Assembly (NCBI RefSeq): GCF_900101505.1 | Contig: NZ_FMZI01000002.1 | Span: forward strand, 1 to 64,000 | DNA length: 64,000 nt | Direction: 5' to 3' | Origin: Antarctobacter albus | GTDB taxonomy: Bacteria; Pseudomonadota; Alphaproteobacteria; Rhodobacterales; Rhodobacteraceae | In this document: piece after piece, positions 1 through 64,000 of the stretch | Layout: each line of letters starts with the position of its first letter | How positions within the stretch are numbered: the stretch's first letter is position 1 | Translations under genes and position numbers: made by a program | Notes under the pieces: model-generated | Seen by the model: the letters and a program-made list of their open reading frames with translations, nothing else | What the model was told of the DNA's origin: nothing | Databases searched by the model: none

Positions 1-1086
1 CAGCGCCCGATCGGCCCGGTCGCGGTCTTCGGCGCCTCGAACTTCCCGCTCGCCTTTTCCACCGCCGGCGGCGACACCGCCAGCGCCCTGGCGGCGGGCT
101 GCCCGGTCGTGGTCAAGGGCCATTCGGCCCATCCCGGCACCGGCGAGATCGTCGCCGAGGCCATCCATGCGGCCATCACGAAGACCGGCGTCCACCCCGG
201 CACCTTCAGCCTGATCCAGGGCGGCAAGCGCGACGTGGGCCAGGCGCTGGTCCAGCACCCGCTGATCCGCGCCGTGGGCTTCACCGGCTCGCTGGGCGGG
301 GGCCGGGCGCTTTTCGACCTCTGCGCGCAGCGCCCCGAACCGATCCCCTTCTTCGGCGAGCTGGGCAGCGTCAACCCGATGTTCCTGTTGCCCGAGGCCG
401 TGAAGGCCCGCGGCGCGGCGATCGGCGAAGGCTGGGCCGCCTCGCTGACGATGGGCGCCGGGCAGTTCTGTACCAACCCCGGCATCGCCGTGGTCGAGAT
501 GGGAGAGGCCGGCGACGCCTTTGTCAGCGCCGCCGCCGAGGCGCTGAAGGGCGTCACGACCCAGTGCATGCTCACCGAGGGTATCGCCGATGCGTATAAG
601 AACGGTAAACAGCGCTTCGACACCCGCAACCCGGTGCGCCCGGTGCTGACGACGGAGAGCGAGGGGCGCAATGCCTCGCCCAATCTCTACGAGACGGACG
701 CCGAGACTTACCTGCAGGATCATGCGCTTGGCGAAGAGGTCTTTGGCCCGCTGGGCCTTGTCGTGCGGGTGTCCGGCCCCGACGAGATGGCGCAGCTGGC
801 GCGCGGTTTCGAGGGCCAGCTGACCTGCACCCTGCACATGGACGAGGGCGACACGGGGCTTGCGCAACGCCTGATGCCGGTGCTGGAGCGCAAGGCCGGG
901 CGGCTGCTGGTGAACGGTTTCCCGACCGGTGTCGAGGTGGCCGACGCGATGGTCCACGGCGGGCCTTACCCGGCCTCGACCAACTTCGGCGCGACCTCGG
1001 TCGGCACCCTGGCCATCCGCCGCTTCCTGCGCCCGGTCTGCTACCAGAACCTCCCCGACGCCCTCCTGCCGGAGGACTTGCGGTAA
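1..1086 (+). CDS. Aldehyde dehydrogenase (NADP-type, ketoglutaric-semialdehyde-like), 5' truncated
   Basis: This is the C-terminal 361 residues of an aldehyde dehydrogenase; the reading frame is open from base 1, so the start lies outside the window. Family members are about 500 residues, so roughly 140-150 are missing. Visible hallmarks are the cofactor-fold segment PIGPVAVFGASNFPLAFS, the general-base glutamate in FFGELGSVNP and the nucleophilic cysteine in GQFCTNPG. The C-terminal layout resembles NADP-dependent 2,5-dioxovalerate (alpha-ketoglutaric semialdehyde) dehydrogenases of sugar-acid or hydroxyproline degradation. That substrate is inferred from overall similarity, and no pathway neighbour is visible to confirm it. 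The gene is followed immediately by a strong hairpin terminator, so it is not co-transcribed with the next gene. Confidence 0.85.
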   Translation, partial: QRPIGPVAVFGASNFPLAFSTAGGDTASALAAGCPVVVKGHSAHPGTGEIVAEAIHAAITKTGVHPGTFSLIQGGKRDVGQALVQHPLIRAVGFTGSLGGGRALFDLCAQRPEPIPFFGELGSVNPMFLLPEAVKARGAAIGEGWAASLTMGAGQFCTNPGIAVVEMGEAGDAFVSAAAEALKGVTTQCMLTEGIADAYKNGKQRFDTRNPVRPVLTTESEGRNASPNLYETDAETYLQDHALGEEVFGPLGLVVRVSGPDEMAQLARGFEGQLTCTLHMDEGDTGLAQRLMPVLERKAGRLLVNGFPTGVEVADAMVHGGPYPASTNFGATSVGTLAIRRFLRPVCYQNLPDALLPEDLR

Positions 1087-1105
1087 GTCATCGCGAAAAA
1101 CCGTC

Positions 1106-1135
1106 AAAAGGCCCGGCACATGTGCCGGGCCTTTT
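1106..1135 (+). terminator. Rho-independent terminator after aldehyde dehydrogenase
   Basis: A perfect 30-base palindrome: the arm AAAAGGCCCGGCACA is followed directly by its reverse complement and then by a further T. The GC-rich stem is flanked by A and T runs, so it could work in both directions. It sits 20 bases after the stop codon and isolates the gene from the phosphotransacetylase/acetate kinase pair. Confidence 0.9.
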
Positions 1136-1273
1136 TCCTGTGCCCCTCTGGTTGCGCGCCTGCGGAAACTCCCGTCACATTGGGCCGGTATTGACTTGCG
1201 TCATGTCGCGGGGCGCCACCTCCTCTAGGTCTGGGCCGGTCCGTGGGCGGTTCGAGGAAAGGGATTGCAGGCC

Positions 1274-2662
1274 ATGAAGATTGAAAACAGGACATTCGAC
1301 GAGTTGCAGCCGGGGGACACGGCCTCGTTGCGGCGCCTGTGTACGCAGGACGACCTGATCGTCTTTGCCAATGTCTCCGGCAATCACAACCCGATGCATG
1401 TGTTCAACGTGGACGGCGATGGCGACGGTGCGCCCGAGGCCGTGGCGCCCGGCATGTTCGTCGGCGCGCTGGTCTCGGCGGTGTTGGGCAACATGCTGCC
1501 GGGGGCCGGGACGCTGTACCACGCGCAAAGCCTTGTCTTTCACAACCGCGCCCATGCCGGGGACGAACTGGAAAGCCGCGTCATTGTCACCGACCGCAAT
1601 GAACAGACCGGCATCGTGACCCTTGCGACAGAGGTCACGCGTCCGGCGGATGGCGCGCTGATCCTCTCCGGTGTGGCAGAGGTCGAGGCGCCGCGCCGCA
1701 AGATCAGCTATTCCAGCCACGATCTGCCGGGGCTGATCGTCCAGCGTCATCGGCATTTTGAGAAACTGCTGGCCCGTGCCGCGCCCTTGCCGCCGCTGGT
1801 GACGGCGGTGATCGCACCCGAAGAGCCGAACTCGCTGGGCGGGGCGCTGCTGGCGCGCGATCAGACGCTGATCACGCCGATCCTTGTCGGCTGCCCGGAC
1901 AAGATCGGGGCCACGGCGGCAGAGCTGGGGCAGAGCCTTGACGGGGTCGAAATCGTGGCCGAACCGGACCACGCCACTGCCGCCCGCCGCGCCGTGGCGC
2001 TGGTGGCAGAGGGCCGGGCGGGGGCGCTGATGAAGGGTCACCTGCACACCGATGACCTGCTGCGCGCGGCCCTGGACAAGCAGACCGGCCTGCGCGCCGG
2101 GCGGCGCTTTACCCATGTCTTCGTGATGGACGTGCCCGGGCTGGCGCATCCGCTGCTGGTGACGGATGCGGCGATCAACATCGCGCCCGACCTGAAGGCC
2201 AAGAAGGACATCGTCCAGAACGCCATCGACCTGGCCATCAGCATCGGCATCGAGGAACCCAAGGTCGGCGTGCTGTCGGCGGTGGAAACGGTGAATCCCG
2301 ATATTCCATCCTCGGTGGACGCGGCTCTGTTGTCCAAGATGGCCGAGCGCAAGCAGATCACCGGCGGGCTAGTGGACGGCCCCCTGGCGATGGACAACGC
2401 GGTCGACATCGCCGCCGCGCGGACCAAGGGGATTTCCTCGCCGGTTGCGGGCCGGGCCGAGGTGCTGGTGGTGCCGGATATCGACGCGGGCAACATGCTG
2501 GCCAAGCAACTGACCTACATCAGCCATGCCGAGGGGGCAGGGCTGGTGCTGGGCGCGCGCGTCCCGATCATCCTCAACAGCCGCGCCGACGATGACATGT
2601 CCCGGCTGGCCTCCTGCGCGGTGGCGGCGCTGCACCATGCCCGCATCACGGGGACGCGGTGA
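1274..2662 (+). CDS. Bifunctional MaoC-like hydratase / phosphate acetyltransferase
   Basis: A 462-residue fusion. Residues about 1-150 form a MaoC-type hotdog domain with the hydratase dyad region SGNHNPMH. Residues about 160-462 form a phosphate acetyl/butyryl-transferase domain (for example ALMKGHLHTDDLLRAAL, and the C-terminal GARVPIILNSRAD). The Pta part moves an acyl group between CoA and phosphate, and with the next gene makes ATP from acyl-CoA. The role of the hotdog domain is less certain and may be (R)-specific enoyl-CoA hydration. The start is placed at the ATG at 1274 because AGGAAAGGG lies about 10 bases upstream; a TTG at 1265 is less likely. The stop codon overlaps the acetate kinase start (TGATG), so the two are translationally coupled. 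Confidence 0.88.
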   Translation: MKIENRTFDELQPGDTASLRRLCTQDDLIVFANVSGNHNPMHVFNVDGDGDGAPEAVAPGMFVGALVSAVLGNMLPGAGTLYHAQSLVFHNRAHAGDELESRVIVTDRNEQTGIVTLATEVTRPADGALILSGVAEVEAPRRKISYSSHDLPGLIVQRHRHFEKLLARAAPLPPLVTAVIAPEEPNSLGGALLARDQTLITPILVGCPDKIGATAAELGQSLDGVEIVAEPDHATAARRAVALVAEGRAGALMKGHLHTDDLLRAALDKQTGLRAGRRFTHVFVMDVPGLAHPLLVTDAAINIAPDLKAKKDIVQNAIDLAISIGIEEPKVGVLSAVETVNPDIPSSVDAALLSKMAERKQITGGLVDGPLAMDNAVDIAAARTKGISSPVAGRAEVLVVPDIDAGNMLAKQLTYISHAEGAGLVLGARVPIILNSRADDDMSRLASCAVAALHHARITGTR

Positions 2663-3834
2663 TGGCGCATGCGCTGGTCCTGAACGCCGGGTCGTCCTCG
2701 CTGAAATTCGGGCTGTTCCGCGGACGCCACCCGGAACTGGTGACGCGCGGCCAGGTCGAACGTATCGGCGGCGCGGCGCAGTTGCATCTGCGGGATGCCG
2801 ATGGCACCGCACTGGCGGATACGGCCCTTCCGGGCCATGCCGCCGCCGATCACGCCGGGGCGCTGTCCGCTGTCCTGCACGAGGTCAAGGGGCGCTTTCC
2901 CGAGGCCGAAATCGGTGTCGTTGGGCATCGCGTCGTGCATGGCGGCATGGAGTTTGCCGCGCCGACCCGCATCACGCCCGAGGTCCTGCGCGCGCTGGAG
3001 CGACTGGAACCTTTTGCGCCCTTGCATCAGCCGCACAACCTTGCCGGCATTCGGGCCGCGCTCAGGGCCTTTCCCGAGGCGCGGCAGGTGGCCTGTTTCG
3101 ACACCGGTTTTCACCGCAACCATCCCTTCGTGAACGACACTTTCGCCCTGCCGCGCGCCTATTACGAAAAGGGCGTGCGGCGCTACGGCTTTCACGGGTT
3201 GAGCTATGACTACATCTCTGGCGCGCTGGCCGAGATGGCGCCGACGCTGCACGCGGGCCGGGTAGTGGTCGCGCACCTGGGCAATGGCGCCTCGATGTGC
3301 GGGCTGCTTGGCGGTCGGTCCATCGCCTCGTCGATGGGGTTTTCGGCGCTGGACGGCTTGCCGATGGGGACGCGGTCGGGGCAACTCGACCCCGGTGTCG
3401 TGCTCTACCTGATGGACAGCGAGGGGATGAACGCGGCGGAGATATCCGAGCTGCTTTACCGACGCTCTGGCCTGCTGGGCCTTTCGGGCATCAGCAGCGA
3501 CATGCGAACGCTTCTGGCCTCGGATGATCCGCGTGCCAGCGAGGCGGTGGACTATTTCTGCTTTCGCATCCGGCGGGAACTGGGCGGGCTGGCCGCCGCG
3601 CTGGAAGGGCTGGATGCGGTGGTCTTTACCGGCGGGATCGGAGAGAACGCCGCGCCGGTGCGGGCGCAGGTCTGCCGGGGGCTGCGCTGGATCGGGATCG
3701 AGCTGGACGAGGCGCGCAATGTGGCCAAAGAGACGGTCATCAGCTCTGACATGTCGCGGGTGCGGGTACTGGTGATCCCCACCAACGAGGAACTGGTGAT
3801 CGCCCGCGCCGCGATGGATCTTGGGACCGGCTGA
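2662..3834 (+). CDS. ackA: Acetate kinase
   Basis: A 390-residue ASKHA-fold kinase catalysing acetyl phosphate + ADP to acetate + ATP (reversible). The N-terminal LVLNAGSSSLKFGLF phosphate loop, the FHGLSYDYIS signature and the C-terminal GGIGENA motif are all present, and length fits the family. The ATG at 2662 overlaps the stop of the MaoC-Pta gene, and a GTG one codon earlier is the alternative. The fused Pta partner suggests overflow or acyl-CoA disposal, for example of acetyl-CoA from polyhydroxybutyrate or sulfonate metabolism; this is inference. The gene ends 6 bases from the convergent DUF1513 gene, with no separate terminator visible between them. Confidence 0.95.
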   Translation: MAHALVLNAGSSSLKFGLFRGRHPELVTRGQVERIGGAAQLHLRDADGTALADTALPGHAAADHAGALSAVLHEVKGRFPEAEIGVVGHRVVHGGMEFAAPTRITPEVLRALERLEPFAPLHQPHNLAGIRAALRAFPEARQVACFDTGFHRNHPFVNDTFALPRAYYEKGVRRYGFHGLSYDYISGALAEMAPTLHAGRVVVAHLGNGASMCGLLGGRSIASSMGFSALDGLPMGTRSGQLDPGVVLYLMDSEGMNAAEISELLYRRSGLLGLSGISSDMRTLLASDDPRASEAVDYFCFRIRRELGGLAAALEGLDAVVFTGGIGENAAPVRAQVCRGLRWIGIELDEARNVAKETVISSDMSRVRVLVIPTNEELVIARAAMDLGTG

Positions 3835-3840
3835 CCGCTC

Positions 3841-4893
3841 TCAGATCGGGACCAGGTGGTTGTCCCAATGCAGGTCGTGGGTGACATGGGTTTCGCCCCG
3901 CACCTCTCCGGTGCCGGAGGTCAGCAAAAAGCCCGTGCCGCTCGCGGCCACACCGCAGACATCCACCATGTCGATGGTCCGTTTCAACGCGCCGCTGCCA
4001 AGGTCAAAAACCTGCGCCAGCCCGCCGCGCGGAGAGGTGATGGCAACCTCTCGGGCATCGGCCAACAGCGCCACGCTGCCCGCGTAGCCCTGCATCCGCG
4101 CGGCCTGTTCGGGCGGGGCGGTGAAAAGGCGCGGGGTGCCGCCCCGTCTGGTGACACCGATCAGCGGCGGGTCCTCGGACAGATCACCTTGCCATTGCAT
4201 CGCGAAGGCCACGGTGCCATCCGGTCCGACCGCCAGGTGACGGATCGAGTTCTTGTGCAAGGACCGCTCCAGCCGCTGTTGGTCCAACAACGCGCCCTCC
4301 AGCGTGAGGAAAGCGAGCGAAGGCTCCATCAGCGGGATGTTCAGCTTGGTCCGGCCCGCGTCGGGATGGGTCTCGATCCCGCCGTTTGCCACCACAAGCG
4401 TCTGGCCGTCCGGCATCAGGCGGATGTCATGCGGGCCGGTGCCGTGACTGTCGAACTCACCCAGCCGCTTGCCGTCCAGCGACCAGACCCCGATCACGCC
4501 GCGCGCAGAGGCATAGTCGTTTTCCGCCGTATAGAGCCGCGAGCCATCGGGTGAAAAGGCGCCGTGGCCGTAGAAATGCCGCCCCTTGGGGGCGTCGAAC
4601 CGGGCGATTTCGTTGCCGGTCACGCAGTCCAGTACCACCGCAAAGCGCCCCGGACGGCGGGCGAACCCCACCGCAAGGGGCTGTTCCGGATGTGCGGCGG
4701 CGGCATGGCCCCGGTCGGGCAGGGGGCAGGCAAAGGTGATCTGACCTGCGGCGCTCAGCCCGCACAGCTGGTAGCGCCCGTCGCGCGTCATCGCGGCAGA
4801 GAGAAAGGCGGGCGAACCCGCCTCGGCCCATGTCGGGCGCGGGCAGGCGGTTGCGGCCAGCAACCCGGCCAGAAAGTGGCGTCGGCTGTTCAT
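3841..4893 (-). CDS. DUF1513 family beta-propeller protein of iron operon (Tat-exported)
   Basis: A 350-residue protein starting MNSRRHFLAGLLAATACP, a twin-arginine-type signal peptide followed by a small-residue cleavage region. The body has repeated blade-like segments (GHGAFSPDGSRLYTAEND, GTGPHDIRLMPDGQTLVVANG), so a periplasmic beta-propeller is expected. It is known as DUF1513, commonly the last gene of imelysin/di-haem iron operons; its biochemical role is unknown. The start at 4893 is one base after the stop of the upstream imelysin gene, which rejects the longer in-frame extension into that gene. It is the last gene of the nine-gene minus-strand operon. Confidence 0.85.
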   Translation of the reverse strand: MNSRRHFLAGLLAATACPRPTWAEAGSPAFLSAAMTRDGRYQLCGLSAAGQITFACPLPDRGHAAAAHPEQPLAVGFARRPGRFAVVLDCVTGNEIARFDAPKGRHFYGHGAFSPDGSRLYTAENDYASARGVIGVWSLDGKRLGEFDSHGTGPHDIRLMPDGQTLVVANGGIETHPDAGRTKLNIPLMEPSLAFLTLEGALLDQQRLERSLHKNSIRHLAVGPDGTVAFAMQWQGDLSEDPPLIGVTRRGGTPRLFTAPPEQAARMQGYAGSVALLADAREVAITSPRGGLAQVFDLGSGALKRTIDMVDVCGVAASGTGFLLTSGTGEVRGETHVTHDLHWDNHLVPI

Positions 4894-4894
4894 C

Positions 4895-5884
4895 TCAGTC
4901 CCCGTCCATCGAATTGAACCCGGCCGCGATGCCCAGCCGGGGGCCAAGATCCTGCGCAACGATCTCGCGGATCTCGGAAATGCGCTGTTGCAGGGCCTCG
5001 ATGCGGATGCGGCCTTGCGGATCGCTGACCCCGGCAAAAATCGGATCGTCCAGCTGGTTCGCACGCGTCAGGGCCCGGGCAAAGGCGGTGTCGAGCGCTT
5101 TGTCCCCACCGGACAGCCGCGCGCCCAGGTCGCGCAGCGCCGCCAGCGACAGCACGACATGGCGCAGCGACCGGCCAGAGCGGCGGGCCTCGGCGCGCAT
5201 CGGGCGAGGGCGGTCATAGCTGCCCATCGGGCGCCCGATCCGCGTATCGCCGGTGAATTCCAGCCCCGTGGCCAGCGCGGTGAACAGCTGTTTCGCCGCT
5301 TCTTCCGCCGTCCGGTAGGTGTCGTTGCCGGGCTGGCGCATCAGGTCGGCATAACCGGTTTCCCAGTCCGCGAGGATCGCCGCCGAGGTGGCTGCGATGT
5401 CCGCGCTCATGGCCTGGACCAGCGCACAGCGATAGGCCTCGCTGCCCGCGGCGCTGAACTGGTCGTCGTAGAGCAGGAACTCCATCGCGTAAAAGCCGCG
5501 CGCCGCGATCGAGACGTTCTGGAAACTGTCGAGGCTTTGAACCACCGGGTCCTCGTCCCGGATCAACTGTCCCAGCGCCTTGGGCGTGGCGCCCCGGCTA
5601 TCGGGCCAGAAGGCCAGCGCAAAGGCCCGGTCGCCCTGTTCCGAGGGGCCGAACCGCAAATGGCTGACCGCGATCCAGGCGTCGAACCCCGCGCCATAGG
5701 CCTCTTGCAGCTTGGGATCGTTTGTCGCGCAGTGCTGCTCTGCCGTGGTGGCCAGCGCGGCGGTGCTCTCGGCCAGCGCCTGGTAGCCGGGCAGGATATG
5801 AGCATCGACGATGGCGCCCACGTCGGGGGCCTGGGCCAGCGCCGGCGAGGCGGCAAACACGAGGGCGAAAAGGCTGTTGCGCAT
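4895..5884 (-). CDS. Imelysin family protein (second, variant motif)
   Basis: A 329-residue exported protein with signal peptide MRNSLFALVFAASPALAQ. Imelysin-like proteins are periplasmic or outer-membrane iron-uptake factors built from two four-helix bundles. The usual GxHxxE metal-motif position reads GFYAME at residues about 130-135, so the histidine is replaced by tyrosine while the glutamate is kept. The other imelysin of this operon (8135-9412) has the canonical GYHAIE. The two paralogues therefore probably differ in metal binding. The gene lies one base after the di-haem gene stop and one base before the DUF1513 start. Confidence 0.88.
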   Translation of the reverse strand: MRNSLFALVFAASPALAQAPDVGAIVDAHILPGYQALAESTAALATTAEQHCATNDPKLQEAYGAGFDAWIAVSHLRFGPSEQGDRAFALAFWPDSRGATPKALGQLIRDEDPVVQSLDSFQNVSIAARGFYAMEFLLYDDQFSAAGSEAYRCALVQAMSADIAATSAAILADWETGYADLMRQPGNDTYRTAEEAAKQLFTALATGLEFTGDTRIGRPMGSYDRPRPMRAEARRSGRSLRHVVLSLAALRDLGARLSGGDKALDTAFARALTRANQLDDPIFAGVSDPQGRIRIEALQQRISEIREIVAQDLGPRLGIAAGFNSMDGD

Positions 5885-5885
5885 G

Positions 5886-7400
5886 TCAGAGGCTTTCCAG
5901 AAAGGCGATCAGGGCGTTGCGGTCGGGCGGCGGCATCCGGGTGACGGCGTCGCGCTGCGGCTGCGCCTCGCCCCCGTGCCAGAGGATCGCCTCCAGCAGG
6001 GACCGCGCGCGGCCATCGTGCAGGAATGTCGTATGCCCCGAGACCTGTTCCGTCAAACCGATCCCCCAGAGCGGCGCGGTCCGCCATTCGCGGCCCGTGG
6101 CCCGCGCCTCTGGCCGACCGTCCGCCAGACCGGCGCCCATGTCGTGCAAGAGCATGTCGGTATAGGGCCAGATCAGCTGGAAACTGTGTTCCGGCCGGTC
6201 GGGCAGGCGGTGGGTCACGAATTTCGGCCTGTGGCAGGCGGCGCAACCCGTGTCATAAAAGACCTGTTTGCCGCGCAGCACTTGGCTGTCATCCATGTTA
6301 CGGCGCGCGGGCACGCCCAGGTTGCGGCTGTAGAAGGCGGTCAGTTCCAGCCCCTCGGCGTCCACCTCGAAACCGCGCGCGTCGCCGCCGCCATGCGGCG
6401 CGGCCTGACAGTCGGCCTGAAGGTCGGTGCATTCGCCCGCGCCCGCCGGGAACAGGGGGCTGGAAATGCCGATATCGCCGACAAAGGCCGCCGCCGTCTG
6501 TTCCAGGATCGTCGGATTGCCCGCCTTGTGGCCGAACCGGCCCAGCATCGGCATGTCGAATTCGACCGACCAGACGATATTCGCCCGCCCCGAAATGCCG
6601 TCGCCATTGGCATCACCGGGATCGGCCCCGGCCAGGATCTCCGCTGCCGGCACCGCCTCCAACAGGCCCAGTCCGATCATCTGCGGTGCGACGCGGGGCG
6701 AGAGCATGGCTTTTGGGTGCAGCGGGCCATAGCCCAGGTCGGCGGCGGTATAGGTCGGTTTGCGCAGGGTGGCGGTATCGCCCCCCGACAATGGCACGGT
6801 GATCTCTTTGTAATCCACCTGCAGGCGGTATTCGGCAGCATGGCCCGGCAGGCTGAAGTCCTGCAGTTGCGTGCCGTAAGTCGGCTCTGGCGCGCTAGGG
6901 ATATAACCCTCGATCTCGGGGATCATGTCGTCGGGACCGCCGGGCACCGAGACCCGCAGGAACATCGACACTGCGTTGTCGTCATGGCTTTCGGGGGGAT
7001 GACCGCGCCCGTCCTTGATGTGGCAGCGCTGGCAGGAGCGCGCGTTATACAGCGGCCCCAACCCGTCCGAGGCCAGCGTGGACGAGGGCGAAGACACCCA
7101 GATCTTGCGGAACAGACCGTTGCCGACCTTGAAGGTCAGCGCATCCTCGAAATCGAGGCTGGCGGAAGGCAGGGAAAAGGCATTGGCATCCGGCGTCACC
7201 CGCACCGTCGCGGCGCCGGCGGGCTTGTCCTCGAACCGTTCCGGCGCGTCGAAACCCGGGGGCGGCGCCAGCACCTTGGCGATGCGCGCGGCCTCGGCCG
7301 GGGTGCGCGGCGTGAAGTTCAGATGCGGTTCATCAAGCGGGCCCGCCATTGCGGCGGGCCCGATGAGGACAGCAAGACAGGCCAGCTTACTCGGCTTCAT
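5886..7400 (-). CDS. Di-haem oxidoreductase-like protein (thiol oxidoreductase / DUF1111 type)
   Basis: A 504-residue exported protein beginning [20 protein letters not shown]. It carries two haem c attachment motifs, CQRCH at 123-127 and CAACH at 386-390, the arrangement of the di-haem c-peroxidase-related family found in iron-uptake operons beside imelysins. It probably moves electrons in the periplasm, perhaps reducing ferric iron; that is inference from context. The start at 7400 is chosen because a signal peptide begins there. It overlaps the end of bfr by 14 bases, whereas the longer open frame would run across the whole bfr C-terminus. Confidence 0.87.
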
Positions 7401-7872
7401 CCATCTTCGATGCGTTGAGGTGGGCATAATTCTCGGCGCCGACACGGTCGTGCAGGTCAAGCTGGGTTTCGAGAAAGTCGATATGACCTTCTTCATCGGC
7501 CAGCAGCTGGTCGAACAGCTCCTTGGTGACGTGGTCGCCGGCCTCGTGACAGTATTCGCGGGCCTCCTTGTAGAGCGCGCGCGCCTCCTGTTCGGCCGCC
7601 AGGTCACATTCCAGCGTTTCCTTGGGCGTCTGGCCGATGCGCAGCGGGTCCAGCTTTTGCAGGTTGGGGTGGCCTTCCAGAAAGACGATCCGTTCCATCA
7701 GCTTGTCCGCGTGGTTCATCTCTTCGATGCTTTCCTCGCGGCTCTTCTTGGCCATGTGGCCCAGGCCCCAGTCCTCTTGCAGCTTGTAATGCAGCCAGTA
7801 CTGGCTGATCGCCGTCAACTCGCTGCGCAGAGCGCGGTTCAGGTAGTCGATGACTTTCGGGTCGCCTTGCAT
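7387..7872 (-). CDS. bfr: Bacterioferritin
   Basis: A 161-residue ferritin-like four-helix protein, full length for the family. Ferroxidase-type ligands are visible in [39 protein letters not shown] and [10 protein letters not shown]. It stores iron in a cytoplasmic 24-mer shell and would normally bind haem at subunit interfaces. Its start (ATG, with GGAA upstream) lies inside the 3' end of the Bfd-like ferredoxin gene, and its 3' end overlaps the di-haem gene, so storage, release and uptake functions are co-translated. The longer open frame upstream of 7872 is the ferredoxin gene in another frame and is not used. Confidence 0.93.
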
Positions 7873-8114
7873 GGTCGGGTTTCCTGTGTTGCTCCATCCC
7901 TGAGGGTACGGAGGTGCATGGGGACTTCCAAGTTTTGATTCTTGCGCATGGTGCCAAGGAAAAGCGGCATGCAACCGCCGCAATCCGCGGCCTTTCCCAA
8001 TGCGTGATAGATCTTGCCTGGTGTGATGAGGGTTTCAGGGTCCGCCGCCCGCATCCAATCGATGGCGGAATGAATGTCGTGATCGGTGATGTTCTGGCAA
8101 TGACAGATGATCAT
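7839..8114 (-). CDS. (2Fe-2S)-binding bacterioferritin-associated ferredoxin-like protein
   Basis: A 91-residue protein starting [18 protein letters not shown] with the second cysteine pair in [10 protein letters not shown]. The CxC and CxxC arrangement is that of bacterioferritin-associated ferredoxin (Bfd), which binds a 2Fe-2S cluster and reduces the ferric core of bacterioferritin to release iron. It is longer than classical Bfd at its C-terminus, and the last dozen codons overlap the bfr start. Its position directly before bfr supports the assignment. The ribosome-binding site is weak, so coupling to the imelysin gene ending 20 bases upstream is likely. Confidence 0.85.
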
Positions 8115-8134
8115 GGCGGCGGATCCGGTTGGTT

Positions 8135-9412
8135 TTACTGGAAGACGGCGTCGGGGTCGTCGAGACTGTCCGAGCCTTCGATGGCGGTGCCCTCGGCGCC
8201 CAGCAGGGCAACGATGCGTTCGATGCTGCGGGTCTGGTCGATCAACCCGTTGACGCCGCCCATGACCAGCGCTTCACCGGCGTCCGAGCCGCGTTCCAGC
8301 ATCATGTCATAGCTGAACCCGGCCTCGGCGGCGGACTTGATCCGGCCAAGTGCCATCATCGTATGCGCCAGCTTGCCCTGCATTTCGGCGTCCAGCGCGG
8401 CATCGGTTTCGGCGACGAGGTCGGCCAGGGACGGGCCGCTGATCAGCGTGCCGTCGATGCGGACATATTCGCCAAGATAGACGTTCTGGATGCCCAATCC
8501 GTCATAGTAGTGGCTGTTGTGCGTGTTGTCCGAGAAACAGTCGTGCTCTTCCTCGGGGTCGTTCAGCATCAGGCCCAGGCGCATCCGTTCGCCCGCCTGT
8601 TCCCCGTAAGAGAGCGAGCCCATGCCGGTCAGCATCGCCGTGATCCCGGCGGCCTCGTCCGCCATCAGGGTACTGCGGGCCTCGCCGCCCTCTGCCCACT
8701 GCGCGGTGATCCATTCGAGGTCCGAGACCAGCAGGTCGGTCGCGGCCTTGAGGTAGTCTCCGCGGCGGTCGCAGTTGTCGTTGGTGCAGGCCTCGCCCCG
8801 GGCATAGTCGGTCCAGGGGCGGTTGCCGGCGCCATGTGCATGGCCGTTCAGGTCCTGGCCCCAGAGCAGGAACTCGATGGCGTGATAGCCAGTGGCCACG
8901 TTGGCCTCGACGCCGTCGGCCTCGTGCAGGGTGTCGGACAGCAGGGCAGGGGTGATCTCGGCCGCATCCACGGTCTCGCCCGAGATGGTCAGCGAGGGCG
9001 AGGCGACGACATTCAGCGCGGCCAGCGCGTTTTCATCGGTCGGGCCGCCATAGGTCACGTCAACGTAGTCGATCAGGCCCTCGTCCAGCGGCCAGGCGTT
9101 CACCTTGCCTTCCCAGTCGTCGACGATGGCATTGCCGAAACGGTAGACCTCGCTCTGCTGGTAGGGGACGCGGGCGGCCAGCCAGGCGGATTTCGCCGCC
9201 TGCAAGGTTTCCGCCGAAGGGTCCGCGATCAGCGCGTCGACAGCCGTTTGCAGGCGCTGGGCTGCGATCAGGCTGTCGCCGTAGATGGCTTCGGCGATGT
9301 CGGCGTAATTGTCCAGAACCTCGGCCCTGGAAACCTCGGCAAGGGCGGAACCGGCGGCGAGGGTCAGCGCCAGTGCGCTGGTCGCAAGGGTCCGGGTGGT
9401 CTTGATCTTCAC
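8135..9412 (-). CDS. Imelysin family protein (canonical GxHxxE)
   Basis: A 425-residue exported protein with signal peptide KTTRTLATSALALTLAAGSALA. The imelysin metal motif is intact as GYHAIE (residues 175-180) followed by FLLWGQDLNG. The acidic, His-rich segment DCFSDNTHNSHYYDGL is typical of IrpA-like iron-regulated imelysins. It is presumed to sit at the cell surface or periplasm and to take part in iron acquisition. The start is the GTG at 9412, with AAGAGGA about 8 bases upstream; no ATG precedes the signal peptide in frame. It is the first imelysin of the iron operon. Confidence 0.9.
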   Translation of the reverse strand: MKIKTTRTLATSALALTLAAGSALAEVSRAEVLDNYADIAEAIYGDSLIAAQRLQTAVDALIADPSAETLQAAKSAWLAARVPYQQSEVYRFGNAIVDDWEGKVNAWPLDEGLIDYVDVTYGGPTDENALAALNVVASPSLTISGETVDAAEITPALLSDTLHEADGVEANVATGYHAIEFLLWGQDLNGHAHGAGNRPWTDYARGEACTNDNCDRRGDYLKAATDLLVSDLEWITAQWAEGGEARSTLMADEAAGITAMLTGMGSLSYGEQAGERMRLGLMLNDPEEEHDCFSDNTHNSHYYDGLGIQNVYLGEYVRIDGTLISGPSLADLVAETDAALDAEMQGKLAHTMMALGRIKSAAEAGFSYDMMLERGSDAGEALVMGGVNGLIDQTRSIERIVALLGAEGTAIEGSDSLDDPDAVFQ

Positions 9413-9435
9413 TGTCTTTGTCCTCTTGACGTTTG

Positions 9436-9918
9436 CTAGTGCAGTGTCTGCGGAGCGTTCGGGCCCGCTTTGCGCGGTGTCCCGGCGGGGGTTCGGCTGG
9501 TCATGCGGCGCAGCGCCAGGCCGAAATCCTCGGCCAGCGCGGCCAGGATCGGGGCGATGTCGGGCCGCACCAGCGTCATCGCCAGCAACAGCGCATCCTC
9601 GCGCTGGCCTTCGCTGGCGTATCCGATGAAGGTGGCAAAGCAGGACTCGTCGGCGCCCAGGCATTTGCAGGTGACGTGGTGGCGCATCAGCGGGCGCCGG
9701 CAATGGCGCGCGCAAAGCGCACAGAGTTCCTCGAAGGCGCCCAGGGCATGGCGACCCTCGGTGCTGCCCAGGTGTCGGGCGAAATCGCTCCAGACCTCGG
9801 TGCGGGCGGCATCGCCGTCGTTCCACAGCCGCAGGTACAGGACCGCGCCTGCCTCGACCGGGCCAAGCTCTGACAGGTAACCGACCGGCGCGCCGCCTCT
9901 TTCGACCATGCCGCTCAT
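9436..9918 (-). CDS. Cys/His-rich protein of the hemP operon, function unknown
   Basis: A 160-residue soluble protein I cannot assign to a named family. A compact cluster of metal-ligand residues lies between about 66 and 93: CALCARHC, then HH, then CKC, then C (six cysteines and three histidines). It might bind haem, an Fe-S cluster or zinc. Its ATG overlaps the stop of hemP (ATGA), so its synthesis is tied to a haem-uptake protein, and the canonical imelysin follows 24 bases later. A role in intracellular iron or haem handling is inferred from this position only. Confidence 0.75.
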   Translation of the reverse strand: MSGMVERGGAPVGYLSELGPVEAGAVLYLRLWNDGDAARTEVWSDFARHLGSTEGRHALGAFEELCALCARHCRRPLMRHHVTCKCLGADESCFATFIGYASEGQREDALLLAMTLVRPDIAPILAALAEDFGLALRRMTSRTPAGTPRKAGPNAPQTLH

Positions 9919-10076
9919 TTCGTCAGGATCAGTTTGCCGGCGCGGGTGATGCGCAGGACGTACAATTGATCGGCCAGGCGGATGCGGGCCAGGTCGCCGC
10001 CCTCGGTCAGGTCGCGGGCGTCATAGACGGGCAGGGGATCCGCCTGCCCGCTGTCGGTTGCTGTGCTCAGGCCCAT
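9915..10076 (-). CDS. hemP: Haemin uptake protein HemP
   Basis: A 53-residue protein. Its C-terminal half (ARIRLADQLYVLRITRAG, then KLILTK) is the HemP signature: a small beta-strand protein ending in a basic KLILTK-type tail. HemP is iron-repressed in many proteobacteria and promotes haem-uptake gene expression or transport. The ATG follows GGAGGGACGGAC and overlaps the end of the 49-aa ORF before it. The stop overlaps the ATG of the Cys-rich gene that follows. This places hemP as the second gene of the iron operon. Confidence 0.88.
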   Translation of the reverse strand: MGLSTATDSGQADPLPVYDARDLTEGGDLARIRLADQLYVLRITRAGKLILTK

Positions 10077-10216
10077 GTCCGTCCCTCCGGTTTGCCTTCG
10101 ATCCGGTCGAACAGGCGTCCGAGGGAAAACAGGGTGGAAAAGCCAAGTGTCACGCGCCGCCGGTCGCCCTCGCCGGGCGTCCGGGGATCTGCGGCAATGT
10201 CGCTGGCATTCAGCAT
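10067..10216 (-). CDS. Small 49-aa protein at head of iron operon
   Basis: Encodes MLNASDIAADPRTPGEGD followed by a basic/hydrophobic segment (RRRVTLGFSTLFSLGRLFDR). A GGAGA Shine-Dalgarno lies 7 bases before the chosen ATG (an adjacent ATG one codon earlier is possible), and its 3' end overlaps the hemP start. It may be a short amphipathic protein or a translated leader that couples hemP to the upstream operator region. I recognise no family. Confidence comes from the ribosome-binding site, the overlap and the operon position. Confidence 0.6.
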   Translation of the reverse strand: MLNASDIAADPRTPGEGDRRRVTLGFSTLFSLGRLFDRIEGKPEGRTWA

Positions 10217-10308
10217 CATGGGTCTCCGCGTGCCGGAATACATCGTTGGCTTGGCCCGGATTCGAGGGGCTGGCTGGGATGACTTAAAGCTGACTATTTC
10301 TATATGTT

Positions 10309-10335
10309 TTGTCAATCCGACAATTTTGGTCGGAT
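10309..10335 (-). promoter_or_regulatory. Overlapping inverted repeats upstream of iron operon (candidate operator/promoter)
   Basis: Two perfect inverted repeats share bases: TTGTC-N5-GACAA (10309-10323) and ATCCGAC-N7-GTCGGAT (10315-10335). On the minus strand they sit just before a TTGACA that could be a -35 element, about 95 bases ahead of the first gene of the iron operon. No run of T follows on either strand, so a terminator for the acyltransferase is unlikely. A binding site for an iron regulator (Fur/Mur, Irr or RirA class) is a reasonable guess, but the sequence does not match a consensus I can name with certainty. Confidence 0.45.
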
Positions 10336-10399
10336 AAAAATCCGCGGGCAACCCCACGGAATCAGTGCGGTTTCAACCGGGGTGCCCCGGCAGCGGCGT

Positions 10400-11452
10400 T
10401 CAGAGGAAACGGTTGAGAAACCGGCGCGCGGGGCGTTCGATCAGGTGGTAGCTGAGCGCCGATCCGGCGATCACGATCACGCCCACCAGCGGCCAGCCGG
10501 GGGTCGCAAGCCCCAGCTTGGGCGCGTAGTCATAGCAGGCTTTGATCACCAGGACGTGGATCATGTAGGTCGAGTAGGAAATCTCTCCGAGGTAGACCAT
10601 GACCCGGCTGTTTGTGGGCAGCCAGGGTGCCTCGGACAGACGCGCGCCCGCCACGATCAGCAGGCAGAAGGGCAGGAGCAACTCATATCCAGGGTCGCGC
10701 TGGCCGGCCAGCAGGGGCAGCGTCAGCAGCCCGACCGCTCCGGCGACAAGCCCAAGCCGCATCGACACCTGCGGCGCGATGCGGCGCAACACCATGCCCA
10801 GGATGAACAGGGGCAGGATGCGCAGGGCGCCGAAATCCCAGGTCAGGTGCAGGAAAGCCGTCTTGCCCAGGCTGAGCGCAAAGAGATGCACCCCGACGGC
10901 GCTGAGCGCCAGGGCGATCAGCAGCGCCCATGTCGGGTAGCGGCGCACCGCCAGCAGCCCGAAAAGCAGATAGGCGAACATCTCGGCCGAGATCGTCCAG
11001 CTGGGCCCGTTCAGCACCAGCCCCTCTGTCAGCGCCCAGCTGTGCAGCATCAGCACGGAGGCGATCACCCCGTCATGCCGGTTGTTGCCCAGCACCGCCA
11101 GGGCCAGGAAGATCAGCAGCATCGCCAGGTGCAGCGGATAGATGCGCGCAAAGCGTTTCCACAGGAACCGCCGCAAAGAGAACCGCCCCGAGGTGATCTG
11201 CCCTTCGTAGACATGGGCGATGATGAACCCCGACAGGATAAAGAAGAAATCCACCCCCCGGGCACCGTTCTCGACGATGTCCCAGCCCAGCCCCGTGCCC
11301 GGTTCGATCCGCACGCGAACATGGAACAGAAAGACCCAGAAGGCGGCGAAAAAGCGAAAGGCGGTCAGGGTGCGCAGGTCGGCGGCCAGCGCCCCGGCGG
11401 GGCTGGTCGCACCCGGCAGGGTGCCCTGGGGAAGGCTGGCCTGTCCTGTCAT
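10400..11452 (-). CDS. Acyltransferase 3 family integral membrane protein
   Basis: A 350-residue multi-pass membrane protein of the OafA/NodX acyltransferase-3 family. The N-terminal block has the family pattern LRTLTAFRFFAAFWVFLFH, with the conserved catalytic-type histidine, and GVDFFFILSGFIIAHVY. About ten hydrophobic segments follow, and it ends in a basic tail. Members O-acetylate (or otherwise acylate) exported sugars or lipids at the inner membrane; the substrate here is unknown. I prefer the second ATG (11452), which has AAGGA seven bases upstream, over the one at 11470. It is unrelated to both neighbouring operons and appears monocistronic. Confidence 0.88.
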   Translation of the reverse strand: MTGQASLPQGTLPGATSPAGALAADLRTLTAFRFFAAFWVFLFHVRVRIEPGTGLGWDIVENGARGVDFFFILSGFIIAHVYEGQITSGRFSLRRFLWKRFARIYPLHLAMLLIFLALAVLGNNRHDGVIASVLMLHSWALTEGLVLNGPSWTISAEMFAYLLFGLLAVRRYPTWALLIALALSAVGVHLFALSLGKTAFLHLTWDFGALRILPLFILGMVLRRIAPQVSMRLGLVAGAVGLLTLPLLAGQRDPGYELLLPFCLLIVAGARLSEAPWLPTNSRVMVYLGEISYSTYMIHVLVIKACYDYAPKLGLATPGWPLVGVIVIAGSALSYHLIERPARRFLNRFL

Positions 11453-11546
11453 CCCGCGATCCTTGCGCATATCCTGGCCCCGTCATGGCGCGGGAAAGTG
11501 GCGGGTACAGGGCCGCAAAGGGCCGCTTTGGTGAAATGCGCGGGGC

Positions 11547-13538
11547 TCATGCCGCGGGCAGCCAGACCCGGAACAGGGCGCCGCCCTCGGGGGCATTGGT
11601 TGCCGTGATCAGCCCGCCCGCCCGCTGCACCAGTGTCTGAGAAATCGACAGGCCCAGCCCGGTGCCTTCTCCCTGCTTGGTGGTGAAGAACGGGTCAAAG
11701 ACCGCTTCCATCGCGCCTTCGGACAGGCCCGGGCCGCTGTCCTGCACGCTCAGGCAGGCGCCCGGCCTGCCCTCTCTGTCTTCGGCGCTCAGGGTCAGGG
11801 TCAGCGTGCCGTCTTGGCCCATCGCCTGCGTGGCGTTCATGACGAGGTTGATGATGACCTGCTGCATCTCGCCGGGATCGACATGCACCTCGGGCGCTTC
11901 GTGAAAATCGGTCTCGACCCGGATGGCGCTTTTGGACAGGACATGTTCGACCAGCAGCAGGCAATCCTCGACCAGCGGGCCAAGCGAGACAGAGTCCTCG
12001 TAGGCGTGGAACTCTCCGGGGCGGGCGAATTGCAGCAGCTTGCCCACCATCGCGTCGATGCGGGCGACTTGCCGGTCGACCAGGTCCAGCTCCGTCTTGA
12101 CCGGTTGCGCCTTGTCGCCCAGCGTCTCGCGGATCACGTCGACATTGCCCTGGATCACCGCGACGGGGTTGTTGATCTCATGCGCGACGCCAGCGGTGAT
12201 TTCCCCGATCGAGGCGAGTTTCTCGTTCATGACCAGTTGCCGGTAGGTCTCTTCCAGCTTGGCGTTGGCCTCGCGCAACTCGGCGGTGCGTTCCTCGACG
12301 CGCTGGTTCAGCTCATCCGCCCAGGCGCGCAGGCGCTTGTCGCGGTCCTGGACCTGGCCCAGCAGGTCGTCCAGATGCGCCGCCACCTGGCCGATCTCGT
12401 CGCGCGCGCCCACATCGCCGTAGCGGGCCGAGAGGTCGCCGCGGCCCACGCGCTGCATGGTGCGGGTGATCCGTTCCAGCGGGGCAAAGATGCCCCGCGC
12501 CAGGGTCAGGAACAGCGGCACCGACAGGACCAGAACGCCGACGAAGGCCGCCAGCATCCACAGGATCGCGTCGCGTTTTTCCGCCGCGAAGGGCGCCTCC
12601 AGAAAGCCGACATAGAGCATTCCCACGCGCTCGCCGAAACTGTCGGTCAGCGGCAGGTAGCCCGAGATGTACCAGTCGTTGACCACGAAGGCGCGGTCCA
12701 GCCAGGTCTTGCCCTCGCCAAGAACCTGTTGCCGCACCACCGCCGACACCCGCGTTCCCAGCGCGCGCACGTCCTCGAACAGCCGCACGTTGGTCGAGAC
12801 ACGCACATCGTCCAGGAACAGCGTCGCCGTGCCCTGGCGTTCGCCGCCGGTCACGGCATTCAGGTAGACCAGCGCGTTGATCGTGTCGATGAACTGAAGG
12901 TTGCGGTTCAAGAGGATGCCCCCCACCAGCACGCCGTGATGACCGTCCAGCAGGACCGGCGCCGCGGAATGCACCACCATGCCGCGATCCTCGACCTCGC
13001 GTTCGGTGGGGACGGCGGCCTCCGTCTCGATCAGCGGGATACGGGCGCGGGCATCCAGCAGACCGGGCAGGGCGGCCAGGTCCGCGCCCGAGAGGATGTC
13101 GATCTCCGTCGCGGGGCGGCCATCCAGCGCCGCCACGATCACCGGCCAGCGCGAGGCATCGCCCAGCGTCGCCTCCTCTGACAGGTAATAGAGGAAATCC
13201 AGTTCCAGCGCCTCGCGCTTTTCGGCAAGGTAGCTGTCGAGCGCCGGGCCGCTGGCCGCCAGAACGCGCCCGAACTCGGCGCTTTCGGCGACGCCGGTCA
13301 GCTCATCGCCGGTCGTCTCCATGATGCGGGCCAGGTATTGCTCGGCGATGCGCAGGTCGGATTCGACGTTGGCGATCAGCAGTTCGTCGTAGTCACTGGT
13401 CCAGCGCGTCATGCCCAGCACCAGCAACAGCGGCATCAGCACCGTCAGCGGTGCCAGCGCCAGCACCAGGAGGCGCAGACGCACCGACAGCGCGGGCACG
13501 CGCCCGCGCCTTGGCTGATTACTCGTCGAGCGATCCAT
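11547..13538 (-). CDS. Membrane sensor histidine kinase of formate dehydrogenase locus
   Basis: A 663-residue two-component sensor. Order of parts: TM helix about 20-43, a large periplasmic Cache-like sensor domain (about 45-320), a second TM (about 325-347), HAMP (about 345-400), a coiled linker, then HisKA with the phosphoacceptor H453 in GVAHEINNPVA. The HATPase follows with N box VIINLVMNATQAM, DSGPGLS, DPFFTTK and GEGTGLGLSIS. Such kinases of NtrB/DctB type act on NtrC-like regulators. The likely partner is the regulator at 27679-29007 at the opposite end of the locus. Its start lies 20 bases inside the end of the DUF6505 gene, so it is transcribed with the assembly genes. The ligand is unknown. 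Confidence 0.92.
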   Translation of the reverse strand: MDRSTSNQPRRGRVPALSVRLRLLVLALAPLTVLMPLLLVLGMTRWTSDYDELLIANVESDLRIAEQYLARIMETTGDELTGVAESAEFGRVLAASGPALDSYLAEKREALELDFLYYLSEEATLGDASRWPVIVAALDGRPATEIDILSGADLAALPGLLDARARIPLIETEAAVPTEREVEDRGMVVHSAAPVLLDGHHGVLVGGILLNRNLQFIDTINALVYLNAVTGGERQGTATLFLDDVRVSTNVRLFEDVRALGTRVSAVVRQQVLGEGKTWLDRAFVVNDWYISGYLPLTDSFGERVGMLYVGFLEAPFAAEKRDAILWMLAAFVGVLVLSVPLFLTLARGIFAPLERITRTMQRVGRGDLSARYGDVGARDEIGQVAAHLDDLLGQVQDRDKRLRAWADELNQRVEERTAELREANAKLEETYRQLVMNEKLASIGEITAGVAHEINNPVAVIQGNVDVIRETLGDKAQPVKTELDLVDRQVARIDAMVGKLLQFARPGEFHAYEDSVSLGPLVEDCLLLVEHVLSKSAIRVETDFHEAPEVHVDPGEMQQVIINLVMNATQAMGQDGTLTLTLSAEDREGRPGACLSVQDSGPGLSEGAMEAVFDPFFTTKQGEGTGLGLSISQTLVQRAGGLITATNAPEGGALFRVWLPAA

Positions 13539-13998
13539 GAATCGCGAATTGTTCCAGCCCGGCGGCCTGCGCCTCGATCACGCGGTAGGCCTCGCGCACG
13601 CCGGAGTCGGTCAGTTCACGGGCGACGGTCAGCAGGGTATTGGCCGGGTGGTCCTCGCAGAGATCGGCCATGTGGGCGATCTCGTCCTGTGCGACGGGTC
13701 GTGCCGCCTCGACGGAGGGCGCGCCGTAGTAGGCCACGAAATGCTGTGCCAGCAGGTCCGTCAAGGCATTGACCTCTGCCGGTTCGGCTTCGGTCACGGC
13801 GACGAATGTCACCCGCCCGCCGGTTTCCAGCCCGAACCAGCCGTTGGCAAAGGCCTGCCGTGCCTTGCCGGCAAGGTCGCCCTCGGTCCAGTTGGAAAAC
13901 TCGAACCCGCCGGAGATGCACCACTCGCCTGTGCGCGCGGGGCTGGCAAAGACATGCTGGTCGCTTTCGTCGAAATGGATGGCACGGGCCAGTTTCAT
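13519..13998 (-). CDS. DUF6505 family protein
   Basis: A 159-residue soluble protein starting MKLARAIHFDESDQHVFASP, corresponding to DUF6505, a family of unknown function found beside formate dehydrogenase and DUF4444 genes in Rhodobacterales. No catalytic motif or membrane segment is evident; the C-terminal half is helical and acidic. The start is the ATG at 13998, which overlaps the upstream stop (ATGA); the longer open frame runs through the ligase-like gene out of frame and is not real. The tight coupling suggests it works with the ligase-like and Mrp proteins in cofactor or Fe-S maturation (inference). Confidence 0.82.
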   Translation of the reverse strand: MKLARAIHFDESDQHVFASPARTGEWCISGGFEFSNWTEGDLAGKARQAFANGWFGLETGGRVTFVAVTEAEPAEVNALTDLLAQHFVAYYGAPSVEAARPVAQDEIAHMADLCEDHPANTLLTVARELTDSGVREAYRVIEAQAAGLEQFAIHGSLDE

Positions 13999-14705
13999 GG
14001 GGCCTCCTCCAGAAGGGTCGTCAAGGGGATCAGGTGGGTGGTCTCGCTGTCGCGCAGGAGCATCCCGAACGCCTCGTCCACGCCCAGGAAGGTGCCGGGC
14101 CAGCCGTCCTGCACCACGGTTTCCCCCAATCCATGCGCCAGGCCCCGCCATTCCGAATGCAGCGCCTTGGCGCCTTCGTCTTCCCAGCGGGCAATCCAGT
14201 TCAGCGTGTGCCGCGCCCAGGCCTCGACCAGCCGTTCGGGCGCGACCTCGGCGCAGCCTTCCTCGAACAGGGCCGTCTGGTCGGGCACTTCGCCCGGAAT
14301 GGCGGCCAGGGTCAGGGGCAGTTCGAACCCGACCACCAGCCAGTCGGGGATTTCCTCGGGGTCCTGGGTCGAGGCACAGGCGCGGAAGGCACCGCAGGCG
14401 GCGCCGTTGACAAGGATGCCGCCCGCCCAGGCCAGGTGCACCGCCACCTCGGGCGGGGCCAGCGCGCCAAGCGCGTTCTGGAACCCCACGCCGCAAAGCG
14501 GCAGCATGACCATCGCCTGTTGCAGCGGCACCTCGGGCGTCATGACCAGCGCGGCGCCCATGCGGTCCGCGGCGATGCGGTAGCAGACAAGGCCCGCGTC
14601 GCAGCCCCGGATCGCCCGCATCACCGCGCCGTCAAAGGGATCGCCGCCGACCTCCTCGCCGCTCATCGCGGGCGGGAAGGTCAGCGGCTCGGTGATCCCG
14701 CTCAT
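13995..14705 (-). CDS. Biotin/lipoate-protein ligase-like protein (DUF4444)
   Basis: A 236-residue protein with a reduced biotin/lipoate ligase (BPL/LplA) fold: LPLCGVGFQNALGALAPPEV, the GGILVNGAACGAFRACAS strand (compare GDILVNG in BirA) and a C-terminal DUF4444-like domain. A lysine-targeting ligase needs conserved KWPND-type residues that I do not see clearly, so it may be a non-catalytic or altered ligase. It sits between mrp and DUF6505, with ATGA overlaps on both sides, inside the formate dehydrogenase locus. A role in maturing the FDH is therefore more likely than general biotinylation. Confidence 0.78.
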   Translation of the reverse strand: MSGITEPLTFPPAMSGEEVGGDPFDGAVMRAIRGCDAGLVCYRIAADRMGAALVMTPEVPLQQAMVMLPLCGVGFQNALGALAPPEVAVHLAWAGGILVNGAACGAFRACASTQDPEEIPDWLVVGFELPLTLAAIPGEVPDQTALFEEGCAEVAPERLVEAWARHTLNWIARWEDEGAKALHSEWRGLAHGLGETVVQDGWPGTFLGVDEAFGMLLRDSETTHLIPLTTLLEEAP

Positions 14706-15775
14706 GCGACGCCCTCTGCCACCAGCGCGCTGGCGATGGCGTGGAAGGCCTGCGCCTGGGCGCTGTCGGGCTTTGAGGTCACGATCGGCGCGCCGCCGTC
14801 GCTTGCCAGCCGGATCTGCAGGTCCAGCGGCACCTCGGCCAAGAGGGGCACGCCCAGCTTCTGGGCCTCTGCCGCCACGCCGCCGTGGCCAAAGACATGT
14901 TCCTCATGTCCGCAGTTGGAACAGATATGCGTGCTCATGTTCTCGATCATACCAAGGATCGGGACATTAAGCTGCCGGAACATGTCGATGCCCTTGCGCG
15001 CGTCCAGCAGCGCCACGTCCTGCGGCGTGCTGACGATGATCGCGCCATCGACCTGCGCCTTCTGGCTGAGCGTCATCTGCACGTCGCCGGTGCCCGGCGG
15101 CAGATCCACCAGCAGCACGTCCAGCGCGCCCCATTGCACCTGCATCATCATCTGTTGCAGTGCGCCCATCAGCATCGGCCCGCGCCAGACCACGGCCTGG
15201 TCCTCGTTGGTCATCAGGCCAATCGACATCATGGTGACGCCGTGATTGCGCAGGGGCAGGATGGTCTTGCCGTCAGGCGAGGCAGGCCGCCCCGAGACGC
15301 CCAGCATCCGCGGCTGCGACGGCCCGTAGACATCCGCATCCAGCAGGCCGACGCGCCGCCCCTGCGCGGCCAGCGCACAGGCGAGATTCGACGATACGGT
15401 GGATTTGCCCACGCCGCCCTTGCCGCTGGCAATGGCGATGATGTGGTCCACCCCGGGGATCTTCTGCGGGCCCTGCGGTTCGGCCTTTTTCTTCATGCCA
15501 AGGTCCGGCGGCGCCTTTTCGGAGTGGCCGGTCAGCACGATGGCGACCTTTTCGACCCCGTCCAACGCGCCCAGCCGGGCCTCTGCCTCGGCCTTGACCT
15601 TGCCATAGGCCTCGGCGTGTTGCGGCGCGATTTCCATGACGAAGCGGACATTGCCATCCTCGACATTCAGAGCTCGCATGACGCCACTGGCCACGATGTC
15701 GCCGCCCGCAACCGGGTCGGCGACGGTTTTCAGCACTTCCAGGACGGCGTCGCGTCCAAGCGTCGTCCGGGTCAT
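14702..15775 (-). CDS. Mrp/NBP35 family ATP-binding protein (Fe-S cluster carrier)
   Basis: A 357-residue P-loop NTPase of the Mrp/ApbC family. The N-terminal domain is DUF59/MIP18-like (about 1-90). The deviant Walker A GKGGVGKSTVSSN follows, then LLDADVYGPSQPRMLG, DLPPGTGDVQMTL, and the C-terminal pair CSNCGHEEHVFG expected to bridge a 4Fe-4S cluster in a dimer. Family members carry and deliver Fe-S clusters. Here the gene overlaps DUF6494 upstream and the ligase-like gene downstream (ATGA each), which suggests a copy devoted to formate dehydrogenase or its 4Fe-4S partner proteins. I leave out a gene symbol because a general-purpose mrp may lie elsewhere. Confidence 0.9.
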   Translation of the reverse strand: MTRTTLGRDAVLEVLKTVADPVAGGDIVASGVMRALNVEDGNVRFVMEIAPQHAEAYGKVKAEAEARLGALDGVEKVAIVLTGHSEKAPPDLGMKKKAEPQGPQKIPGVDHIIAIASGKGGVGKSTVSSNLACALAAQGRRVGLLDADVYGPSQPRMLGVSGRPASPDGKTILPLRNHGVTMMSIGLMTNEDQAVVWRGPMLMGALQQMMMQVQWGALDVLLVDLPPGTGDVQMTLSQKAQVDGAIIVSTPQDVALLDARKGIDMFRQLNVPILGMIENMSTHICSNCGHEEHVFGHGGVAAEAQKLGVPLLAEVPLDLQIRLASDGGAPIVTSKPDSAQAQAFHAIASALVAEGVA

Positions 15776-15963
15776 TCCTGACCCTTGATCTCGCCGGTGA
15801 CCTCATGGCTCAGGCCCAGTTCGGGGATCGTCACGACGGCCTTGACGGCATAGGTCTTGCCGGCGGTATCGGTATTGCGCATCGCTTCCTCGATGGCCTG
15901 CTGCGAGGTCACGCCGACCTGCTTCAGAAACTTGCGCATCGACATGTTGAAGTCTTCGCTCAT
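15772..15963 (-). CDS. DUF6494 family small protein
   Basis: A 63-residue cytoplasmic protein, MSEDFNMSMRKFLKQVGVTS..., matching DUF6494, a short family seen beside mrp in FDH loci. It has an N-terminal helix and a C-terminal beta-rich part (VVTIPELGLSHEVTGEI). The start has AAAGGGA nine bases upstream and is the first gene of the minus-strand assembly cassette. Its stop overlaps the mrp start. Its function is unknown; the architecture suggests a small adaptor. Confidence 0.82.
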   Translation of the reverse strand: MSEDFNMSMRKFLKQVGVTSQQAIEEAMRNTDTAGKTYAVKAVVTIPELGLSHEVTGEIKGQE

Positions 15964-16016
15964 GGTCTGGTCCCTTTCATTTGACGCATGGCAGGGCGGG
16001 GGCCTAGCATGACCCG

Positions 16017-16781
16017 ATGACCCTGCGTCTTTCTTTCATTTCCAGCGCACTCGCGCTTGGCCTGTCGCTTGTTCCCCTCGCGCTTGTCGCCCAGGACGAC
16101 CCGCGCCCCGTCCGCCTGCATGCGCCCGCGGCGCTTGTCGACAGCGGTCTTGTCCAACATATCCTTCCGCGCTTCACGCTCAAGACGCGGGTGCGGGTGG
16201 AACTGGTCGAGGACCCGGAAAAGGCCGATATCGCGCTGGGCGCAACGGGGGATCCGCTGTTCGCGGGGCCGGAACAGGTCTGGCACCTTGAGGTGAGCTC
16301 TGCGGATCACGCGGGCACCGGGCGTTTCGCGGACTGGCTGACATCCGAGGTCGGCCTCAACACGGTGGCAAGTTTCGCACCCGACGGTGCGCCGCTGTTC
16401 GGCCCGCCGCCGGAAGAGACCGAAGATGTCGAGACCGTGGTGATCGACGGCGACGCGAAACTGGGTCACAGGGTCAGCCGCGCCAAATGCGTCCGCTGCC
16501 ATGTGATCGACGAAAAGACGCGCGGCTTCGGCATCGGCTCGACCCCCAGTTTCATGGTGCTGCGGGCGCTGCCGGACTGGGAGGATCGGTTCTATGCCTT
16601 CTACGCGCTGAATCCGCACCCGGCCTTCACCGTGGTCGAGGGGGTGACACTGCCCTTTCCCGACAACCGGCCCTCGCCCATCGCGCCGGTCCGCATGACG
16701 CTGGACGAGGTCGAGGCCATCGTCGCCTATGTCGCCGCGATTCAGGCCGCGGACCTGGGCGCGCCGCTGGAGTTCCAGTAG
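16017..16781 (+). CDS. Periplasmic PBP-like / cytochrome c fusion of FDH locus
   Basis: A 254-residue exported protein with a signal peptide ending about ALVAQDDP. The N-terminal part (VRLHAPAALVDSGLVQHIL, VELVEDPEKADIALG) resembles the first lobe of a molybdate/tungstate-type solute-binding protein. The C-terminal half holds one haem c site, CVRCH, and a later MTLDEVEAIVAYVAAI helix typical of the last helix of class I cytochrome c. It could pass electrons from FDH while sensing or binding oxyanion; both roles are inferred. It is divergent from DUF6494 with only 53 bases between, so the two probably share a regulatory region. Confidence 0.75.
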   Translation: MTLRLSFISSALALGLSLVPLALVAQDDPRPVRLHAPAALVDSGLVQHILPRFTLKTRVRVELVEDPEKADIALGATGDPLFAGPEQVWHLEVSSADHAGTGRFADWLTSEVGLNTVASFAPDGAPLFGPPPEETEDVETVVIDGDAKLGHRVSRAKCVRCHVIDEKTRGFGIGSTPSFMVLRALPDWEDRFYAFYALNPHPAFTVVEGVTLPFPDNRPSPIAPVRMTLDEVEAIVAYVAAIQAADLGAPLEFQ

Positions 16782-16810
16782 CGTCCGGGGCAGGGCGGGG
16801 TCCGTCACGG

Positions 16811-18760
16811 TCAGTGATCCCGGCGCTTGGACAGGTAATCCTCGGTCGTGCGGACCTTGGGCCGCTCTCCCATCGCAAAGGGATTGTCCGAAACGCCCAT
16901 CTGCGCCTTGACCCGGCAATCGTCGCACATCTGGATCATCCGCAGCTTCTCCGGATCCTGGAACATGGCGTGCCCCGAGAGTTTCTCGGTGATCCGGTCG
17001 ATGGCGGATTTCGACCCGAAGAGCGTGCCGCAGTCGACGCAGGCAAAGGGCTCTTCCTCGTTCAGCACCTCTTGCCGCAGGGCCGTCTCGGTCAGGTCCA
17101 GGCGGGGTTCCAGCGTGATGGCCTGTTCCGGGCAGATCGTGGCGCAGATCCCGCATTGCAGGCAGGCGTCCTCCTGAAAGCGCAGCTGCGGCAGGTCCGG
17201 GTTGTCGCCAAGCGCACCAGAGGGGCAGAGCGAAACACAGGACAGGCAGAGCGTACAGGCATCCGTATCCACCAGCACGGCGCCATAGGGGGCGCCCTGG
17301 GGCAGGGGCAGCTGCGCCTCATCCCCGTGCAGTGCGCGGGCGGCCTGCCGTGTCACCTGCCGCCGGGTGCCAAGGGGGCGCACCGGCTCTGCCACCGGGG
17401 CAGGGGCGGTTTCGTCATAAAGTGCATCGCTCATCGCGTCGGGGTCGGGCGTGTCCAGCAGGCGCACCCGGTTCCCGCCCGCGATTGCCTGGGCCAGCGC
17501 CAGCTGCGCCGCCAGGGCATCGCGGTCCACCCCCGGTCCGGGCAGCAAGGTGACTGACGCAAAGCCCGCCGCCAGCGCGGCCACGGCCTCGGCATGTCCG
17601 AAGGCGCCCACGACGGGCAGTTCCATCGGGATCACGTCGCGCGGCAGTCCGCGCCCGTGCCGGGCGGAGAGGCGGATCATCTCTGCCCCATGCGCGTCAT
17701 GCACCATGAGGCGCGGCGCGCTGCCGCCCGCATCCAGGTAGGCCTTGGCCAGTGTCTGCACCCGGCGAAAGGTCAGGTCGACCGGCGGCGCGTCATAGCT
17801 GATGGCGCCCGAGGGGCAGACCGCCGAACAGGCGCCGCAGCCGGCACAGATCATCGGGTCGACCGTCACGTGATCGCCCTCGGGCGAGATCGCGCCGGTG
17901 GGGCACAGGTCGAGACAGCGAGTGCAGCCGGTCTGCCCGGCCCGCGAATGGGCGCAAAGCAACGCCTCTGTCCGGACGTAAAGCGGCTTTTCGAAGGTGC
18001 CGACAAGATGCGAGGCCGCCATGACCGCCGCTGCGACAGAGGGCGCGTGTGCGGGATCGGCGCGCAGGTAGCCCTCGCGCTTTTCATGCGCGGAGAACAG
18101 CGGCGTGTCGCCCCGCAGGTCGAGGATCACGTCGCAGTCCGAGGCGCCGCCGTCTTGCGGATCGGTCAGGACAAAGGCACCGCGCCCGCCCGGTTCGACC
18201 TGCCGCAGGGCGTCGATCACCACGCGGAATTGCCCCAGCGCGCCCTGTGCCTGCCGCAGGCGGCCCGTCACCACGTCATAGGCGCGGCTGTCCGGAACTT
18301 CCGATCCCTCGGGCAAGAGCACCGTCACCCCCAGATGCGGCGCCAGCTGTTCGGCGGCAGGCAGGGCGACATCCGGCGCCCCGAGGACCAGGCACAGCCC
18401 TTCTGAAATCACGTCGAGCGTCTTTTCCGGTGCGGCGGGCAGCAATGCCTCGGCGATCAGGGCGGACATTTTGGGTACTGCAGAGGCGGACTCCGCGCTC
18501 CACCCGGCCCGGTCGCGCAGGTCCAGCACCGGCGGCGCCGGCAGGTCCATTTCCTCTGCCAGGGCCTCGAAAATCCGGGACTCCTGTGTACAGCAAAAAA
18601 TCGTGTCCCCCCCCTGCAGGGCGGCGGCGGCCCGGTCGATCTGGCTGGTGCAGAGGGCCGAACAGGGTGGGGATACCTCCAGCCCGGTGGTCCGTGACAG
18701 GGCCTGGGAATCGACTTGCTGCGTCCCCAAGCAGTCGCATGTTATCAATGACTTGACCAT
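16811..18760 (-). CDS. Large multi-4Fe-4S protein of formate dehydrogenase locus
   Basis: A 649-residue cytoplasmic iron-sulfur protein. Two ferredoxin-like repeats lie near residues 268-320 (CTRCLDLCP, CAGCGACSAVCP), and a second pair lies near 500-560 (CTLCLSCVSLCP, CLQCGICATICP). An additional CVDC ... CDDC pair near the C-terminus may bind zinc or iron. The N-terminal part has paired cysteines (TCDC, FCCT) and an HdrA-like layout. Four 4Fe-4S clusters would make an electron conduit or cluster reservoir. The start has GGGGAGGG eight bases upstream. It is convergent with the PBP-cytochrome gene and divergent from DUF3305. It is a recurrent FDH-locus protein of unknown function. Confidence 0.88.
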   Translation of the reverse strand: MVKSLITCDCLGTQQVDSQALSRTTGLEVSPPCSALCTSQIDRAAAALQGGDTIFCCTQESRIFEALAEEMDLPAPPVLDLRDRAGWSAESASAVPKMSALIAEALLPAAPEKTLDVISEGLCLVLGAPDVALPAAEQLAPHLGVTVLLPEGSEVPDSRAYDVVTGRLRQAQGALGQFRVVIDALRQVEPGGRGAFVLTDPQDGGASDCDVILDLRGDTPLFSAHEKREGYLRADPAHAPSVAAAVMAASHLVGTFEKPLYVRTEALLCAHSRAGQTGCTRCLDLCPTGAISPEGDHVTVDPMICAGCGACSAVCPSGAISYDAPPVDLTFRRVQTLAKAYLDAGGSAPRLMVHDAHGAEMIRLSARHGRGLPRDVIPMELPVVGAFGHAEAVAALAAGFASVTLLPGPGVDRDALAAQLALAQAIAGGNRVRLLDTPDPDAMSDALYDETAPAPVAEPVRPLGTRRQVTRQAARALHGDEAQLPLPQGAPYGAVLVDTDACTLCLSCVSLCPSGALGDNPDLPQLRFQEDACLQCGICATICPEQAITLEPRLDLTETALRQEVLNEEEPFACVDCGTLFGSKSAIDRITEKLSGHAMFQDPEKLRMIQMCDDCRVKAQMGVSDNPFAMGERPKVRTTEDYLSKRRDH

Positions 18761-19100
18761 TGTCTTGCCCTCCCCTCAAAGCACGCTTGACGGTGCCTGT
18801 TTCGTACTGCGCCGGTGGAGCCTAGCCATGATTCGCGGCCCTCCACAACCGTTTATCCCGGTCAGCCAAACCGCCGAAACGGACGCATTCGGGATGCTGC
18901 GCTGCGGCTGATTCGAGCATTCTCAAAACGCCGCTTTTCCGAGCAAAAATGTCAGGTTGGACAAAACGTCCGTGGCCCGGTGGCGCCCCTGTCGCGGCTG
19001 CCCAAATTGACCGTTTCGGGCGCGGAATACCGCGGTACGCCGTTTTTCGCTTTCGTTCGGCAAGGTTGCCGGATCAAACTCCTGTCAAGGGAGGACCACC
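18761..19100 (+). promoter_or_regulatory. Divergent intergenic region between 4Fe-4S protein and the FDH operon
   Basis: A 340-base gap with no convincing reading frame. It should hold the start of the main FDH transcript (DUF3305 onwards) and that of the 4Fe-4S gene. Short inverted elements are visible, such as GGAC-N5-GTCC near 18959-18971. A TTGACC at 19007-19012 is a possible -35, but I find no matching -10. No regulator site can be named. Confidence 0.4.
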
Positions 19101-19667
19101 GTGATCCACAATCCGAAGGCGTACCGGACCATGCCGCTGGGCATCGTGCTGAGACGCGCCCCTGGCGTGACTCGATGGGCGAAGTGGGTCTGGACCGCAT
19201 CCGCCGTCATGCCCGGTGCCGGCGACGCCGACTGGCGCGTCCTGCGCACCGAGGGCGAGGTGACCGAGTACCATGCCGCGACCGTGCCGCTGGAACTGCA
19301 CGGCGCCGATACGGACGCCTACCTGCACGAACTCTCGGCCAAGCAGCCCAGCGTCTACGTCATCCTGCGCGAGGCGACAGAGGGAGAGGCCCCGCTGGAG
19401 GTGTTGACCGTGACCGCCTCGCCCTACGAGGCGCAGGACTATTCCGACAGCGGCGAGGAAATCATCGAGAAGGTCCCGATGCCGCCCGCGCTTTACGCGC
19501 TGGTGGCCAACTTCGTCGAGGAGTTCCACGAGGAAGAGGTCTTCATCAAGCGCAAGCGGGACAAGAAGCGCATCGACCTTGTCGAGGATGGCGTGGGCGA
19601 TCCGCGTATCGGCAAGCTGGAGGATGTCTATGCCTCGCCCGCGCAACAGCGGAGACGCATGAATTGA
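19101..19667 (+). CDS. DUF3305 domain protein (FDH operon)
   Basis: A 188-residue cytoplasmic protein of DUF3305, always found beside formate dehydrogenase and DUF3306 genes. It starts at a GTG with GGGAGGA upstream, the first gene of the large FDH operon. Visible conserved blocks are MPLGIVLRRAPGVTRWAKWVW and VPMPPALYALVANFVEEFHEEE. Charged, Lys/Arg-rich C-terminal residues follow. The function is unknown; a chaperone or sorting role for FDH is likely from its strict linkage. Confidence 0.88.
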   Translation: MIHNPKAYRTMPLGIVLRRAPGVTRWAKWVWTASAVMPGAGDADWRVLRTEGEVTEYHAATVPLELHGADTDAYLHELSAKQPSVYVILREATEGEAPLEVLTVTASPYEAQDYSDSGEEIIEKVPMPPALYALVANFVEEFHEEEVFIKRKRDKKRIDLVEDGVGDPRIGKLEDVYASPAQQRRRMN

Positions 19668-20290
19668 GCCGGTCGCCCGCAGATTTCTGGTCGCGCCGCC
19701 GCGCAGCCGTTGCCGCCGAGGACAGGGCCGAGACCCGGGCCGAACAGCAGGCCGCCGAGGCCGAGCAGCAGCGCGCGCTGGAGGACCGCCCGGACGAGGA
19801 GATCCTTGCCGAGCTGAACCTGCCCGCTCCCGAAGAGATGGAGGATCCCGCCCAGGTGCAAGCGCTGCTCAAGGCGGTGGCGCCGCAACGGCTCAAGACC
19901 CGCGCCCTGCGGCGGCTGTGGCGGTTGAACCCGGTGCTGGCCAATGTCGATGGGCTGGTCGATTACGGCGATGACTTCACCGATGCCGCCCGCGTGGTCG
20001 AGAACCTGCAATCGCTCTACCAGGTCGGCAAGGGCATGTTCGACAAGGCGGTGGAACAGGCCGAGGCAGAGGCCCGCGCCGCCAATGCCGAAAGGGATGC
20101 GATCGACGAGGCCCCGGATCAGGTCCGGGACGCGGTCGCCACAGACGCCGACGACACAGATGCCAACGTGGCACCACCGGCCCCGGCCTCCGAACCGGCG
20201 CCTCTGGACCATTCCGAACCGAAAGTCGAACCAGAGACCTATGCCGCCGCCCCGCGCCGGATGCGCTTTCGCTTCGAGACCAGCACATGA
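19664..20290 (+). CDS. DUF3306 domain protein (FDH operon)
   Basis: A 208-residue protein starting at a TTG (SRSPADFWSRRRAAV...), which overlaps the DUF3305 stop (TTGA) and has GGAG nine bases upstream. The N-terminal FWSRRR motif and the central KTRALRRLWRLNPVLANVDGL block are typical of DUF3306. The C-terminal third is acidic and proline-rich, probably disordered, ending MRFRFETST. There is no membrane segment or catalytic motif. It is a constant partner of bacterial respiratory FDH genes, function unknown. Confidence 0.86.
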   Translation: MSRSPADFWSRRRAAVAAEDRAETRAEQQAAEAEQQRALEDRPDEEILAELNLPAPEEMEDPAQVQALLKAVAPQRLKTRALRRLWRLNPVLANVDGLVDYGDDFTDAARVVENLQSLYQVGKGMFDKAVEQAEAEARAANAERDAIDEAPDQVRDAVATDADDTDANVAPPAPASEPAPLDHSEPKVEPETYAAAPRRMRFRFETST

Positions 20291-20916
20291 CGACCGACAA
20301 GGACCAGATGACAAACACCGCCGAAACCCGCCAGATCGCCGAAGAAGACCGGCTGCGCGCCGATCTTTACAATTTCCTCGGGCTGCTACTGGCCGGGCCG
20401 CCGGACGAAATGCTTCTGGCACAGACCGCCGGCCTGTCCGGCGACGCGACAGAGATGGGGCAGGCCATCGGCACCCTGGCGAAACTGGCCAAGGTCACAA
20501 AGCCCAAGACCGCGACCAGCGAATACAACAAGCTGTTCATCGGCCTGGGCCGGGGCGAACTGCTGCCCTACGCCTCTTATTACCTGACCGGTTTCCTGAA
20601 CGAGAAACCGCTGGCTCTGCTTCGGCAGGACATGGTGCGGCAGGGGCTGGAACGCGCCGACAACGTGTTCGAACCCGAGGACAACATCGCCTCGCTGATG
20701 GAGATGATGGGCGCGATGATCGTGGGGCGCTTTGGCGCGCCGGCCAGCCTGGATGCGCAGCGCCAGTTCTTCAACAAGCACATCGGCCCCTGGGCGGGGC
20801 ATTTCTACGCCGACCTCGAAGGCGCCAAGAACTCTGTCTTCTACGCCCCCGTGGGTACCGTCGGACGGCTCTTCATGGAGATCGAGTCCGAGGGGTTCCG
20901 CATGAGCGGCGAGTGA
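20287..20916 (+). CDS. TorD/DmsD-family molecular chaperone
   Basis: A 209-residue all-helical protein of the TorD-like (NarJ/DmsD) family. Diagnostic parts are LYNFLGLLLAGPPDE at the N-terminus and the SEYNKLFIGLGRGELLPYASYYL block, which matches the YxxLFxGxGxGxxxPYxSxY signature. These proteins bind the Tat signal of a molybdoenzyme large subunit and hold it until the cofactor is inserted. The start overlaps the DUF3306 stop (ATGA). The FDH alpha subunit 400 bases downstream is the obvious client. Confidence 0.9.
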   Translation: MTTDKDQMTNTAETRQIAEEDRLRADLYNFLGLLLAGPPDEMLLAQTAGLSGDATEMGQAIGTLAKLAKVTKPKTATSEYNKLFIGLGRGELLPYASYYLTGFLNEKPLALLRQDMVRQGLERADNVFEPEDNIASLMEMMGAMIVGRFGAPASLDAQRQFFNKHIGPWAGHFYADLEGAKNSVFYAPVGTVGRLFMEIESEGFRMSGE

Positions 20917-20996
20917 GGATTTCGCCGGGTGCGTTCGGACACGCACCCATCCCGGGGCGGGTGACCGTCCCTCAACCCGTGAAAGGAGCAACTTTC

Positions 20997-21185
20997 ATGA
21001 CCCAGGAAACCAAGGCCTCGCGCCGGAATTTCCTCAAGCTGGCAAGCGTCTCGGCCCCCGCGGCCGCGGTTGCGATCGCCAGCGGCCAGGCGGCCGAAGC
21101 CGGTCCCGCCGAGCCTGACCTGACATCGGAAAAGATGCAGGACACGGCGCATACCCGCGCCTTCTACGACAGCGCCCGCTTCTGA
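20997..21185 (+). CDS. Small twin-arginine signal protein (FDH operon)
   Basis: A 62-residue protein: MTQETKASRRNFLKLAS begins a twin-arginine signal (SRRNFLK), followed by a hydrophobic stretch with an AIASGQAAEA cleavage-like region, leaving a mature part of only about 25 residues (PDLTSEKMQDTAHTRAFYDS). The ribosome-binding site AAAGGAG lies 8 bases upstream. It may ride through the Tat system with the FDH, or act as a structural peptide. It is short but clearly built, and lies directly before the alpha subunit gene. Confidence 0.8.
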   Translation: MTQETKASRRNFLKLASVSAPAAAVAIASGQAAEAGPAEPDLTSEKMQDTAHTRAFYDSARF

Positions 21186-21322
21186 GGCGGCGCCCGCTCT
21201 GTCCGGCAGCGTCCGGTCAAAGCATGTAACGGCCCAAGGCGACTGGTTGCGTGACGCCCGACTGCCTCAGGCCATCGTCAGAGTCCCGCGCCCCTCAAAA
21301 GGCGCGCAAGGGAGAGAAAACC

Positions 21323-24223
21323 ATGTTGAGGAAAAAGACCAACGGGGTTGCGCGACGCCCCCAGCGGACAAGTATCCTTTCCGAGGCCGCCAACGCCTCG
21401 GTTGACCGCCGCGCCTTTCTGCGCGGCTCGGGTCTGGCCATCGGCGGGATTGCCGCCATTGCCGCCACCGGCGGCACCGTGAAACAGGCCAGCGCCGCCT
21501 CTGCCGCCGCCCTCGGCGCGGTGGAGCTCAAGAAATCCGTATGCACCCACTGTTCCGTGGGCTGCACCGTCATCGCCGAAGTCAGCGACGGCGTCTGGGT
21601 CGGGCAGGAGCCCGGCTGGGACAGCCCCTTCAACCTGGGCGCCCATTGCGCTAAGGGGGCCTCTGTGCGCGAACACGCCCACGGCGAGCGCCGCCTGAAG
21701 TACCCGATGAAGAAAGAGAACGGCGAATGGGTCCGCATCTCGTGGGAGCAGGCCATCGACGAGATCGGCGACGGCATGATGAAGATCCGCGAGGAAAGCG
21801 GACCTGACTCTGTCTACTGGTTGGGCTCGGCCAAGCATTCCAACGAACAGGCCTACCTGTTCCGCAAATTCGCTGGCTACTGGGGCACGAACAACGTCGA
21901 CCACCAGGCGCGGATCTGCCATTCGACCACGGTTGCGGGTGTTGCGAACACATGGGGCTACGGCGCCATGACCAACTCCTACAACGACATCCACAACAGC
22001 CAGGCGATCTTCATCATCGGTGGCAACCCCGCCGAGGCGCACCCCGTGTCCTTGCTGCACGTGTTGCGCGCCAAGGAGATGAACAATGCGCCGCTGATCG
22101 TCTGCGACCCGCGGTTCACCCGCACGGCGGCCCATGCGGATGAATACGTCCGCTTCCGTCCCGGTTCCGACGTGGCGCTGGTCTGGGGGATCCTCTGGCA
22201 CATCTTCGAGAACGGCTGGGAGGACAAGGAGTTCATCCGCACCCGTGTCTGGGGCATGGACCAGATCCGCGAGGAAGTGGCCAAGTGGACCCCCGAAGAG
22301 GTCGAACGCGTCACCGGAACGCCCGGTTCGCAGCTGCGCCGCGTGGCCCGGACGCTGGCCAACAACCGTCCCGGCACCGTGATCTGGTGCATGGGCGGCA
22401 CCCAGCACACCAATGGCAACAACAACACCCGCGCCTACTGCATCCTGCAGCTCGCGCTGGGCAACATGGGCACCTCCGGTGGCGGCACCAACATCTTCCG
22501 TGGCCATGACAACGTGCAGGGCGCGACCGATCTCGGCGTTCTGTCGCACACGCTGCCCGGCTACTATGGCCTGGCCAAGGGATCGTGGCAGCACTGGGCG
22601 CGCGTCTGGGAGGAAGACTTCGACTGGCTTTCGGCCCAGTTCGACACGCTCAAGGGCGCGGACGGCAAGGACAAGAACCTGATGTTCGAGACCGGCATCC
22701 CGGTCAGCCGCTGGATCGACGGTGTCCTTGAAGACCCGGAGAACATGGACCAGCCGAACACGGTCCGGGCCATGGTGCTCTGGGGCCATGCGCCGAACTC
22801 TCAGACCCGCATGGTCGAGATGAAGAAGGCGATGGAGATGCTGGACATGCTGGTCGTCGTCGACCCGTATCCCACCGTTTCCGCCGTGCTGCATGACCGT
22901 GAGGATGGTGTCTACCTGCTGCCCGCAGCCACGCAGTTCGAGACCTACGGGTCGGTGACCGCCTCCAACCGCTCGCTGCAGTGGCGTCAGAAGGTTGTCG
23001 ATCCGCTCTTCGAGTCGAAGCCCGACCAGGAGATCATCGGTCTCTTCGCCAAGAAGTTCGGCTTTCATGATCGCATGTTCCGCAACATCGCGCTGGAGGA
23101 CGACGGCATCACGCCGAATGTCGAGGATACGCTGCGCGAGATCAACAAGGGCATGTGGACCATCGGCTATACCGGCCAGTCTCCGGAGCGGCTGAAGCTG
23201 CACATGGAGAACCAGCACACCTTTGACCGCACCACCCTTCAGGCGGTGGGTGGCCCGGCCGACGGCGACTATTACGGTCTGCCCTGGCCAAGCTGGGGCA
23301 CAGCCGACATGAAGCACCCGGGCACGCCCAATCTCTACGACATGTCCAAGCCTGTCGCAGAGGGCGGTTTGACCTTCCGGGCGCGTTTCGGTGTCGAGCG
23401 TAACGGTGACAACCTGCTGGCCGATGGCGTTTACTCGGTGGGATCCGAAATCCAGGACGGCTATCCCGAGTTCACCATGCAGATGCTCATGGATCTTGGC
23501 TGGGACGGTGACCTGACCGAGGAAGAGCGCGCGGTGATCGACGGCATCGCCGGGCCCAAGACCAACTGGAAAACCGACCTTTCGGGCGGCATCCAGCGGG
23601 TCGCGATCAAGCACGGCTGCGCCCCCTTCGGAAACGCAAAGGCCCGTGCGGTCGTCTGGACCTTCCCGGATCCGATCCCGGTGCACCGCGAACCGCTATA
23701 CACCAACCGCCGCGACCTCGTGGCCGACTACCCGACCTACGAGGACCGCAAGTTCTACCGTCTGCCGACCATGTATGCGTCGATCCAGAAGCAGGACTTC
23801 AGCCAGGACTACCCGATCATCCTCACCTCCGGTCGACTGGTCGAGTACGAGGGCGGCGGGGACGAGACCCGGTCGAACCCCTGGCTGGCCGAACTGCAGC
23901 AGAACATGTTCGTCGAGGTGAACCCGCGGGACGCCAACAACCTGGGTATCCGCGACGGTTCGGATGTCTGGGTCGAAGGCCCCGAGGGCGGCAAGGTCAA
24001 GGTCATGGCGATGGTCACCCAGCGGGTGGGCGAAGGTGTTGCCTTCATGCCCTTCCACTTCGGCGGCCACTTCCAGGGCGAAGACCTGAGGTCCAAGTAC
24101 CCGGACGGCGCGGATCCCTATGTGCTTGGGGAATCCACCAACGTCGCCCAGACCTACGGCTACGACTCGGTGACCCAGATGCAGGAAACCAAATGTACCC
24201 TGTGCAAGATCACCGCAGCGTAA
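21323..24223 (+). CDS. fdhA: Formate dehydrogenase alpha subunit (molybdo/tungsto-bis-MGD, Tat-exported)
   Basis: A 966-residue catalytic subunit of a periplasm-facing FDH that oxidises formate to CO2. A Tat signal DRRAFLRGSG lies at about 28-37. The 4Fe-4S ligands are C74, C77, C81 and C109 (CTHCSVGC ... HCAKGAS). The metal ligand is a cysteine (C199 in QARICHSTT), not selenocysteine, followed by the conserved H200. The C-terminal pterin-binding domain is complete, and the chain ends in an extra CTLC motif (about residue 960). The start at 21323 has GGGAGAGAAAA just upstream, and a longer open frame begins without a ribosome-binding site. The metal may be tungsten, given the tup genes nearby. 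Confidence 0.95.
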   Translation: MLRKKTNGVARRPQRTSILSEAANASVDRRAFLRGSGLAIGGIAAIAATGGTVKQASAASAAALGAVELKKSVCTHCSVGCTVIAEVSDGVWVGQEPGWDSPFNLGAHCAKGASVREHAHGERRLKYPMKKENGEWVRISWEQAIDEIGDGMMKIREESGPDSVYWLGSAKHSNEQAYLFRKFAGYWGTNNVDHQARICHSTTVAGVANTWGYGAMTNSYNDIHNSQAIFIIGGNPAEAHPVSLLHVLRAKEMNNAPLIVCDPRFTRTAAHADEYVRFRPGSDVALVWGILWHIFENGWEDKEFIRTRVWGMDQIREEVAKWTPEEVERVTGTPGSQLRRVARTLANNRPGTVIWCMGGTQHTNGNNNTRAYCILQLALGNMGTSGGGTNIFRGHDNVQGATDLGVLSHTLPGYYGLAKGSWQHWARVWEEDFDWLSAQFDTLKGADGKDKNLMFETGIPVSRWIDGVLEDPENMDQPNTVRAMVLWGHAPNSQTRMVEMKKAMEMLDMLVVVDPYPTVSAVLHDREDGVYLLPAATQFETYGSVTASNRSLQWRQKVVDPLFESKPDQEIIGLFAKKFGFHDRMFRNIALEDDGITPNVEDTLREINKGMWTIGYTGQSPERLKLHMENQHTFDRTTLQAVGGPADGDYYGLPWPSWGTADMKHPGTPNLYDMSKPVAEGGLTFRARFGVERNGDNLLADGVYSVGSEIQDGYPEFTMQMLMDLGWDGDLTEEERAVIDGIAGPKTNWKTDLSGGIQRVAIKHGCAPFGNAKARAVVWTFPDPIPVHREPLYTNRRDLVADYPTYEDRKFYRLPTMYASIQKQDFSQDYPIILTSGRLVEYEGGGDETRSNPWLAELQQNMFVEVNPRDANNLGIRDGSDVWVEGPEGGKVKVMAMVTQRVGEGVAFMPFHFGGHFQGEDLRSKYPDGADPYVLGESTNVAQTYGYDSVTQMQETKCTLCKITAA

Positions 24224-24235
24224 GGAGAAACAGAC

Positions 24236-24829
24236 ATGGCACGATCCAAATTCCTCTGTGACGCCGAGCGCTGTATCGAGTGCAACGCCTGCGTGACCGC
24301 GTGCAAGAACGAACACGAGGTGCCCTGGGGGATCAACCGCCGCCGCGTGGTGACGATCCAGGATGGGACGCCGGGCGAACGCTCGATCTCGGTGGCCTGC
24401 ATGCACTGTTCCGACGCGCCCTGCATGGCCGTCTGTCCGGTGGATTGCTTCTACCAGACCGAAGAAGGTGTGGTCCTGCACTCCAAGGACCTCTGCATCG
24501 GCTGCGGCTACTGCTTCTACGCGTGCCCCTTCGGCGCGCCGCAGTTCCCGCAGGCGGGTAACTTCGGCTCGCGCGGCAAGATGGACAAATGCACCTTCTG
24601 TGCCGGCGGCCCTGAGGAAACCCACTCGACCGCGGAGTTCGCCAAGTACGGGCGCAACCGGATCGCAGAGGGCAAGCTGCCCATCTGCGCCGAGATGTGT
24701 TCCACCAAGGCCCTGCTTGCCGGTGACGGCGACGTGGTCTCGGGCATCTACCGCGAGCGCGTGGTCGCCCGTGGCTTCGGCTCGGGCGCCTGGGGCTGGG
24801 GTACCGCCTACGACCAGAAAGGCGGCTGA
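24236..24829 (+). CDS. fdh3B: Formate dehydrogenase iron-sulfur (beta) subunit
   Basis: A 197-residue four-cluster ferredoxin-type subunit (FDH3 type). Cysteine blocks are visible: CIECNACVTACKNEH, CMHCSDAPCMAVCP, CIGCGYCFYACPFG and CTFC with a later CAEMC. It relays electrons from the alpha subunit to the membrane cytochrome b. It begins 12 bases after the alpha stop with a good GGAG sequence. There is no signal peptide, so it must be exported by riding on the alpha subunit through Tat. Confidence 0.94.
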   Translation: MARSKFLCDAERCIECNACVTACKNEHEVPWGINRRRVVTIQDGTPGERSISVACMHCSDAPCMAVCPVDCFYQTEEGVVLHSKDLCIGCGYCFYACPFGAPQFPQAGNFGSRGKMDKCTFCAGGPEETHSTAEFAKYGRNRIAEGKLPICAEMCSTKALLAGDGDVVSGIYRERVVARGFGSGAWGWGTAYDQKGG

Positions 24830-24840
24830 CGCCTCCTTTT

Positions 24841-24861
24841 GGGCGGGGCCCTGTCCCGCCC
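24841..24861 (+). other. Intra-operon hairpin between FDH beta and gamma
   Basis: GGGCGGG and CCCGCCC arms (7 bases) enclose a 7-base loop just 11 bases after the beta stop. No T run follows, so it is not a complete terminator. It probably acts as a partial terminator or mRNA-stabilising structure that sets a different dosage for the gamma subunit. Confidence 0.5.
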
Positions 24862-24992
24862 TGTCATTCCATCTCTGGCAGGGGCCCGTGATCCACGGGC
24901 CTCTGGCCAATGGCAGAATATGACGCCTCGGGCCTCCGGCACCGCCAACTCGGCTGCCGCGTCCACGGCGTGTCTTTTCGACGGGGACAGTC

Positions 24993-26246
24993 ATGTCACA
25001 ACGCTCCAGCGGTTTCGGATGGTTCATTCTATTGGTGGCCGGCCTTGCCGTGCTGACCTTCATTTTCCGGCCGCCCGCGCCGGCAGAGACGGGCACCGAC
25101 CCGGCGGCCCTGGCCGAGGCGCGCAAGGCCACCGGCGGCGCCCAGACGCTGGAGGACATCCTGGCCCGGCAACGGGGCGAAGAGGTCGATCTCAGCTTTC
25201 GGCGCGAGTTCGGCCAGCCGGGCGCCGATCCGGATGCACCGCTGGCGCTGGCCCCGCTTGGCGGCGCCTCGGACCCCGACCTGTGGCGCGCGCTGCGCTA
25301 TGACGCGGCGGATGTGAACGTCTCCGCCGGCGGGGACGTGGCCAAGGTGTTGGTGCAGGATGGCGGCATGGCCTGGTACGAATTCCGCAAGGGGCCGCTG
25401 GCCACCTATGGCGGCTGGCTGCTGATCGGCACCATCGCCGCGCTGGCCGTCTTCTACCTGTTGCGCGGCCGGATCGGCATCGACGAGCCGATGACCGGGC
25501 GCACCGTGACCCGGTTCCAGGCGATCGAGCGTTTTGCGCACTGGCTGCTGGCGGGGTCCTTCGTCCTCTTGGGCCTGTCCGGCCTGCTGACGCTATTCGG
25601 GCGCTTCTTCATCCTGCCGACCTTTGGCCCCGAGCTGAACTCGCAGCTGCTGATCGCGTCGAAATTCGTGCACAACAACCTGGCCTGGCCCTTCATGCTG
25701 GGGCTGGTCATGGTCTTTGTCATGTGGGTCTGGCACAACATCCCCGACCGCACCGACATCACATGGTTCGCCCAGGCAGGCGGCATCATCGGCAAGAACC
25801 ACCCGCCGGCCAAGAAGTTCAACGGCGGGCAGAAGATCATCTTCTGGTCGGTGATCCTGCTGGGCGCCTCGATCTCTCTGTCGGGCCTCTCGCTGCTCTT
25901 TCCGTTCGAATTGCCGCTCTTTGCCAAGACCTTTGGCATCGTCAACCAGACCGGCATCCCCCAGTGGTTGGGCTATGGCGCCCTGCCGACCGACCTGGCC
26001 CCGCAGGAAGAAATGCAGCTGGCACAGCTCTGGCACGCGATCGTGGCCTTTGTCCTGATGGCGATCATCATCGCGCATATCTACATCGGCTCCATCGGAA
26101 TGAAGGGCGCCTTTGACGCGATGGGCTCGGGCGAGGTCGACGAGGCCTGGGCGCATCAACACCACTCGCTCTGGCTCGATGAGGTCAAGGCGCGCCAGGC
26201 GAAGGACGGCAAGACCCCGGAGTCCGGGGCCACCCCGGCGGAATGA
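24993..26246 (+). CDS. fdhC: Formate dehydrogenase cytochrome b (gamma) subunit
   Basis: A 417-residue membrane protein. An N-terminal helix (FGWFILLVAGLAVLTFIFR) is followed by about 100 periplasmic residues, more than in FdnI/FdoI. The four-helix cytochrome b core then follows, with candidate haem b ligands in ERFAHWLLAG, HNNLAWPF and LWHAIVAFVLMAIIIAHIYIGS. It takes electrons from the beta subunit to the quinone pool. A GGGGA ribosome-binding site precedes the ATG, after a 163-base gap with a hairpin. The stop overlaps the start of the propeller-cytochrome gene. Confidence 0.92.
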   Translation: MSQRSSGFGWFILLVAGLAVLTFIFRPPAPAETGTDPAALAEARKATGGAQTLEDILARQRGEEVDLSFRREFGQPGADPDAPLALAPLGGASDPDLWRALRYDAADVNVSAGGDVAKVLVQDGGMAWYEFRKGPLATYGGWLLIGTIAALAVFYLLRGRIGIDEPMTGRTVTRFQAIERFAHWLLAGSFVLLGLSGLLTLFGRFFILPTFGPELNSQLLIASKFVHNNLAWPFMLGLVMVFVMWVWHNIPDRTDITWFAQAGGIIGKNHPPAKKFNGGQKIIFWSVILLGASISLSGLSLLFPFELPLFAKTFGIVNQTGIPQWLGYGALPTDLAPQEEMQLAQLWHAIVAFVLMAIIIAHIYIGSIGMKGAFDAMGSGEVDEAWAHQHHSLWLDEVKARQAKDGKTPESGATPAE

Positions 26247-27529
26247 TGCGGGCCGCGCTGCTCGCCCTCGCGCTCGCGGCCCTGCCCGCGGGCGCGGAGG
26301 AATTCACCACGCTCAAGGGGCATGGCGGCCCCGTCATGGCCCTGGCGATCTCGCCTGGCGGTGAGGTGACAAGCGCCAGCTTCGACAACTCGGTCGGGCT
26401 GTGGTCGGGGCGCGCACCCACCTGGCTGGAAGGGCACACGGCCGCGGTTACAGCGCTGACTTGGGGGGCGGGGGGCGCACTGGTCTCTGGCAGCGACGAT
26501 TTCGCGGTGCGCCAATGGCGCCCGGTCGACCGCCTGCTGGGCAAACACAAGGGCAAGGTGACGTCGCTTTCCGTCGCGCCGGACGGCAACCATGCCGCCA
26601 GTGGCAGCTGGGACGGCAGTATCAGGCTCTGGCCACTGACAGAGGCGGGCAGGGCGGGCGAACTGCCCTATCCCGGCGCGGGCGTGAACGCCGTGGCGCA
26701 TTCGCTGGATGGGCGTTTCCTCTATGCGGCGACCTCCAAGGGTGTGCTGCTGCAATATAACCTCGACACGGGCGGATCGCCCCTGCCGCTGGTCGAACAT
26801 GGTTTTGGCATCAACCGGCTGGTCATTGGCCCCGGCTGGATCGCCTATGGTGCCGTGGACGGCGGCACCCGCGTGATCGACGCCGCGACTGGCGAGCAGA
26901 TCGCCGATTTCACGCTCGACCGCCGCCCGATCCTCGCCCTCTCCTGGCACGCCGAAACGGCGCAACTGGCGGTCGGGGACGGGCATGGCTACATCATGAT
27001 GGTCGACACGGAGCAATGGCGCATCACCCGCGATTTCCGCGCCATGCGGCATGGGCCGGTCTGGGCGCTGGCCTTTGCCCCGGACGGGCAGGTGATCTAC
27101 GCGGGGGGGCTGGACGACGTCGTCTATGCCTGGCCCGTGGCCCTGCTGGACGAACTCGACGCGCCCGAAGGCTCGGGCCAGCGCAGCTTTCTGCGCGACC
27201 CCGAAACCATGTCCAACGGCGAACGGCAATTCATGCGCAAATGCTCGATCTGCCACGCACTGACCCCGGGGCCGTCGCGCAAGGCGGGGCCGTCGCTGCA
27301 TGGCGTCTTTGGCCGCCAGGCCGGGACATTGCCGGGCTACAGCTATTCCGACACGCTGACAGAAGCCGGCTTCGCATGGACGGAAGAGACCATAGACGCC
27401 CTGTTCGACGAAGGCCCGGACCACTACATTCCCGGCTCCAAGATGCCCATGCAGGTGATCGCCAAAGGCTCGGACCGGGCCGACCTGATCGCCTTTCTCA
27501 AATCCGCAAGTGAAGGAAACAGCAAATGA
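26243..27529 (+). CDS. Seven-bladed WD40 propeller fused to class I cytochrome c (FDH operon)
   Basis: A 428-residue exported protein; signal peptide about 1-18 (MRAALLALALAALPAGA). Seven WD40-like repeats can be laid out between about 24 and 320: for example GGPVMALAISPGGEVTSASF, TAAVTALTWGAGGALVSGS, GKVTSLSVAPDGNHAASGS and PVWALAFAPDGQVIYAGG. That is one complete propeller. The C-terminal 100 residues form a cytochrome c2-like domain with haem motif CSICH and axial methionine in SKMPMQV. It probably docks onto the FDH and acts as a periplasmic electron acceptor or hub. The start is an ATG (26243) overlapping the gamma stop, with a second ATG one codon later. Confidence 0.9.
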   Translation: MMRAALLALALAALPAGAEEFTTLKGHGGPVMALAISPGGEVTSASFDNSVGLWSGRAPTWLEGHTAAVTALTWGAGGALVSGSDDFAVRQWRPVDRLLGKHKGKVTSLSVAPDGNHAASGSWDGSIRLWPLTEAGRAGELPYPGAGVNAVAHSLDGRFLYAATSKGVLLQYNLDTGGSPLPLVEHGFGINRLVIGPGWIAYGAVDGGTRVIDAATGEQIADFTLDRRPILALSWHAETAQLAVGDGHGYIMMVDTEQWRITRDFRAMRHGPVWALAFAPDGQVIYAGGLDDVVYAWPVALLDELDAPEGSGQRSFLRDPETMSNGERQFMRKCSICHALTPGPSRKAGPSLHGVFGRQAGTLPGYSYSDTLTEAGFAWTEETIDALFDEGPDHYIPGSKMPMQVIAKGSDRADLIAFLKSASEGNSK

Positions 27530-27651
27530 AAGCCATGCTCTCGGGGTTCGCCGCGATGATCCTGCTGGCCGTCGGCGCCTGGTACGGGCTGAACGAGATG
27601 AAATTCTCGAGCGCCGACAAGCAGACCGGCGTCAACGTGCGGCTCGACTGA
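27526..27651 (+). CDS. 41-residue single-span membrane peptide (FDH operon)
   Basis: MKAMLSGFAAMILLAVGAWY forms one predicted membrane helix, followed by a short tail (GLNEMKFSSADKQTGVNVRLD). The ATG overlaps the stop of the propeller-cytochrome gene (ATGA), so it is clearly translated with it. The topology would put the tail in the periplasm. It could be a small subunit or assembly peptide of the FDH, comparable in kind to CydX or CcoQ. No family is recognised. Confidence 0.78.
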   Translation: MKAMLSGFAAMILLAVGAWYGLNEMKFSSADKQTGVNVRLD

Positions 27652-27678
27652 TCCGGCGGGCGGGTTAGACTGTCAGCC

Positions 27679-29007
27679 ATGAGCCCACTGGATGATTATG
27701 GACAGGCCCTCAGCGGTGCCTCGGTGCTGGTCGTCGACGACGAACCGGGCATGCGCAACTTCCTGGCCAAGACGCTGGGCCCCCGGGTCAAGACCGTGGC
27801 CGAGGCGGGATCGGCGCGCGAGGCGACAGAGCGGCTGGACGAGGCGCAGTTCGACGTCATCGTGGTCGACAACAAGATGCCCGGCGGGTCGGGCATTGAC
27901 TGGGTCAGGGAACAGCGGCGCAAGGGGCTTTATGCCGAAACCGTGCTGATCACCGCCTATGCCGACCTCGAAACCGCCATCGCCGCGCTGCGCGCCGGGG
28001 TCAGCGATTTCGTCCTGAAACCTTTTCGGGCCAACCAGTTGATCGGCGCTGTGGCGCGGACGCTGGATCGCGGCGCGCTGCGCCGTGACAACCGGCTGTT
28101 GCGCCATGCCCTTCAGGCCGAGGGGGAAACCCGCCTGCTGGGCCGCTCGGCGCCGATGCAGGCGGTGCGCGCCATGCTGGAAAAGCTGGCGCCGCTGCCA
28201 ACGCCGGTGCTGTTCACCGGCGCGACCGGCACGGGCAAGGAACTGGCCGCGCGCACGCTGCACCAGATGGGCGGCCGGGCGGAACGGCCCTTCGTGGCGG
28301 TGAACTGCGCCGCCATCGCGCCGGACCGCATCGCGGCCGAACTGTTTGGCGAGGTCGAGGGGGACCGCCTGCGCCCGGGGCTCTTCCTGCTGGCGGATGG
28401 CGGCACCCTGTTCCTCGACGAGGTCGCACAGATGTCGGAAACCCTGCAGGCGGCCCTGTTGCGGGTGATCGAGGATCAGCGCATCCGCCCCCTGCGCGCC
28501 GAACGCGAGATCCCGCTGGATCTGCGCCTGACCTTTGCCACCAATACCGATCTCGACAAGGCGGTTGACGACGGGCGGTTCCGCGCGGACCTCTATCACC
28601 GCATCAACGTGCTGCGGATCGAGATGCCGCCCTTGAGCGACCGATCCGAGGACATCGTCGAGCTTGCCGCGCTGTTCATCCAGCATTTCTCCCGCGCGCT
28701 TGGCCTGCCGGAACTGAAACTGGACGACGAGACGCTCTTGAAACTCAGCCGCTATCCCTGGCCCGGCAACGTGCGTGAACTGCGCAACCTCGTGGAACGC
28801 TCGGTCATCCTGGGCAGTTTTCCCGAGGATTTCGCCGGCAGCGGGTCTGTCACCGGCGTGCAGGCCATCGAGAACCTCGATCTGGTGATGCAGCGGCACA
28901 TCATGCATGTCCTGGAACTGTCCGGCGGCAACCGGGCCGAAGCCGCAAGGCGGCTGGGCGTTTCGCGCAAGACCGTGGATCGCAAGGTCGCAACCTGGGG
29001 CGAGTGA
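27679..29007 (+). CDS. NtrC-like response regulator lacking the GAFTGA loop
   Basis: A 442-residue regulator: receiver domain (1-125, phosphoacceptor D64 in VVDNKMPG), AAA+ domain with Walker A GATGTGKE (181-188) and Walker B GGTLFLDEV (241-249), and a C-terminal helix-turn-helix (NRAEAARRLGVSRKTVDRK). The sigma54-contacting GAFTGA motif, expected near residue 228, is absent: the chain runs ELFGEVEGDRLRPGLFLLAD. HupR and NtrC of Rhodobacter also lack it and work with sigma70. The kinase at 11547-13538 is the likely partner. It begins 27 bases after the 41-aa peptide gene and closes the FDH locus. Confidence 0.92.
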   Translation: MSPLDDYGQALSGASVLVVDDEPGMRNFLAKTLGPRVKTVAEAGSAREATERLDEAQFDVIVVDNKMPGGSGIDWVREQRRKGLYAETVLITAYADLETAIAALRAGVSDFVLKPFRANQLIGAVARTLDRGALRRDNRLLRHALQAEGETRLLGRSAPMQAVRAMLEKLAPLPTPVLFTGATGTGKELAARTLHQMGGRAERPFVAVNCAAIAPDRIAAELFGEVEGDRLRPGLFLLADGGTLFLDEVAQMSETLQAALLRVIEDQRIRPLRAEREIPLDLRLTFATNTDLDKAVDDGRFRADLYHRINVLRIEMPPLSDRSEDIVELAALFIQHFSRALGLPELKLDDETLLKLSRYPWPGNVRELRNLVERSVILGSFPEDFAGSGSVTGVQAIENLDLVMQRHIMHVLELSGGNRAEAARRLGVSRKTVDRKVATWGE

Positions 29008-29060
29008 ACCCTCGGGAACACGCCCTCTGATGGTTGCAAAATTTAGCATAATTTACATCC

Positions 29061-29104
29061 GGGCTGGCGGGTCAATCTGACCTGCCAGCCCCCTTGTTTT
29101 CTTG
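29061..29104 (+). terminator. Terminator after the FDH-locus response regulator
   Basis: A 14-base stem (GGGCTGGCGGGTCA pairing with TGACCTGCCAGCCC, one G-U pair) has a 3-base loop and is followed by CCTTGTTTTCTT. It separates the FDH operon from the tungstate transporter genes. Confidence 0.8.
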
Positions 29105-29211
29105 GGGCTATGGCCAATATGTCTCGCTTTTCTCCTTGCGGGTGGGGCTTGTCTTTTCATACCTTCTGAACAGAACGGGGCGTGCACCCCGGAAATTTTG
29201 CAGGAGATGAC

Positions 29212-29919
29212 ATGCAGGACATGGGAGAGGCCCTCGCCGTCGCGATGACGCTTGTCCTCTCGGGCGATGGCGACCTGGTCGAGATCGTCGGCCTGTCGCT
29301 GCGTGTCAGCCTGACCGCCACGGTCGCCGCCTGTGCCATCGGCCTGCCGATCGGCGCGCTGGTCGCCACCAACCGCTTTCCGGGGCGGGGGGCGGTCCTG
29401 GTGGTGATGAACGCGCTGATGGGCCTGCCGCCCGTGGTCGTGGGGCTGATCGTCTACCTGCACCTGTCGCGGGCCGGGCCGCTGGGGTTCCTGGGGCTGC
29501 TCTATACGCCCGCCGCCATGATCATTGCCCAGACCATCCTGATCGCCCCCATCGTGGCCGCGCTGTCGCGCCAGGTGATCGAGGACATGCATGCGGAATA
29601 TGCCGACCACTTCCGCTCTCTCTGCCTGAACACCCGCCAGACCGTGCAGGCGCTGCTCTGGGATGCGCGTTACGCGCTGCTGACCGTGGCGCTGGCCGGC
29701 TTTGGTCGCGCCGTGGCCGAGGTGGGAGCCGTCATGATCGTCGGTGGCAACATCGACCACATGACCCGTGTCATGACAACCGCCATCGCGCTGGAGACCT
29801 CCAAGGGGGACCTGCCGCTGGCCCTGGGGCTGGGCATCGTGCTGATGATCCTCGCACTGGGGGTCAACGCCCTGGTCCACAGCCTGCGCCTGACCGCCGT
29901 GAGACAAGCCTATGCGTGA
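29212..29919 (+). CDS. tupB: Tungstate ABC transporter permease TupB
   Basis: A 235-residue inner-membrane permease of the ModB/TupB family. It has five or six hydrophobic segments, and the conserved cytoplasmic loop is seen as EDMHAEYADHFRSLCLNTRQT and AEVGAVMIVGGNIDHMTRV. The gene starts at 29212 with AGGAG six bases upstream, and a longer frame from 29182 has no such site. It is first in a tupBCA cluster, directly after the FDH locus terminator. It imports tungstate (or molybdate) with TupC and TupA; the sequence favours tungstate because the binding protein is of TupA type. Confidence 0.9.
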   Translation: MQDMGEALAVAMTLVLSGDGDLVEIVGLSLRVSLTATVAACAIGLPIGALVATNRFPGRGAVLVVMNALMGLPPVVVGLIVYLHLSRAGPLGFLGLLYTPAAMIIAQTILIAPIVAALSRQVIEDMHAEYADHFRSLCLNTRQTVQALLWDARYALLTVALAGFGRAVAEVGAVMIVGGNIDHMTRVMTTAIALETSKGDLPLALGLGIVLMILALGVNALVHSLRLTAVRQAYA

Positions 29920-30670
29920 AGCCATCATCCACGGACCCGAGGCCCTGACAGCGGGCGCTGTCCCGGCCTCCAACCTGCTTCCCCTGCGGGTGCGGGGCCT
30001 GTGCCTGACCCTGGGCGGGCGCCGTATCCTGAACAGCCTGGACCTGGACCTGGGACCGGCGGGCTGCACCGTCCTTCTGGGGCCGAACGGGGCGGGAAAA
30101 ACGCAGCTCCTCAAGGTTTTGCATGGTCTTCTTGAACCCGACGCGGGAGAGGTCGACTGGAATGGCGCCGCGCCCGGGCAGGTCACCTCGCGACAGGCGC
30201 TGGTGTTCCAGAAACCCGTTCTGCTGCGCCGGTCGGTCGCCGCGAACGTCGATTTCGTGCTGAAGTCGCGCAACCTGCCGCGTGCCCGCCGCCATGCCCT
30301 GCTGGATCACGTCGGCCTGGGCGACAAGGCGCGACAGCCCGCGCGCCTGCTGTCCGGTGGCGAGGCGCAGCGCCTGGCGCTGGCCCGTGCGCTGGCAACG
30401 GAGCCCGAGGTTCTGTTCCTGGACGAACCCACCGCCAGCCTCGACCCGGCCTCCGTCAACCGAATCGAGGAGATCGTGCTGAAGGCCGTGCGCAACGGCA
30501 CCCGCGTGATTCTCGTGACTCATGACATCGGACAGGCCCGCCGGCTGGCCGATGAGATCGTCTTTCTGCATGGCGGGCGGGTGGCCGAACAGGCCGCCGC
30601 CGACCGCTTTTTCGCAGGCCCCCGAACGCCGGCGGCCCGGGCCCATGTCTCGGGCGGCCTCGTGCTCTGA
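29912..30670 (+). CDS. tupC: Tungstate ABC transporter ATP-binding protein TupC
   Basis: A 252-residue ABC ATPase. Walker A is LLGPNGAGKT, the ABC signature LLSGGEAQRLALARAL, Walker B VLFLDEPTASLDPA and the switch histidine lies in VTHDIGQA. The start overlaps the end of tupB by 8 bases. It powers uptake of oxyanion by TupB. The N-terminus is about 30 residues longer than many TupC proteins; an internal start is possible but has no better ribosome-binding site. Confidence 0.9.
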   Translation: MREAIIHGPEALTAGAVPASNLLPLRVRGLCLTLGGRRILNSLDLDLGPAGCTVLLGPNGAGKTQLLKVLHGLLEPDAGEVDWNGAAPGQVTSRQALVFQKPVLLRRSVAANVDFVLKSRNLPRARRHALLDHVGLGDKARQPARLLSGGEAQRLALARALATEPEVLFLDEPTASLDPASVNRIEEIVLKAVRNGTRVILVTHDIGQARRLADEIVFLHGGRVAEQAAADRFFAGPRTPAARAHVSGGLVL

Positions 30671-30702
30671 CCTCACTCAATACCCTACGGAGGAGATATT
30701 CC

Positions 30703-31512
30703 ATGAAACCGCTTCATCTTGCGGCGCTGCTCTGCGCCGTGTCGCTGCCCTCTGCGGCGCTGGCCGATGACATCCTTGTGCAGTCGACCACCTCGACCGC
30801 GAACTCGGGGCTCTACGATCACCTGCTGCCGATCTTTGCCAAGGCGACGGGCATCCAGGTCAACGTGGTGGCCGTGGGGACTGGCCAGGCGATCCGCAAC
30901 GCCCGCAACTGCGACGGTGACGTGCTGTTGGTCCATGCCAAGCCGGCGGAAGAGAAATTCGTCGCCGATGGGTTCGGTGCGTCGCGTACCGACCTGATGT
31001 ACAACGATTTTGTCATCGTCGGCCCCGCGGCAGATCCGGCCGCCGTGGCCGGCATGGACGATGTCCAGCCGGCGCTGGAAAAGATCGCCGCGGCGCAGGC
31101 GCTGTTCGCCTCGCGCGGCGATGATTCCGGCACCCACAAGAAAGAGGTTTCTCTCTGGGGCGCCACCTCGGTCGATCCGGCCAATGCCTCGGGCGACTGG
31201 TATCGTGAAACCGGCTCGGGCATGGGCGCGACGCTGAACGCGGGCATCGGCATGGGGGCCTATGTCATGACCGACCGCGCCACCTGGATCAGCTTCAAGA
31301 ACAAGCAGGATTACAAGATCCTGGTCGAAGGCGATGCGGACCTGTTCAACCAGTACGGCGTCATCCCGGTTTCCGCCGAGAAATGCCCGTCCGTGAACAT
31401 CGAAGGCGCGCAGGCCTTTGCCGACTGGTTGCTGTCGGATGACGGCCAGGCCGCCATCGCCGATTATGAGGTCGACGGGCAACAACTCTTCTTCCCGAAC
31501 GCCCCGGATTGA
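30703..31512 (+). CDS. tupA: Tungstate-binding periplasmic protein TupA
   Basis: A 269-residue exported solute-binding protein with signal peptide MKPLHLAALLCAVSLPSAALA. The mature N-terminus holds the TupA oxyanion motif STTSTANSGLYDHLLP, and later the hinge segments DVLLVHAKPAEEKF and SRGDDSGTHKKE are typical of the family. It delivers tungstate to TupB/TupC, probably with very high affinity (known for TupA). The ATG follows AGGAGA, and it ends 58 bases before the regulator gene. Together with the FDH locus it suggests a tungsten-containing enzyme (inference). Confidence 0.92.
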   Translation: MKPLHLAALLCAVSLPSAALADDILVQSTTSTANSGLYDHLLPIFAKATGIQVNVVAVGTGQAIRNARNCDGDVLLVHAKPAEEKFVADGFGASRTDLMYNDFVIVGPAADPAAVAGMDDVQPALEKIAAAQALFASRGDDSGTHKKEVSLWGATSVDPANASGDWYRETGSGMGATLNAGIGMGAYVMTDRATWISFKNKQDYKILVEGDADLFNQYGVIPVSAEKCPSVNIEGAQAFADWLLSDDGQAAIADYEVDGQQLFFPNAPD

Positions 31513-31569
31513 TCTAGGACAATTCGCCAGGCGGCCCGCATACACTAGGTCTTTGGGCCAGGAGGCCCG

Positions 31570-32439
31570 ATGTCCAGCGTCAATACGCCTGAATATTTTA
31601 CTGTTGCAGAGCTGGCAGAGCTGCTGCGACTGAAAGAACGCAAGATCTACGACCTCGCCGCCTCAGGCGGGGTTCCCTGTTCGCGCGCCACCGGCAAGCT
31701 GCTGTTTCCCGCGCGCGACGTCTATGCCTGGATCGCCTCGCATACCACCGGCCCGCAAGAGACCGAGGCCCGCCCGCCGATCCTGTTGGGTAGCCACGAT
31801 CCACTGCTGGACTGGGCCGTCCGCGAAAGCCGCTGCGGCCTTGCCACCTATTTCGACGGGTCTCTTGATGGGCTGGACAGGTTCAAGGCCCGCGAAGGCG
31901 TGGCCTGCGGGCTGCATGTCTATCATTCCGAGACCAGCGACTGGAACGTGCCCAGCGTCGACAAGACTCGCGATGCCGTGTTGGTGGGGTTTGCCCGCCG
32001 CCGTCGCGGGCTGGTGGTGCGCCCGGACGAGACGGGTATCACCGGGCTGGAGGATCTCGCCGGACGCCGTTTTGCGCCACGCCAGCCGCTCTCGGGCACG
32101 GCCAAGCTGTTCGGAGACCTGGCAGAAGAGGCCGGGCTGGACCACGCGGCGCTTGATCTTGCGCCGGTGTCCCGGACCGAGACCGAGGCCGTGCAGGCCG
32201 TGGCCCGGGGCGAAGCCGACGCGACCTTCGGGCTGGAGACGCTGGCCCGCGATTTCGGCCTGCAATTCCTGCCCCTCATCGAAGAGTTCTTTGACCTGCT
32301 GATCGACCGGCGGCAGTATTTCGAGGCACCGGTCCAGGCGCTTCTGAACTTCTGCACCGGTGATGCCCTGCGCGAACAGGCTGCCCGGTTGGGCGGCTAT
32401 GACATCGCGGAGCTTGGCAAGATCCGCTGGAACGCCTGA
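31570..32439 (+). CDS. Helix-turn-helix (excisionase-type) regulator with PBP-like oxyanion domain
   Basis: A 289-residue cytoplasmic protein. The first 55 residues (EYFTVAELAELLRLKERKIY, then FPARDVYAWIASH) form a MerR/excisionase-type helix-turn-helix. The remaining 230 residues look like a type II solute-binding fold (LGSHDPLLDWAVRES, RPDETGITGLEDLAGRRF, EAVQAVARGEADATFG) without a signal peptide. This is the architecture of one-component sensors that read molybdate or tungstate. It lies 58 bases after tupA in the same direction and is probably the repressor or activator of tupBCA. The ligand is inferred. Confidence 0.85.
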   Translation: MSSVNTPEYFTVAELAELLRLKERKIYDLAASGGVPCSRATGKLLFPARDVYAWIASHTTGPQETEARPPILLGSHDPLLDWAVRESRCGLATYFDGSLDGLDRFKAREGVACGLHVYHSETSDWNVPSVDKTRDAVLVGFARRRRGLVVRPDETGITGLEDLAGRRFAPRQPLSGTAKLFGDLAEEAGLDHAALDLAPVSRTETEAVQAVARGEADATFGLETLARDFGLQFLPLIEEFFDLLIDRRQYFEAPVQALLNFCTGDALREQAARLGGYDIAELGKIRWNA

Positions 32440-32628
32440 CACTCTGCCTGAGCTTTGCCGGATTGGTCTCTGGAAACACTGGAAATTCCGCAATGGGCGT
32501 CTGCGGGGCAGGGCGTCTCGGTCAGATATATGCCAATTTCTAACGGGCCCGCAGCCCTGCAATTCTTGCGTTTCAGCGGGAATCTGTATCTAATTCGAGA
32601 TACGGGATAGTTTCCCGGGGGGATAGAA

Positions 32629-33189
32629 ATGAAGAGCGATCTGACGGTCCGCCTCGCCGGGCGCCTGTCGGCGCTACGGGCTGCCCGTGGCTGGACGCTG
32701 GATCAACTCGCCGCTGCCAGCGGTGTCAGCCGCGCGGCGCTGTCGCGGCTCGAGAATGCCGAGGTCAGTCCGTCGGCGGATGTCCTTTCGCGCCTGGCGG
32801 CGGCGCATGAAATGTCCCTGTCCCGCCTCTTTGCCATGATCGAGGACGGGTTCTCCGCCCATGTCACGCGCGAGGAACAGGCCGTCTGGCGCGACGGCGA
32901 GACCGGGCTGGCCAAACGCTTCGTCTCTCCGGCGGCATCGGCCCTGGCGGGCGAGGTCGTGGAATGCAAGATGACGCCCAATTCCGAGATGGTGCAGGAG
33001 TCGCCCGAGGTCGTCGGGCAGGAGCATCATATCGTGCTGCTGAGCGGTTATCTGCACGTCAGCCTGGACGGATCGGGCTATAACCTCGGCGCGGGGGACT
33101 CGCTGCGCTATCGCGAACACGGCGAGGTGCGGCTGGTCACGGATCGCGGGCAGGGGGCGAAATTCATGCTGGTGAGTGTCACCAGCTGA
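32629..33189 (+). CDS. XRE-family transcriptional regulator with C-terminal cupin
   Basis: A 186-residue regulator. The N-terminal helix-turn-helix (LSALRAARGWTLDQLAAASG, VSRAALSRLENAEVSPSADV) is followed by a cupin domain (HHIVLLSGYLHVSLDGSGYN, GDSLRYREHGEVRLVT) at about 110-185. The cupin probably binds a small metabolite and switches DNA affinity. GGGGGGAT precedes the ATG by 4 bases. Its target is unknown; the divergent or convergent neighbours do not reveal it, and it ends 21 bases before the convergent sdaA. Confidence 0.88.
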   Translation: MKSDLTVRLAGRLSALRAARGWTLDQLAAASGVSRAALSRLENAEVSPSADVLSRLAAAHEMSLSRLFAMIEDGFSAHVTREEQAVWRDGETGLAKRFVSPAASALAGEVVECKMTPNSEMVQESPEVVGQEHHIVLLSGYLHVSLDGSGYNLGAGDSLRYREHGEVRLVTDRGQGAKFMLVSVTS

Positions 33190-33210
33190 GCGTGACGCCC
33201 CTTTTCCGGG

Positions 33211-34584
33211 TCAGCAATTCGGCACGTTGACGGCCAGCCCGCCCAGCGAGGTTTCCTTGTACTTTTCGCTCATGTCGTGGCCGGTCTGGCGCATGGTCTC
33301 GATGCAGGCATCAAGCGGCACCAGGTGCGTGCCATCGCCCCGCAGGGAAAGCGAGGCCGCCGAAACCGCTTTGATCGCGCCCAATCCGTTGCGTTCGATA
33401 CAGGGCACCTGGACCAGCCCCTTGACCGGGTCGCAGGTCATGCCAAGGTGATGCTCCAGCGCGATTTCCGCTGCGTTTTCAACCTGCTCCGGCGTCCCGC
33501 CCATGACCGCGCACAGACCTGCCGCCGCCATAGCGCTGGCGCTGCCGACCTCTGCCTGGCAGCCGGCCTCGGCGCCCGAGATCGAGGCATTGTATTTCAC
33601 AAGCCCGCCGATCGCCGCCGCCGTCAGCAGGAATTCGGGGATGCGGGCGCGCGTTGCCCCGGGCACATGGTCCAGCCAGTAGCGGATCACCGCGGGAACG
33701 ACACCGGCCGCGCCATTGGTGGGGGCCGTGACCACCTGGCCCCCGGCGGCGTTTTCTTCGTTCACCGCCATCGCGTAGACGCTCATCCAGTCGTTGATCG
33801 TGTGCGGGGCGCTTTGGTTCATGCCCCGCTCGGCCTGCAACTGGTCGTGGATGTTCTTGGCGCGGCGTTTCACGTTCAGCCCGCCGGGCAGCACCCCGTC
33901 CGAGGTCAGGCCCCGGTCGATGCAATCCTCCATCACCTGCCAGATCCGTGCCACGCCCTTTTCCAGGCTGTCGGCACAGCCGCGCGACACCTCGTTTGCG
34001 CGTTTCATATCAGCGATGCTGCGCCCGGATTTCTTTGCCATCTCAAGCATTTCCGCGGCACTCTTGAAGGGGTGGGGGACGGGGGCGCCCTCATCCGTGT
34101 CCTTGCCGGCGGCCAGTTCCGCCTCTGTCAGGACAAAACCGCCGCCGACCGAGTAATAGACCTCTTGCAGGATCACGTCGCCCTGCGCATCCGTGGCACG
34201 CAGGATCATCCCGTTGGCATGGCCAGGCAGCGTCTCGTCGTAGTCGAAGACAAGGTCCTTGGACGGGTCGAACTGCAGCGCGGGCAAGCCGTCGGGTGTG
34301 ACTCTGTGGGTCTTCGCGATCTCGGCCAGCGCCGCCTCGGCCTTTTCGTGGTCGTAGGTTTCCGGCACGAAACCGGCCAGCCCCAGCACCGTGGCGCGGT
34401 CGGTGGCATGGCCGACGCCGGTAAAGGCCAGCGAGCCATGCAGCGAGGCGCGCAGCCCGTGCACCGCAAAGGGCGCCGCACGCAGCTTGTCCAGAAAGCG
34501 GGCCGCCGCGACCATCGGGCCCATCGTGTGCGAGGACGACGGGCCGATCCCCACCTTGAACATCTCGAAGACCGAAAGAAACAT
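33211..34584 (-). CDS. sdaA: L-serine ammonia-lyase
   Basis: A 457-residue single-chain (beta plus alpha) L-serine dehydratase, which converts L-serine to pyruvate and ammonia using a 4Fe-4S cluster. The N-terminus has [20 protein letters not shown]; cluster cysteines are seen in [14 protein letters not shown] and [16 protein letters not shown]. The length and both domains are complete. It is oxygen-sensitive as a family. It appears to be monocistronic and convergent with the XRE-cupin gene. Confidence 0.95.
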
Positions 34585-34813
34585 CTGCGCTCCCTTTATT
34601 CTTGTGCCTCATGTAGCGCAGCGCCCGCGCGATGCCGACGCCGAAAACGACATGACGTCTGCCAAAGGCGCGCTTGACCCTTGGGCGCTCACGACTCCGT
34701 GAACGGCTTGTGACTGTCCGGGGCGAAACTTTCGACGGCCTGTCGCGTGACTCCGGTCAGCCGCACCAAAGAGGTGCAGCCTGAACCGACAGACAAACAG
34801 GAAGGACCACCAA

Positions 34814-35380
34814 ATGAAACCCCTCAAGACTTTCGCAGCCGTTGCCCTCGTGACCGTGTCCGGCGCCGCCTTCGCGGCCAGCCATTCCGACACCGGCAAC
34901 CCGATGGTCGGTGGCGCCGCGATGTTCCCGGACAAGACCATTGTCGAAAACGCCGTGAACTCGGCCGACCACGAAACCCTCGTGACCGCGGTCAAGGCTG
35001 CCGGCCTCGTCGACACCCTGTCCAGTGAAGGTCCCTTCACCGTCTTCGCCCCGACCGACGATGCATTCGGCATGATCAAGCCCGAGAGCCTGAACGCGCT
35101 GCTGCAGCCCGAGGCCAAGGATCAGCTGACCACGATCCTGACCTGTCACGTCGTGGCGGCCAATGCCATGTCCGACGCCATTGCCGGGATGATCGCCGAT
35201 GACGGCGGCATGCACCCCGTGCCGACCGTGGGCGGCTGCACCCTGCAGGCCAAGATGGACGGGGACGAGATTACCCTGACCGACGAGAACGGGCGCACCG
35301 CGACCGTCACCATCGCGGACGTCAAACAGTCGAACGGCGTCATCCACGTCATCGACCGCGTCCTGCTGCCCAAGCAGTAA
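34814..35380 (+). CDS. Fasciclin domain secreted protein
   Basis: A 188-residue exported protein with signal peptide MKPLKTFAAVALVTVSGAAFAA and a single FAS1 domain. Hallmarks are TLVTAVKAAGLVDTLSSEGPFTVFAPTDDAF and the C-terminal block GVIHVIDRVLLP. Two cysteines (TCHVVAANAM and GGCTLQ) may form a disulfide. Bacterial single-FAS1 proteins are often surface or periplasmic adhesive factors. A GGAAGGACC sequence precedes the ATG. It is not clearly in an operon. Confidence 0.9.
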   Translation: MKPLKTFAAVALVTVSGAAFAASHSDTGNPMVGGAAMFPDKTIVENAVNSADHETLVTAVKAAGLVDTLSSEGPFTVFAPTDDAFGMIKPESLNALLQPEAKDQLTTILTCHVVAANAMSDAIAGMIADDGGMHPVPTVGGCTLQAKMDGDEITLTDENGRTATVTIADVKQSNGVIHVIDRVLLPKQ

Positions 35381-35501
35381 TGTGATCGGTTGCGCGAGGT
35401 AAAGTAACCCCCAGTTCGAGCCTCGCGCAATCGTGCGCACCCTGTGCTTGCCCCCGCAGGCCTGGGTGCGCATCCTTTCCCCGAGATAAGAGGAGGCCCC
35501 G

Positions 35502-35966
35502 ATGAAACGACGCAACTTTATCGCCGCCGGGGCTGTGCTGCCGTTCTTCACGCGCAGCGCCCTGGCCGCCGGTGGCAATTTTGAGATCACCCGCAGCAAG
35601 GCGGAATGGCGCGCCATGCTGAGCGACGCGGAATACCGCGTCATGCGCGAAGAGGGCACCGAACGCGCCTTTACCTCGCCGCTGAACGACGAAAAGCGGA
35701 AAGGCACGTTCCTGTGCAAGGGCTGCGACCTGCCGCTCTACGCTTCGGAGACCAAGTTCGACAGCGGCACCGGCTGGCCCTCGTTCTACCAGGCCCTGCC
35801 GAACGCCATCGAGACCAAGCCCGACCGCAAGCTCTTCGTGACCCGGACGGAATGCCATTGCCGCCGCTGCGGTTCGCACCTGGGTCACATCTTTGACGAT
35901 GGGCCGCCGCCCACGGGCAAGCGCCATTGCATCAACGGTGTCAGCCTGACATTCCGCCCGGCCTGA
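35502..35966 (+). CDS. msrB: Peptide-methionine (R)-S-oxide reductase, exported
   Basis: A 154-residue MsrB with a twin-arginine-like signal (MKRRNFIAAGAVLPFFTRSALA), so it acts in the periplasm. Two zinc CxxC pairs are present (CKGC, CRRC), and the catalytic cysteine is in RHCINGVSL. The GTGWPSFY substrate-binding motif is intact. It reduces methionine-R-sulfoxide in proteins. GAGGAGG lies upstream. A strong terminator follows the gene. Confidence 0.93.
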   Translation: MKRRNFIAAGAVLPFFTRSALAAGGNFEITRSKAEWRAMLSDAEYRVMREEGTERAFTSPLNDEKRKGTFLCKGCDLPLYASETKFDSGTGWPSFYQALPNAIETKPDRKLFVTRTECHCRRCGSHLGHIFDDGPPPTGKRHCINGVSLTFRPA

Positions 35967-35986
35967 CGGGCGGGAAACACAAAGAA

Positions 35987-36030
35987 AAACGGGCGTGTGG
36001 CTGGACTAGGGCCACGCGCCCGTTTCCTTT
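35987..36030 (+). terminator. Terminator after msrB
   Basis: A 15-base stem (AAACGGGCGTGTGGC with GCCACGCGCCCGTTT, one G-U pair) has a 9-base loop and a T-rich tail TTTCCTTT. It lies 20 bases after the msrB stop. Confidence 0.85.
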
Positions 36031-36136
36031 GGTGGGTCGAACGGGCCGAAAAATGGCCCGAAATTGACGGTAGGTCGCGTCGGATTGTCTGTCCAGAGGG
36101 TTTCGCAACCTTACGGACGTGTCCGGCCAAGGCCGC

Positions 36137-36466
36137 TCAATTCAGCGTGGAAACCCGTGTCATCGTTCGGGTAAAGCCCTGCAGCGAAAACCGCAGCGTC
36201 ACGGGGGTATCCAGGTCCGCCACCGAGCTGATCTCGACCGGGTCCGGGTTGACCGAGTAGATGCGCGTGTTCTCCGACACGCCGTTCTCGACGTAACCGG
36301 CGACGAAATTCACCGCCTGCACGCCGCCGCCGGAGACCTGCTTGTTCGTCAGCACTACCTTGCCGAAATCCGACCGCGGCCCCAATGGCAACTCCTGCGC
36401 CGACAGGGGCAGGGCAAGGGAACAGGCGGCAAGGACGGCAAGGGTCAAACGGCGGGTGGCAAACAT
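36137..36466 (-). CDS. Small secreted protein, function unknown
   Basis: A 109-residue exported protein, signal peptide MFATRRLTLAVLAACSLALPLSAQ. The mature part (about 85 residues) is beta-rich and ends with a strand-like FSLQGFTRTMTRVSTLN. I do not recognise the family. GGAG lies 10 bases upstream of the ATG at 36466; the longer frame has no signal. It stands alone, downstream of a minus-strand terminator. Confidence 0.72.
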   Translation of the reverse strand: MFATRRLTLAVLAACSLALPLSAQELPLGPRSDFGKVVLTNKQVSGGGVQAVNFVAGYVENGVSENTRIYSVNPDPVEISSVADLDTPVTLRFSLQGFTRTMTRVSTLN

Positions 36467-36513
36467 GCGAATCGAACTCCTGGCGGTTTGACCGAACCCA
36501 CCACCGGAACCGG

Positions 36514-36544
36514 GACAAAAATGGGTCCGGAATACCCGGACCCA
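36514..36544 (-). terminator. Terminator of the J-domain gene (minus strand)
   Basis: A 9-base perfect stem (TGGGTCCGG and CCGGACCCA) with a 5-base loop is followed on the minus strand by ATTTTTG. It lies just after the J-domain gene and before the small secreted protein gene. Confidence 0.75.
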
Positions 36545-36592
36545 GCCATTCATTCGTGAACATGTCCGGCCTGTTACCCGGCCCCGCGCTGT

Positions 36593-37216
36593 CTACTTAA
36601 AGCTGCGGCTGTCCTTGATCTGATCCCAGGCCCAGACGACCTGCTGCAGCTGTTCTTCCTGGCTGCGGTCGCCGCCGTTCATGTCCGGGTGAAGCACCTT
36701 GATGAGCGACTTGTAGACCTTGCGGATCTCGGCCTTGGACATGTGATCCTCGGCCTCGAGAATATCCAGCGCCTTGCGCTCGGTCGGGGGCAGCTTGCGC
36801 CCGCCGCCCTGCTTGCGCCCGGGATTGCGCGTGGCCTTGTCGCCCAGCACCTGGTGCGGGTCCTCGATGCCCAGCCGCGCCCAGGCCTTGGCCTCGGGGT
36901 CGCGCCAGTCCTTGGTCTTGCGCTCCCAGACCTTGTCCGAGGATTCCTGGGCGTTCATCTCCGCCTCGGTCTTGCCGTCGAAGAAGGACCACTTGGCATT
37001 GTATTCCCGGACGTGGTCCTTGCAGAACCAGAAAAAATCATCCAGCACGTCAGGCGCCTTGGGCGCGCGGAATTTGCCCGGTTCCTCGCAACCGTCATGG
37101 TCGCAGATGCGCGTGGATGTCTCCTGTGCGCCAGTCATGCCCTTCCGTCCGCGCGGGTTTTTCTTTTTCGCGGACTTAACGGACATGTCGAAACCGAAGG
37201 GGTCAGGTTTGCTCAT
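36593..37216 (-). CDS. J-domain protein (DnaJ-class), C-terminal J domain
   Basis: A 207-residue protein. The J domain is at the C-terminus (about 145-205): ALDILEAEDHMSKAEIRKVY, then the HPD tripeptide in KVLHPDMNGGD, and a final helix. The N-terminal half has a small CxxC/HxxC-like zinc patch (RICDHDGCEEPG, FWFCKDHV). It probably recruits DnaK for a specific client. The start at 37216 has AGAGGT upstream, and the longer frame into the BolA gene on the other strand is not used. It is divergent from the bolA-like gene, 73 bases apart. Confidence 0.88.
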   Translation of the reverse strand: MSKPDPFGFDMSVKSAKKKNPRGRKGMTGAQETSTRICDHDGCEEPGKFRAPKAPDVLDDFFWFCKDHVREYNAKWSFFDGKTEAEMNAQESSDKVWERKTKDWRDPEAKAWARLGIEDPHQVLGDKATRNPGRKQGGGRKLPPTERKALDILEAEDHMSKAEIRKVYKSLIKVLHPDMNGGDRSQEEQLQQVVWAWDQIKDSRSFK

Positions 37217-37289
37217 CTCGCACCTCTTCTCGACTCGGACACCGGAGCATAGACTATCGCGGAACGAGATACAGGGGGTCCTGCGAAAA

Positions 37290-37547
37290 ATGTCGCGAGC
37301 CGATGAAATCCAGATGAAACTAGAGGCGGCCTTCGAGCCCAGCCTGATCGAGGTGCGCAACGACAGCGCGCGCCATGCCGGCCATGCGGGCGACGATGGC
37401 AGCGGGGAAAGCCATTTCCACGTAATGCTGCGCGCGCCCGCCTTCGAGGGCCAAAGCCGCATCGCCCGGCATCGGGCCGTTCACGCGGCCCTGGGGCCGG
37501 ACCTTGTGGCGGAAATCCACGCATTGTCGCTTGATGTGCAGGCGTAA
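37290..37547 (+). CDS. BolA family protein
   Basis: An 85-residue BolA-like protein: SRADEIQMKLEAAFEPSLIEVRNDSARHAGH, with the characteristic HFHVMLRAPAFEGQSRIARHRAVH block. Its class (BolA1/3) binds monothiol glutaredoxins and takes part in Fe-S and iron signalling. The start ATG at 37290 follows a G-rich site and gives a normal family length. Confidence 0.88.
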   Translation: MSRADEIQMKLEAAFEPSLIEVRNDSARHAGHAGDDGSGESHFHVMLRAPAFEGQSRIARHRAVHAALGPDLVAEIHALSLDVQA

Positions 37548-37711
37548 CATTGCCGGGCTCGGATGTCGGCGGGAAATGACCGTCGGCATCCGGCCCAACC
37601 GGCGGGTTTGGACCGGATTCTGATTCCCCTTTAAGGTGATGTTGTAAGTTTCGGCTCAACTTTGGACATGAGGTGCACGGGCATCGTGCCCGGTTCAAAG
37701 GAGGCGAACTT

Positions 37712-37969
37712 ATGTCACTATCCAGACTCACCTGTACCGTCGCGGCGGTCATCCTTGCGGCAACTGCCGTGCAGGCGGACGATCCGTTTCCGGTTGTACA
37801 GGGGGCGCACAAAGGCAAGGGCCTTGGCTTTGGCGGTTTCGTATCCGGCGCCGCGCCGGGCAAGGGCGCTCCGTCCGGAAACCAGGTGCCAGAGCCGCCG
37901 CGTTCCACCGTGGCAAGCGGCGTCCTGTCCCAGATTTTTTCAACGAGTTCGACCAGCGGTACCAACTGA
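37712..37969 (+). CDS. Small secreted Gly/Pro/Ser-rich protein, unknown
   Basis: An 85-residue exported protein: signal peptide MSLSRLTCTVAAVILAATAVQA, then a low-complexity mature part with GKGLGFGGFVSGAAPGKG, APSGNQVPEPPRST and a Ser/Thr-rich end (SQIFSTSSTSGTN). AAAGGAGG precedes the ATG at good spacing, so translation is likely. No family is recognised. A strong hairpin follows 19 bases later. Confidence 0.7.
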   Translation: MSLSRLTCTVAAVILAATAVQADDPFPVVQGAHKGKGLGFGGFVSGAAPGKGAPSGNQVPEPPRSTVASGVLSQIFSTSSTSGTN

Positions 37970-37980
37970 CGCCCTTTGGC

Positions 37981-38015
37981 AGAAAAAGGGGCGTGGTCCA
38001 TGCGGACCGCGCCCC
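37981..38015 (-). terminator. Strong hairpin between secreted-peptide gene and gatB (T run on minus strand)
   Basis: A 12-base stem (GGGGCGTGGTCC pairing with GGACCGCGCCCC, one G-U pair) has a 4-base loop. On the minus strand it is followed by TTTTTC, so it best terminates transcripts coming from gatB; on the plus strand it can weakly end the small secreted-protein gene (ACTTTCT follows). Confidence 0.7.
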
Positions 38016-38228
38016 GACTTTCTGTGAACAAACGGATGAAAGCCCCCGTTTCAATCTTTTGCGTGTCGCGCCGATCAATCCTGACGCTCTGGAGATCTAG
38101 CAACCCCCGGTAACAGAACGTTAACAAATTGCGCTGACGCTGCGGCAGTCAGGGATTCCTTACCTTGGGTCAGGGCAGGAAACGGCTCGGGTCAAATCTT
38201 CGGTCGGACTCGCGCGCAGACAGACGAA

Positions 38229-38250
38229 ACGCGGCCCTTGGGGGCCGCGT
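38229..38250 (-). other. Perfect hairpin downstream of gatB
   Basis: A 9-base perfect stem (ACGCGGCCC with GGGCCGCGT), 4-base loop; on the minus strand it is followed by TTCG only. It may be a partial gatB terminator upstream of the stronger one at 37981-38015. The sequence between the two (38016-38228) has no gene that I can support. Confidence 0.5.
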
Positions 38251-38256
38251 CGCATG

Positions 38257-38303
38257 TTTTGTACAAAATGCTGGAAACGCCGTACAAAACGTACGTTTTG
38301 TAC
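38257..38303. repeat. GTAC palindromes just downstream of gatB
   Basis: Contains the 12-base palindrome TTTTGTACAAAA (38257-38268) and the 22-base perfect palindrome at 38282-38303, which is made of the arm GTACAAAACGT and its reverse complement. The two share the GTACAAAA unit. The AT-rich character differs from the surroundings. It could be a protein-binding site. Confidence 0.6.
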
Positions 38304-38329
38304 AAGACCCCGAGGAGGCGGAAGGCCCC

Positions 38330-39844
38330 TTAGAGGCCCAGCTTGGCGCTGACGATCTCGTTCACCGCCTTGGGATTTGCCTTGCCGCCGGTGGCCTTCA
38401 TGACCTGGCCCACGAACCAGCCCGCAAGTTTCGGGTTCTGCTTGGCCTTTTCCACCTGTGCCGGGTTGGCGGCGATGATCTCGTCCACCGCCGTCTCGAT
38501 GGCGCCTGTGTCCGTCACCTGCTTCATGCCGCGTTCTTCGACGATCTTTTCCGGGTCTCCGCCCTCGGTATAGACGATCTCGAAGAGGTCCTTGGCGATC
38601 TTTCCGCTGATGGCATCGGACTTGATTAGTTTAATAATCGCAGCCAGTTGGCTCGGGTTCACCGGGCTGTCCGTGATCTCCGTGTCGTCCTTCTTGAGGC
38701 GACCGAACAGCTCGTTGATGACCCAGTTGGCCGAAAGCTTGCCGTCGCCCGAGGCGGTCACGACCTCCTCGAAATAGGCGGCGTTCACCACCTCGGCGGT
38801 CAGCACGCTGGCATCGTATTCCGACAGGCCAAAGTCCTTGACGAAGCGCGCCTTCTTCTCGTCCGGCAGTTCCGGCAGGCTGGCGGCGATGTCATCGACC
38901 CAGCCCTGTTCGATTTCCAGCGGCATCAGGTCGGGGCAGGGGAAGTACCTGTAATCATGGGCTTCCTCCTTGGACCGCATCGACCGTGTTTCGCCCTTGT
39001 CCGGATCGTACAGCCGGGTCTCCTGGTCGATCTTGCCGCCGGCCTCGAGGATGCCGATCTGGCGCTTGGCCTCGTAGTCGATGGCCTGCTGGATGAATCG
39101 CATGGAGTTCATGTTCTTGATCTCGCAGCGCGTGCCGAGATGCGAAAAGTCCTGCGTTTCCTGGTATTTCTCGTACTGTCCGGGCAGGCAGACCGAGACG
39201 TTGACGTCGGCGCGCAGGTTGCCGTTCTGCATGTTCCCGTCGCAGGTGCCCAGGTAGCGCAGGATCTGGCGCAGCTTTGCGATATAGGCGGCGGCCTCTT
39301 CGGGGCCACGGATGTCGGGGCGGGAGACGATCTCCATCAGGGCGACGCCGGTGCGGTTGAGGTCGACGAAGGACATGTGCGGATCCATGTCGTGGATCGA
39401 CTTGCCCGCGTCCTGTTCGACGTGGATACGTTCGACGCGCACGCGGCGGGCAATCCCCGGCTCCATGTCGACGATGATCTCACCTTCACCCACAAGCGGA
39501 TGATAAAGCTGGGAAATCTGGTAGCCCTGCGGCAGGTCGGGATAAAAATAGTTCTTGCGGTCGAAGGCGCTGACAAGGTTGATTTCCGCCTTCAGGCCCA
39601 GCCCGGTACGCACTGCCTGCTCGATGCAGTATTCGTTGATGACGGGCAGCATGCCGGGCATCGCCGCATCCACGAATGACACGTTCGAGTTCGGCTCGGC
39701 GCCGAATTTCGTCGAGGCGCCCGAGAACAGCTTGGCCTGGCTGGCCACCTGCGCGTGCACCTCCATCCCGATGACCAGCTCCCAGTCGTGCTTGGCCCCG
39801 GCGATCACCTTGGGTTTGGGCGCTTCATAGGTCAGATCCAGCAT
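38330..39844 (-). CDS. gatB: Asp-tRNA(Asn)/Glu-tRNA(Gln) amidotransferase subunit B
   Basis: A 504-residue GatB, the subunit that binds and activates the misacylated tRNA in transamidation. The N-terminal block [22 protein letters not shown], the [18 protein letters not shown] motif and the [14 protein letters not shown] block are conserved. The YqeY-like C-terminal tail domain is present. The start at 39844 follows GAGGACC, while a second ATG four codons upstream has no better site. It is complete and appears to be transcribed alone. Confidence 0.96.
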
Positions 39845-39915
39845 GGCGGTCCTCATCGGAAAACGGGTTGCCGAGCGGTCTAGAACAGCGCGGGGCAGGG
39901 GGCAAGGCCCGCCCG

Positions 39916-41148
39916 TCAGTCGCCCTTGATCATCCGCATTCCATCGGGACCGAAGTGCAGCCGGCGACCGGCCTCCAGCGCGGGGGCATAGAACTCTGCC
40001 AGGCAGTCCAGCGCCCGCACGTCGCCCGGTTTGGCCGCGCGGCAATCCAGCCTTGCGCCAGGGCGGCGCTCGGGCGCTTCGGCCCAGACCTGCGGGTGCA
40101 ATTCGCGCAGGTGGTCCTGGGCGATCCAGCCCAGGCAATCGGCCACCCGGCGGCGCGTGCTGCCCGCCCTGGTCGGCCCGCCCAGCGTGTGCCCGACCAG
40201 GGCGGCCATCCGGTTCGCCATGTCCTGCGTGGGGTGGCGTGTCAGGATATCGTGCAGCCCCTCCACGAAAAGCTCGGCATCCAGCCGGGCAAAGGCGCCC
40301 GCCTCTTCACAGAGCGCGCCAAGGTAGATCCAGGCATAGCCGCCGCTGCCCCAGAGATCGCCGGTCCGGGCAGCCGTGCGCCGCGCCTGTGCGTCCAGCT
40401 GTTCCCAACTGCCGAAACGCGCCGGACGCAGGGCCTTGCCGAACTGCCACATGTGCCAGGGGTTGCCGGGGTCGAGGTCGATGAGGTCTTCGAAATCGTC
40501 GGCCACACGGTCCTGTGGTGCCGGGTCCGCCTCCAGCACCGAACACCTGACGACCGCCCAGAGCGGTGACTGATGTTCGAACGGGTCGAACCGGTCGTTC
40601 AGCCGGGTCGCGGCGGCCATGTGCCGGGCAAAGGCGGCCTGACGGTCCGCAGCGGGGAGGCCTGTGTCCGGGGCCGCGCGCCAGGCGCGGGCCGTCTCGA
40701 CATGGACCATCGCGATGATCTGGGCGATCACCGGGCAGGCGGGCATTTCGGCCAGCAGCGGTTCCAGCGCCGCGACGGCGGCCTGCACCTCGCGCGGTCT
40801 TCCCCGGGCGACGGCCTCGGCGATCGCCGTTGTCATGTCGCGTCGGGCGCCCTCGGCCAGCATCGACGCGGCCGAGTGCAGGCCCGGCGTCTGTTGCCGC
40901 GCGGCCTCGGCCGTGGCGATTTCCTTGGCCAGCTGTTCCCAGTCGTCCTGCCGCGCCAGGAACTGCCCACGAGCGCGCAGCGTCTCACAGGCCAGGGCAT
41001 CCGGGCCGGGGTCGCAGATGGGGATGTCGACCGGTGCGTGCCGGGGGGCCGGTGGCGGCGCGACAGGGGGCCCGACGGGAACCGCCGGGCGAGAGGACAA
41101 ACGTGCGCTGACGGAGCGCATCGAGGGAAACAGGTTACGTATCGTCAT
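39916..41148 (-). CDS. Hypothetical helical-repeat protein
   Basis: A 410-residue protein I cannot name. It begins [19 protein letters not shown], with a Pro-rich stretch ([13 protein letters not shown]) at about 30-45, then all-helical segments with TPR-like spacing ([38 protein letters not shown]). There is no signal peptide or TM. It may be a scaffolding protein for tandem helix pairs. GAGG sits close to the ATG. A longer frame to 41358 overlaps the region ahead of the plus-strand gene and is not favoured. Confidence 0.75.
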
Positions 41149-41390
41149 GGCCTCAATCTGCCCGCGATTCGGGGCCAAAATCCGGCGGCTTGCGGGAATT
41201 GCGCTGTCTTTCTCCCGGCGAAGGTCCGGCTTTGATGCCGCGCGGGGGACAACATGTTGCGGGCGGTCGAACAATGCATCGCCAAGACTGGGGTGATTGG
41301 CAGAGTTCCGCCTTGTCATTGGCGGTTCATGGCCCTGCGGCGGCAGCGACGCTTGCATCGTTCGGGGTCACGGGCGAAATTTCAGGACAA

Positions 41391-42152
41391 ATGAAAAAAG
41401 CTGCCGCCCTTCTTTGCGGTCTCGCCCTCGCGGGCCAGGCCGCTTTCGCCAATCCCGATCCCGCCGGGGCCGTTGCCCTGCATCCGCCGGTCAGCCCGCC
41501 CGCGGCAGAGATCTCGCGCCTCGCGGTGCCGGTGTCCCTGCGGCCCAAGGCCCGCAAGAAAATCGTCGTGCCCAAGGCGCGCTGGGACAATATCGAAGGC
41601 AGCCGCAGCTGGAGCATCGCGGCCCTGCGCGGTTTGCGTGCGCAGGCCAACCACCTGCCGGACCTCGTGCCGCGCGACATCGCCGATTATTGCCCCGCCT
41701 ATCCCAGTGCGGGCCGTGTCCAGCGAGAGGCCTTCTGGGTGGGCTTGATCTCGTCCCTTGCCTGGCATGAAAGCACCCATCGCCCCTGGGCCGTGGGCGG
41801 GGGCGGGCGCTGGTTCGGGCTGGTGCAGATCTATCCGCCGACCGCGCGCTTCTACAAGTGCAAGGCGCGCAGTGGCGCGGCGCTGAAGGATCCCGAGGAC
41901 AACCTGTCCTGCGCGCTGCGGATCATGGCGGTCACGGTGCCGCGCGACAAGGTCATCAGCCGCGGAATGCGGGGCGTGGCCGCGGACTGGGGACCGTTCC
42001 ATTCCCGCCGCAAGCGCGAGGACATCATGGCCTGGACCCGGTCGCAGCCCTATTGCACGGGCCTTGCGCGGTCTCTGCGCCCGGTCTTGCGCCCCGAGGG
42101 GCTGGGCCCCGCCCAGGACGTCGCGGACGCCCCGGCGCCGACAGAGGACTGA
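41391..42152 (+). CDS. Lysozyme-like transglycosylase SLT domain protein
   Basis: A 253-residue exported protein with signal peptide MKKAAALLCGLALAGQAAFA. The catalytic-glutamate region of an SLT/lysozyme fold is seen as SLAWHESTHRPWAVG, followed by the GRWFGLVQIYPPTARFYKCK segment. It probably cuts or senses peptidoglycan. The start is the ATG at 41391, where the signal peptide begins. The longer frame adds an unlikely 67 residues. Confidence 0.82.
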   Translation: MKKAAALLCGLALAGQAAFANPDPAGAVALHPPVSPPAAEISRLAVPVSLRPKARKKIVVPKARWDNIEGSRSWSIAALRGLRAQANHLPDLVPRDIADYCPAYPSAGRVQREAFWVGLISSLAWHESTHRPWAVGGGGRWFGLVQIYPPTARFYKCKARSGAALKDPEDNLSCALRIMAVTVPRDKVISRGMRGVAADWGPFHSRRKREDIMAWTRSQPYCTGLARSLRPVLRPEGLGPAQDVADAPAPTED

Positions 42153-42155
42153 GCC

Positions 42156-43055
42156 TCAGGCCTTCAGCCAGCTGGGGCGGCGCGTTGCATCCAGCAGCGA
42201 CACCGCCGGTGCCTTGGGGCCGCCCAGGGCCAGGGTCGCCCGGCGCAGCATCTCGATACCGTCCTCGGACTTGGCCGGCAGCGCCTTGGGCGAGATCGCC
42301 TCGCCCACCGTGATGCGGTAGGGCTGGCGGGCCTTGTTCAGCGTCTCGTAGAACAGGGTGATGTCGCGCAGCGTCGGGTGCAGCAGGTCGAACAGGTAGA
42401 ACAGGACCGAGTTGCGCGCCCGGATGTTCACCGGGATCACCGGCAGGTCGAACTTGCGCGCGATCATCGCCGCGCTGGCCATCCAGGGACGTTCATGCAG
42501 CGACAGGCCACGGCGTTTCGCCAGCCGGCCCGACGGAAAGATCACGCCCAGCCGACCCTCGTCCACCGCCTTGCGGGTATAGGCCATCGTCTCACGTGTC
42601 TTGCCGTGACTGCGCTTTTCCTTGCGCCATTCGACGGGGGCAATCATCTCGGCGTATTGCGGCAGGACACGCATGATGTCGTGGTTGGCAAAGTAATAGG
42701 TGTCGCGCCGGATCTGCCCGATGACGTGATGCAGCATGATCCCGTCGGCGATGCCGGTCGGGTGGTTCGACACGATCAGCGCCGGCCCCTGCCGTGGCAG
42801 ATGTTCCAGGCCCGTGACCTCCAGGTCCTTGGCCAGCATTTCCGCCATGACCTGCATGATCTGGTCAGCGCTCATGTCCTTGACCAGCGTCCCGATCTCG
42901 ATGGTCTTTTCATATCCCAGCATGCGGTTCAGCACGGCCCGGGCAGGCCGGACAACCGGGGAACTGGAAAACAACCAGGGCGCGCGTTCGGCGATCAGCG
43001 GGTCGATGCGGTCTTTCATTCTAGCCCCAAGATCATAATTTCGTGACACTTCCAT
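42156..43055 (-). CDS. Lysophospholipid acyltransferase family protein
   Basis: A 299-residue acyltransferase. The usual catalytic HX4D motif reads NHPTGIADG, that is, H with five residues before D, a variant seen in some alphaproteobacterial members. Motif III is FPSGRLAKRR, and VIPVNIRARNSV follows. It likely acylates lysophospholipid or another acceptor. AGAGG lies about 10 bases before the ATG at 43055; a later start (43019) is possible. It is convergent with the SLT-domain gene (3-base gap). Confidence 0.85.
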   Translation of the reverse strand: MEVSRNYDLGARMKDRIDPLIAERAPWLFSSSPVVRPARAVLNRMLGYEKTIEIGTLVKDMSADQIMQVMAEMLAKDLEVTGLEHLPRQGPALIVSNHPTGIADGIMLHHVIGQIRRDTYYFANHDIMRVLPQYAEMIAPVEWRKEKRSHGKTRETMAYTRKAVDEGRLGVIFPSGRLAKRRGLSLHERPWMASAAMIARKFDLPVIPVNIRARNSVLFYLFDLLHPTLRDITLFYETLNKARQPYRITVGEAISPKALPAKSEDGIEMLRRATLALGGPKAPAVSLLDATRRPSWLKA

Positions 43056-43286
43056 GACGGGCGCGCCTCTTCCATAGGCAGTTTACACCACCGGCGCGGC
43101 GGGTGCACGCCTCTGACGTAGGCTTTCGGCGATGGCTTGCCATTCGCGGGACAAAACGGGTTTCTGGCCGGGGCCGTTTCGGGCGGTTCTACCGTGACAA
43201 AAGGCATGTCAAGGTACTGCCTCGGCGGTCATTTTCACTTGAAATGTGTTTTTGAACAGCGGGTTATATGGCGCGCGCGCCTGATC

Positions 43287-43718
43287 TCAGATCAGGCCGA
43301 AATGATGTCGCTCTGTCTTGATGTCCCGCGCCTGCAGGGCCTCTTGCAGGCGGGGATGCGGCGGCAGGCTGTCCTGCGGCAGAGTGATGCGGCGCCCGTC
43401 ATCCAGCACCAGCCGCACCCGGATCGAGAAATCGAGTCGCGTTTCGAAGCGGGCCAGCGCGATCCGAGTCAAGGCAACCTCGCCCGTCGCGCCGCCCGAT
43501 CCCCAGCGCAGCATCCTGTCGTCCAGCCGCAACCAGGCGCTGCGCCCGGTGCTGAAATCGATCAGCGCGGGCAGGCTGACCAGAAGCAGCGCGCCGACGA
43601 TCCAGACAGAAGCCTGCAGCGCGAACCACAGCGTCATGGCCGCCAGCCAGACCAGCATCAGAACCAGGAAGGCCCGCAGCGACCGGCCCGAGGAGGCATG
43701 TTCGAGCGGCGCGCTCAC
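43287..43718 (-). CDS. Small membrane protein, unknown (coupled to SDR)
   Basis: A 143-residue protein with a hydrophobic helical pair near the N-terminus (LRAFLVLMLVWLAAMTLWFA and VWIVGALLLVSLPALIDF), then a soluble beta-rich part (RMLRWGSGGATGEVALTRIA, VRLVLDDGRRITLPQ). It resembles small PH-domain-like membrane proteins. The GTG at 43718 overlaps the SDR stop (GTGA), so the pair is coupled. The ATG at 43799 lies inside the SDR gene and is unlikely. Confidence 0.72.
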   Translation of the reverse strand: MSAPLEHASSGRSLRAFLVLMLVWLAAMTLWFALQASVWIVGALLLVSLPALIDFSTGRSAWLRLDDRMLRWGSGGATGEVALTRIALARFETRLDFSIRVRLVLDDGRRITLPQDSLPPHPRLQEALQARDIKTERHHFGLI

Positions 43719-44458
43719 CGCCCCCCCGACACGTCTAGGATCGAGCGCGTGACATAGGAGGCGCGTTCCGACAGCAGCCAGAGGATCGCCTCGGCGCATT
43801 CCTCGGTCGTGCCCGCGCGGCCCATCGGCGTGGTCGGCGCCAGCCGTTCAAGCCGGTCGGGCTGGCCGCCCTTGGCGTGGATTTCCGTCTCGATCAGGCC
43901 GGGGCGGATGGCGTTCACGCGGATACCTTCGGGCGCCAGTTCATCGGCAAGCCCCAGGGTGAACGTGTCGATAGCCCCCTTGCTGGCGGCATAATCGATG
44001 TACTGGTGGGCCGATCCCAGTCGTGCAGCCGCAGACGAGACATTGACGATGCCACCGCCCTGGCCCCAGTCACGCATCAGGCCGACCGCCTGTCGTGCCA
44101 CCTCGATCGCGCCGAAGACATTGACGGAAAAGACCTTTTGCACCCTTTCCGGGGTCAGGTCCCCTATGCTGCCGTGGGGAGAGACGATGCCCGCATTGTT
44201 GACCAGCCCGACCGGGCCGGGTTTCAGCTCGCGCAGCTTGGCGAACATCTTTTCGATTGCCTTGGGCTTGGAGACATCGGCCTGCAGCAGGTAGGCCTGC
44301 GCGCCCATGCTTTCGACCATTGCCGCCGTCGTTTCGGCCCCGGCCTTGTCCTGGCCGTAGTGAATGACAATCCGCTGCCATCCGGAAAAGGCCGCCATGC
44401 GCGCGGTGGCCGCGCCGATCCCGGCGCTTGCGCCGGTGATGATCAGCACGCCGTTCAT
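43715..44458 (-). CDS. SDR family oxidoreductase
   Basis: A 247-residue short-chain dehydrogenase/reductase. The cofactor motif is TGASAGIGAATA, the NNAG motif VNNAGIVS, and the catalytic Ser-Tyr-Lys appears as NVSSAAARLGSAHQYIDYAASK. The substrate is unknown (3-oxoacyl reductase or glucose dehydrogenase types fit). I use the ATG at 44458 (MNGVLIITG), with upstream ATGs as alternatives because no good ribosome-binding site separates them. Its end overlaps the start of the small membrane protein gene. Confidence 0.9.
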   Translation of the reverse strand: MNGVLIITGASAGIGAATARMAAFSGWQRIVIHYGQDKAGAETTAAMVESMGAQAYLLQADVSKPKAIEKMFAKLRELKPGPVGLVNNAGIVSPHGSIGDLTPERVQKVFSVNVFGAIEVARQAVGLMRDWGQGGGIVNVSSAAARLGSAHQYIDYAASKGAIDTFTLGLADELAPEGIRVNAIRPGLIETEIHAKGGQPDRLERLAPTTPMGRAGTTEECAEAILWLLSERASYVTRSILDVSGGR

Positions 44459-44643
44459 GCGCAGAGGGCCCATGCGCAAAGGGACAGGCACGGCCAGCGG
44501 CCGGCGAAGGATAGGTCAGGGCGCATCGCGGTCTCCGGAGTGGTTCGGCCTCAGGCTATCGCGGTTTCGGCGCGGGCCACAAGATTGCTTGCGTGCCCGG
44601 CGCCGTTCTTGCAGGCGTTTGCCGTTTCAGCCGCCGCTCAGGG

Positions 44644-47196
44644 TCAGGCGCCCAGGATACGGGCCACCATTTCGCCGGTGTCCCGGCTCAGCTTGGGTTT
44701 CGCTTGCAGCCGCTCCAGTTCCGCACGCATCAGCGCCTGGCGCTCGGCGTCGTAGCGTTTCCAGGTCTGGAAGGCCGAGGTCATGCGCGCCGTCGTCTGC
44801 GGGTTCAGGTCGTCCAGCTTGATCAGCCAGTCCGTCAGCAGGCGGTAGCCCGAGCCGTCCTTGCGATGGAATCCTGCGTGGTTCATCGCCAGCGCGCCCA
44901 TCACCGCGCGGAAGCGGTTGGGGTTCTTCCAGTCGAAATCGGCATGCCGGGTCAGGGCCTCGGCCCGGGGCACCACGTTTTCCGGTGCCGTTGCCCCGAC
45001 CTGCAGGCCGAACCACTTGTCCATGACCAGACGGTCATGCCGCCACTGGTCCTCGAAGGCGGCCAGTGCCTCGGCATCCTCGCCCAGGCGGATGATCTGT
45101 GCCAGGGCCGAGAGTTGCAGCGTCATGTTGTCGGCGCTGGCAAACTGCGCCCGCGCCGCCTTGCCGCCATCCAGCCGCGAGGTCAGGGCCAGAACCGCCG
45201 CGCCAAGCGCGCGCTTGCCCGATTGTTCCGCGTCCGGCGCAAAGGGCGCGTCCACAGTTCCCTCGGCGGCCAGCCCGGGCAGCAGGTCGGCCCAGCGTTC
45301 GGCCTTGACCTGGGCCAGCACCTCCTTGGCTGCATGGATCGCGTCCGGGTCCGGCGTCTCCCCGCGTTCGAAAAGAACCTGCGCCAGTTCCGACTCCGTC
45401 GGCGTGCCCATCATCATCGCGCGATAGGCCGGGTCCAGGTCGCGGTCACGCAAGAGCCGTTCCAGCCCGTCAAGCCAGGCCTCGTCCGGGCCGGCATCCT
45501 CGCAGACCATCGCGATCAGGCTTTCGCGGGCCAGCAGGCGCGACGCCTCCCAGCGGTTGAACGGGTCGGTGTCATGGGCCAGCAAAAAGGCGCGCTCCTC
45601 GCGGCTCGACTCGCGGTCCAGCACCACCGGCGCCGAGAATCCGCGGTTGATCGAGGGCACGGGGCGCGAGGCCAGACCGTCAAAGGTGAAGGTCTGCTCA
45701 GCCTCGGTGATCTCCAGCACGCGGGTCGGCACCACCTCGTCGCCGTTCGGGTTGAGCAGCCCCACCGCCATCGGGATCACCTGAGGTTCCTTCTGTTCCT
45801 GCCCGGGCGTGGGCGGCGTGTGCTGCTTGAAGGTCAGCGCATAGGTGCCGTCGGCCCAGTCCTCCGTTACCTCGACGCGCGGTGTACCGGCCTGCGAATA
45901 CCAGCGCTTGAACTGCGTCAGGTCGCGGCCCGTCGCATCCTCGAACACCTTGAGCCAGTCCTCGATCGTCGCCGCATCGCCGTCGTGACGGTCAAAGTAG
46001 AGGTCCAGCGCCTTGGCATAGGCCTCATCCCCGACCAGCGTCTTGAGCATGCCGATCACCTCGGCGCCCTTTTCATAGACCGTGGCGGTGTAGAAGTTGT
46101 TGATCTCCTGGAAACTTTCGGGCCGGACGGGGTGCGAAAGGGGCCCCTGGTCCTCGGGGAACTGGCGGGCGCGCAACTGCGCCACGTTCTCGATCCGCGC
46201 CACCGGGGCCGAGCGTACATCCGCCGTGAACTGCTGGTCGCGGAAGACGGTCAGACCTTCCTTGAGGCAGAGCTGGAACCAGTCGCGGCAGGTGATGCGG
46301 TTGCCGGTCCAGTTGTGGAAATACTCATGCGCGATGATCGCTTCGATGCGTTCGAAATTGCCGTCGGTCGAGGTTTCCGGAGAGGCCAGGACGCAGGAGG
46401 AGTTGAAGATGTTCAGACCCTTGTTCTCCATCGCGCCCATGTTGAAATCGTCCACGGCGACGATGTTGAAGACGTCCAGGTCGTATTCGCGGCCATAGAC
46501 ATCCTCGTCCCATTTCATCGAGGTCTTCAGCGCCTCCATGCCGAAGGCGCATTTGCCCTCGTCGCCCGGACGCACCCAGATGTTCAGCTTGACCTCCTTG
46601 CCGGACCGGGTGGTGAAGCGATCCGGAAAATTCACCAGGTCGCCCGCCACCAGCGCGAAGAGGTACGCCGGCTTGGGCCAGGGATCGTGCCATTCGGCCC
46701 AGCCCTCACCCCGGTCGACCGAGTTGCCGTTCGACAAAAGCACCGGCAGATCGCCCTCGATCCGCACGGAAAACACGCTCATGACGTCGGGGCGGTCGGG
46801 ATAATAGGTGATCTTGCGAAAGCCCTCGGCCTCGCACTGGGTGCAATACATGCCGCTGGACATGTAAAGGCCCTCCAGCGCGGTATTGTCCTCGGGCGCG
46901 ATTTCCACCTCCGCCTCCCACAGGAAGGGGCCGTCCGGCACGGCACAGCGCAAACCCTCGGGCGTGACCTCCGGCGTCACCTCGACCCCGTCTATGGTGG
47001 CGCGGATCAGCTTCAGGTCCTCACCGTGCAGAAAGAATTCCTGCGCGGGGGCCTCGGGGTTGGGAGCGAAATGGATCTTCGAGATCACCCGCGTCGACTT
47101 GGGCGCAAGGCGAAAGGTCAGGTGCACGTCGCTGACCTGCCAGCCGAAGGGGGTGTAGTCCTTGAGATAGATGGTCTCGGGGGCGGCGTCTTTCAT
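44644..47196 (-). CDS. pepN: Aminopeptidase N
   Basis: An 850-residue M1 metallo-aminopeptidase. The exopeptidase motif GAMENKGLN and zinc site HEYFHNWTGNR (HExxH plus a distal glutamate in LCLKEGLTVFRDQQF) are present. It removes N-terminal residues from peptides in the cytoplasm. The start at 47196 has GAGGA upstream; the longer frame is not supported. It is divergent from the photolyase gene, only 89 bases apart. Confidence 0.95.
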   Translation of the reverse strand: MKDAAPETIYLKDYTPFGWQVSDVHLTFRLAPKSTRVISKIHFAPNPEAPAQEFFLHGEDLKLIRATIDGVEVTPEVTPEGLRCAVPDGPFLWEAEVEIAPEDNTALEGLYMSSGMYCTQCEAEGFRKITYYPDRPDVMSVFSVRIEGDLPVLLSNGNSVDRGEGWAEWHDPWPKPAYLFALVAGDLVNFPDRFTTRSGKEVKLNIWVRPGDEGKCAFGMEALKTSMKWDEDVYGREYDLDVFNIVAVDDFNMGAMENKGLNIFNSSCVLASPETSTDGNFERIEAIIAHEYFHNWTGNRITCRDWFQLCLKEGLTVFRDQQFTADVRSAPVARIENVAQLRARQFPEDQGPLSHPVRPESFQEINNFYTATVYEKGAEVIGMLKTLVGDEAYAKALDLYFDRHDGDAATIEDWLKVFEDATGRDLTQFKRWYSQAGTPRVEVTEDWADGTYALTFKQHTPPTPGQEQKEPQVIPMAVGLLNPNGDEVVPTRVLEITEAEQTFTFDGLASRPVPSINRGFSAPVVLDRESSREERAFLLAHDTDPFNRWEASRLLARESLIAMVCEDAGPDEAWLDGLERLLRDRDLDPAYRAMMMGTPTESELAQVLFERGETPDPDAIHAAKEVLAQVKAERWADLLPGLAAEGTVDAPFAPDAEQSGKRALGAAVLALTSRLDGGKAARAQFASADNMTLQLSALAQIIRLGEDAEALAAFEDQWRHDRLVMDKWFGLQVGATAPENVVPRAEALTRHADFDWKNPNRFRAVMGALAMNHAGFHRKDGSGYRLLTDWLIKLDDLNPQTTARMTSAFQTWKRYDAERQALMRAELERLQAKPKLSRDTGEMVARILGA

Positions 47197-47285
47197 CGGG
47201 TCCTCGCGGGGCTGGAAGCTCTTGCCCGTGACCCTAGGTCGGAGCCGAGGGGGCTGCAATGGCAGCGCAGCGGAAAGGAGAGCCG

Positions 47286-48797
47286 ATGCCCGTGATCCTC
47301 TGGTTCAAGCGCGATCTGCGCGTGACCGACAACGCGGCGCTGTTGCGCGCCTGCGAACTCGGGGATGTCCTGCCGCTCTACATCGTCGAACCGGGGCTCT
47401 GGGCGCAGCCCGACGTCTCTGCCCGGCAGTACGCCTTTCTTTGCGAAACGCTGCAAGGGCTGCGCGCGGACCTGCGTGCCCTGGGCAGCGACCTGGTGAT
47501 CCGGGTCGGCGCGGCGGTCGAGGTGCTCGAGGCGCTGCGCCGGGAAACCGGGGCAAACCGGCTGGTCAGCACCGAGGAAACCGGCAACGCCTGGAGTTTT
47601 GCCCGCGACAGGGCCGTGGCCGCCTGGGCCGCGGGGCAGGGGGTACGCTGGCAGGAACTACCGCAGTCGGCGGTGCGGCGCGGGCGGCATGACCGCGATG
47701 GCTGGGCCGCCCATCGCAACCGGCTGATGTCGCAGGATCCGTTGCCGGCGCCCCCCGCGCTGCCGCCGGTCCCCCTGTGCTCCGATCCCCTGCCGGATGC
47801 CGCCGCCCTTGGGCTGGGGGCCGATCCCTGCCCGGGGCGCCAGCATGGCGGCCGCGCCGAGGCCGAGGCCCTGCTGAACAGCTTCCTGACAGAGCGTGGC
47901 CAGACCTATCGCAAGGCCATGTCGACCCCGCTGGAGGGCGCAAGCGCCTGTTCGCGGCTGTCGCCTCACCTGGCCCTCGGGGCACTCAGCCCGCGCGAGG
48001 CGGTGCGCGCCACCGCCGCCCGCCAACGCGCGGTCAAGGGCACGCGGACGGGTTGGTCCGGCAGCCTGAAAAGCTTTCAGTCCCGCCTCGCCTGGCGCGA
48101 CCATTTCATCCAGAAAATGGAGGACGAGCCGGACCTGGAATGGCGCGCCCTGCATCGCGCCTACGAGGGCCTGCGCCCCGCCGAACCGGATGCCGCCCGT
48201 CTTGCCGCCTGGGAAAAGGGTGAAACCGGGCTGCCCTTCGTCGACGCCTGCATGCGCTCGCTCATTGCCACCGGCTGGCTCAATTTCCGGATGCGCTCGA
48301 TGCTGATGAGCGTCGCCTCCTACCATCTCTGGCTGCCCTGGCAGCGCACGGGTCAGCACCTGGCCCGGCTTTTTACCGATTACGAACCAGGCATCCACTG
48401 GAGCCAGGTCCAGATGCAGTCCGGCACCACGGGGATCAACAGCCTGCGCATCTACAATCCCGTCAAACAGGGCCACGATCAGGATCCGACCGGCGTCTTC
48501 ACCCGCCGCTGGTGCCCGGACCTGGCGGGTGTGCCGGACCAATACCTGCAGGAACCCTGGCGCTGGGACGGGCAGGCCGATTATCCGCCGCCAATCGTCG
48601 ATGTGAAACAGGCGGCGAAGGCGGCCCGCGAGGCCATCTGGTCGGTCCGCAAGGAGGAGGGGTTCCGCGACGAGGCCGCCCGGGTCCTGCACAAGCACGC
48701 CTCGCGCAAGGATCCACAACGCCATTTCGTCAACGACCGCGCGCCGCGCAAACGGCGCCCCGCCAACGACAGCCGCCAGCAGAGCTTTGATTTCTGA
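47286..48797 (+). CDS. Cryptochrome/photolyase family protein (FAD-binding)
   Basis: A 503-residue photolyase-family flavoprotein: [20 protein letters not shown] at the N-terminus, the FAD region [20 protein letters not shown] and [19 protein letters not shown], and the C-terminal [17 protein letters not shown], common in bacterial cryptochrome-like photolyases. No 4-Cys Fe-S cluster motif is seen, so it is not a FeS-BCP type. It repairs UV damage using light or acts as a blue-light sensor. Good ribosome-binding site GGAAAGGAG. The stop overlaps the DUF2256 start. Confidence 0.9.
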
Positions 48798-48967
48798 TGC
48801 CGCGCGGCATCCGCAAGGGCGACCTGCCGGTCAAGACCTGCGCCACCTGCGGTCGCCCGTTCACCTGGCGCAAGAAATGGGAAAGGGTCTGGGATCAGGT
48901 GCGCTATTGCTCCGATCGCTGCCGCCGTACCCGCAAATCCGCCAAGGAGGAGGCAGGCCGGCCCTGA
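48797..48967 (+). CDS. DUF2256 domain protein
   Basis: A 56-residue small zinc-binding protein: [20 protein letters not shown] with a second pair CSDRCRR. DUF2256 genes typically sit beside photolyase genes, as here (TGATG overlap). Four cysteines form a zinc ribbon. Its role in DNA repair is suggested by the linkage only. Confidence 0.88.
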
Positions 48968-49007
48968 CCGGCACAGTGTTTCTTTGGTTTGCAAATACCT
49001 CGGGGGA

Positions 49008-49086
49008 GTCGCGCTTTGCGCGACGGGGGCAGCGCCCCCGCATGCGCGCCGCAAGGCGCGCGGATCGGCCCGCGTCAGCGGGCCGA
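49008..49086. repeat. Four back-to-back hairpins
   Basis: Four perfect hairpins follow each other with almost no spacers: GTCGCGC-TTT-GCGCGAC (49008-49024), CGGGGGC-AGC-GCCCCCG (49024-49040), GCGCGCC-GCAA-GGCGCGC (49044-49061) and TCGGCCCGC-GTCA-GCGGGCCGA (49065-49086). They lie between the DUF2256 gene and the RND permease gene (convergent), so they could end both transcripts. Preceded by TTTGGTTTGCAAATACCTCG, a sequence that I believe recurs in intergenic regions of Rhodobacterales (from memory, unverified). Confidence 0.75.
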
Positions 49087-49098
49087 CACCATGTCACG

Positions 49099-52000
49099 TC
49101 ACTCCGCCGCGCGCAGGTCCGGTGTCAGCTCCATCGTGGTCGCGGGCGCATCTTCCCAGATGATCTCGGGCGATTTCACCTGGCGTGCCGCACGGTTCAG
49201 CGCCCAGTCGCGCGCCGCCCGACTGCCACGACCAAAGCTCAACCTTGCCAGGAGGCGCGCGAACCACAGCACGTAGGTCGTGAACCAGACCCGGATCGCC
49301 AGCATCGCGGGGGTAAAGACCAGCGTCAGCACGGTCGCGATCCCCAGGCCGAACACCACGGCTGTTGCCAGGTTCTTCCACCACAGCGCAGTCGGGCTGT
49401 CGATCGAATAGCCGCCGTTGAAGAAATCCAGGCTGAGCCCCAGCATCATCGGCGCAAGGCCCGCCATCGTGGTGATCGTGGTCAGAAGGACGGGGCGAAT
49501 GCGATCCTGCGCGGTGCGCACGATGGCCTCGATCCGCGGCATGAAGCGCGAATACTCCTGGTAGGTGTCGATCAGCACGATGTTGTTGTTCACGACGATC
49601 CCCGCCAGCGCCACGATCCCCGTTCCGGTCATGATGATCGAGAAATACTGATCCATCACCAGCATGCCGATCAGCACGCCCGTCGTCGACAGGATCACCG
49701 CCAGCAGCACCAGCACCGAGTTGTAGAAGCTGTTGAACTGCGCCAGCAGGATGATGAACATCAGGAACAGCGCGCCGCCAAAGGCCGATTGCAGGAAGGC
49801 CTGGCTTTCCTCCTGGTCCTCCTGGTCGCCGGTCCATTCCCATTCGATGCCCGCGGGCAGCGGATCGGTCTGCAGCCATTCGGTCAGCACCTCGATCCGT
49901 TCCGTCCCCGTCACCGGCACGACCTTCAGCCGCGACATCTCGCCGGCGCCCGCCTGGGCGGCGACCTCCTCGGGCGACATGTCGGTCAGCCAGCGCACGT
50001 CGCCGAAGTGGCGGAGATTTTCCCCCATCAGCCATTCGAAGAACCCCGACGAACGGCCAAAGTCATGGCTCCAGTCCGCGGCCGAGATGTCGGAGGTTTC
50101 CGGATCCAGCTCGACGCCGGTCATCAGCGGCACGAACTCGGTCTTGTCCGTACCGTCCGGGCCGGTCGTCGTCACATCCCAGCCGATCTCCATCAGGCTT
50201 TCGCGGACACCCGCCTTGACGTCGAAAAAGCGCGTCTGGTCGATGCGCTCGATCTCTGCCAGCTTGGCCACCGGCTCGCGGGTGATGAAATTCACCAGCG
50301 GCACCAGCCCGTCCGGGGTGCGGACCTTGAGGCTGTCCAGCGTGGAGAGCACGCGGTTTTCCTCGGGCAGGCGCACGCGGATGTCGATTTCCTCGTCCGA
50401 GGTGCCGGGGGTATAGCTGCCGATGGCCAAACCGCGCGTCACCAGCTGCACCATCGCGCCCACGGTGGCCACGTCGGCGCCGTAGCGGCCCGCCTTTTCC
50501 ACGTCCACGTCGATCTGCCAGTCGATGCCGGGCAGGGGGCGCGTGTCCTCGACCAGGGTCAGGCCCGGGGTGCTGTCGAACTTGGCCCGCACGACGCCAG
50601 CCGCCTCCAGCAGCGCGGTCCAGTCATCGCCGCGCAGTTGCAGGTGCACCGGCTTGGCGCTGGCCGGGCCGCGCGCCTGGGCCAGGATCTCGATCTCGAC
50701 GCCGGGAATGCGCTCCAGCTTTTCGGTCAGGTCGTCGAGGATCACGTCGCCGTCCAGCTGTGCCAGCGGGATGCCGTTGGCACGGGCATAGGCGGGGCGG
50801 TCGTCCCAGGAAATCGTCTCGAACTGGACCTGGCCGATGGTGTCCTTGGGCGCCGCGGCGCCGCCGGTGTTGTTGTCCAGCCCGCCTTCACCGGCAAAGG
50901 AGAAGGCATTGAGGATGCCGGGATGGGTCAGGACGATCTGTTCGGCCCGCTTCACCAGCGCGTCCTTTTCCGCAAGGCTCAGGTTGCCGCGTGCGCGGAC
51001 GTAAACGATGGCCTGCTCCGGTTCGCTTTCGACGAAGAAGTCCACGCCGTTGTTGTTCTCGCCGTAATAGGCGAAGACGCTGATGACAAAGCCGACGACG
51101 GCAAAGACCGTCACCAGCGGCATGATCGGGTTGCCGGCGATCAGCTTGGTGAAACTGCCGAAGAAGGTCCGGCGGCTGCGGGCGTCGACGCGCTTGGGCT
51201 TGCGCCGGATTTCGGCGGCGTCCATCACCACCGAAGAGATCACCGCAAAGAGCACGAAGACCACGACGCCCGGCATGTGCGCGCTCCAGCCCGTCGCCTC
51301 TGTCGGGCCCAGGTAGCTGGGGTTGAGGACCATCATGGCGCCGGTGAACAGCCCCAGGATCGCGACGGGCACCAGCAGGATGCGCAGGCTCCAGTGCAGG
51401 CGCGCGCGCAGCCAGTCGCCCGCACGGTGCACGTTGCGCGAGAACCGCCCCGAGACGCCGCCCATGACCGGCAGGTAGATCAGCGCCACCACCAGCGAGG
51501 CGGTCAGCACGAAGATGATGGTGATCGGCAACATGCCCATGAACTCGCCCGCGACACCGGGCCAGAACAGCATCGGCAGGAAGGCGCAAAGCGTCGTCGC
51601 GGTGGACGAAACCACGGGCCAGAACATCCGGTGCGCGGCCTCGACATAGGCGTGCATCGGGCCGGTGCCCTCGGCGATGCGCTTGTCGGCGTATTCCACC
51701 ACCACGATGGCGCCGTCGACAAGGATGCCCACGGCCAGGATCAGCCCGAACATCACGATGTTCGAGATCGTCACCCCCATCATCGCCAGCAGCACGAAAC
51801 ACAAGAGGAAAGAGGTCGGAATGGCAAAGCCTACCAGCAGCGCGGGCCGCAGGCCCAGGCTTGCCAGCACCACGATCATCACCAGCGCGATGGCCGTCAG
51901 AACGGACCCTTCGAGCTGGCTGACCATGCTGGCCACCTGCCGGCTCTGGTCGTTCGAGGTGCCCACGTCCAGCACCGCGCGCAGCTCGTCGGGCCAGGTC

Positions 52001-52920
52001 TCCTGCGCTGTGGCCAGTTCGGCCTTCACCTGCGCCACGGTGTCGATGATGTTGAAGCCCTTGCGCTTGACCACCTGCAGGGCCACGGTCTGCGCGCCGT
52101 TGAAGCGCGCCGTGCCCTTGCGGTCCTCGAAGGTCAGGTTGATCGAGGCCAGGTCGCCCAGCGTCACCACGCGGTCGCCGTTCACCTTGACCGGCAGGTC
52201 ATAGACATCGCGCGCATCGTCAAAGCTGGACGGGATCTTGACCGAAAAGGCGCCGTTTTCCGTTTCAACCTCGCCCGCGGCGATCAGCTGATTGTTGTTC
52301 TGGACAACGCGGATCAGCTCGTCGGCGGTGACGTTGTAGCTTTCGAGCCTGAGCGGGTCGATCACCACTTCCAGCATCTCGTCGCGGTTGCCCGCGATCC
52401 CGGCCTCCAGCACGGAATCGAGTCCTTCGAGCCGGTCCTGCAGGTCCTTGGCCACCTTGTTCAGGGTGCGTTCCGGCACCGGGCCGGACAGGTTGACGAT
52501 CAGGATCGGGAATTCCGAGAAGTTGATCTCGTTGATCGAGTATTTCTCGGCGCCCTCGGGGAACTCGGCCTCGGCGTTGTTCATGCCATCGCGCACGTCG
52601 GCGATGATCTTGGTCTTGTCCCAGCCGAACTCGAACTCCAGCGCCAGGCCAGCATAGCCCTCGGCGGCGGTGGCGGTCATCTTTTTCAGCCCGTCGAGGT
52701 CCGACAGCTCTGTCTCCATCGGCTTGACCAGCAGCTTTTCGGAGTCGGCGGCCGAAATGCCGGGGAAGGGGACCGAGACAAACAGCGCCGGGATCTCGAT
52801 GTCCGGTTCGCCCTCCTTGGGCAGCGAGACATAGGCATAGGCCCCGACCACGAGGCTGAGCACGATGAAGGCGATGATCATTCGGGCCCGTGCGGCGGCC
52901 CAGTCGATGATGCCGGTCAT
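49099..52920 (-). CDS. Efflux RND transporter permease
   Basis: A 1273-residue inner-membrane RND permease, with the usual two six-helix halves and large periplasmic loops. The TM4 proton-relay signature reads GILVDGAIVVVEYAD (about residue 400): the first aspartate is kept but the second of AcrB is a glycine, as seen in some metal or other RND pumps. The chain is about 200 residues longer than AcrB. It starts with MTGIIDWAAARARMIIAFIV and overlaps the adaptor gene by 4 bases (ATGA). It exports an unknown substrate and has no outer-membrane factor gene beside it. Confidence 0.92.
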   Translation of the reverse strand: MTGIIDWAAARARMIIAFIVLSLVVGAYAYVSLPKEGEPDIEIPALFVSVPFPGISAADSEKLLVKPMETELSDLDGLKKMTATAAEGYAGLALEFEFGWDKTKIIADVRDGMNNAEAEFPEGAEKYSINEINFSEFPILIVNLSGPVPERTLNKVAKDLQDRLEGLDSVLEAGIAGNRDEMLEVVIDPLRLESYNVTADELIRVVQNNNQLIAAGEVETENGAFSVKIPSSFDDARDVYDLPVKVNGDRVVTLGDLASINLTFEDRKGTARFNGAQTVALQVVKRKGFNIIDTVAQVKAELATAQETWPDELRAVLDVGTSNDQSRQVASMVSQLEGSVLTAIALVMIVVLASLGLRPALLVGFAIPTSFLLCFVLLAMMGVTISNIVMFGLILAVGILVDGAIVVVEYADKRIAEGTGPMHAYVEAAHRMFWPVVSSTATTLCAFLPMLFWPGVAGEFMGMLPITIIFVLTASLVVALIYLPVMGGVSGRFSRNVHRAGDWLRARLHWSLRILLVPVAILGLFTGAMMVLNPSYLGPTEATGWSAHMPGVVVFVLFAVISSVVMDAAEIRRKPKRVDARSRRTFFGSFTKLIAGNPIMPLVTVFAVVGFVISVFAYYGENNNGVDFFVESEPEQAIVYVRARGNLSLAEKDALVKRAEQIVLTHPGILNAFSFAGEGGLDNNTGGAAAPKDTIGQVQFETISWDDRPAYARANGIPLAQLDGDVILDDLTEKLERIPGVEIEILAQARGPASAKPVHLQLRGDDWTALLEAAGVVRAKFDSTPGLTLVEDTRPLPGIDWQIDVDVEKAGRYGADVATVGAMVQLVTRGLAIGSYTPGTSDEEIDIRVRLPEENRVLSTLDSLKVRTPDGLVPLVNFITREPVAKLAEIERIDQTRFFDVKAGVRESLMEIGWDVTTTGPDGTDKTEFVPLMTGVELDPETSDISAADWSHDFGRSSGFFEWLMGENLRHFGDVRWLTDMSPEEVAAQAGAGEMSRLKVVPVTGTERIEVLTEWLQTDPLPAGIEWEWTGDQEDQEESQAFLQSAFGGALFLMFIILLAQFNSFYNSVLVLLAVILSTTGVLIGMLVMDQYFSIIMTGTGIVALAGIVVNNNIVLIDTYQEYSRFMPRIEAIVRTAQDRIRPVLLTTITTMAGLAPMMLGLSLDFFNGGYSIDSPTALWWKNLATAVVFGLGIATVLTLVFTPAMLAIRVWFTTYVLWFARLLARLSFGRGSRAARDWALNRAARQVKSPEIIWEDAPATTMELTPDLRAAE

Positions 52921-54860
52921 TGTATGATATCCTCGTAACTCGGAACCACGGTCACGCCGTTGGTGACATACTCCTGGCCGACGGTGATCACGTTGATCTC
53001 ATCCGGCAGGCCGGTGATCCAGACCCCGTCGCGGGTGTCGCGCAGGATCGAGACATCCATCCACTGCACGCTGTCGTCCGGCTTGACCGTGCGCACGCCC
53101 AGCTTGCCCTGGTCGTTCAGGGTCAGGGTGGATTGCGGCAGGAGATGCGCCTTGGCGCCCTCGGCCTCTATGGCGACCTCGGCGGTCTCGCCGTCGCGGA
53201 TCGACAGATCGGCGTTGTCGACGGTCAGTTCCACCAGGAAGGTCCGGGTGGTCGGATCGGCACTGCGCGACACGAAAGTGACCTCACCCTGCACGATACG
53301 CCCGTTGGTCAGCCGGGCGCCCGCCTTGGCGCCCACCATCACGCGCGCGACGGTGGTTTCGGGCACGTAGCCGACAATCTTGATCGGGTTCAGCTGGATC
53401 ACGGTGGCGCAGGCCGATCCGGGCTGCAGCAAGGCGCCCAGTTCCGCCGTGTCGGTCTCCAGCAGCCCGGCAAAGGGGGCGTGCACCTTCAGGCGGTCGA
53501 TCTCGCGCCGGGCCGAGGCCACGGCGGCCTCGGCGGACTGGATCGCGCTCAAGGCGCTTTCTTCGCCGGTCCTGGCGGACTGGATGCCCGCCGTCGCGGT
53601 TTCAAGCTGGGCGCGGGCGGCGATGACCGCCGCCTTGGCGCCTTCGACGCCGGACAGGGCCGAGGCCACGGCGGCCTTGGCCCCCTGAAGCTGGCTTTGC
53701 GCGGATTGCACGCCGGCCAGGGCGTTCTGGATCTGCGCCTTGGCCGAGATCACCCCGGCACTGGCATTGCGGATGCCGCTTTGGGCCGCCTGCACGGCGG
53801 CCTTTGCCGTCTCGACCTGGCTCTTGGCGGTCTGGACGGCGGCCAGCGCTCCCTGGAGTTGAGACTTGGCCGCCTCGATGCCGGAGGCGGCGGATTTCAG
53901 CCCCAGTTGCGCGGTCTGCACGGCGGTCAGCGCGGTTTCATAGGCGGCTTCGGCCCCGGCCAGCCGGGTCTGCGCGGCAAAACCGTCGCGGGCCAGTTCC
54001 TGCGAGGCGCGCAGGTTGATTTCCGCCTCGCGCACCTGTGCCTGGGCCTGTTTCAACCGCGCCTCGGCCTCGGGCACGCGGGCCTCCGCCTCGGCCAGAA
54101 GGGCCTTTGCGGCGGGGACACCGGCCTCGGCTTCTTTCAGGCGGGCCTCGGCAGCGGGCACAGCAGCCTTCGCCTCTGCCAGCCGGGCCTCGGCCTCGGG
54201 GACGCGGGCCTCTGCCTCTTCCAGCCGGGCCTCGAACTCTGGCACCCGTGCCCTGGCCTCTGCCAGCCGGGCCTCGGCGGCGGGTATGTTGGCGCGGGCC
54301 TCGGCCAGCTGTGCCTCGGCGGCGGGCACGGCAGCCTCGGCCTCTAGGATGCGCGCCTGGGCAGAGGGAAGCTGTGCCTGCGCTTCGGCCAGCCGGGCCT
54401 TGGCCTCGGGCAGGCGCGCCTTGGATTCGGCCAGGCGGGCCAGCGCCTCTTGCAGGGAAACCTGGCTGGTGCCCGGGTCGATCTCGCACAGCAATTGCCC
54501 GGCCTCGACCAGCGATCCCTTGCGCAGCGGTTCGGACACGATCTTGCCCGAGGTTTCGGCCCGCACCTCGACCTGGCGAACGGCCTGCGTTTCGCCGCGC
54601 AGGATCACCTCGCTGTCGACAACCTGCGCCACCGACCGCTTGGCCATCACGCGCACCGCGCCTTCGGGCAGGGCATCGGGGGCACCGGCCTCCAGCGCCG
54701 GGTCCGCGCCATCGGCAGGATCAGGCCCGCCATCCGCAACGTCCCCCTGCGCTGTCGGGGCCACCTCGCGGGAGAATTCCAGCAGTCGGTCCCGTTCGAA
54801 CACAACCCCGTATAGGACCGCGGCCACAAGGCAGGCGGTCAGGATAGACATGATGCGCAT
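52917..54860 (-). CDS. RND periplasmic adaptor (MFP) with giant alpha-hairpin
   Basis: A 647-residue adaptor (twice the usual length). TM anchor about 4-22, then a spacer, the first lipoyl half (VRAETSGKIVSEPLRKGSLV), a very long helical hairpin (about residues 142-456), the return lipoyl half (KVHAPFAGLLETDTAEL) and the barrel/MP domains. One arm consists of ten 14-residue repeats (RLAEA-x-A-x-VPEAEA), the other of about 21 heptads. The tip is QELARDGFAAQTRLAG. The start at 54860 has AAGGGA upstream. It bridges the RND pump to an outer-membrane partner. The next gene (permease) overlaps by ATGA. Confidence 0.92.
   Translation of the reverse strand: MRIMSILTACLVAAVLYGVVFERDRLLEFSREVAPTAQGDVADGGPDPADGADPALEAGAPDALPEGAVRVMAKRSVAQVVDSEVILRGETQAVRQVEVRAETSGKIVSEPLRKGSLVEAGQLLCEIDPGTSQVSLQEALARLAESKARLPEAKARLAEAQAQLPSAQARILEAEAAVPAAEAQLAEARANIPAAEARLAEARARVPEFEARLEEAEARVPEAEARLAEAKAAVPAAEARLKEAEAGVPAAKALLAEAEARVPEAEARLKQAQAQVREAEINLRASQELARDGFAAQTRLAGAEAAYETALTAVQTAQLGLKSAASGIEAAKSQLQGALAAVQTAKSQVETAKAAVQAAQSGIRNASAGVISAKAQIQNALAGVQSAQSQLQGAKAAVASALSGVEGAKAAVIAARAQLETATAGIQSARTGEESALSAIQSAEAAVASARREIDRLKVHAPFAGLLETDTAELGALLQPGSACATVIQLNPIKIVGYVPETTVARVMVGAKAGARLTNGRIVQGEVTFVSRSADPTTRTFLVELTVDNADLSIRDGETAEVAIEAEGAKAHLLPQSTLTLNDQGKLGVRTVKPDDSVQWMDVSILRDTRDGVWITGLPDEINVITVGQEYVTNGVTVVPSYEDIIQ
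53493..53933 (-). repeat. Return arm of adaptor: about 21 heptad repeats
   Basis: Encodes uninterrupted seven-residue units such as SQLQGAL, AAVQTAK, SQVETAK, AAVQAAQ, SGIRNAS and AGVISAK, with small residues in a/d-like positions and no proline. Length about 147 residues, within one heptad of the opposite arm. Confidence 0.85.
54018..54437 (-). repeat. Ten tandem 14-residue repeats in adaptor arm
   Basis: Ten consecutive 42-base units encode variants of RLAEAEARVPEAEA. A proline occupies position 10 in the first nine units and is replaced by arginine in the tenth. Lys/Arg/Glu/Ala content is high. Such strict repetition at the DNA level means recombination could lengthen or shorten the arm. 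Confidence 0.9.
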
Positions 54861-55205
54861 CGTCTTCGTCCCTTCGGCGCCGAGCCACGTGGCCCGCCGC
54901 ACATCCTGTTAATCGTTACGTTGCCGAGCCGACCCGAACCCCGCGACCCGGGCGACTCCGGGCTGAACTGTTCCGTTCAGTTTTAGGGTGCCGCGACGGA
55001 GGCTTCAAGCACGGGGCCGGTTTTTGCGCTGCAAAGCGGCGGTTTTTCGACAATTCTGCGAGAGTTTCGCGATTAACGGGCATCTACGCGACAATTCGCT
55101 GGTCCGGTTTGGGGCCTGCAAACGCCCCTTGCCGGTATGCCTTCTCGCCTTGGCACTGCGCGGCGGGACATGTAAGAGGGAGAAAACCAACCGGAGGGGG
55201 CCCGT
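54861..55205. promoter_or_regulatory. Divergent intergenic region (RND adaptor / yfgM-like)
   Basis: 345 bases with no supported gene. Minus-strand promoter of the RND pair and plus-strand promoter of the yfgM-bamB-der group must lie here. Several short T- and G-rich runs (GGTTTTTGCGCTGC, GCGGTTTTTCGAC) are present, but no defined operator could be identified. A 73-aa open frame in this stretch has no ribosome-binding site and is rejected. Confidence 0.4.
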
Positions 55206-55862
55206 TTGAGCGACGCCGACAGTTTTATCGACGAGGTGACCGAAGAGGTCAAACGCGACCGTCTTTTCGCCACTTTGCGCAAGTGGGGCTGGGTTGGCGT
55301 GGTCATCGTGCTTCTTATCGTCGGCGGCACCGCCTGGCGTGAATGGAGCATCGCCTCGGCCGAATCCCGGGCTCAGGCCTTTGGCGACAGCGTGCTTGAC
55401 GCGCTGGATGCAGAGGAACCGGCGCAGCGTATCGACGCCCTGGCCGCAATCGACGCGCCCACGACCGGCGCCGCGGCGATTCTGTCGATGCTGACCGCTG
55501 CCGAGGAAGGCACCGCAGGCGATGACGCCGAGGCGGTCGCCCGCCTGCAGGCGGTGGCCGACAATACCGAGATCCCGGCCATCTATCGCCAGATCGCCAG
55601 CTACAAGGCCCTGACCCGCGGCGCATCCGTCCTGCCGGTCGACGAACGCCGCGCGGGCTTCGAGGCGCTGGCCGTGCCGGGGCAACCGCTGCGCCTGCTG
55701 GCCGAAGAGCAACTGGCCCTGATCGAGATCGAAACCGGCGAGCGTGACGCCGCGATTGCACGGCTGGAACGCCTGGCAGAAGATGCCGAGGCGACGCAGG
55801 GCTTGCAGCGCCGGGCCGGGCAACTGATTGTGGCACTGGGCGGCGACGCGCCCGGAAACTGA
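55206..55862 (+). CDS. YfgM-like tetratricopeptide membrane protein
   Basis: A 218-residue protein with an N-terminal membrane helix (WGWVGVVIVLLIVGGTAW) and a periplasmic TPR-like helical domain (SRAQAFGDSVLDALDAEEPA ... LLAEEQLALIEIETGERDA). YfgM-type proteins are ancillary to the SecYEG translocon and to BamB in other proteobacteria. The start is TTG at 55206 after GGAGGGGG. It precedes bamB by 60 bases, matching the conserved yfgM-bamB-der order. Confidence 0.87.
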   Translation: MSDADSFIDEVTEEVKRDRLFATLRKWGWVGVVIVLLIVGGTAWREWSIASAESRAQAFGDSVLDALDAEEPAQRIDALAAIDAPTTGAAAILSMLTAAEEGTAGDDAEAVARLQAVADNTEIPAIYRQIASYKALTRGASVLPVDERRAGFEALAVPGQPLRLLAEEQLALIEIETGERDAAIARLERLAEDAEATQGLQRRAGQLIVALGGDAPGN

Positions 55863-55927
55863 GCCCGCGCAGGCGGGGCGCACGGCGGGGGGCAGGGCCC
55901 CGGGTAGTGACGAAAAGGGGCATGGTG

Positions 55928-57262
55928 ATGCTGCGCAAGACCTCTCTGCTGATTTCGCTGGCCGCGCTGGCGCTGACGGCCTGTGCCAAGAGCGAGCAGA
56001 TCCTTCCGGGGGAACGTCTGAACGTCCGGGATGTGCTGACAGGCGGTTACGATGACGGCGCCGCCCCGGCATCGACCGGCCCGCAGGCCCGCGCCTTTTC
56101 CACACCTGCCAGCGTGACCAACACCGACTGGGCGCAAAGCCCCGTGTCGCCGATGGTCCGGGTCACCAACCCGGCCCTGGGACAGGTTCTGAAGCCGCTG
56201 TTTTCGGTCGGGATCGGCGCGGGCGACGGGCGCAAGACGCGGCTGAATGCCGATCCGATCGTCGCGGGCGGTCGCATCTTCACGATGGACGCCAACCACC
56301 AGGTCCGGGCGACCGCGACCTCGGGTCAGCAACTGTGGTCCGCGACCCTTGTCCCGCAGCGCGACAAGGCGCCCGAAGGACAGGGCGGCGGGCTGGCCTA
56401 CGGCGAGGGCAAGCTGTTCGTCTCGTCCGGTTTCGGCATGCTGACCGCGCTGGACCCGGCCACGGGGCGCAAGCTCTGGGAGCAGGACCTCAAGAACACC
56501 GCCACCGGCGCGCCCAGCTATCGCGACGGGCTGGTCTACGTCGTCTCGGGTGACAGCACCGCATGGGCGATCGAAAGCGACGATGGCCGCGTCCGCTGGC
56601 AGTTCGACGGCACCAAGGATTTCAACAACATCGCCGGAGCGCCCGCCCCCGCGATTGACGACAAGTACGTTGTCTTTGCCTTCGGATCGGGTGCCGTGTC
56701 TGCGGCTTTCCGGCAGGGCGGGCTGCAGGTCTGGAACGCCGAGCTGCTGGGCCGCCGGACCGGCGTCACCATCGCCGGCATCAACGATATCACCGGGGAT
56801 CCGGTGATCGCGGGCGACCGCGTCTTTGCCGGCAACCACTCGGGGCGCGCGGTGGCGTTGTCGGTCTACAACGGAGAGCGCATCTGGACTGCCAAGAACG
56901 GTGCTCTGGGTCCGATGTGGCCCGCCGGCGATTCGGTGTTCTTCGTCTCGGATCTCAACCAGCTTGTGCGGCTGGACGCGGGCACGGGCCAGGAAATCTG
57001 GAGCCGTGACCTGCCGGGCTATCGCCCGACGCGCAACCCGAACCGCCGCCGCGACGGCGCCTATGCCAACCACGGACCGGTGCTGGCGGGGGGGCGCCTG
57101 ATCGTGGCCAGTTCGGATGGCAAGATCAGGGCCTTCAACCCGGTCGACGGCAAGTTGTTGCAGGAAATCGCGATCCCCGGTGGCGCCACGACGCGCCCCG
57201 TGGTGGCGGGCGGCACGCTGTACGTCGTGTCCCGCAAGGGCGTTCTGCACGCCTACCGCTAG
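55928..57262 (+). CDS. bamB: Outer membrane assembly lipoprotein BamB (PQQ-like propeller)
   Basis: A 444-residue lipoprotein (lipobox LTAC at about residue 17) with an eight-bladed PQQ-like propeller: repeated ATGRKLWEQD, SYRDGLVYVVSGDS, NGERIWTAKNG and PVVAGGTLYVVSRKGVLHAY. It is part of the Bam complex that folds outer-membrane beta-barrels. AAGGGGC gives the best spacing with the ATG at 55928, and 55922 is possible. It is positioned between the YfgM-like gene and der. Confidence 0.92.
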   Translation: MLRKTSLLISLAALALTACAKSEQILPGERLNVRDVLTGGYDDGAAPASTGPQARAFSTPASVTNTDWAQSPVSPMVRVTNPALGQVLKPLFSVGIGAGDGRKTRLNADPIVAGGRIFTMDANHQVRATATSGQQLWSATLVPQRDKAPEGQGGGLAYGEGKLFVSSGFGMLTALDPATGRKLWEQDLKNTATGAPSYRDGLVYVVSGDSTAWAIESDDGRVRWQFDGTKDFNNIAGAPAPAIDDKYVVFAFGSGAVSAAFRQGGLQVWNAELLGRRTGVTIAGINDITGDPVIAGDRVFAGNHSGRAVALSVYNGERIWTAKNGALGPMWPAGDSVFFVSDLNQLVRLDAGTGQEIWSRDLPGYRPTRNPNRRRDGAYANHGPVLAGGRLIVASSDGKIRAFNPVDGKLLQEIAIPGGATTRPVVAGGTLYVVSRKGVLHAYR

Positions 57263-57394
57263 GATCCCGCCGTCCGATCCCTACGCCAGCGGACCGGGCA
57301 CAATGGCCCCCGGTGTGAACCGGGGCGCCGGGATGCCCCTTTCCCCCTGCTTTGAAATGCGTTAAGCGGCGCCCTTGATCCTTGGAGCCGGGCC

Positions 57395-58867
57395 ATGAGT
57401 TTCTCTCTTGCCATCGTCGGCCGCCCAAACGTGGGCAAGTCGACCCTGTTCAACCGTCTCGTCGGGCGGCGCCTGGCGCTGGTCGACGACCAGCCGGGCG
57501 TGACCCGTGACCTGCGCGAAGGCGAGGCCAAACTGGGCGACCTGCGGTTTACTGTCGTCGACACTGCCGGGCTTGAGAACGAGACCGACGAGTCTCTGCC
57601 CGCCCGGATGCGGCGGCTGACCGAACGGGCCGTGGACGAGGCGGACATCTGCCTGTTCCTGATCGACGCGCGCGCCGGCATCCTGCCCGATGACGAGGTG
57701 TTTGCAGAGATCCTGCGCAAGCGGGCGAAACACGTCATCCTTGCAGCCAACAAGGCCGAGGGATCCGCGGCGGATGCGGGCGTGATCGAGGCCTATTCGC
57801 TGGGCCTGGACGAGCCGATCCGCCTGTCGGCCGAGCATGGCGAGGGCATGAACGAGCTTTATGCCGCCCTTCTGCCCCTGTCCGAAGGGTTCGAGGCGCG
57901 GGCCGCCGCAGAAGCGCCGGAAGTCGAGGTCACGCTGAGCGAGGAAGAGGCCGAGGCGGGCGAGGGCGACATGCGCCTGCCGACGCGGGACAAGCCCCTT
58001 CAGATCGCCGTGGTCGGGCGCCCGAACGCGGGCAAGTCGACGCTGGTGAACGCGATCCTGGGCGAGGAACGGTTGCTGACCGGGCCTGAGGCAGGGATCA
58101 CGCGCGACGCGATCTCGGTCCAGATGGACTGGGGCGGCGTGCCGATGCGGATTTTTGACACGGCAGGGATGCGGCGCCGGGCCAAGGTCCAGGACAAGCT
58201 GGAAAAGCTGTCGGTCTCGGATGGCATCCGGGCGGTGAAATTCGCAGAGGTGGTCGTGGTGCTGCTGGATGCGGCCATCCCCTTCGAGACCCAGGACCTG
58301 AAGATTGCCGACCTTGCCGAGCGCGAGGGGCGGGCCGTGGTCGTGGCGGTCAACAAGTGGGACGTTGAGAACGAGAAACAGGACAAGCTGAAATGGCTGC
58401 GCGAGCAGTTCGAGCATGTCCTGCCGCAGCTGCGCGGCGCGCCGCTGGTGACAATTTCCGCCCGGACGGGCAAGGGGCTGGACCGGCTGCAGGCCGCGAT
58501 CATGCAGGCCTATGATGTCTGGAACCGCCGCGTGCCCACGGCGCAGCTGAACCGCTGGCTGGAAGGCATGGTGAGCCGCCATCCGCCCCCCGCGCCGCAG
58601 GGCCGCCGCATCAAGCTGCGCTACATGACCCAGGCCAAGACCCGGCCGCCGGGGTTTGTCGTGATGTGTTCGCATCCCGACAAGCTGCCCGAGAGCTATT
58701 CGCGCTACCTTGTGAACGGGCTGCGCGAGGATTTCGACATGCCGGGCACGCCGATCCGCCTGACCATGCGCGGGCAGGGCGACCGCAACCCTTACAAGGG
58801 GCGCAAGAAGAAGAACGCGGGCGCGCTGAAGAAGCACCTGGGCAAGCTGCAGTCGAAGAAGGACTGA
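57395..58867 (+). CDS. der: GTPase Der (EngA)
   Basis: A 490-residue double-GTPase needed for 50S ribosome assembly. Both G domains are visible: [20 protein letters not shown] (first P loop), DTAGLENE, and the second [37 protein letters not shown]. The KH-like C-terminal domain follows. An acidic linker ([15 protein letters not shown]) separates the G domains. It is complete; the 132-base gap after bamB holds a hairpin near CCCCCGGTGTGAACCGGGG. Confidence 0.97.
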
Positions 58868-58935
58868 GGCGGGGGCGCCGGAACGGGACTGTTTGCGGCT
58901 TGCGCCGCAAAGGCGCCCGCCCGCCGACCCCTTGG

Positions 58936-58955
58936 ACAGGCTGCGCCTGTTTTTT
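58936..58955 (+). terminator. Terminator after der
   Basis: ACAGGC-TGC-GCCTGT stem-loop followed by TTTTT. It lies 68 bases after the der stop. A second stem of about 8 bases (TTTGCGGC with GCCGCAAA) lies just upstream within 58891-58911. Confidence 0.8.
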
Positions 58956-58991
58956 GCTTCATGAGTCACCAGGGAACACGCATCGCCTGCG

Positions 58992-59137
58992 CCCCTGAGC
59001 CCTCCCTCGCTTTTTGAGGGCCTGAGCCAGCCGTCCCCGAGTCGCAAGGGCAAGCCGCGCAAAGCGCGGGGCTGCGCCCCCTTGCGACTCGGCGTCGTCC
59101 GACTCTGATCGGCCTCAAGCGAGTGAGGGCTCCGGGG
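58992..59137. repeat. Nested inverted repeats downstream of der
   Basis: Outer arms 58992-59012 and 59117-59137 match 19 of 21 bases (CCCCTGAGCCCTCCCTCGCTT against its near reverse complement). Inside them, 59037-59050 and 59079-59092 form a perfect 14-base stem (CCGAGTCGCAAGGG), and within that CCGCGC-AAA-GCGCGG (59055-59069) forms a third hairpin. The whole is a candidate cruciform, structured RNA or small MITE-like element. No protein-coding frame is supported. Confidence 0.65.
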
Positions 59138-59183
59138 AACAGGCTGGGGCGAGGGACGATTCTGGTGGGGGCGGTGCCGGGGG

Positions 59184-59555
59184 CTAGCGGAGCGGTTCGA
59201 GGCGGTCGAGCGCGAGGCCGTCGGCCCAGGTGCCGTGCAGGGCGCCGTCGGGCATCAGGACATAGACCACCGGGTTGCTGTCGCCCTGCCAGTCAACCGT
59301 CAGGATACGGCCCTCCAGCCGTCCGGTGCCACGAAAGACCTGGCCGGCGATGGTCCAGGCCAGTTGGTACTGGGCGCCGTTGGCCGTCATCTCCAGTGTG
59401 CCGGTATAGGCGGAGCCATCCGGGTTGCGGCCCGCGACGCGGTAGGCGCCGGTGATGTCGGCCCCCGCTTCGAGGTGCAGGCTTTCCTGGGCGGTGAGCG
59501 GTCCGGGGAGAAACGGCAGCGAGAGAAGGCAGGCGGAGAGAAGCAGGGCACGCAT
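59184..59555 (-). CDS. Secreted small protein of unknown function
   Basis: A 123-residue exported protein, signal peptide MRALLLSACLLSLPFLPGPLTAQ, with a beta-sandwich-like body (VYVLMPDGALHGTWADGLAL, GSAYTGTLEMTANGAQYQLA). Resembles small periplasmic proteins; I do not assign a family. AGAGG lies 8 bases before the ATG at 59555. The upstream longer frame into the TspO-like gene is out of context. Confidence 0.78.
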   Translation of the reverse strand: MRALLLSACLLSLPFLPGPLTAQESLHLEAGADITGAYRVAGRNPDGSAYTGTLEMTANGAQYQLAWTIAGQVFRGTGRLEGRILTVDWQGDSNPVVYVLMPDGALHGTWADGLALDRLEPLR

Positions 59556-59635
59556 TGTGGAAACCTCTTGAAACGAATGCGCGGAGCCTAGGCCCGGGGC
59601 GGCCCCCTGTCCAGAACGGAGAGGCCCGCCGCGGT

Positions 59636-60337
59636 CTACTCGGTGTCGGTGCCGCGCACGCCGAGGATGGCGATCATGCCCACCAGGGCCAGCCCGGTCA
59701 CGGCGGCGTTGAAGGGTTGGCCATTGGCCACCACCACGCCGACCAGGGCCCAGATCACCGTCATGCCGTATTCCGGTGCCCGGTGCAGTCGGTACTGGAT
59801 GGTCACCGAGAGCGCCATGCAGACCGAGAGCGACAGCAGCGCCGCCGGGGTGGGCGGCATCCAGCCGTAGCCGCCGATCACCACGCCGGTGCCGACGCAG
59901 GCCGCCGCCGAAAGCCAGCCGGCATAGACCGCCACCGGACCCTGTTGCAGCCAACGGTCCGTGTCGCCCGCCCGCCAGAGCGCAACCAGCGCGGTGCCCA
60001 GCATGACCCAGATCAGCAGGGTGGCCAGCACCGGGGACCATTGCGCCACCGGCAACCAGATCGCCCCCACCGCGAGGCTGGCGAAAAGCGGCGGGCGCAT
60101 CGGCGCCCAATCCACGTCATCGCTGCGCCGCAACAGGCCAAAGCCCGTGCCGACCACCAGCCAGGCATAGATCAACCCCCAGATCGCAAAGGCATAGCCC
60201 GCCGGCTGAACCGGGGGATCTTCCAGGACGACGGGGAATTGCGACGGCTCATATCCGTTGAACCCGGGCACCAGCCAGGGCGCGGCCGCGAAACAGAGCG
60301 CGGCCAGGAAACAGAGAAGGGCCCAGAGGCGGGTCAA
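59636..60337 (-). CDS. TspO/MBR-like tryptophan-rich membrane protein
   Basis: A 233-residue membrane protein of about seven hydrophobic helices with aromatic motif YAFAIWGLIYAWLVVG and many tryptophans. Resembles tryptophan-rich sensory protein (TspO/MBR) relatives, but it is longer than the 160-residue TspO core. It could sense or transport a porphyrin or similar ligand; that is inferred from the family. It ends a minus-strand pair with serS, which ends 31 bases upstream. Confidence 0.8.
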   Translation of the reverse strand: MTRLWALLCFLAALCFAAAPWLVPGFNGYEPSQFPVVLEDPPVQPAGYAFAIWGLIYAWLVVGTGFGLLRRSDDVDWAPMRPPLFASLAVGAIWLPVAQWSPVLATLLIWVMLGTALVALWRAGDTDRWLQQGPVAVYAGWLSAAACVGTGVVIGGYGWMPPTPAALLSLSVCMALSVTIQYRLHRAPEYGMTVIWALVGVVVANGQPFNAAVTGLALVGMIAILGVRGTDTE

Positions 60338-60368
60338 GAGACCGCCTCCGGACAGGGGGGCGTCCGGC

Positions 60369-61661
60369 TCATGCCAGCGTACCCTCGGCAGTCAGCCGGG
60401 TCTTGCCCCCCAGGTAGGGATGCAGCGCCTCGGGCAGGTCGACCGAGCCGTCCGCCTGTTGGCCGTTTTCCAGCACCGCGATCAGGCAGCGCCCCACCGC
60501 GAGGCCCGAGCCGTTCAGCGTGTGCAGGAACTCCGGCTTGCCGCCGGCAGAGGGGCGGAAACGGGCGTTCATGCGCCGGGCCTGGAAATCCCCGCAGGTC
60601 GAGACCGAGCTGATCTCGCGGTAGGTGTCCTGACCCGGCAGCCAGACCTCGATGTCATGGGTTTTCTGCGCGCCGAACCCCATGTCTCCGGTGCAGAGCA
60701 CAACCGTGCGATAGGGCAGGCCCAGCTTTTCCAGGATGCCTTCGGCGCAGGCCGTCATGCGGTCGTGTTCCTCCAGCGACTTGTCCGGATGGGTGACCGA
60801 AACCATCTCGACCTTCTCGAACTGGTGCTGGCGCAACATGCCCGAGGTGTCCTTGCCCGCCGAGCCGGCCTCGGAGCGGAAGCACTGCGAATGCGCCGTG
60901 TAGCGGCGGGGCAGGTAATCCTCGTCCACGATCAGACCGTTGACGATATTGGTCAGCGTGACCTCGGAAGTGGGGATCAGCCACCAGCCATTCGTGGTCT
61001 TGTAGCTGTCCTCGCCGAACTTGGGCAGCTGGCCGGTGCCATACATCATCTCCTCGCGCACCAGCACGGGGGCCCAGGTCTCTGTCAGGCCGTTCTCGTC
61101 GACATGGGTGTTGATCATGAACTGCGCCAGCGCCCGGTGAATGCGCGCGACGGCGCCCGAGAGCACGACGAAGCGGCTGCCCGAAAGTTTCGCGGCCACC
61201 TCGAAATCCATGCCCGGTTTCACGCCGTCGAGGTCGAAATGCTCTTTCGGGGTGAAATCGAAGCTGCGGGGCGTGCCCCAGCGTTTGATCTCGACGTTGT
61301 CGTTCTCGTCGGCGCCTTCGGGGACGCTGTCGAGCGGCAGGTTAGGGATGCCGGCCAGCAGGGTGTCCAGCTCGGCGTCCAGGCCCTTGGCCTTTTCCTG
61401 CATCTCGCCGACCTCGGCTTTTTTGGCGGCGACAAGTGCACGCAACCGCTCGAACTCGGCCTCGTCGCCGCTGGCCTTTGCCTTGCCGACTTCCTTGGAG
61501 GCGCGGTTCTGTTCGGCCTGCGCCTCTTCGGCGGCGGTGATGGCGGCGCGGCGCGCGCGGTCCAGGTCGAGGACCTGCGACGACATCGCATCAACCCCGC
61601 GACGGGAAAGTGCCGCATCCCAGGCGGCGGGGTTTTCGCGGATGGCGCGGATGTCGTGCAT
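60369..61661 (-). CDS. serS: Seryl-tRNA synthetase
   Basis: A 430-residue class II aminoacyl-tRNA synthetase. It has the N-terminal coiled-coil arm (about 25-100), motif 2 in [20 protein letters not shown] and motif 3 in [21 protein letters not shown] precedes the ATG at 61661, supporting that start. It charges tRNA(Ser). Complete. Confidence 0.97.
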
Positions 61662-61745
61662 CGTATCCTCCAGAAGGTAGTGTGAGTCGCGGGGGTTATG
61701 CCCCATCTTGGGTAAGGAAGGTAGAGGGGCTGCGGGGCTTGTGTG

Positions 61746-62393
61746 TCAATCCCGGCCCGCTGCCGCGAATTCCCGCCGCAGCCAGCCGTCGACGGGCACT
61801 GCCAGCGCCTCTTCGTCGCGGGTGACGGCGACGATCACCGCGACGATGCGCCGTGCCGCGCCTTCGCCCGCCATGACCGGCCCGCCGCTTTGTCCCGGCT
61901 CCACCCGACAGCCGATCCGCCAGATGCCGCGATAGGCGTCCCCGTAGCAGAGCGGTGTCACCGTCAGCCTGTGCGGCCGTGAGCGGCGATAGCCCATCAG
62001 CGTCAGGGGGCCGGGCAGGGCCACGTTGCCCAGGGCCAGCGGCGGCGGGGTCAGCCTGTCTTCCAGTTCGACCACGGCAATGTCATGACGCAGGTCGAAC
62101 CGGCCTTCGGCAAAGGCCTCGGGGTGGACGCGGACCTCGCGGATGCGGGCGGCGCCGGTGTGTTCCTCGCCGTCCCAGCCAGCGACAAAGACCATGTCCG
62201 TGATCCGCTTGAGATAGCCGTCCTCTGGCCGGGTGACGCAATGGGCGGCAGTCAGGGCCAGGTCGGGGGCGATCAGCGTGGCGGTGCACATCTCGGTCAT
62301 GCGGTAACCGGCGGTGTTCAACCGCCCGATCGAGGGCTCCCCGGCCGGAAGGGGCAGGGGGAGCAAAATCAGGGTCAGAGCCATGCGCAGCAT
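61746..62393 (-). CDS. Trypsin-like serine protease
   Basis: A 215-residue exported S1-type protease. Signal peptide LTLILLPLPLPAG; catalytic His in LALTAAHC, Asp in RHDIAVVELE, Ser in PGQSGGPVM. It is small and has a short N-terminal segment, so it may act on its own proteins in the periplasm. AAAGGCC gives a modest ribosome-binding site before the ATG at 62393. Substrate unknown. Confidence 0.9.
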   Translation of the reverse strand: MLRMALTLILLPLPLPAGEPSIGRLNTAGYRMTEMCTATLIAPDLALTAAHCVTRPEDGYLKRITDMVFVAGWDGEEHTGAARIREVRVHPEAFAEGRFDLRHDIAVVELEDRLTPPPLALGNVALPGPLTLMGYRRSRPHRLTVTPLCYGDAYRGIWRIGCRVEPGQSGGPVMAGEGAARRIVAVIVAVTRDEEALAVPVDGWLRREFAAAGRD

Positions 62394-62651
62394 GAGCGGG
62401 CCTTTCGCTTTGGCCCTGTTCGCAAGGCGCACGGTAGGCGTTGCGCAGCGCCTGGGCAAGGCAGGTTGCACCCGTCGGGCCCTGTACGGGCGGACCTCTG
62501 CGACCGGCGCCGCGGTGAAACGAAACAAATGGGGCAGATGAACAAATCAACGCAGGGTGCCCGGCCTTCTTGCATCTGGCCAGTACCGCGCATAGGTTCC
62601 GGCCAAATTTCGCGGGGGATGCCCCGCCGTATTCCAACAGGAGCATCCCCA

Positions 62652-62939
62652 ATGGACGCAAGCGCAATCGGCCAGTTTCTTCCGCTCATCCTGATCTTCG
62701 CGATCATGTATTTCCTGCTGATCCGTCCGCAGCAGAAAAAGATGAAGGAACATCAGAAGATGGTGGGCGCCCTGCGCCGTGGCGACCAGGTTGTTACGCA
62801 GGGCGGCCTGATCGGCAAGGTTGCCAAGGTCAAGGACGACAAGGAAATCGAGGTCGAACTGGCAGAAGGCGTCAAGGTGCGCGTGGTCAAGCAGACCATC
62901 GCGCAGGTCCTGTCCAAGACCGAACCCGCCGAAAGCTGA
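62652..62939 (+). CDS. yajC: Preprotein translocase subunit YajC
   Basis: A 95-residue inner-membrane protein with one helix (FLPLILIFAIMYFLLIRPQQ) and a cytoplasmic tail with GDQVVTQGGLIGKVAKVKDD. It is part of the holo-translocon SecDF-YajC. The start has AACAGGAG upstream, and it precedes secD by 6 bases. Confidence 0.95.
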   Translation: MDASAIGQFLPLILIFAIMYFLLIRPQQKKMKEHQKMVGALRRGDQVVTQGGLIGKVAKVKDDKEIEVELAEGVKVRVVKQTIAQVLSKTEPAES

Positions 62940-62945
62940 TCGGGC

Positions 62946-64000
62946 ATGCTGCAGGTCGATCTCTGGAAGCGCGTGCTGATCTGGGCCACCGTCGTGGTCG
63001 GCCTGCTGCTCGCCATGCCCAACGCATTCTATTCGCGGGTCGAAACCCACAACGATGCCGTCAAGGCCATCGAGGCGGGGTTCGACACCTCTGAAAACCG
63101 TGACCTTGCCGCCGGTTGGCCCTCTTACCTGCCTTCGGGGCTGGTGAACCTGGGGTTGGACCTGCGCGGTGGCGCGCACCTGCTGGCAGAGGTCCAGGTA
63201 CAGGACGTCTACGAGGCGCGGATGGAATCGCTCTGGCCCGAGGTCCGCGATCTGCTGCGCGATGCGCGGGACGAGGTCGGCACCATCCGCCTGCAGCCAA
63301 ACGCCCCCCTGGGCGAACTGCGCATCAAGATTTCGGAACCCGCTGGCATGAACCGGGCCATCGAACTGGTGCGCACCCTGGCACAGCCGGTGGTCTCTCT
63401 CACCGGGGCCGGATCAACGGACCTGGAAGTGCGGGGCGAGGATGACGTGCTGGTCATCACCCTGTCCGAGGCCGAGCGCCAGGCGCTTGACGACCGCACC
63501 ATGCAGCAGAGCCTCGAGATCATCCGGCGCCGCATCGACGAGGTCGGCACCCGCGAACCGACGATCCAGCGCCAGGGTTTTGACCGCATCCTTATCCAGG
63601 TGCCGGGCATCGGCTCTGCCGCCGAACTGAAAGAGATCATCGGCACCACCGCGCAGCTGACCTTTCAGCCCGTGGTCAGCCGGACCTCCGACAGCAGCGA
63701 ACGCCCCGGCGTCGGCAACGAACTGGTGCCCGCGCTGGACCAGGAGGGTGTCTACTACATCCTCGAACAGGCGCCCGTCGTCACCGGCGAGGACCTGACC
63801 AACGCCCAGCCCGCCTTTGACCAGAACGGCCGCCCGGCGGTGAACTTCAGCTTCAACCCCTCGGGCGCGCGGCGTTTTGGCGATTATACCGCGCAGAACA
63901 TCGGCTCTCCCTTTGCTATCGTGCTGGACGACGAGGTGATTTCCGCCCCCGTCATCCAGGCCCATATCGCGGGCGGCTCGGGCATCATCACCGGCAATTT
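62946..64000 (+). CDS. secD: Protein translocase subunit SecD (3' truncated)
   Basis: Open to the end of the window, 351 codons visible. It begins MLQVDLWKRVLIWATVVVG (first TM) and has the SecD motif NLGLDLRGGAHLLAEV. Periplasmic P1 domain features include SLEIIRRRIDEVGTREPTIQ and AVNFSFNPSGARRF. The C-terminal RND-fold membrane part is beyond the edge. SecD uses proton motive force to assist protein export. Paired with yajC. Confidence 0.95.
   Translation, partial: MLQVDLWKRVLIWATVVVGLLLAMPNAFYSRVETHNDAVKAIEAGFDTSENRDLAAGWPSYLPSGLVNLGLDLRGGAHLLAEVQVQDVYEARMESLWPEVRDLLRDARDEVGTIRLQPNAPLGELRIKISEPAGMNRAIELVRTLAQPVVSLTGAGSTDLEVRGEDDVLVITLSEAERQALDDRTMQQSLEIIRRRIDEVGTREPTIQRQGFDRILIQVPGIGSAAELKEIIGTTAQLTFQPVVSRTSDSSERPGVGNELVPALDQEGVYYILEQAPVVTGEDLTNAQPAFDQNGRPAVNFSFNPSGARRFGDYTAQNIGSPFAIVLDDEVISAPVIQAHIAGGSGIITGN

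Follow-up and report, generated by a model that had tools for sequence, protein, structure and literature searches.

Rhodobacteraceae carry a syntenic RND periplasmic adaptor gene whose coiled-coil hairpin differs ninefold in length among orthologues, with outgoing arms of 32 to 291 residues, and whose two arms stay matched in every one of the 166 orthologues measured. We consider it rather likely that this is a TolC-type RND adaptor in which tight constraint on the length of the shaft has been lifted and arm balance and the tip are still enforced.

The gene that led to this series lies at positions 52917..54860 on the minus strand of a 64,000-nucleotide stretch of the Antarctobacter albus genome (hereafter, the window) and encodes 647 aa from a conserved ATG. 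Its open reading frame spans 52917-54902 (minus strand), and an alternative GTG at 54902 would yield 661 aa; orthologues, in a 28-row alignment, back the ATG at 54860. A first-pass annotation of the sequence had proposed an RND adaptor, which is borne out by the TIGR01730 RND_mfp profile (155.7 bits, above the cut-off of 94.9) and by an RND permease alongside. Pfam HlyD_3 (58.8 against a cut-off of 22.2) and HlyD_D23 were matched as well. The protein is an AcrA/MexA-type RND adaptor (TIGR01730), and it shares the domain order and fold of AcrA and MexA: in its AlphaFold model, lipoyl halves flank an antiparallel hairpin, followed by a beta-barrel and a membrane-proximal domain, and Foldseek matched the model to AcrA, MexA, MacA, EmrA and BesA. 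The second lipoyl half, the beta-barrel and the membrane-proximal domain map to 52920..53480 (minus strand), based on AlphaFold strands 458-641 and on Foldseek matches to AcrA, MexA and BesA. At the other end, a hydrophobic helix predicted at residues 3-32 (54765..54854, minus strand), with similar hydrophobic starts in orthologues, is a probable uncleaved membrane anchor, unlike AcrA, which is annotated as a lipoprotein. An EmrA-type adaptor of the MFS class was ruled out, since the partner is an RND permease and the EmrA profile stayed below its cut-off (56.2 vs 390.8 bits).

Arms were measured between fixed anchors: from the D of DPGT to the tip G for the outgoing arm, and from the tip G to the A of APFAG for the return arm (D128, G293 and A461 in the window adaptor). 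The outgoing arm thus covers 165 residues from D128 to the tip (53985..54479, minus strand; helix 132-291), and the proline-free return arm covers 168 residues, G293 to H460 (53481..53984, minus strand; helix 297-455). As the first-pass annotation had it, and inside the coordinates it gave (53493-54437), the outgoing arm contains ten consecutive 14-mers. They are of the LAEAxAxVPxAEAR type, encoded from 54434 to 54015 (minus strand), and nine of them carry proline at the same place in our reading of the translation; Tandem Repeats Finder detected the repeat independently, in three overlapping rows within 54040-54441 (best score 278). The return arm is built from heptads in which a is hydrophobic and d is alanine. 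Arms of 140 and about 147 residues had been proposed from these repeats; the match between them stands, and the lengths are revised to the somewhat longer anchored values of 165 and 168. AlphaFold, supplied with 28 orthologues, returned two helices, 160 and 159 residues long and without a break, joined by a 5-residue tip loop, with no fold-back of the arms in the window adaptor's model, in keeping with the predicted giant antiparallel hairpin. Mean pLDDT was 83; averaged over ten residues it ranged from 81 to 95 in the arms and dropped to 68 at the tip. We ascribe the low pTM (0.40) to the very elongated shape. The three nearest relatives of the window adaptor, from Mameliella genomes at 85-96% identity, all have arms of 165/168 residues, so the long arms seen in the window are unlikely to stem from faulty assembly or annotation.

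At 1.5 angstroms per residue, each arm extends over ~24 nm, so the great length first put at ~210 angstroms holds, as does the claim that the hairpin outstrips those of AcrA and of EmrA-like adaptors: the accessible part of PMC4158417 gives 58 angstroms for AcrA, 47 for MexA and 127 for aaEmrA (A. aeolicus; 11 heptads per helix), the 12.7 nm of which it terms exceptionally long. The hairpin is thus ~4 times longer than in AcrA/MexA and differs further in the prolines that recur at 14-residue intervals along one of its arms. EmrA of A. aeolicus resembles the window adaptor in its long two-helix coiled coil between lipoyl halves but, as described in that same part of PMC4158417, works with an MFS partner, lacks a membrane-proximal domain and shows heptad phase shifts, whereas the window adaptor has ~22-23 heptads per arm with no phase break in 7-residue rows. 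PqiB and other MCE proteins, described in PMC10897342 as spanning the periplasm, resemble the window adaptor as a single inner-membrane component that may bridge it, and offer an analogy only; no MCE-type profile was among the profile matches of the window adaptor. Our search of the PMC literature, with subscription papers mostly outside its scope, returned no report of this adaptor family, of RND adaptor arms so long, or of a length series within one set of orthologues.

The genomic setting establishes orthology. The RND permease gene (49099..52920, minus strand; 1273 aa; Pfam ACR_tran, E=2.2e-141) starts in overlap with the adaptor stop (ATGA), and three divergent plus-strand neighbours fix synteny: TPR_21 (55206-55862), BamB (55907-57262) and Der (57395-58867). 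Across 100 orthologous loci (L065-L164), these neighbours were present in 100, 99 and 87 cases, respectively. The adaptor gene is a syntenic orthologue across Rhodobacteraceae, and synteny together with the adjacent permease rejects paralogue confusion as a source of length variation. Seven other adaptor-like frames in the window's genome have short hairpins, as judged by eye. Through BamB, the divergent arrangement ties the adaptor/permease pair to a gene of outer-membrane assembly, and this link is conserved across the family.

A same-strand permease frame accompanied the adaptor in 106 of 107 fetched loci (two duplicates among them), the exception (L081) being a short fetched stretch; one locus (L091) holds only a 282-residue piece, and in another (L106) the frame begins 763 bases on. 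From stop to stop, 89/106 frames measure 1190-1330 residues. The remainder either reach further upstream and so are longer, or are shorter, in some cases through truncation at a contig end. The permeases are 50-96% identical to that of the window and ordinary in length whatever the adaptor hairpin. Compared with E. coli AcrB, 286 of 1017 aligned residues of the window permease are identical. Among the AcrB residues D407, D408, K940 and R971, which we take to form the proton relay, D407 aligns with Asp and R971 with Arg, D408 with Gly and K940 with Asn; because of the latter two, the proton relay of this permease may differ. Relative to AcrB, the window permease is also interrupted by insertions of 28, 38 and 18 residues, which follow AcrB positions 611, 758 and 819. 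Elsewhere in the window, at 44593-47295, long frames of 900 and 871 aa overlap on both strands, and the plus-strand one had no Pfam match at E 1e-5.

To follow the hairpin across the family, we measured two sets of orthologues. The family search gave matches in 339/394 genomes. For the first set, 100 genomes were taken from the top of the score list, with a few listed genomes skipped, and the window plus five named loci brought the set to 106; two duplicates (L027, L028) were dropped, two loci (L030, L031) gave no orthologue and three (L032-L034) were left out. As the query of the family search included the long hairpin, this set is enriched in long arms. The second set comprised 60 genomes, hand-picked rather than random, from the matches of a C-terminal domain query; it contained a single long arm (1/60), and one of its hairpins was identical to one of the first set. 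First-set tips were found through a single tip match in 99/107 rows and through the match nearest the middle in the other 8, with one (L090) placed by eye; a profile-based tip search agrees in all 106. Second-set tips were located by profile, not by position.

The return arm exceeded the outgoing arm by three residues in 106/106 first-set and 60/60 second-set orthologues (166/166, representing 165 distinct hairpins), the constant +3 being a consequence of how the anchors are defined. The match between the two halves is not chance: shuffling the return arms among the 106 first-set orthologues gave 20 matches on average and 32 at most (2000 shuffles), and for the 33 long forms, all of which match as observed, shuffling gave a mean of 4 matches and a maximum of 14. 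No unbalanced hairpin that could represent an intermediate occurred among the 166. The arms form a ladder of 19 different lengths, with outgoing-arm values of 32, 39, 46, 53, 60, 67, 74, 95, 109, 123, 137, 151, 165, 179, 207, 221, 235, 277 and 291 residues. All 166 are 4 mod 7, that is, they differ by heptad steps, and the 34 arms of at least 95 residues (33 from the first set, one from the second) are all 11 mod 14. The commonest rung was 53 in both sets (39/106 and 42/60). Seventeen of the 33 long forms measure 151-179 residues, four of these being the window and its three close Mameliella relatives, and nine measure 207-291. E. coli AcrA (K-12 record) takes its place on the same ladder at 39/42, with one 7-residue gap per arm relative to a 46-rung orthologue. 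Adaptor hairpins are described as lengthening and shortening by whole heptads in both helices in the part of PMC4446572 at hand. The first-pass annotation had held that a repeat count varying greatly between strains, with no effect on the length of the complex, would tell against its reading, and great variation is largely what we see: the arms of syntenic orthologues span 32 to 291 residues. Even within the genus, as assigned in our genome set, Antarctobacter heliothermus has an arm of 291 as opposed to 165 in the window.

The sequence of the shaft is as regular as its length. In arms of at least 137 residues, each 14-residue unit of the outgoing helix has one position occupied by proline in 99% and another occupied by glutamate in 98%. 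The core of this helix has Leu/Val/Ile at a and Ala at d; that of the return arm has Val/Ile/Leu at a and Ala at d, with Gly, Ser and Gln abundant elsewhere. The outgoing arms contain 437 prolines, of which 395 share a single position mod 14; another 33 are offset from it by seven residues, 9 lie elsewhere, and not one proline occurs in the 106 return arms. This one-sided lattice provides regular bending in the outgoing helix alone and may, by extension, curve the tube. The conserved 14-residue phase and the proline lattice suggest that the shaft itself is under selection.

Length has changed repeatedly within the family. On the best hairpin-free tree—in which 26/103 inner branches are well supported and many are weak—we count at least 44 changes of exact length and nine changes between long and short. 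A. heliothermus (291) groups with Mameliella (165) at a support of 100/93, and another genome with 165-residue arms falls outside this group (100/99). Arms of 291 residues occur in four genomes (L073, L074, L075, L076), whose hairpins are 60-75% identical, and amount to four changes on the best tree. At the DNA level, repeat units of the same arm reach 95% identity (L083), which points to recent tandem duplication. Between the window adaptor and that of A. heliothermus, both arms break at 83 residues from the base; among 25 hand-picked pairs, the relative heights of the duplications in the two arms matched no better than permuted ones (p=0.27). Outside the family, the best 27 alphaproteobacterial loci (L300-L326) yielded 20 measurable hairpins and seven that failed anchoring; all 20 had a 67-residue hairpin, with the tip glycine at a 32/35 split in 19. 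Length is therefore constant in the measurable non-family relatives and variable in Rhodobacteraceae.

Could shaft length be selectively neutral, with repeat slippage adding and removing units, only imbalance being purged and length left to wander? The near-identical repeat units and the many length changes are what such slippage would leave, and neither TolC nor permease length clearly varies along with the arm, while the TolA rod does so only a little (see below). We nevertheless judge neutrality unlikely, given that all 20 measured non-family loci share one hairpin length, that the window and three Mameliella adaptors, down to 85% protein identity, all sit at 165, that 291 recurs four times, and that 166 orthologues contain no unbalanced intermediate. 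The concentration of 17/33 long forms at 151-179 and the four arrivals at 291 speak against pure drift and suggest preferred lengths, keeping alive the idea that length has a function.

The hairpin tip of the window adaptor (L289-ARDGFAAQTR; 53964..53996, minus strand), defined by a tip profile over 106 orthologues, has a partial RLS-type motif with Ala at the R and S positions. This TolC-docking motif reads R-x3-L-x6-S, and is not absolute, according to the section of PMC4446572 consulted. L(-4) is invariant in 106/106 first-set and 60/60 second-set tips and, like arm balance, was free of the pattern used to find the tip. The S position (+3) is Ser in 80/106 and 56/60 and otherwise Ala (26/106, window included), although the first-set pattern fixed G and allowed only A or S at +3, so that both letters are partly there by construction. 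The R position (-8) is Ala in 99/106 and 58/60. In the family as a whole, L is hence retained, S for the most part and R not; the window tip retains L alone, lacking the R and S found in AcrA/MexA. Short and long forms have equally conserved tips. TolC-family matches (TIGR01844) were present in 80/80 genomes tested, over the cut-off in 78, and those of the window's genome lie on other contigs. Matched TolC length is uncoupled from arm length (Spearman 0.05, n=78).

The length of the shaft raises the possibility, put forward in the first-pass annotation, that it reaches the outer membrane by itself. We scaled the geometry from MexAB-OprM at 0.1485 nm per residue, borrowing E. coli and Pseudomonas dimensions; the MexAB-OprM values given in the available portion of PMC4754349 are 23 nm between the membranes, of which MexB takes 7 nm, OprM 10 nm and MexA ~6 nm. 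By this scaling, rung 53 spans 25 nm with TolC; rung 165 places the tip ~31.7 nm above the inner membrane, a span of 32 nm without TolC and 42 nm with it; and rung 291 comes to 50 nm without and 60 nm with TolC. Wild-type E. coli has an inner-to-outer membrane distance of 30-32 nm under hyperosmotic conditions, as stated in the accessible text of PMC8824477. Simple geometry would thus allow the window's 165 form to touch the outer membrane alone, and on these borrowed dimensions it fits unaided contact only for rungs near 151-179.

From here it is a short step to long forms as self-sufficient conduits, in which a hexameric tube would reach the outer membrane without TolC and only short forms would need it. 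The window tip height is close to the E. coli distance, the 17/33 long forms at 151-179 would stand at ~30-34 nm, and the docking-motif serine is replaced by Ala in 26/106 first-set tips, the window's among them. The same scaling, with its E. coli and Pseudomonas dimensions, has arms of 207-291 (9/33, including A. heliothermus) overshoot by ~6-20 nm; conservation of the tip does not differ between short and long forms, every genome tested has TolC-family genes, and the model contains no extra element resembling an outer-membrane insertion part beyond the adaptor fold. We give self-sufficiency only a small chance. The original proposal of unaided reach consequently survives for the geometry of the window's rung (~32 nm) and finds no support as a general rule, as the 291 form would overshoot by ~20 nm and TolC-family genes are ubiquitous in the genomes tested; the uncoupled TolC length, the near-equal TolA rods and the retained L of the RLS motif count against such a rule as well.

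As a caliper of the periplasm we took the proline-rich rod of TolA, measured in 39 of 40 fetched genes (one at a contig start was dropped). E. coli TolA has a long helix; TolA of the window's genome (L167, L258) has a proline-rich rod with 30% Pro. Median rods were 250 residues in the short group (11 genomes) and 258.5 in the long group (28). Rod and arm length correlated weakly (Spearman 0.41, p=0.01, n=39; slope 0.07 residue per residue), not significantly so inside the long group (0.21); for the TolA open frame, the coefficients were 0.40 (n=78) and 0.49 within long forms. Two supported independent pairs gave no power to control these correlations for relatedness. The periplasm may accordingly differ a little among genomes, but with medians ~8 residues apart and a slope of 0.07 we do not claim that it scales with the arm.

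At 50 nm, the 291 form of the same genus would be unable to stand upright in the same envelope. In the AlphaFold model of the A. heliothermus adaptor (905 residues), both arms are broken at matching mid-height (~266-283 and 565-573; pLDDT ~45-60), opening the possibility of a hinge; this low-confidence break could be an artefact of size and of the thin alignment (18 rows). One might then suppose that the long hairpin is shortened by folding back or hinging into a more compact bundle, with an effective length well below 1.5 angstroms per residue—as in CusB, a fold-back precedent described in PMC4446572. The broken A. heliothermus arms would agree with this, subject to the reservations just given, and the unbroken window model, with its mean pLDDT of 81-95 over both arms, would not; such a fold-back strikes us as quite improbable.

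We therefore return to an adaptor with a loosely constrained shaft. Most likely it is the periplasmic part of an RND exporter encoded by two genes, and it has a short-hairpin relative throughout Alphaproteobacteria; in Rhodobacteraceae its shaft has been repeatedly lengthened and shortened by gain and loss of repeats in both arms. A helical tube of six adaptors would stand on the permease trimer, and the tips of the six would dock a TolC-type channel encoded elsewhere. Selection would enforce register, meaning equal arms and an intact tip, and hold absolute length loosely; if so, a long form must fit into the periplasm by a tilt, a curve or a hinge in its tube, and curvature or flexibility may come from the prolines, which recur at 14-residue intervals along a single face of the outgoing helix and are confined to that helix. 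Against this reading count the Ala at two of the three RLS positions in the window, the weak correlation of TolA with arm length, the signs of preferred lengths, and the hint of selection on the shaft itself. A bolder alternative casts these adaptors as natural periplasmic rulers that jumped repeatedly from TolC-length (53-74) to outer-membrane-reaching (151-179) forms, and from these to the 43-nm form that recurs (291), by balanced 14-residue pairs, possibly dispensing with TolC. We regard it as very unlikely; were it true, one exporter would have changed its mode of crossing the envelope.

One syntenic gene with 19 lengths, never unbalanced in 166 cases, turns a known remark on heptad-wise change (in the part of PMC4446572 available) into a measurable rule. 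Nature has here run an experiment on the determinants of hairpin length, and the series challenges the idea that this length simply fits the gap between the membranes. Must tripartite pumps match the periplasm, and how does a shaft of 24 to 43 nm work in a compartment of ~20 to 30 nm? For structural work on such questions, the orthologues amount to a graded set of natural constructs.
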